17,698 bases of DNA, from contig JAGUYA010000041.1 in NCBI GenBank assembly GCA_020061545.1, forward strand, positions 1-17,698. The letters run 5' to 3'. The DNA is from Candidatus Omnitrophota bacterium (GTDB lineage: Bacteria; Omnitrophota; Gorgyraeia; Gygaellales; Profunditerraquicolaceae). The translations under genes and the position numbers were made by a program. A model generated the notes under the pieces. The model did not search any database and was not told the origin of the DNA. It saw nothing but the letters and a program-made list of their open reading frames with translations. Shown piece by piece: positions 1-17,698 of the stretch (positions are counted from its first letter, which is position 1; each line of letters opens with the position of its first letter).

Positions 1-1736
1 AATTCCTTTAAGATAGTTATGTTTTTTTCTTCAAGACGCTCGATTATTTCACAGAGACTCTTTAAATTTTGGGCATACATGCTGCTGAAAGTAACGCTCT
101 CTCCGCATTCGCCTGCCATATCCAAACCGTCATTCCAGTCCGCATCTTCAAGGAGAATATGGTTATGCGGGCCGACATTAAAAAATTGCACTAAATTCTG
201 GACTAAGATATGCTCTAAGATGCTGCCTTTATATGTTTCTTTGGTTTTGGTTTTAAGCTCTTTACCGTTATCGGGTTTCCAGTTTGAGTCTATTTCTTTG
301 CTCCTGCATAATTGATGGTCTCTAAAATAAGTTGCCTCTTCCATTAATATTTTTAAGTCAGCGGTTTGATGGATATATAAATGTGCGGTCAATAAGGGCC
401 AGATACCGTGGTCCATCCAGACGCGGCTGATATTATTGCGGTCAGCCATAAACTCTCCTGGATTTTTACCTATGATGGTCGCATTGGAGCCGTCGATACG
501 CACACCGGCAAAATTATTCATCAATAAAGACCTCGCCTCTTTGGGGTTATTCAATATAAGCGAGAGGCAGTCTTGCCAGAGGTCGCGCCAGCCTTTACCG
601 CCTTTGCCGTAATCAAAATCCGGCAGGAACGAGCAGCCGAATATCTGTCTTAAGACAGGCTGGATATTCACCCACCTAAACCAGTTATCAAAATCACTGT
701 CATTTGTCTTAACCTTAATCGCAGAACTCTTTTTTTGCCAGTATAATTTATTCTCCTCCAGCGACTCTTTTACCTTAGCCCTGGTATTAAATTTTGCAAA
801 TATAGTTTTAATTCTCGATTTATCGTTGGTTATTCCCAGGATAATAATATAAGAAATTGATTGTTTTGGCTTAAGGATATTGGTTTTAAACCTCAAGCCA
901 CCCATAGCTTCTTTGCCCTGGATATTGTTCTTTTTTGGAGGCGGAAGATCCTTGAATACAGACTCCGGCGCTTCTAAATCCGAAGACTCACCGATAAATT
1001 CTTCTTGCGTAGAGTAGATATGTTGGGGTGAGCCTTGTTTTTCATCTGTACCAAAGACAAAATAAGCAGTCAGATTTTTCTTATGGCCGCATTCATCAAA
1101 AAGAAGAGCAGGGGTGACCACTATGCCGAATTTCTCTTTTTCTATGCGTTGCAAAAGAGAAGTTACATGGCGGTGGTCGTGGAGATTGTGGGCTGACCTG
1201 CCAAATATAGGTATAGCTAGAGTAGGAGTAAATTTAATAGGCCTTGAAGAAATATTGGTAATCTCCACCAGCATTAACTCTACAGGGTTATCTGATGCAG
1301 GAATAAAGGAAGTGATTTCTGCTTTTAAGCCGACTTTTTTATTCTGGCGGGTTATTTTTTGCCATAACAGCCCTGCCTCTAAATTAAATTTATCTTCTAA
1401 GCGGTTCGCTTCCTTGGAGACGCCGGTTGCTGACCAGATTTTGGCTGGATTTACCCCGCTCTTCCTTCGGGTAGAATGTAGCGTTGAAGGAAGGGCGGGG
1501 TTTATGTATATCCAGAAGTTACGGCTGGATTTTAAATTACTTAAGGAGATACGCGATACGGGTTCGAGCAAGAAAGAATTAAAGTCCGTCTTTATATCGC
1601 CATGCAAATCCGCAGAAACCGAGGACATGATAGGCGTAGAATTACACAAAGGAAAATAAAGGGTGTTTATGCGGTGGGCGCTATCAGAAGTAAACGTACC
1701 TTTGTCGTCTATAAATTTCCAGAGTTTGTCTTTCAT
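1..1736 (-). CDS. GH94-like glycoside phosphorylase/hydrolase (cellobiose phosphorylase-like), 5' part, truncated by window edge
   Basis: The minus strand is open without a stop from the ATG at 1736 to the left edge (578 codons plus two bases), so the C-terminus is missing. Residues 1-270 look like the N-terminal beta-sandwich of glycoside phosphorylases; the second half is an (alpha/alpha)6-barrel-type catalytic region with WRDLWQD near residue 395 and DADWNDG at about 531-537. In GH94 an Asp of the DWND motif is the catalytic acid; here D533 is the candidate. Family knowledge suggests phosphorolysis of a beta-linked disaccharide or oligosaccharide in the cytoplasm, but the substrate cannot be read from the sequence; GH149 or an untyped relative is possible. 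Residues 79-95 are encoded by a GC-rich palindrome that looks inserted. ATG 1736 has only a weak GAAAG upstream; an in-frame ATG at 1769 lies within a hairpin and is less likely. Confidence 0.62.
   Translation of the reverse strand, partial: MKDKLWKFIDDKGTFTSDSAHRINTLYFPLCNSTPIMSSVSADLHGDIKTDFNSFLLEPVSRISLSNLKSSRNFWIYINPALPSTLHSTRRKSGVNPAKIWSATGVSKEANRLEDKFNLEAGLLWQKITRQNKKVGLKAEITSFIPASDNPVELMLVEITNISSRPIKFTPTLAIPIFGRSAHNLHDHRHVTSLLQRIEKEKFGIVVTPALLFDECGHKKNLTAYFVFGTDEKQGSPQHIYSTQEEFIGESSDLEAPESVFKDLPPPKKNNIQGKEAMGGLRFKTNILKPKQSISYIIILGITNDKSRIKTIFAKFNTRAKVKESLEENKLYWQKKSSAIKVKTNDSDFDNWFRWVNIQPVLRQIFGCSFLPDFDYGKGGKGWRDLWQDCLSLILNNPKEARSLLMNNFAGVRIDGSNATIIGKNPGEFMADRNNISRVWMDHGIWPLLTAHLYIHQTADLKILMEEATYFRDHQLCRSKEIDSNWKPDNGKELKTKTKETYKGSILEHILVQNLVQFFNVGPHNHILLEDADWNDGLDMAGECGESVTFSSMYAQNLKSLCEIIERLEEKNITILKE
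1453..1501. repeat. GC-rich palindrome inside the GH94-like gene
   Basis: Left arm ACCCCGCTCTTCCTTC (1453-1468) and right arm GAAGGAAGGGCGGGGT (1486-1501) form a 16 bp stem with one T/G wobble and a 17 nt loop. It lies in frame in the minus-strand gene and encodes residues 79-95, a Pro/Ser/Arg-rich stretch between two conserved-looking segments. The ends ACCCCGCT and GGCGGGGT, including the wobble position, are shared with the palindrome inside lysS at 7775-7802, so the two look like members of one family. Confidence 0.75.
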
Positions 1737-1744
1737 ATCGGCTT

Positions 1745-1796
1745 TCAATGGTTCGACTACGCTCACCATTGATACTGAGCGAAGTCGAAGTATCAA
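1745..1796. repeat. REP-like pair of hairpins with mutually complementary loops
   Basis: Hairpin 1 has stem TCAATGGT (1745-1752) and ACCATTGA (1765-1772) around the 12 nt loop TCGACTACGCTC. Hairpin 2 has stem TTGATACT (1769-1776) and AGTATCAA (1789-1796) around the 12 nt loop GAGCGAAGTCGA. The hairpins share the four bases TTGA, and the loops are complementary at 11 of 12 positions. The arrangement (two inverted REP cores back to back) resembles BIME/REP elements that are mobilised by RAYT transposases in other bacteria. It lies just upstream of the minus-strand gene start. No RAYT gene is in the window. Confidence 0.7.
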
Positions 1797-1843
1797 TTTA
1801 TCACACCCCAATTGCTTTTGCAAGATTTTTTACTTAATCCTTC

Positions 1844-2036
1844 ATAATCTAATTATTCAGGGGTTTGTTCTAAAAACGCTTGAAATTTTTTGCCGTCTGC
1901 TACGGTTTACTTTGTCGCTTCGGATAGCCTGTATCGGATTAGCGTCCTTGAGCTCCTCGTAAATCCTTGCAGACTTTTGCCAAAAAATTTCTTATGCGTT
2001 TTCGAACTTCACCCCTGAATTATAGATAGATTATAT
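1844..2036. repeat. ~190 bp imperfect inverted repeat (MITE-like or structured RNA)
   Basis: The two halves are reverse complements over nearly the whole length, with small bulges. Matching blocks from outside in are ATAATCT with AGATTAT, TTCAGGGG (1856-1863) with CCCCTGAA (2012-2019), AAAACGC (1873-1879) with GCGTTTT (1996-2002), GAAATTTTTTG (1882-1892) with its complement (1981-1991), GTCTGC (1895-1900) with GCAGAC (1969-1974), and an inner GATA/TATC hairpin near 1929. The centre is constant near 1937. No coding capacity is evident. It could be a non-autonomous mobile element or a rod-shaped RNA; the right end stops 13 nt before the -35 box of the next gene. Confidence 0.72.
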
Positions 2037-2048
2037 TAGGGCTTTTTG

Positions 2049-2076
2049 TTGAAAAATTTTAAATAGATGGTAAAAT
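2049..2076 (+). promoter_or_regulatory. Sigma70-type promoter for the dehydrogenase gene
   Basis: A -35 box TTGAAA (2049-2054) and a -10 box TAAAAT (2071-2076) are separated by 16 nt. The -10 box ends 9 nt before the ATG at 2086, so the expected start of transcription (about 2083) would give a leader of only a few bases. An AGGA at 2077-2080 could act as a ribosome site if transcription starts further upstream. Confidence 0.55.
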
Positions 2077-2085
2077 AGGAATACT

Positions 2086-3114
2086 ATGCGTGTGGCAATG
2101 TATTATAATAACCGCGACATCAGGATACAAGAGTTGCCCAAGCCTAAGATTGGTCCGGGTGAGCTCCTGATACGCGTTGAGGCTTCGGGCATCTGCGGTA
2201 GCGATGTGATGGAGTGGTATCGCCTGGGCAAGACTCCGCTGGTATTGGGCCATGAAATCGCAGGCACGATTGAAGAAGTTGGAGAAGGTATAAAGATTTA
2301 TAAAGAGGGTGAGCGGGTTGCCTGTGCGCACCATGTTCCTTGCGGTAAATGTCATTATTGTTTAGCTGGTCATGAAACAGCCTGCGATACCTTACGCAAG
2401 ACTAATTTTGATCCGGGCGGGTTCTGCGAATATTTGCGCCTGCCTAAGATAAATGTAGATTATGGGGTTTATCCTCTACCGGATTCCCTATCCTTTGAAG
2501 AAGCTACCTTTATTGAACCCCTGGCTTGTGTGATTAGAGGGCAAAGATTAGCAGGTATAAAACCAGGACTTGGTATTTTGGTTGTGGGTAGCGGCATAGC
2601 CGGGCTATTGCATATACATCTGGCCAGGATAATGGGTGCGGGTCGTATTATAGCCACGGACATCTCAGATTATCGCCTCAAACAAGCCAAGAGATTCGGA
2701 GCAGATATAAGTATAAACGCCAAGGAATATTCAGCGGATATGCTACGTAGCTTAAATGGTGGTAGACTTGCGGATTTGGTAATAGTTTCCACTGGCTCGC
2801 TTTCGGCTATTGAGCAGGCACTGGAGTCTGTTGAACGTGGAGGAAGAGTGCTTTTCTTTGCTCCGACGGATAAAGACAGGAAAATTTCCGTCCCTTTCAA
2901 TGAATTATTCTGGCGCACGGAGATAACCCTTACCAGTTCCTATGCAGGAAGCCCATCAGACTATAAAGAGGCCCTGGATTTGATTACTAGCGGAAAGCTG
3001 GATATTTCTAGCATGATTACGCATCGTTTAAGTCTATCCGAGATAGGTCTAGGTTTTAAACTTGTAGCCGAAGCACAGGAATCCATAAAAGTAATTATCT
3101 ATCCACAGAAATAA
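2086..3114 (+). CDS. Zinc-dependent medium-chain alcohol/polyol dehydrogenase
   Basis: A 342-residue cytoplasmic medium-chain dehydrogenase, expected to oxidise a secondary alcohol or polyol (or reduce the ketone) with NAD(P). Catalytic zinc ligands are C37 (in GICGSD) with H56 and E57 (GHE), and a later Glu in FIEPLA. The structural zinc lobe has C85, C88, C91 and C99. The Rossmann motif GSGIAG is followed by a strand ending in TDIS, whose Asp favours NAD over NADP. The length is normal for the sorbitol/threonine dehydrogenase branch. The first ATG is preferred over the one at 2098 because MRVAMYYNNRDIRI fits the usual first beta strand. It sits 13 nt ahead of an LsrF-type aldolase with a strong ribosome site, so the two probably act on the same metabolite. 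The substrate is not recognisable. Confidence 0.85.
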   Translation: MRVAMYYNNRDIRIQELPKPKIGPGELLIRVEASGICGSDVMEWYRLGKTPLVLGHEIAGTIEEVGEGIKIYKEGERVACAHHVPCGKCHYCLAGHETACDTLRKTNFDPGGFCEYLRLPKINVDYGVYPLPDSLSFEEATFIEPLACVIRGQRLAGIKPGLGILVVGSGIAGLLHIHLARIMGAGRIIATDISDYRLKQAKRFGADISINAKEYSADMLRSLNGGRLADLVIVSTGSLSAIEQALESVERGGRVLFFAPTDKDRKISVPFNELFWRTEITLTSSYAGSPSDYKEALDLITSGKLDISSMITHRLSLSEIGLGFKLVAEAQESIKVIIYPQK

Positions 3115-3127
3115 AAAGGAGGAAAAT

Positions 3128-3919
3128 ATGGACTGGGGAATGAAGAATAGGATACAGCGTATATTTAAGGAAGACGGCAAGACTGTGATGCTCGCAGTGG
3201 ACCACGGCTATTTCCTGGGTCCGGTAAGCAGATTAGAAGAGCCGCGTAAAACTATCGAGCCGCTTATTCCTTATGCAGATTCGCTGATGGTTACCAGGGG
3301 CATGCTCCGTAATTGCATCGATGCTAAATACAATATCCCCATAGTGCTTAGGGTATCGGGCGGCAATAGTATTGTCGGTAAAGATTTATCAAATGAAAGT
3401 ATTACGGTTGCTTTTGAAGATGCCATAAGACTAAACGTCGCTGCCGTAGCTTTATCGATTTATGTAGGTACTGACTATGAAAACCAGACTTTAACGAATT
3501 TAGCTAAGCTTATCGACGAAGGCCAGAAATACGGCATTCCCGTATTAGCAGTTACCGCCGTGGGCAAAGAATTAGAAAAGCGCGATGCTAAGTATCTTTC
3601 CTTGTCCTGCCGCATTGCCGCAGAATTAGGCGCACAAATCATAAAGACATACTATTGCGAGGATTTTGAAAAGGTAGTCAAGTCCTGCCTCGTCCCCATA
3701 GTTATTGCTGGGGGGCCTAAATTAAAAAATGAGTTCGATGCCCTAAAGATGGCTTATGAGGCAGTGGCGCAGGGCGCAAAAGGTGTGGATATGGGCAGAA
3801 ACATCTGGCAGTCACAGTGGCCGGTGGCGATGATTTCTGCCATCCGCAGTATCGTCCATGAGAAAGCATCCCTGGAAAAGGTGTACAGCTTATTCAAGAG
3901 CTTAAAAGATAAAGCGTAA
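3128..3919 (+). CDS. LsrF/DhnA-type class I aldolase or thiolase
   Basis: A 263-residue TIM-barrel protein that reads closely like E. coli LsrF (3-hydroxy-5-phosphonooxypentane-2,4-dione thiolase, last step of autoinducer-2 breakdown). Shared landmarks are the start DWGM, the strand VMLAVDHGYF, TRGML, VLRVSGGNS, the Schiff-base lysine in QIIKTYY (K173), the phosphate-binding VIAGG, and GVDMGRNIWQS. The N-terminal extension of about 30 residues in E. coli LsrF is absent, but GGAGG upstream of ATG 3128 and the conserved DWGM support this start. No other lsr gene is nearby, so an AI-2 role is doubtful; a related C-C bond cleavage or transfer on a phosphorylated sugar is equally possible. It probably shares a transcript with the preceding zinc dehydrogenase. 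Confidence 0.82.
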   Translation: MDWGMKNRIQRIFKEDGKTVMLAVDHGYFLGPVSRLEEPRKTIEPLIPYADSLMVTRGMLRNCIDAKYNIPIVLRVSGGNSIVGKDLSNESITVAFEDAIRLNVAAVALSIYVGTDYENQTLTNLAKLIDEGQKYGIPVLAVTAVGKELEKRDAKYLSLSCRIAAELGAQIIKTYYCEDFEKVVKSCLVPIVIAGGPKLKNEFDALKMAYEAVAQGAKGVDMGRNIWQSQWPVAMISAIRSIVHEKASLEKVYSLFKSLKDKA

Positions 3920-3924
3920 GACCT

Positions 3925-5118
3925 ATGAATACAAAAAAAATTATTTTATTCTCGCTTCTTGCATGTTTGTTATTTTCTGGCTGCCTGCGCACTCAAGTAC
4001 GCACCATAAAAGAACGCAGCGTTAACAATAAACACAAATTACTGGTCTTTCATTCTATTAATTGTCAGGAATGCATCAAAGTAAAGAATACAATAATGCC
4101 CCAGATACAAAGAGAATTTCAGGATAAGATTCAGATAGAGTATAGGGATACGGCGGTCGAAGAAAATTATAAATTGCTTTTGAGTCTCAAAGAAAAATAC
4201 AACAATAAAATAGAATTAGTTTTACCTGTGTTTTATTTTGAGGGACAGTTGTTGAATGCCAAAGCAGAGGTTAAAAATAATCTCAGGCGCATGATTGCCC
4301 AGTCATTAAGTAAACCCCCCACACAACAGGAGTTACCGGCAATAGATTTACTTGAACATTTCAAGAGCTTTAAGATTTTTGGGATTATTGCCGCAGGGCT
4401 GGGAGACGGAGTCAACCCCTGTGCCTTTACGGTGATAGTGTTTTTTATTTCTTATTTAGCCCTTCAGGGCTACAGAAAAAAAGAACTGACTGCTATAGGA
4501 TTTTCTTTTATTCTGGCTGTATTTCTTACCTATCTTTTAATCGGCTTCGGACTATTTAATATTATCTATAGCCTAGATAAATTTTTGCTGGTAAGAAAAG
4601 TATTCAATATTTCTATAGGGATATTTAGCCTTACCTTAGGGGTATTGTCTTATTACGATTTAGTAACATTTAAAAAAACCAAAGACAGCAAAGGTTTAAT
4701 TTTACAGTTGCCCGAAACAGTCAAAAAACGCATACATGCCATAATCGGGTGGCATTACAGAAAGCCTAAGGGACAAGAGGGACGGGTTTCCAAGCCACAC
4801 ATTTTTAGATTAATTATCAGTGCCCTGGTAACCGGTTTCTTGGTTTCTTTTTTAGAGTTAGTCTGCACAGGTCAGCTTTACCTGCCCACGATAAAATTTG
4901 CCTTGAAGACAACGCCGCTGAAATTACAGGCCTTGGGGTATCTTTTGCTTTACAATCTGATGTTTATTATGCCTTTATTGATAATATTTATCTTGGCTTT
5001 ATTGGGCGTAACCTCGGAACAATTCTCCAAAATGCTCAAAAAGCACATAGTTAGCCTGAAAGCCTTAATGACGATTCTGTTTTTTAGTTTAGGTATAGTC
5101 TTAATCTGGAGACCATAA
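3925..5118 (+). CDS. Lipoprotein with thioredoxin-like domain fused to a DsbD/CcdA-like membrane domain
   Basis: The 397-residue protein starts with a hydrophobic segment and a lipobox-like LLFSGC ending at C20, so it may be a lipoprotein or may keep the segment as an anchor. Residues 35-130 form a thioredoxin-like domain with C47-Q-E-C50 and a strand-turn PVFYF resembling the usual cis-Pro region. From residue 150 onward several membrane helices follow, with GDGVNPCAF (C166) and LELVCTGQ (C314), the paired cysteines typical of the DsbD/CcdA electron-carrying membrane domain. It probably passes reducing equivalents from the cytoplasm to the periplasm. The order, thioredoxin domain first and membrane domain second, is the reverse of DsbD's gamma domain placement. 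No clear ribosome site precedes the ATG. Its stop overlaps the start of the next gene by one base. Confidence 0.78.
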   Translation: MNTKKIILFSLLACLLFSGCLRTQVRTIKERSVNNKHKLLVFHSINCQECIKVKNTIMPQIQREFQDKIQIEYRDTAVEENYKLLLSLKEKYNNKIELVLPVFYFEGQLLNAKAEVKNNLRRMIAQSLSKPPTQQELPAIDLLEHFKSFKIFGIIAAGLGDGVNPCAFTVIVFFISYLALQGYRKKELTAIGFSFILAVFLTYLLIGFGLFNIIYSLDKFLLVRKVFNISIGIFSLTLGVLSYYDLVTFKKTKDSKGLILQLPETVKKRIHAIIGWHYRKPKGQEGRVSKPHIFRLIISALVTGFLVSFLELVCTGQLYLPTIKFALKTTPLKLQALGYLLLYNLMFIMPLLIIFILALLGVTSEQFSKMLKKHIVSLKALMTILFFSLGIVLIWRP

Positions 5119-5489
5119 TGATAAGAATATTTCTAATTTTACTCTGTCTATCTTTTTCTTTGCTGGGTTGTTATGCCCAAATTACCGACCCCTATTCCTG
5201 GGACTTTGGGAAGAGGCAAGAAGGAGAGGTCTTAAAGCATGACTTTGTCTTAAAGAATGAATCCAAAGCAACTCTGACCATAAAGGATATAAATACCTCT
5301 TGTGGATGTACTATTTCTACAGTAGAAAAGAAAGTTCTTTTACCCGGAAAGAGTACATTAATAGAAGTTCAGTTTAATACTAAAGGTTATTCTGGGCTTG
5401 TGCAACAGTATATCTATGTGCATACTGATAGCCTTGACAATCCAGTATTAAGGTTTATAATTAAGGCCGAAATAATCAAGTCAAAATAG
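5118..5489 (+). CDS. DUF1573-domain lipoprotein
   Basis: A 123-residue exported protein with a signal sequence and a lipobox-like SLLGC ending at C18. The rest is one DUF1573 domain, an immunoglobulin-like beta-sandwich, recognised from WDFGKRQEGEVLKHDF, the cysteine pair in NTSCGCT (C62, C64) and the closing PGKSTLIEVQF and VHTDS strands. The function of DUF1573 is not established. Start/stop overlap with the upstream thioredoxin-DsbD-like gene (TAATG) implies translational coupling. The Cys-Gly-Cys pair makes it a plausible redox client or partner of that protein, which is inference. Confidence 0.8.
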   Translation: MIRIFLILLCLSFSLLGCYAQITDPYSWDFGKRQEGEVLKHDFVLKNESKATLTIKDINTSCGCTISTVEKKVLLPGKSTLIEVQFNTKGYSGLVQQYIYVHTDSLDNPVLRFIIKAEIIKSK

Positions 5490-5499
5490 GAGGAATAAA

Positions 5500-6459
5500 A
5501 TGTGGACTTTAAAACTGAGGATGTGGTTATTATTGGTAATTCTGTTTGGTATAGTTTATGCAGTAATATCCTGGATAAGTTATGCTGCGGGGATAACTAA
5601 TTTCTATTTTTATCTTGTGCTTTCTTTAGTGATGATGTTTATTCAGTATATGATTGGGCCAAAGATTGTGGAATGGACGATGCGCGTAAGATATATTAAG
5701 AGAGAAGAGAACCCGCGTTTATATCAAATGGTAGAAGATTTAGCCCGGAAAGCAGAGATCCCTGTGCCTAAAATAGGCATAGCCCAGATTAACCTGCCCA
5801 ATGCCTTTGCCTTTGGCCGTAGCATAAAAGACAGCCGCGTCTGTGTTACCGAAGGTATTTTAAGATTATTGAATGAGGATGAACTAAAGGCAGTGTTGGG
5901 CCATGAATTAAGTCATCTGAAGAACCGCGATGTTTTAACCATTACCCTGCTTTCGGTTATCCCCATGGTTATGTATCGTATTGCCTGGCAATTTCTATTC
6001 TTCGGTAGAAGGCGCGACGAAAGAGGAGGCAATGCCGCGTTAATAGGATTAGTTGCCTTTATATTTTATTTTATCACCAATCTCTTAGTGCTTTATGCTT
6101 CCCGGATACGCGAATATTTTGCGGATAAAGGCTCTGTGTTGTTAGGCAATCAACCATCGAGTCTTGCCTCTAGCCTCTATAAACTCGTCTATGGGTCTGC
6201 GCGTATGGATAAGGAATCTTTAAAAGAGGTAGAAGGATTAAAGGCCTTTTTTGTCAACGACCCTTCGCAGGCCTTAAATGAGATTAGAGAATTAAGACAG
6301 CTGGATTCAGATAAGAGCGGTACGATTGATAGAGTTGAATTAGAGCAATTAAGGAATAAAAAGATAAATTTGAGTTTCGGGGATAAACTCTTAGAAGCCT
6401 TAAGCACCCACCCCAATATGCTCAAACGCATAAAACAACTCTCTGAATATAAAGCTTAG
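5500..6459 (+). CDS. htpX: HtpX-like M48 membrane metalloprotease with an EF-hand loop
   Basis: A 319-residue integral membrane protease expected to degrade damaged membrane proteins. Two N-terminal membrane segments (about 9-31 and 36-56) are followed by NAFAFG, the zinc motif HELSH (H135, E136, H139), two further membrane stretches, and the third zinc ligand in REYFAD (E205). The start has AGGAGG 7 nt upstream, overlapping the previous stop. The protein is about 30 residues longer than typical HtpX. The extra part near residues 262-292 contains DSDKSGTIDRVE (269-280), which fits the 12-residue EF-hand calcium loop at positions 1, 3, 5, 6, 8, 9 and 12, just before the conserved C-terminal STHP. 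Calcium control of the protease is a hypothesis. Confidence 0.87.
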   Translation: MWTLKLRMWLLLVILFGIVYAVISWISYAAGITNFYFYLVLSLVMMFIQYMIGPKIVEWTMRVRYIKREENPRLYQMVEDLARKAEIPVPKIGIAQINLPNAFAFGRSIKDSRVCVTEGILRLLNEDELKAVLGHELSHLKNRDVLTITLLSVIPMVMYRIAWQFLFFGRRRDERGGNAALIGLVAFIFYFITNLLVLYASRIREYFADKGSVLLGNQPSSLASSLYKLVYGSARMDKESLKEVEGLKAFFVNDPSQALNEIRELRQLDSDKSGTIDRVELEQLRNKKINLSFGDKLLEALSTHPNMLKRIKQLSEYKA

Positions 6460-6515
6460 TAAGACCACAGTAATTCAGATTTCTTTCTTGTACTTCTAGG
6501 CCCCGCTCTCAATTA

Positions 6516-6635
6516 TGTAAAATTCATAGATATACGTATTTAGCGGGTGGCTGGGGTGTTTTCGAAGCGCGTAATGCGCGAGAAAATACCCCAGACAGGA
6601 CCCGCTAAACAGTTAGAACATCTCTGGATTTTACA
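6516..6635. repeat. 120 bp nested imperfect palindrome upstream of lysS
   Basis: Three nested arm pairs share a centre near 6574. The outer pair is TGTAAAATTCATAGAT (6516-6531) with ATCTCTGGATTTTACA (6620-6635), two mismatches. The middle pair is TTTAGCGGGT (6539-6548) with ACCCGCTAAA (6600-6609), perfect. The inner pair is CTGGGGTGTTTTC (6551-6563) with GAAAATACCCCAG (6582-6594), one mismatch, capped by a GCGC-rich tip. No T-run follows, so it is not a standard intrinsic terminator for htpX, though it could still stop or protect the transcript end. It could equally be a dispersed non-autonomous element. The rest of the 231 nt gap holds no gene. Confidence 0.75.
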
Positions 6636-6652
6636 TTCTTACCATTTTCTAA

Positions 6653-6681
6653 TTGACATAATTTAAATTATCTTATATAAT
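6653..6681 (+). promoter_or_regulatory. Consensus sigma70 promoter for lysS and the downstream run
   Basis: TTGACA (6653-6658) and TATAAT (6676-6681) are exact consensus boxes with the optimal 17 nt spacing. The -10 box ends 9 nt before the lysS ATG, so transcription should start at about 6688, leaving two or three leader bases. No Shine-Dalgarno sequence lies before the ATG, which agrees with a leaderless message. The promoter lies 17 nt after the end of the large palindrome. Confidence 0.8.
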
Positions 6682-6690
6682 TATAAAACT

Positions 6691-8166
6691 ATGGAATTAA
6701 ATGAGATTATTGCGCAAAGAAAGGCTAAATTCGAGTCTTTGCAGGCAAAAGGCGTAAACCTATATGATAACCCGGCCTTTAGTGGGTCTATTCCTATCCG
6801 CCAGGCACTGGATAATTTTCAAGAAGATAAGGAAATTAGCCTTTACGGAAGGATTATGGCCAAGCGTTCGCACGGAAAAGCCATATTCATGGATTTGCGG
6901 GATTCTACAGCCAAAATTCAGCTTTATATTAAAGCAGATATCGTAGGTGATGATAAATTCCAGCTTCTCCAGGATTTAGATATCGCAGATATTATAGACG
7001 TAAAGGGAAGGCTTTTTATGACCCATACCCAGGAGCCGACGGTGAAAGTAGAAGATTTTACAGTTTTGACCAAGGCACTCAGACCTCTTCCTGAGAAATG
7101 GCACGGCTTAAAAGATATAGAGCTACGTTACCGGCAGCGTTATTTAGATTTAATTGCTAACGAAGAGGTAAAAAAGGTATTCTTGATGCGCTCGCGGATG
7201 ATTAAGGCAATAAGGAATTTTCTGGATGATAAAGGTTTCTTAGAGGTTGAGACACCCATGATGCATAATATTCCTGGAGGCGCAACAGGCAGGCCTTTTA
7301 AGACACATCATAATGAATATGATTTAGATTTATACCTAAGGATTGCACCAGAATTATATTTGAAGCGCCTTTTGGTGGGCGGCTTAGATAAGGTTTATGA
7401 GATAAACCGCAGTTTCCGTAACGAAGGCGTATCTACGAAACATAACCCGGAATTTACTATGTTAGAGGTTTACTGCGCCTATGCCAATTATGAAGATATG
7501 ATGAATTTAACTTGTGATTTGATTATTACTTTAGCTAAAGATATACTGGGTGAAACGAAATTTAGTTATCAGGGCAAAAACGTAGATTTAAAACCGCCGT
7601 GGCAGAGGCGTTCCTTTGCAGAAATGGTAAAAGAAAAATTTGATATTGCGCCCGACGATGAAGCAGGAGTTATGTTAAAGAAACTACAGAGTAAGGGTTT
7701 TGCCAAGGGCGTAGCCAGGCTTACCCGTTCGCAGGTGGCCAAGATCATCGAAGAGATACTAGAGCAGGAGATGAACCCCGCTCCTGCGCGCAGGGGCGGG
7801 GTGAATGTGCATCCTGCCTTTGTTACGGATTATTTTACCAATTTATGCCCTCTGGCTAAAACCAAGAAAGATAATCCCTTGATTTCAGAGAGGTTTGAGT
7901 TGTATGTAGGCGGTTTAGAAATAGCCAATGCCTATTCAGAATTAAATAACCCGCAAGAACAGAAGAAACGTTTTCAAGAAGAGATTAAAGAGGGGGAAAA
8001 TACCGAAAAGAAAAGCGTGGATGAAGATTATATCTTGGCATTAGAGCACGGTATGCCGCCTGCAGGCGGTTTAGGTATAGGCATAGATAGGCTAGTGATG
8101 CTCTTTACAGACCAACCATCAATTAGGGATGTAATTTTATTTCCTTTGTTAAGACCGCAAGCATAA
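6691..8166 (+). CDS. lysS: Lysyl-tRNA synthetase, class II
   Basis: A 491-residue cytoplasmic enzyme that charges tRNA-Lys. The N-terminal OB-fold anticodon-binding domain (about 45-150, with GRIMAKRSHGKAIFMDLRD) is followed by the class II catalytic core: motif 1 around VETPMMHNIPGGATGRPF, motif 2 FRNEG (242-246) through HNPEFTMLE, and motif 3 GGLGIGIDR (459-467). The length is usual for bacterial LysS. Residues 362-371 (NPAPARRGGV) come from a 28 bp palindrome inserted between the EE-rich helix and the strand FVTDY, a spot where ordinary LysS proteins have a short connector. The ATG lacks a ribosome site and lies 9 nt after a consensus -10 box. The stop overlaps the lolC start (TAATG). Confidence 0.97.
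   Translation: MELNEIIAQRKAKFESLQAKGVNLYDNPAFSGSIPIRQALDNFQEDKEISLYGRIMAKRSHGKAIFMDLRDSTAKIQLYIKADIVGDDKFQLLQDLDIADIIDVKGRLFMTHTQEPTVKVEDFTVLTKALRPLPEKWHGLKDIELRYRQRYLDLIANEEVKKVFLMRSRMIKAIRNFLDDKGFLEVETPMMHNIPGGATGRPFKTHHNEYDLDLYLRIAPELYLKRLLVGGLDKVYEINRSFRNEGVSTKHNPEFTMLEVYCAYANYEDMMNLTCDLIITLAKDILGETKFSYQGKNVDLKPPWQRRSFAEMVKEKFDIAPDDEAGVMLKKLQSKGFAKGVARLTRSQVAKIIEEILEQEMNPAPARRGGVNVHPAFVTDYFTNLCPLAKTKKDNPLISERFELYVGGLEIANAYSELNNPQEQKKRFQEEIKEGENTEKKSVDEDYILALEHGMPPAGGLGIGIDRLVMLFTDQPSIRDVILFPLLRPQA
7775..7802. repeat. 28 bp loopless GC palindrome inserted in lysS
   Basis: ACCCCGCTCCTGCG (7775-7788) is followed directly by CGCAGGGGCGGGGT (7789-7802), reverse complements except for one T/G wobble. 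The wobble is at the same position as in the palindrome at 1453-1501, and both share the ends ACCCCGCT and GGCGGGGT. It is in frame and adds about 8-10 residues to a connector of LysS. Confidence 0.75.
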
Positions 8167-9356
8167 TGAAGACAGAACTATTTATCAGTTGGCGTTATCT
8201 GATGACCAAAAGAAAGGAAAAATTCATTTCCCTGATTAGCATTATCTCTATTTTAGGAATAGCTATAGGTGTGATGGCTTTGATTGTGGTGATTGGGGTT
8301 ATGACCGGCTTTGATAAAGACCTGCGCGATAAGATTGTAGGTAACTATGCGCATATTACCCTGACGAGTTTTCAAGGTATAGAGGATAAAGAATACAATG
8401 AGATATCCAAAAAGGTCTCTGGCTACCCCCACATCAAGGGTATCAGCCCTTATGTCCAGGGCCAGGTTTTAGTGAAAGAAGGGAAGCGTTTCCTGGCTGT
8501 GGGTTTAAAAGGGATAGAGCCTTCTATGGAATCCTCAGTTACCGAGATAAAGAAATATGTGACCAAAGGTGATATTAATAGCCTGGGTGAGGATTGCGTA
8601 ATTATCGGTAAGGAATTAGCCGCATATTTAGGATTGGGCTTAAATTCTATTATTGTCACCTATTCGCCTTTTGGCAAAGAGCGTAATTTAAAAGTGGTAG
8701 GCATATTTAATTCAGGGATGTATGATTACGATTTAAACCTTATCTTTACTAATCTTAAGACGGCCCAGGGGATATTAGGCTTAAATAATCAGTTCAGTGC
8801 TATAGCCATAAAATTAGATAACCTGTATTTAGCGGATAAGATAAGGGATGAGCTTAGTAATGTTTTAGGTTTTGATTATAATCTGAAGACCTGGATAGAG
8901 GTAAATCAGAATTTCTTTGCTGCCTTAAAATTAGAGAAACTGACTATGTTTATAATTTTGACCTTGATTATCCTGGTTGCCTCTTTTAATATCATCAGCA
9001 CGTTGGTGGTAATGGTGGTAGAGAAAACCAAGGATATCGGGATATTAAAAGCCATAGGCATGGCCTCTGCGAGGATTAGAAATATTTTTACCTATGAAGG
9101 TCTGATTATCGGAATTCTCGGTACTTTTTTAGGCACAGCGGGCGGGATACTGTTGTGCGGTTTATTAAAAAAGTATCAGTTTATAAAATTGCCTCAGGAT
9201 ATATATTATATTGACAGGTTACCTGTATCCATAGAATTCTGGCCGGATATTGCTTTGATTATCCTGGCAGCACTGGTGATTACCTTAATCTCAACTATTT
9301 ATCCTGCAAGCAAGGCGGCAAAATTAAAACCGGTTGAGGCATTAAGGTATGAATAG
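8166..9356 (+). CDS. lolC: Lipoprotein-releasing ABC transporter permease (LolC/LolE family)
   Basis: A 396-residue inner-membrane permease that, with LolD, extracts outer-membrane-destined lipoproteins. It has the family pattern: membrane helix 1 (about 20-45, with ISIISILGIAIGVMALIVVIG), a large periplasmic domain (about 50-255) and three C-terminal helices within the FtsX-like domain (about 258-285, 310-335 and 355-385). The cytoplasmic coupling segment reads EKTKDIGILKAIGM, and the end SKAAKLKPVEALRYE is typical. It overlaps lysS by one base. Only one permease gene is next to lolD, so a homodimer in the style of LolF systems or a second permease gene elsewhere are both possible; LolC versus LolE cannot be decided. 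Confidence 0.9.
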   Translation: MKTELFISWRYLMTKRKEKFISLISIISILGIAIGVMALIVVIGVMTGFDKDLRDKIVGNYAHITLTSFQGIEDKEYNEISKKVSGYPHIKGISPYVQGQVLVKEGKRFLAVGLKGIEPSMESSVTEIKKYVTKGDINSLGEDCVIIGKELAAYLGLGLNSIIVTYSPFGKERNLKVVGIFNSGMYDYDLNLIFTNLKTAQGILGLNNQFSAIAIKLDNLYLADKIRDELSNVLGFDYNLKTWIEVNQNFFAALKLEKLTMFIILTLIILVASFNIISTLVVMVVEKTKDIGILKAIGMASARIRNIFTYEGLIIGILGTFLGTAGGILLCGLLKKYQFIKLPQDIYYIDRLPVSIEFWPDIALIILAALVITLISTIYPASKAAKLKPVEALRYE

Positions 9357-9368
9357 AATAACTTTAAA

Positions 9369-9470
9369 GGTTACCCAAGGTTACAAGAGGTTAATCGAGG
9401 TTACAAGAAGTTGCTTTTTAGTAACCTCCTGTAACATCTTGTAACTTCCTGTAACCTCTTTCAACATCTC
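9369..9470. repeat. 10 bp-period foldback tandem repeat, lolC/lolD junction
   Basis: GGTTA recurs at 9369, 9379, 9389 and 9399, with a degenerate fifth unit at 9409. After the spacer TTTTTA, GTAAC recurs at 9421, 9431, 9441 and 9451, with a degenerate fifth unit at 9461. The consensus word is roughly GAGGTTACAA on the left and its reverse complement on the right, so the whole is a hairpin of about 40 imperfect pairs. Aligning the halves by eye gives about 29 of 38 matching positions. It fills the gap between the two genes and ends 1 nt before the lolD ATG, which has no ribosome site of its own. Confidence 0.85.
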
Positions 9471-9471
9471 A

Positions 9472-10149
9472 ATGATATTAGAGGCTAAAAACATACACAA
9501 GGTTTATCATAACGGAAACAAGGAATTAAAAGTATTAAAAGGTATAGATTTAAGTATCGATAAGGGTAAGTTTGTAGCGATAGTCGGTCCATCTGGCGCA
9601 GGTAAATCCACATTGTTACATATCCTGGGTGGTTTAGATATGCCGACGAGGGGCGAGGTTATTTTTGAACAGAGAGATATCTATCACCTAAGCGATGTCG
9701 AACTTTCTAAAGTGAGAAACGAAAGGATAGGTTTTGTGTTCCAGTTTTACCACCTGTTATCTGAATTTACGGTTTTAGAGAATGTACTTATGCCGGCATT
9801 GATTAGTTGTCAGTTGTCAGTTGTCAGTTGTCAGTTGAAAGAAGAAGCATTAAGACTTTTGAATGAGGTGGGATTAAGCCAAAGAATTAGACATTTTCCG
9901 AGTCAGCTTTCCGGAGGAGAACAGCAGAGAGTGGCGATTGCGCGCGCATTAATAAATAGACCAAGCTTACTTTTGTGCGATGAACCTACGGGTAACCTTG
10001 ATTCCCAGGCAGGAGAGGAGATCATCTCATCGATTAAGAAAATAAACCGGGAAAACGAGATGACGGTGATTTTAGTCACGCATAATTTGGAATTAGCAAA
10101 AGTAGCCGAAAGTGTATACCATTTAAGAGACGGAATTTTGATGAATTGA
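9472..10149 (+). CDS. lolD: Lipoprotein-releasing ABC transporter ATPase
   Basis: A 225-residue ATP-binding subunit that powers LolC-type permeases on the cytoplasmic face. The Walker A motif is GPSGAGKS (39-46), the LolD-type Q-loop region reads FVFQFYHLLSEFTVLENV, the signature is LSGGEQQR, Walker B is LLLCDEP followed by TGNLD, and the switch histidine is in VTHN. Length and sequence fit LolD closely. Residues 112-122 (SCQLSVVSCQL) are encoded by a 7 bp tandem repeat lying between the Q-loop helix and KEEALRLL, where other LolD proteins have a short variable loop. There is no Shine-Dalgarno sequence; the ATG follows directly after a foldback repeat. Confidence 0.94.
   Translation: MILEAKNIHKVYHNGNKELKVLKGIDLSIDKGKFVAIVGPSGAGKSTLLHILGGLDMPTRGEVIFEQRDIYHLSDVELSKVRNERIGFVFQFYHLLSEFTVLENVLMPALISCQLSVVSCQLKEEALRLLNEVGLSQRIRHFPSQLSGGEQQRVAIARALINRPSLLLCDEPTGNLDSQAGEEIISSIKKINRENEMTVILVTHNLELAKVAESVYHLRDGILMN
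9805..9837 (+). repeat. 7 bp tandem repeat within lolD
   Basis: The heptamer AGTTGTC occurs four times in perfect tandem (9805-9832), followed by a partial AGTTG (9833-9837). The tract is exactly 33 nt, begins at a codon boundary and encodes 11 residues with a 7-residue internal period. A change of one unit would shift the frame, while a change of three units would keep it. Perfect copies suggest recent expansion. Heptameric tandem repeats (STRR) are known from cyanobacteria; no relation is claimed. Confidence 0.9.
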
Positions 10150-10277
10150 GGATATTGGGTGATTTGGGTATCAGGTTTTGGAAATTAGGATATTGGGTGA
10201 TTTGGTAAAATAGAAATATTCCCAATACCCGGATCCCCTAATATCCAAATCCTAATATCCCAATAACCAAATCACCT
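10149..10277. repeat. ~8 bp-word foldback repeat, lolD/ilvE junction
   Basis: The word AGGATATTGGGTGATTTGG occurs at 10149-10167 and again at 10187-10205, joined by related GG-delimited words. The second half (10218-10277) uses complementary words, such as CCTAATATCC, CCAATACCC, CCAATAACC and CCAAATCACC, spaced by about 8 bp. The two halves can fold into a long imperfect hairpin. It starts on the last base of the lolD stop codon and ends 18 nt before the GGAGG of ilvE. A TATAAT at 10287-10292 follows but lacks a good -35 box. Confidence 0.8.
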
Positions 10278-10305
10278 TAATAATTTTATAATAACGGAGG
10301 TGTTG

Positions 10306-11175
10306 ATGAAAGTATATATTAACGGGAAATTTTACGAGAAAAACGATGCCAAGATTTCTGTGTTTGACCACGGTCTTTTATACGGTGATGGCGTGTTTGA
10401 AGGAATACGTTCTTATAACCGTTTGGTTTTTAAGTTAAAAGAGCATATTGACAGACTCTTTGAATCTGCACACACCATAATGTTAGAGATCCCGCAAAGT
10501 AAACAGGAGCTCATTAAGGCAGTGCTGTTAACTTTAAAAGAGAATAATCTCAAAGATGCCTATATCCGTCTTATAGTCACCAGGGGCGAGGGAGATTTAG
10601 GGCTTGACCCGCGTAAATGTAAAGGCAAGGCTACGGTGATAACTATTGCTGACAAAGTAGTTTTGTATCCGGAGAAATTCTATAAAGAGGGACTCCAGAT
10701 CATTACAGTGCCTACGATAAGAAATCTTCCGGAGGCGCTTAACCCCCAGATAAAGTCTCTCAATTATTTGAATAACATCCTGGCTAAAATTGAGGCAGTA
10801 AATGTTGGAGTTGATGAGGCAATTATGTTAGATTTCTTGGGTTACGTTGCCGAATGCACGGGCGATAATATTTTTATTGTTAAACAGAACCATCTCTATA
10901 CACCGCCGCAATGTATGGGTACTCTAAGAGGAATTACGCGCGATACAGTTTTGGAGATTGCCCGGAAAAGCAAAATCCCGGTGCATGAGCATGTGCTTAC
11001 GCGGCATGAGGTGTATATTTCTGATGAATGTTTTTTAACCGGCACTGCTGCCGAAATTATACCAGTGGTAAAAGTGGATGGCCGGATGATTGGAAGTGGC
11101 AAGCCAGGTAAACTTACCTTGAGTTTAATGAAGAAGTTTAAAGAGCTGACGAAGAAAGAAGGAGTAAAGTATTAA
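10306..11175 (+). CDS. ilvE: Branched-chain amino acid aminotransferase (class IV PLP)
   Basis: A 289-residue cytoplasmic aminotransferase that interconverts Leu, Ile and Val with their 2-keto acids using glutamate and 2-oxoglutarate. Fold-type IV marks are DHGLLYGDGVFEGIR near residues 22-36, an Arg-containing RLIVTRGEGDLGLDP region, the PLP lysine K150 in IKSLNYLNNILAK, and the C-terminal ECFLTGTAAEIIPV. Length fits IlvE; D-amino-acid aminotransferase is a less likely reading. ATG 10306, 5 nt after GGAGG, is chosen over the GTG at 10300, which lies within the ribosome site. It is preceded and followed by foldback repeats, and its position between lolD and mcsA looks like simple operon packing rather than pathway clustering. 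Confidence 0.92.
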   Translation: MKVYINGKFYEKNDAKISVFDHGLLYGDGVFEGIRSYNRLVFKLKEHIDRLFESAHTIMLEIPQSKQELIKAVLLTLKENNLKDAYIRLIVTRGEGDLGLDPRKCKGKATVITIADKVVLYPEKFYKEGLQIITVPTIRNLPEALNPQIKSLNYLNNILAKIEAVNVGVDEAIMLDFLGYVAECTGDNIFIVKQNHLYTPPQCMGTLRGITRDTVLEIARKSKIPVHEHVLTRHEVYISDECFLTGTAAEIIPVVKVDGRMIGSGKPGKLTLSLMKKFKELTKKEGVKY

Positions 11176-11236
11176 GATTAAGGTTAAGATTAAGGTTTAG
11201 GTTTTTCACTTAACCTCAGTCTTAATCTCAATCTTA
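11174..11236. repeat. 6 bp-period foldback tandem repeat, ilvE/mcsA junction
   Basis: Starting within the ilvE stop codon, the left half is AAGATT, AAGGTT, AAGATT, AAGGTT, TAGGTT (11174-11203). After a short T-rich turn, the right half reads AACCTC, AGTCTT, AATCTC, AATCTT (11212-11235). Both halves keep a strict 6 bp period and are near reverse complements of each other. The hairpin ends 20 nt before the mcsA ATG and leaves the ACGGAGG ribosome site free. Confidence 0.85.
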
Positions 11237-11255
11237 TGTTATATACGGAGGAGTT

Positions 11256-11774
11256 ATGCTTTGTGATATTTGCGGTAAGAATCCCGCTACTGTGCATTTA
11301 ACCGAGATTATTGACGACCAGATGAGCGAACTGCACCTTTGTGAAGAATGTGCGCATCAGAAAAGTTTACAGATGGAACAGCAGTTTGGATTGAGCGATC
11401 TTTTAGCCGGCCTGGTCGAGTTTGAGAAACCCGTGAAAGATACAGAACCCGTAGGTGTAAAATGCTCAAGTTGCGGGCTTAGTTACGCAGATTTTAAGAA
11501 GATAGGGAGGTTGGGTTGCGGCGAATGTTATAATGCCTTCAGAAAATATCTGGGAGTATTATTAAAGAAGATCCACGGTTCCAACCAGCATGTAGGCAAG
11601 TCGCCACTTAAGGTGACTAAGGTCTTAAAGAAAAAGATAGATTTACAGGAATTACGTCGCCGGCTCCAGCAGGCAATTGAGATGGAGGCGTTTGAAGAGG
11701 CAGCTAAGATTCGTGACCAGCTCAGAGAACTGGAGAAAAAATCAGCGCAGGGCGATAATGAGGCAAAGGAGTAA
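11256..11774 (+). CDS. mcsA: McsA, zinc-finger and UVR-domain activator of protein arginine kinase
   Basis: A 172-residue cytoplasmic protein. Four CxxC pairs form two zinc-binding units: C3/C6 with C29/C32, and C70/C73 with C88/C91. A UVR motif lies at about 130-160 (LRRRLQQAIEMEAFEEAAKIRDQL). This is the exact McsA layout, in which the zinc fingers and UVR segment stimulate the McsB kinase and help load ClpC. The gene has GGAGG 5 nt ahead of ATG 11256 and is followed after one base by mcsB, then by clpC, the order known from Firmicutes. CtsR, the usual first gene there, is missing, and no CtsR operator-like GGTCAAA direct repeat was seen. Confidence 0.94.
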   Translation: MLCDICGKNPATVHLTEIIDDQMSELHLCEECAHQKSLQMEQQFGLSDLLAGLVEFEKPVKDTEPVGVKCSSCGLSYADFKKIGRLGCGECYNAFRKYLGVLLKKIHGSNQHVGKSPLKVTKVLKKKIDLQELRRRLQQAIEMEAFEEAAKIRDQLRELEKKSAQGDNEAKE

Positions 11775-11775
11775 A

Positions 11776-12825
11776 ATGGAACTAAATGACCTTTTAAATC
11801 ACACTAGTGAGTGGTTGAAAGATACAGGTCCGCATGCAGATATTGTGCTCTCCAGCCGCATACGCTTAGCCAGGAATTTAGATAAAGTTCCTTTTCCGCA
11901 CTGGGCGAATAAGAAACAAAGTGAGCAGGCCTTAAAGACAATTAATGAGGCTTTGGTGAATGTGGAGTTTCTCAAAAAGGCACTGTTCCTTAAATTAGCG
12001 GATTTAGACAGCATAGATAAACAATTCTTAGTGGAAAGACACCTGATGTCTCTTGAGCATGCGCAGAGGACAGATCATAAAGCAGTAGTCATCGATGAAG
12101 AAGAGAGAGTGGCGATAATGGTTAACGAGGAAGACCATATCCGCATGCAATACATGCAGTCGGGATTTAATCTCTTTGATGCCTGGAACAACATTAACAA
12201 GATAGACGACAGCCTGGCTAATGAATTACATTTTGCCTTCTTGTCAGACTGGGGCTATCTGACTGCCTGTCCTACCAATGCTGGCACAGGTATGCGCGGT
12301 TCAGTGATGTTACATCTACCGGCACTGGTCATGTCCGGTCAGATTAACCGCGTGTTAGCTGCTCTTGCCAAATTGAGTTTTACCACGCGCGGTCTATACG
12401 GCGAAGGCACACAGGCCACAGGTAATTTCTTTCAGGTCTCCAATCAAGTATCTTTAGGACATGGTGAAGGCGAAATTATTGAAAATATTAATGGTATTAT
12501 TAATCAGATCATTACACAAGAAAATCAGGCCAGAGAAACCATGCTGGCGCGAAATAAAGCGGCTTTAGAAGATAAAATTAATCGCAGTCTGGGTATCCTT
12601 AAGAGCGCGCACATTATCACCAGTCAGGAAACTATAGAGCTCTTATCTATGGTAAGATTAGGTTGCGACCTGGGGATGATTAAAGAGCTCAACCGACGCA
12701 CGATAAATGAATTATTTATTATTACCCAGCCTGCGCATCTACAGAAAATAGAGAATAAAAAGCTTTCTGCTCAAGAAAGGGATGTGAAAAGGGCAGAGTT
12801 AATTAGAAATAAACTGATGATGTAG
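11776..12825 (+). CDS. mcsB: Protein arginine kinase McsB
   Basis: A 349-residue ATP:guanido phosphotransferase-fold kinase that phosphorylates arginine in proteins, marking them for ClpC-ClpP. Visible motifs are [10 protein letters not shown] (25-34), the catalytic NEEDH loop (117-121) followed by IRMQ, the nucleotide/active-site CPTN (C165) with GTGMRGSV, and the C-terminal RDVKRA (335-340) that matches the RDxxRA phosphoarginine-sensing motif of Firmicute McsB. An in-frame upstream extension overlapping mcsA is rejected because MELNDLLNH gives the family's normal start and has AAAGGAG 4 nt upstream. Retention of both catalytic and allosteric motifs argues for an active kinase. Confidence 0.95.
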
Positions 12826-12845
12826 CAATATATAATGGAGGGGCA

Positions 12846-15257
12846 ATGTTTAATCGATTTACAGAGAGAGCCAGAAAAGTAATTATCTTGGCCAAGGAAG
12901 AGGCCAGGCGTTTTAATCACGATTATATCGGAACAGAGCATATACTTCTGGGTTTGGTCCGTGAAGGCGAAGGTGTAGCAGCAGCTGTATTGCAGAAGTT
13001 GGGCGTTTCTTTAGAAAAGATACGCCTGGAGATTGAGAAGTTAGTGCAGCCTGGACCCACAACACAAATTATCGGAGATATACCTTTTACCCCCCGCGCA
13101 AAGAAGGCCTTAGAATTAGCTGCAGAAGAAGCGCGGTCATTAGGGCACAATTATATCGGCACAGAACATCTTCTATTAGGGCTTATACGCGAAGGCGAAG
13201 GTATGGCCTCTCAGGTATTATTAAATATGGGATTAGATTTAAATACATTGAGAAACGAAGTTATGGAACTCTTGGGTTCGGCATTGCCTAGCTTTGGTCA
13301 AGCGCAACCCAAGACAAAGACTCCGGCATTGGATGCCTTTGGTAGAAACCTGGCTGAATTAGCTAGAGACAATAAACTTGACCCCGTAATTGGCCGGCAC
13401 AATGAAATTGAACGGGTTATTCAGATATTAAGCAGGCGCACCAAGAATAACCCGGTTTTATTAGGCGAGGCCGGAGTGGGAAAGACGGCCATTGTAGAAG
13501 GTCTGGCCCAGGCCATTGTGGCGGGAAATGTTCCTGAGATATTACGCAATAAACGTATCATTGTTTTAGATTTGGCTCTTATGGTTGCGGGAACAAAATA
13601 CCGCGGTCAATTTGAGGAAAGAATCAAGGCAGTGATGGAAGAAATAAAACGCTCTCAGGATGTCATTATTTTTATTGATGAATTACACACGCTCGTGGGC
13701 GCGGGTGCAGCAGAAGGCGCAATCGATGCCTCGAATATTTTAAAACCCGCACTTTCCCGCGGCGAGATGCAGTGTATCGGCGCGACCACTATGGATGAAT
13801 ACCGAAAATATATTGAAAAGGATGCGGCATTAGAAAGAAGATTCCAGACCATTATGGTTGAGCCGCCCTCTGTGGAACAGACAATCGAGATATTAAAAGG
13901 CCTGCGGGATAAATATGAGGCACACCATCGGGTGACCTTTAAAGATGAGGCATTAGAGGCAGCAGCAAAATTATCTGACCGTTATATATCAGGCAGGTTC
14001 TTGCCGGATAAGGCAGTGGATATAATTGATGAGGCAGGTGCGCGCGCCAGATTAAATGTTTTAGTGGTGCCGCCTGAGATCAAGAAACTGGAAGAAAAAG
14101 TAGAGACAATAAGAAAGGAAAAAGAGGCCTTTATCAAGAGTCAGGATTTTGAAAAAGCAGCCTCATTCAGAGACCAGGAGAGGCAGGCGCGCCAGGAGTT
14201 AGAACAATTGAACCGCGAGTGGTCGCAGGCCAAAGATAAAATGCGGCCCGAAGTAGGCGAGGAAGAGATTGCTAAGATTGTTTCTCAATGGACAGGTATC
14301 CCCATATTCAGGTTAGAAGAAAAAGAGGGCGAGAAATTATTAAAGATAGAGGAAGAACTGCATAAACGCGTAGTGGGCCAGGATGAGGCGATAGGTGCGA
14401 TTGCTCATGCGGTTCGGCGTTCGCGGGCAGGTATCAAGGACCCGAAAAGGCCCATTGGTTCATTTGTATTTTTAGGTCCCACAGGCGTGGGTAAGACCCT
14501 TTTAGCCCGCGCTTTAGCAGAATTTATGTTTGGCGACGAAGATGCGCTTTTACAATTAGATATGTCAGAATATATGGAAAAATTTAATGTCTCCCGTCTC
14601 ATCGGCGCTCCGCCTGGATATGTGGGTTACGAAGAGGGCGGGCAACTTACTGAGAAAGTCAGGCGCAGGCCTTATGCAGTAATATTATTGGATGAAATTG
14701 AAAAGGCGCATCCGGATGTATTTAATCTCCTTCTTCAGGTATTTGAAGACGGCCGGCTCACGGATAGTTTTGGCAGGAAAGTGGATTTTAAGAACACGGT
14801 GATCATTATGACTTCTAATATAGGCGCGGATTTAATTCGTAAAACCAGTTCTTTAGGTTTTAAAGCTCAGAAAGATAAGATAACTTATCAGGAAATGAAA
14901 GAAAAATTACTGGAGGAAGTAAAGCGCACTTTTAAACCGGAGTTCTTAAACCGCATAGATGACACTATTGTTTTTCAGCCGCTGGTAAAAGAGGATTTAC
15001 AGCGTATTATTGATATCGAAATAGGTTTTGTGGCTGAGAGGCTCAAGGACCACAATATCACTTTGGATGTGACACCTGAGGCAAAGGAATTCCTCATTGA
15101 GAAAGGCTTTGACCCTATATTTGGCGCCAGGCCCTTAAAAAGAACAATACAAAGGTTCCTGGAAGACCCTTTAGCCTCGGAAATAATCTCCCAGAGGTTT
15201 CAAGAAGGTTCGACGGTGAAAGTATTACGCCATAATCAAGAGCTGGTTTTTGAATAA
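12846..15257 (+). CDS. clpC: ClpC-type AAA+ unfoldase
   Basis: An 803-residue double-ring ATPase that unfolds substrates for ClpP. Residues 1-145 hold two Clp N repeats, each with GTEH; E31 and E107 correspond to the phosphoarginine-binding glutamates of B. subtilis ClpC (E32, E106). AAA1 has GEAGVGKT (207-214); the middle domain includes a UVR-like helix ([15 protein letters not shown], around 440); AAA2 has GPTGVGKT (544-551). Length fits ClpC rather than ClpB, whose middle domain is longer. GGAGGGG precedes ATG 12846, 20 nt after mcsB. The N-domain glutamates, McsB and McsA together support a complete arginine-phosphate degradation route. The stop overlaps the next start (TAATG). Confidence 0.96.
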
Positions 15258-16039
15258 TGAAAAAACTATTCTTAATTTTAGGTAAAAAGGTGCTGGCCTT
15301 TTTCTCGTTTTTGGGGAGTTTAAGTACTTTAGCAATTCAGACTTTTTACTGGTTGTTTATCCCGCCCCTGAAAAAAGAGCGCATCTTTGAACAATGCAAG
15401 AAAGCAGGTATGGATAGTCTGCCTATAGTTTCCCTGATTGCTTTCTTCATCGGTGTGATTATGGCGTTGCAGACTGCCTATCAAATGCAGCGGCTGGGAG
15501 CTGAGATGTACATTGGCAGCATTGTGGCGCTTTCTATGGTCAGAGAACTGGGGCCGGTTATTACTGCGCTCGTCGTGGCAGGTAGAGTAGGCGCAGCCAT
15601 TACCGCTGAAATTGGCTCTATGCAGGTCACCGAACAAGTAGATGCCCTGCAGACACTCGCCACCAGCCCCATAAAATATCTGGTAGTACCGCGCCTTTTA
15701 GCTTTGTGTATAATGGAGCCGCTCTTAACGTTGTATGCCGATATCATCGGTATATTCGGTGGTTATCTTATCTGTGTAAATAAATTAGGCGTTTCTTCGG
15801 GCATGTATCGGTATATTACCTTTAGCGCCCTGCTCTACAAAGATTTATTCACCGGCCTGTTTAAGGCAGTATTTTTCGGCATGATCATTGCCTTTGTGAG
15901 CTGTTATGAAGGATTCAAGGTAGAAGGCGGGGCAGAGGGTGTGGGTAAAGCCACGGCGCGGGCGGTAGTAACTATGTTTATTCTGATTATTGCCTGTGAC
16001 TGTTTCTTCACTGCCTTATTTTATTTTATCTTCCCATAA
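15257..16039 (+). CDS. mlaE: MlaE-family ABC transporter permease
   Basis: A 260-residue inner-membrane permease for MCE-type lipid transport between inner and outer membrane. It has an amphipathic N-terminus, then hydrophobic helices and the family core GAEMYIGSIVALSMVRELGPVITALVVAGRVGAAITAEIGSM (split here as GAEMYIGSIVALSMVREL and GPVITALVVAGRVGAA) followed by VTEQVDAL, hallmark of MlaE/YrbE. It starts on the last base of clpC's stop and is followed after one base by its ATPase gene mlaF; mlaD comes next. Orthologues of MlaA, MlaB and MlaC are not in the window. Confidence 0.93.
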   Translation: MKKLFLILGKKVLAFFSFLGSLSTLAIQTFYWLFIPPLKKERIFEQCKKAGMDSLPIVSLIAFFIGVIMALQTAYQMQRLGAEMYIGSIVALSMVRELGPVITALVVAGRVGAAITAEIGSMQVTEQVDALQTLATSPIKYLVVPRLLALCIMEPLLTLYADIIGIFGGYLICVNKLGVSSGMYRYITFSALLYKDLFTGLFKAVFFGMIIAFVSCYEGFKVEGGAEGVGKATARAVVTMFILIIACDCFFTALFYFIFP

Positions 16040-16040
16040 G

Positions 16041-16802
16041 ATGATAGAAATAAGAGAACTGACCAAAACATTCAATACGCATAAAGTCTTAGATAATCTT
16101 AATCTTACTATTGAAAAAGGGACCACCTGTGTGATTATCGGCCGTTCAGGTTGCGGTAAATCCGTTTTATTAAAGCATATTGTGGGCATATTAAAACCAG
16201 ATAGCGGTCAAGTCTTTGTGGATGGCTTAGACATCGGCAGATTAAACGAAAAAGAATTAGATAATTTGAGGCTCAGAATTGGATTAGTTTTTCAAGGCGG
16301 CGCGCTCTTTGATTCTTTAACCGTGGGTGAGAATGTAGGGTTCGGCCTTATCGAACATACCAAAATTAGCCAGAAAGAATTATTGGAAAGGATAGAAGAG
16401 GCATTGTCTTTGGTGGGGTTGGGCGGTATTGTAAATCTTACGCCTGCGGAGTTAAGCGGCGGGATGAAAAAACGTGTGGCTTTGGCCCGCGCAATATGCA
16501 TAAAACCGGATATTATATTTTATGATGAACCTACAACCGGTGTTGACCCGATTACAGCAGATAGCATAAATGAACTGATCAAAAGTCTTCATGATAAATT
16601 AAAGGTTACCTCTGTTGTAGTAACCCATGATATGAAAAGTGCATACAGAGTAGCGGATAAAATCTCTATGCTTTATCAGGGTAAGATTATTGCTCAAGGG
16701 TCCCCGGAAGAAATCCAGAATACCCAGCATCCCGTAGTACACCAGTTTATCAACGGATTAGCACAGGGTCCGATTACGGAAACACTGGAAGAGTTCAGAT
16801 AA
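16041..16802 (+). CDS. mlaF: MlaF-family ABC transporter ATPase
   Basis: A 253-residue cytoplasmic ATPase paired with MlaE. Walker A is GRSGCGKS (34-41), the Q-loop region reads GLVFQGGALFDSLTVGENV, the signature is the MlaF/Ttg2A-type LSGGMKKRVALARA, Walker B is IIFYDEP followed by TTGVDP, and the switch histidine is in VVTHDM. The start MIEIRELTK at 16041 is chosen over an in-frame ATG at 15990, which would overlap mlaE by 50 nt and add a tail without family similarity. No clear ribosome site is present, so coupling to mlaE translation is likely. Confidence 0.93.
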   Translation: MIEIRELTKTFNTHKVLDNLNLTIEKGTTCVIIGRSGCGKSVLLKHIVGILKPDSGQVFVDGLDIGRLNEKELDNLRLRIGLVFQGGALFDSLTVGENVGFGLIEHTKISQKELLERIEEALSLVGLGGIVNLTPAELSGGMKKRVALARAICIKPDIIFYDEPTTGVDPITADSINELIKSLHDKLKVTSVVVTHDMKSAYRVADKISMLYQGKIIAQGSPEEIQNTQHPVVHQFINGLAQGPITETLEEFR

Positions 16803-16810
16803 AATATTTT

Positions 16811-16930
16811 TGATGTTACACGAAGTTACAGGATGTTACAAGACGTTACATGAGGTTACGAAAAATCTGTCTATCAACAGACAAGTAACTTCTTGTAACC
16901 TTGATTAACCTCTTGTAACTTCGAGTAACC
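16811..16930. repeat. 10 bp-period foldback tandem repeat, mlaF/mlaD junction
   Basis: GTTAC recurs at 16815, 16825, 16835, 16845 and 16855 within the word GAnGTTACAn. The complementary GTAAC (TTAAC once) recurs at 16885, 16895, 16905, 16915 and 16925. The loop carries a small hairpin of its own, TCTGT with ACAGA. The word matches that of the lolC/lolD junction 7.4 kb away, with the same period, copy number (5+5) and orientation. The ACGGAGG ribosome site of mlaD lies just outside the repeat. Confidence 0.87.
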
Positions 16931-16950
16931 TATCAATACGGAGGTTATAA

Positions 16951-17574
16951 ATGATATTCGGTCAATCAAAATTAGAATTAAAGGTAGGGATTTTTGTTTT
17001 TACAGGTCTTTTGATTTTGACGATTTTTGTTTTATCCATCGGAGACTTTAAGACTATGACTACTGGCTACGAGCTTAACTTTATTTTTAACTTTGCCAAT
17101 GGCGTCAAAATCGGCGCTCCGGTAAGATTTGCCGGAGTGGATGTGGGAGAGGTTAAGGTGATAAACTTTGTTACCGCAGCGGATAATCCTAAACCTAAAG
17201 TACAGATAGTCTGTTCCATTAATAAAACTGTAAAGGTCCCTGTTGACTCAAGCATCTGGGTAAACACTTTAGGCTTATTAGGTGAAAAATATATTGAGAT
17301 TATGCCCGGCAAAGAGTATGACAATACTCTCGCGCCAAAAGGGACTCTCGTGGGTGTTGACCCTATTCCCATGCAAGACGTCTCTGTGTTAGCCAAAGGT
17401 ATTGCCCAAAATTTAAATGAGGGACTCCTGAAGATAGTCAATAGAGAAGGCACGGTCGGTAAACTTCTTTATGATGATACGATATATAAGGAATTAGAGG
17501 CATTGGTTATAGATATAAGAAAACATCCCTGGAAATTGTTCTGGAAGGGGAAAGAGAAGCCAGAGAAAAAATAG
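16951..17574 (+). CDS. mlaD: MlaD-family MCE-domain lipid-binding protein
   Basis: A 207-residue inner-membrane-anchored periplasmic protein. One N-terminal helix (about 11-30, [20 protein letters not shown]) is followed by a single MCE domain (about 37-120) with [19 protein letters not shown] and [11 protein letters not shown], typical of MlaD/Ttg2C, which assemble as hexameric rings binding lipid beneath MlaE-MlaF. A short helical tail follows ([22 protein letters not shown] in parts). GGAGG lies 7 nt before ATG 16951. The gene completes the mlaE-mlaF-mlaD set and is separated from mlaF only by the foldback repeat. Confidence 0.93.
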
Positions 17575-17579
17575 ATTAT

Positions 17580-17698
17580 ATGAAGACCAAGACAGTATTT
17601 GCTTGTCAGGAGTGTGGCTATCAGTCTCCCAAATGGCTGGGCAGATGCCCTGATTGTAATAGTTGGAATTCTTTTGTGGAGGAGGATTATGTTGTGCC
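17580..17698 (+). CDS. radA: DNA repair protein RadA, N-terminal zinc finger, truncated by window edge
   Basis: The frame starts at ATG 17580, 5 nt after the mlaD stop, and stays open to the right edge (39 codons visible). It reads [20 protein letters not shown] and then NSWNSFVEE, the four-cysteine zinc finger (C9, C12, C23, C26) that opens every RadA/Sms protein. RadA is a RecA-like, DnaB-like ring ATPase that extends branches in recombinational repair; those domains lie outside the window. No clear ribosome site is seen. Confidence 0.93.

Follow-up and report, generated by a model that had tools for sequence, protein, structure and literature searches.

The window, a stretch of 17,698 nucleotides, belongs to a MAG of Omnitrophota that is fragmented (184 contigs) and 76% complete. 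It carries an operon with the gene order lolE-lolD-ilvE-mcsA-mcsB-clpC-mlaE-mlaF-mlaD, and at four of its junctions a tandem array is followed by an inverted array, with word lengths of 10, 8, 6/12 and 10 nt, respectively (Table 1). The gene calls behind the junction analyses were greedy longest ORFs. An earlier note on this DNA had reported the four tracts, and all of them were found, at coordinates that were off by only a few bases. The stop codon of lolD is overlapped by element 2 and that of ilvE is part of the first unit of element 3; elements 1 and 4 lie in opposite orientations.

Table 1 Foldback elements and direct array in the lolE-mlaD operon of the window
Feature	Position	Arms	Strand	
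Foldback element 1, GTTAC 10-mer family, lolE/lolD gap	9368..9457	9368-9410, 9414-9457	+	
(AGTTGTC)x4.7 direct array without inverted half, within lolD coding sequence	9805..9837		+	
Foldback element 2, about 8-mer word, lolD/ilvE gap	10145..10281	10154-10189, 10237-10272 (inner arms)	+	
Foldback element 3, TTAAG 6/12-mer family, ilvE/mcsA gap	11173..11236	11173-11200, 11209-11236	+	
Foldback element 4, GTTAC 10-mer family, mlaF/mlaD gap	16810..16936	16810-16859, 16885-16936	+	

Gapped folding was adopted because an ungapped inverted-repeat scan recovered only two of the four elements. The inverted-repeat search recovers tracts 1, 2 and 4, not tract 3, and in gapped foldback scoring the gaps holding these three reached 35, 37 and 47. 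Twenty dinucleotide shuffles of each gap averaged 13.9, 19.0 and 14.8, with maxima of 19, 31 and 24. The arms of the three tracts are imperfect, with a complementarity of 73-78%. The RNA folding z-scores of tracts 1-4 were -6.9, -3.5, -7.0 and -8.2, the 8-mer tract being the weakest, and for all four tracts none of 200 shuffles folded as well. Eleven sites resembling an intrinsic terminator, with a G+C-rich stem and a T run behind it, were found in 9001-17698, none of them within the four elements. Arm length ranges from 18 to 67 nt. The idea of one design at the four junctions needs correction in one respect. The arms match mainly because the same degenerate word builds both; the order of units is only weakly common to the two arms of one element (p<0.05 in 12 of 65 testable elements, median p 0.36).

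Periodic foldbacks are not confined to the window. In a second genome of the genus, 35 were found in 730 kb, 31 of these non-coding, and 20 of 80 orthologous operon loci hold some; the 37 elements of the operon-locus set include five in coding sequence. About half of the non-coding tracts have an inverted half. That the tracts are low-complexity sequence produced by chance, or that they stem from faulty assembly, is highly improbable. The fragmented and incomplete state of the window MAG would fit the latter, but dinucleotide shuffles of 0.33 Mb and 0.61 Mb contained no periodic foldback, and the design recurs in independent assemblies of many studies, including one element at L061 (CP070837.1), a record titled as a chromosome. 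In 100 kb of E. coli K-12, no periodic foldback was found.

Several of the words define dispersed families. The GTTAC 10-mer family (elements 1 and 4) occupies 10 places in the window genome and the TTAAG 6-mer family (element 3) occupies 13, with none in the sister genome G001. The 8-mer of element 2 is single-copy: at E<=0.001 it has no second place in the window genome and no match in G001. Unit order was common among copies in four of the five families tested, one of these four having only three copies; the mean z values, computed over non-independent pairs, were 2.98 for GTTAC10 (21 pairs), 2.07 for GTRTCA8 (45 pairs), 3.33 for TTAAG6 (3 pairs) and 9.4 for the five copies in L038 (10 pairs). 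The copies of TAAGC7 did not have a common unit order (mean z 0.88, 21 pairs). The copies of GTRTCA8, the largest family of G001, are divided 6:6 in their orientation to transcription, an assignment with which 53 of 66 pairs agree, and seven of the 12 have the centre AAAAACTTTG in common, on one strand or the other. For GTTAC10, orientation was consistent in 21 of 21 pairs, and the split was 6:1, not 1:1. The CAAATGA family extends across species, and irregular units were found to be shared when nine elements from five loci were aligned. In a survey that scored three candidates per genome, it was matched in 85 of 285 Omnitrophota genomes; these are whole or partial matches rather than whole elements, because many cover part of the query.

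Comparison of orthologous junctions showed both empty sites and a change of words. The ilvE-mcsA junction holds an element in the window and a gap of 2 nt in G001; at the same junction, G105 has an element and two genomes of its genus have 1 nt. The mlaF-mlaD junction of G001 is without an element (taaaacggaggctataaa, including the stop). At lolE-lolD, G001 carries a TAGGT 7-mer array, compared with the GTTAC 10-mer in the window, and its lolD-ilvE junction holds a GTRTCA 8-mer foldback. Of 74 pairs of orthologous junctions, 10 had arrays in both genomes (odds ratio 8.75, p = 0.0005), as scored by a detector looser than that used for the foldback counts, so that some co-occupied junctions are direct arrays in one genome. 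The window genome (868 kb) was sampled by 41 contigs totalling 213 kb, and six of these contigs were picked for holding 10-mer copies; on repeating the test without these six, 57 pairs remained and p was 0.003. In the authors' reading of the sequences, the word differs at all ten co-occupied junctions, with two related 10-mers in one of them (L152). Word turnover at orthologous junctions, for which the earlier note had suggested a test, was found, here between species. Orthologous junctions are mostly tight or occupied by other sequence.

It had also been claimed that the tracts start near the stop codon and end before the next ribosome site. This is largely an effect of short host gaps, 370 of 521 orthologous junctions being shorter than 35 nt in a count from which mlaE-mlaF and mlaF-mlaD were omitted and in which L090 was unable to score as periodic. 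A match to the ribosome site was no commoner at filled (21/30) than at tight (274/370) junctions, and the ribosome-site tail was dropped as a part of the element, since tails differ within one genome. The overlap with the stop codon, in contrast, exceeded expectation: the first units match 2.02 of its three bases, compared with 1.67 when stops were permuted among 49 elements, and none of 2000 permutations was as high. A portable stop codon was considered as a general purpose and dropped; by eye, the 5' arm is free of stops for some words (GTTACAAGAG, GTGTCAAAG).

The running of array units into the stop codon is one of the points that favour an origin in place, in which a short seed, frequently at a stop codon, would expand into an array by local slippage, the inverted half being gained via snap-back or template switching; no transposition would take place, and words would be swapped by repeated misalignment or by gene conversion from other arrays. 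The different words at co-occupied junctions agree with this, as does the known homogenisation of inverted-repeat arms by template switching (PMC8604942, PMC8794818, PMC7202029, in the accessible parts of these sources). Such an origin is nevertheless considered doubtful, in that unrelated junctions hold elements that resemble each other as wholes, down to the order of units and, for one family, the centre. Snap-back copying at each site, one of three causes put forward in the earlier note, is unsupported as a general origin because register between the arms is poor and because, in several families, it is the whole element that is copied; template switching may have a role in keeping the arms alike.

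Direct arrays also lie inside genes. In the lolD survey (81 loci with a hit, 67 parsed), arrays with five different 7-mer words were found at the site homologous to that of the window array, in 7 of 67 genes. The loop length is unchanged although the words differ, and the words are incongruent with the species tree; the window and G001, which are sisters, share words with L036 and L026, respectively. Five words in equal-length loops of seven species resemble the outcome of rewriting in place more than that of insertion. In ispD (39 hits, 27 parsed), an array was defined by an identity of at least 0.5 at lag 7 or lag 8. Ten loops passed this threshold, of which L038, with a 9-residue loop too short to judge, was dropped; the nine left carry nine words at one loop site. 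The array-bearing loops have 12-18 residues, whereas 15 of 18 array-free loops have 9-11, which counts against an origin in place. The direct arrays in the lolD and ispD loops otherwise behave alike, and 28 of 39 coding-array words match the intergenic words of their own genome, compared with 2 of 39 for those of the other genome, with non-coding word pools that are unequal (173 arrays in G001, 60 in the window genome). An undescribed word-writing process was also weighed, by which each genome would use a small vocabulary of 6-10 nt words, written as direct arrays in protein loops and as foldback arrays in junctions, with older words being overwritten. We regard it as unlikely; if true, it would mean that a whole genome vocabulary changes between closely related species.

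Selected inter-cistronic RNA hairpins, which would set processing, mRNA stability or downstream translation, had been named as another cause. The predicted folds are strong, 38 of 42 typed G001 elements lie between co-oriented genes, and a crude count gave an excess of G-U over A-C mismatches (121:88, p = 0.027). An equal G-U excess (240:180) was seen in a shifted register, and selection on the RNA strand was dropped on this ground; 38/42 equals the same-strand share of all junctions (0.907), and same-strand gaps were not significantly enriched by length (p = 0.09). The even orientation of GTRTCA8 and the mostly tight or otherwise filled state of orthologous junctions point in the same direction. 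In Rfam, no family reached threshold in 9001-17698; the sole match covers element 4 on the minus strand, with E 0.57 and 16 bits, where the gathering cut-off is 41. A selected RNA hairpin is improbable.

The remaining proposed cause, an element family that is non-autonomous and has changeable words, has the strongest support: copies are dispersed and lie in both orientations, unit order is common to them in most of the families tested, and orthologous sites are empty or hold different words. The junction tracts are probably, with some reserve, small non-autonomous foldback elements with slippage-prone arms that are tolerated at junctions. Each element spans about 40-160 nt and consists of two short-word arrays, inverted with respect to each other and flanking a loop, and a genome holds several families that differ in word and in period (6-10 nt). 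Copies of complete elements would be placed at further gene junctions, in one orientation or the other, by a putative mobiliser, and would survive, presumably with no positive function, at sites where extra sequence between stop codon and ribosome site is nearly harmless. In the arms, slippage would then add, remove and homogenise whole units, with template switching between the arms probably contributing, so that the word drifts as a block. Orthologous gaps would come to hold different words because a permissive junction loses its element and later takes up another, and direct arrays of the same words may enter protein loops in frame. The 8-mer without relatives, the unit order of TAAGC7 and the 6:1 orientation of GTTAC10 count against foldback elements.

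With regard to the putative mobiliser, the search covered the families PF01797 and PF00078, and no link to either was found. No Y1 (RAYT) gene was found in the window genome (76% complete), and two were found in G001. By hand counts, a Y1 hit was present in 74 of 85 genomes with CAAATGA and in 157 of 200 others (absent from 11/85 and 43/200), and the family was no commoner alongside reverse transcriptases (19/85 compared with 43/200). Both were dropped as partners, as genome counts gave no clear link. A target-site duplication is unreadable because the empty sites are gaps of 1-2 nt. Inspection by eye revealed no end motif common to the elements; several CAAATGA copies have TA at both ends, which the palindrome itself would also give. 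The CAAATGA pattern had no exact match in viral contigs and the family had no match in phages. Six plasmid records match it over about 51 nt, among them a Nostoc plasmid in which the part read holds one periodic foldback in 140 kb.

The earlier note knew of no named element with this exact design. For bacteria this stood: in the literature searched, with most subscription journals outside its scope, no foldbacks built of tandem words were recognised. Among eukaryotes, however, the design is shared by foldback transposons (Drosophila FB, Tetris, Galileo-like), which, in the accessible part of PMC4079207, are described as having inverted arms with variable-copy tandem repeats and a middle domain. 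Like these, the Omnitrophota elements have inverted tandem-repeat arms and are non-autonomous and dispersed; empty sites occur in relatives, and dispersed whole copies were found for elements 1, 3, 4 and other families, not for element 2. They differ in being bacterial, in that no transposase or target duplication was seen, and in scale, with words of 6-10 nt in their short arms compared with repeats of about 220 bp in Tetris arms of up to 1,735 bp (PMC4079207, same part).

Among bacterial repeats, the TAACTGA heptamers of Beggiatoaceae and Cyanobacteria are also short words in intergenic arrays, some over stop codons or inside ORFs, and patchy across phyla (PMC4679880, accessible part). These form a single-word, direct type, of which the BOGUAY genome carries 169 sets plus a single indirect repeat (PMC4679880, likewise), whereas the Omnitrophota have many words per genome, inverted halves and differing words at orthologous sites. 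TAACTGA is not the word of any of the four window elements or of the lolD array in the window, and it is absent from the word lists, of which the non-coding ones comprise the top 25 and 20 words. Heptamer direct repeats of cyanobacteria, termed STRR, were reportedly described by Mazel in 1990, and small dispersed repeats by Elhai in 2008. Quasipalindrome template-switch mutagenesis, by which imperfect inverted repeats become more similar to each other (PMC8604942, PMC7202029, as far as these sources are accessible), is a mutational mechanism and not an element, and the arm register in Omnitrophota is weak.

Taken at this strength, the data point to periodic foldbacks as a little-described class of small repeats that are quick to come and go. 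In many members of the phylum, tiny palindromic arrays would move in and out of operon spacers repeatedly, fast enough for species of one genus to differ. This bears on the interpretation of MAGs, in their intergenic DNA as well as in predicted hairpins and small-RNA calls. The arrays may offer a bacterial system for following array birth, formation of the inverted half and word replacement at many homologous sites, and the coding arrays of lolD and ispD indicate that the same kind of array also alters protein sequence. REP/REPIN elements and bacterial MITEs are likewise small dispersed extragenic palindromes (PMC3116915, PMC3733652, accessible parts); the Omnitrophota arms differ in being tandem word arrays, and dependence on a Y1/RAYT gene was not seen. 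Non-periodic REP-like hairpins occur in these genomes as separate families.

All four foldback elements that the earlier note had described in the window, each a tandem array of a short word followed by an inverted array of the same word, were found (see table); elements 1, 3 and 4 lay far beyond dinucleotide shuffles and element 2 more modestly so. Such elements are not peculiar to the gene run of the window. A detector that required a periodic tract with a gapped foldback, each arm (one array of the pair) being periodic as well, reported 21 elements, 17 of them non-coding, in a 213-kb sample of the window's own genome (G000; 868 kb in 184 contigs, 76% complete), 35 (31 non-coding) in 730 kb of G001, a genome assigned to the same genus, and 37 (32 non-coding) spread over 20 of 80 operon loci. 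The same detector returned no element from dinucleotide shuffles, in either 0.33 Mb or 0.61 Mb. Over 1.13 Mb of G001, 43 non-coding elements were counted, with periods of 8 (n=21), 7 (n=14), 9 (n=6) and 10 (n=2). By this detector, the inverted half is present in about half of the non-coding periodic tracts (43/76 in G001, 17/28 in the G000 sample and 32/69 in the operon loci).

Repeat features of the window
Positions	Feature	Location	Further copies
1881-1997 (within 1840-2040)	Non-periodic dispersed repeat, ~117 nt		At least nine other places in G000, 78-97% identity
6505-6645	Dispersed non-periodic hairpin family (GCGGGTGGC...GTTTTC)		More places in G000, many in G001
9368-9457	Element 1, GTTAC 10-mer	lolE-lolD	
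9805-9837	(AGTTGTC)x4.7 array	Inside lolD	
10145-10281	Element 2, about 8-mer	lolD-ilvE	
11173-11236	Element 3, TTAAG 6/12-mer	ilvE-mcsA	
16810-16936	Element 4, GTTAC 10-mer	mlaF-mlaD	

The 80 loci are the best retained from a search of genome contigs with the branched-chain aminotransferase of the window; 79 of their titles read Omnitrophota, Omnitrophica or WOR_2 and one reads 'bacterium'. The gene run in the window is lysS, lolE, lolD, ilvE, mcsA, mcsB, Clp ATPase, mlaE, mlaF and mlaD, names for which several of the best models score under curated cut-offs; McsA and ClpC are putative assignments that rest on gene order and the UVR motif. Within the reach of the contigs, most of the 80 loci conserve this order, and hence orthologous junctions could be compared directly.

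Across 82 loci, 521 orthologous junctions of seven kinds were collected, of which 370 were shorter than 35 nt, 137 measured 35-300 nt and 14 were longer; of the 137, 30 carried a periodic foldback, 40 a strong foldback of another kind and 67 neither. With element 3, the ilvE-mcsA gap of the window measures 80 nt, versus 2 nt in G001; in another genome (G105) the gap holds a CAAATGA element and is 135 nt long, versus 1 nt in two genomes of the genus of G105. At lolE-lolD, the window carries its 10-mer and G001 a TAGGT 7-mer; in locus L026 the array there is AAGTTAT, direct and lacking an inverted half, and locus L036 is empty. Adjacent orthologs in the portion of G001 examined were available for 13 of the 16 non-coding same-strand elements found in the G000 sample; the junction there was short in four cases, held an array of another word in six and other non-periodic sequence in three. 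These comparisons show that, at a given junction, species of one genus differ by gain or loss of an element. It was also observed that GTGTAAG-type arrays at ilvE-mcsA in L023 and L026, and at lolD-ilvE in L026, are followed by similar tails (gagcgac..ggagc) with a ribosome site, in two species.

Arrays co-occur at orthologous junctions of the two genomes: in 74 pairs they were present in both (10), in G000 only (7), in G001 only (8) or in neither (49; p = 0.0005). The respective counts were 6, 3, 7 and 41 (p = 0.003) after removal of six BLAST-chosen contigs, and 9, 3, 2 and 8 (p = 0.03) with each gap at least 40 nt. Permissive junctions partly explain this co-occupancy, since long gaps are themselves common to G000 and G001 (22 both, 11 and 10 one only, 31 neither). 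Word turnover, which the earlier note proposed as a check, was borne out between species: on reading the sequences, the words differed in 10/10 co-occupied junctions, one pair (L152) having two related 10-mers.

The elements are discrete and form genome-specific families that occur in both orientations. A single 10-mer family, found at 10 places in G000, includes elements 1 and 4, and element 3 comes from a 6-mer family that occupies 13; queries of these two families gave no match in G001, which has its own related 10-mer of GTTCCATAAG type, and no further copy of element 2 was found in either genome. Copying with unit order was shown in four of the five families tested. Pairwise alignments of seven 10-mer copies were consistent in orientation in 21/21 pairs with common unit order (mean z 2.98), element 1 being reversed relative to the other six (6:1). 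In the GTRTCA 8-mer family of G001 (12 copies, 6:6 relative to transcription), 53/66 pairs were consistent and seven copies had the centre AAAAACTTTG in common, on either strand. Nine CAAATGA 7-mer elements from five loci align with a common irregular unit and centre; this family matched 85 of 285 Omnitrophota genomes and the 10-mer family eight. In the TAAGC family, unit order was not shared (mean z 0.88), which counts against whole-element copying. By eye, a TAAGC foldback in L050 (10871-10981, ilvE-mcsA) is nested within the loop of a CTAAA-type foldback. Among other dispersed repeats, that at 1881-1997 lies inside a larger foldback and looks MITE-like; G001 holds a weaker copy.

Units consist of an invariant core and variable positions. 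In 93 GTTAC-anchored units of G000, whose anchor positions are conserved by construction, position 9 is A in 83% and positions 7 and 10 are mixed. Likeness between the arms of one element mainly reflects the common word: the score fell at p<0.05 in just 12/65 elements when unit order was permuted in a single arm. Each arm can also vary independently: in the TAGGT element of G001, one arm is made of mixed units and its partner of near-perfect GACCTAA repeats, and by eye the element common to L081 and L085 shows whole-unit differences in each arm.

Movement of the elements is likely. A mobiliser would copy them to new places, slippage could homogenise units, template switching between arms may preserve complementarity, and selection would purge elements from most places other than gaps and loops. 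A positive RNA role, such as the selected hairpins suggested in the earlier note, is not supported, because strand asymmetry did not exceed the control, orientation was mixed in one family (GTRTCA, with the 10-mer family at 6:1), same-strand gap preference in G001 was not significant, and neither a terminator signature nor a match to a known RNA family was found in the four elements of the window. Eukaryotic foldback transposons are alike in design (PMC4079207), the bacterial elements being far smaller. Heptamer repeats of Beggiatoaceae and cyanobacteria have short words of the same class; they are described as direct arrays of one word, with 169 direct sets and one indirect repeat (PMC4679880). 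The elements described here are small bacterial foldbacks built from tandem words, with fast word turnover.

Arrays also occur inside coding sequences. The homologous lolD loop carries near-perfect arrays of five words in 7/67 parsed genes (besides the window, L014, L021, L026, L036, L071 and L090), always in a loop of 19 residues; 13 other 19-residue loops lack a clear array (L032 weak). In a species tree built on lolE, ilvE, McsB and Clp, the window and G001 are paired (support 100), as are L026 and L036 (98), and the sharing of lolD words is incongruent with it: AGTTGTC occurs in the window and L036, AGTTACG in G001 and L026. A 30-nt array stretch is identical between the window and L036, versus 79% identity for lolD overall. 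In ispD (TIGR00453), arrays of nine words were present in 9/27 parsed loops, of 12-18 residues; 15 of the 18 loops without arrays have 9-11 residues, the exceptions having 15, 25 and 32. The ispD loop that carries these arrays follows TIK; the loci are L123 (near 2720), L014 (near 20115), L036 (near 17212), L041 (near 20695), L047, L060, L176, L021 and L025. In hypF, G001 and another genome (G210) have a similar array site. Of 39 coding words of G001, 28 differ by at most one mismatch from some non-coding word in their own genome, and two from one in G000, where the pool is smaller by about two thirds (60 versus 173 arrays). By that measure, four of eight coding arrays in the G000 sample match non-coding words of their own genome and two match those of G001. 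The word AACGACC recurs in six G001 coding arrays.
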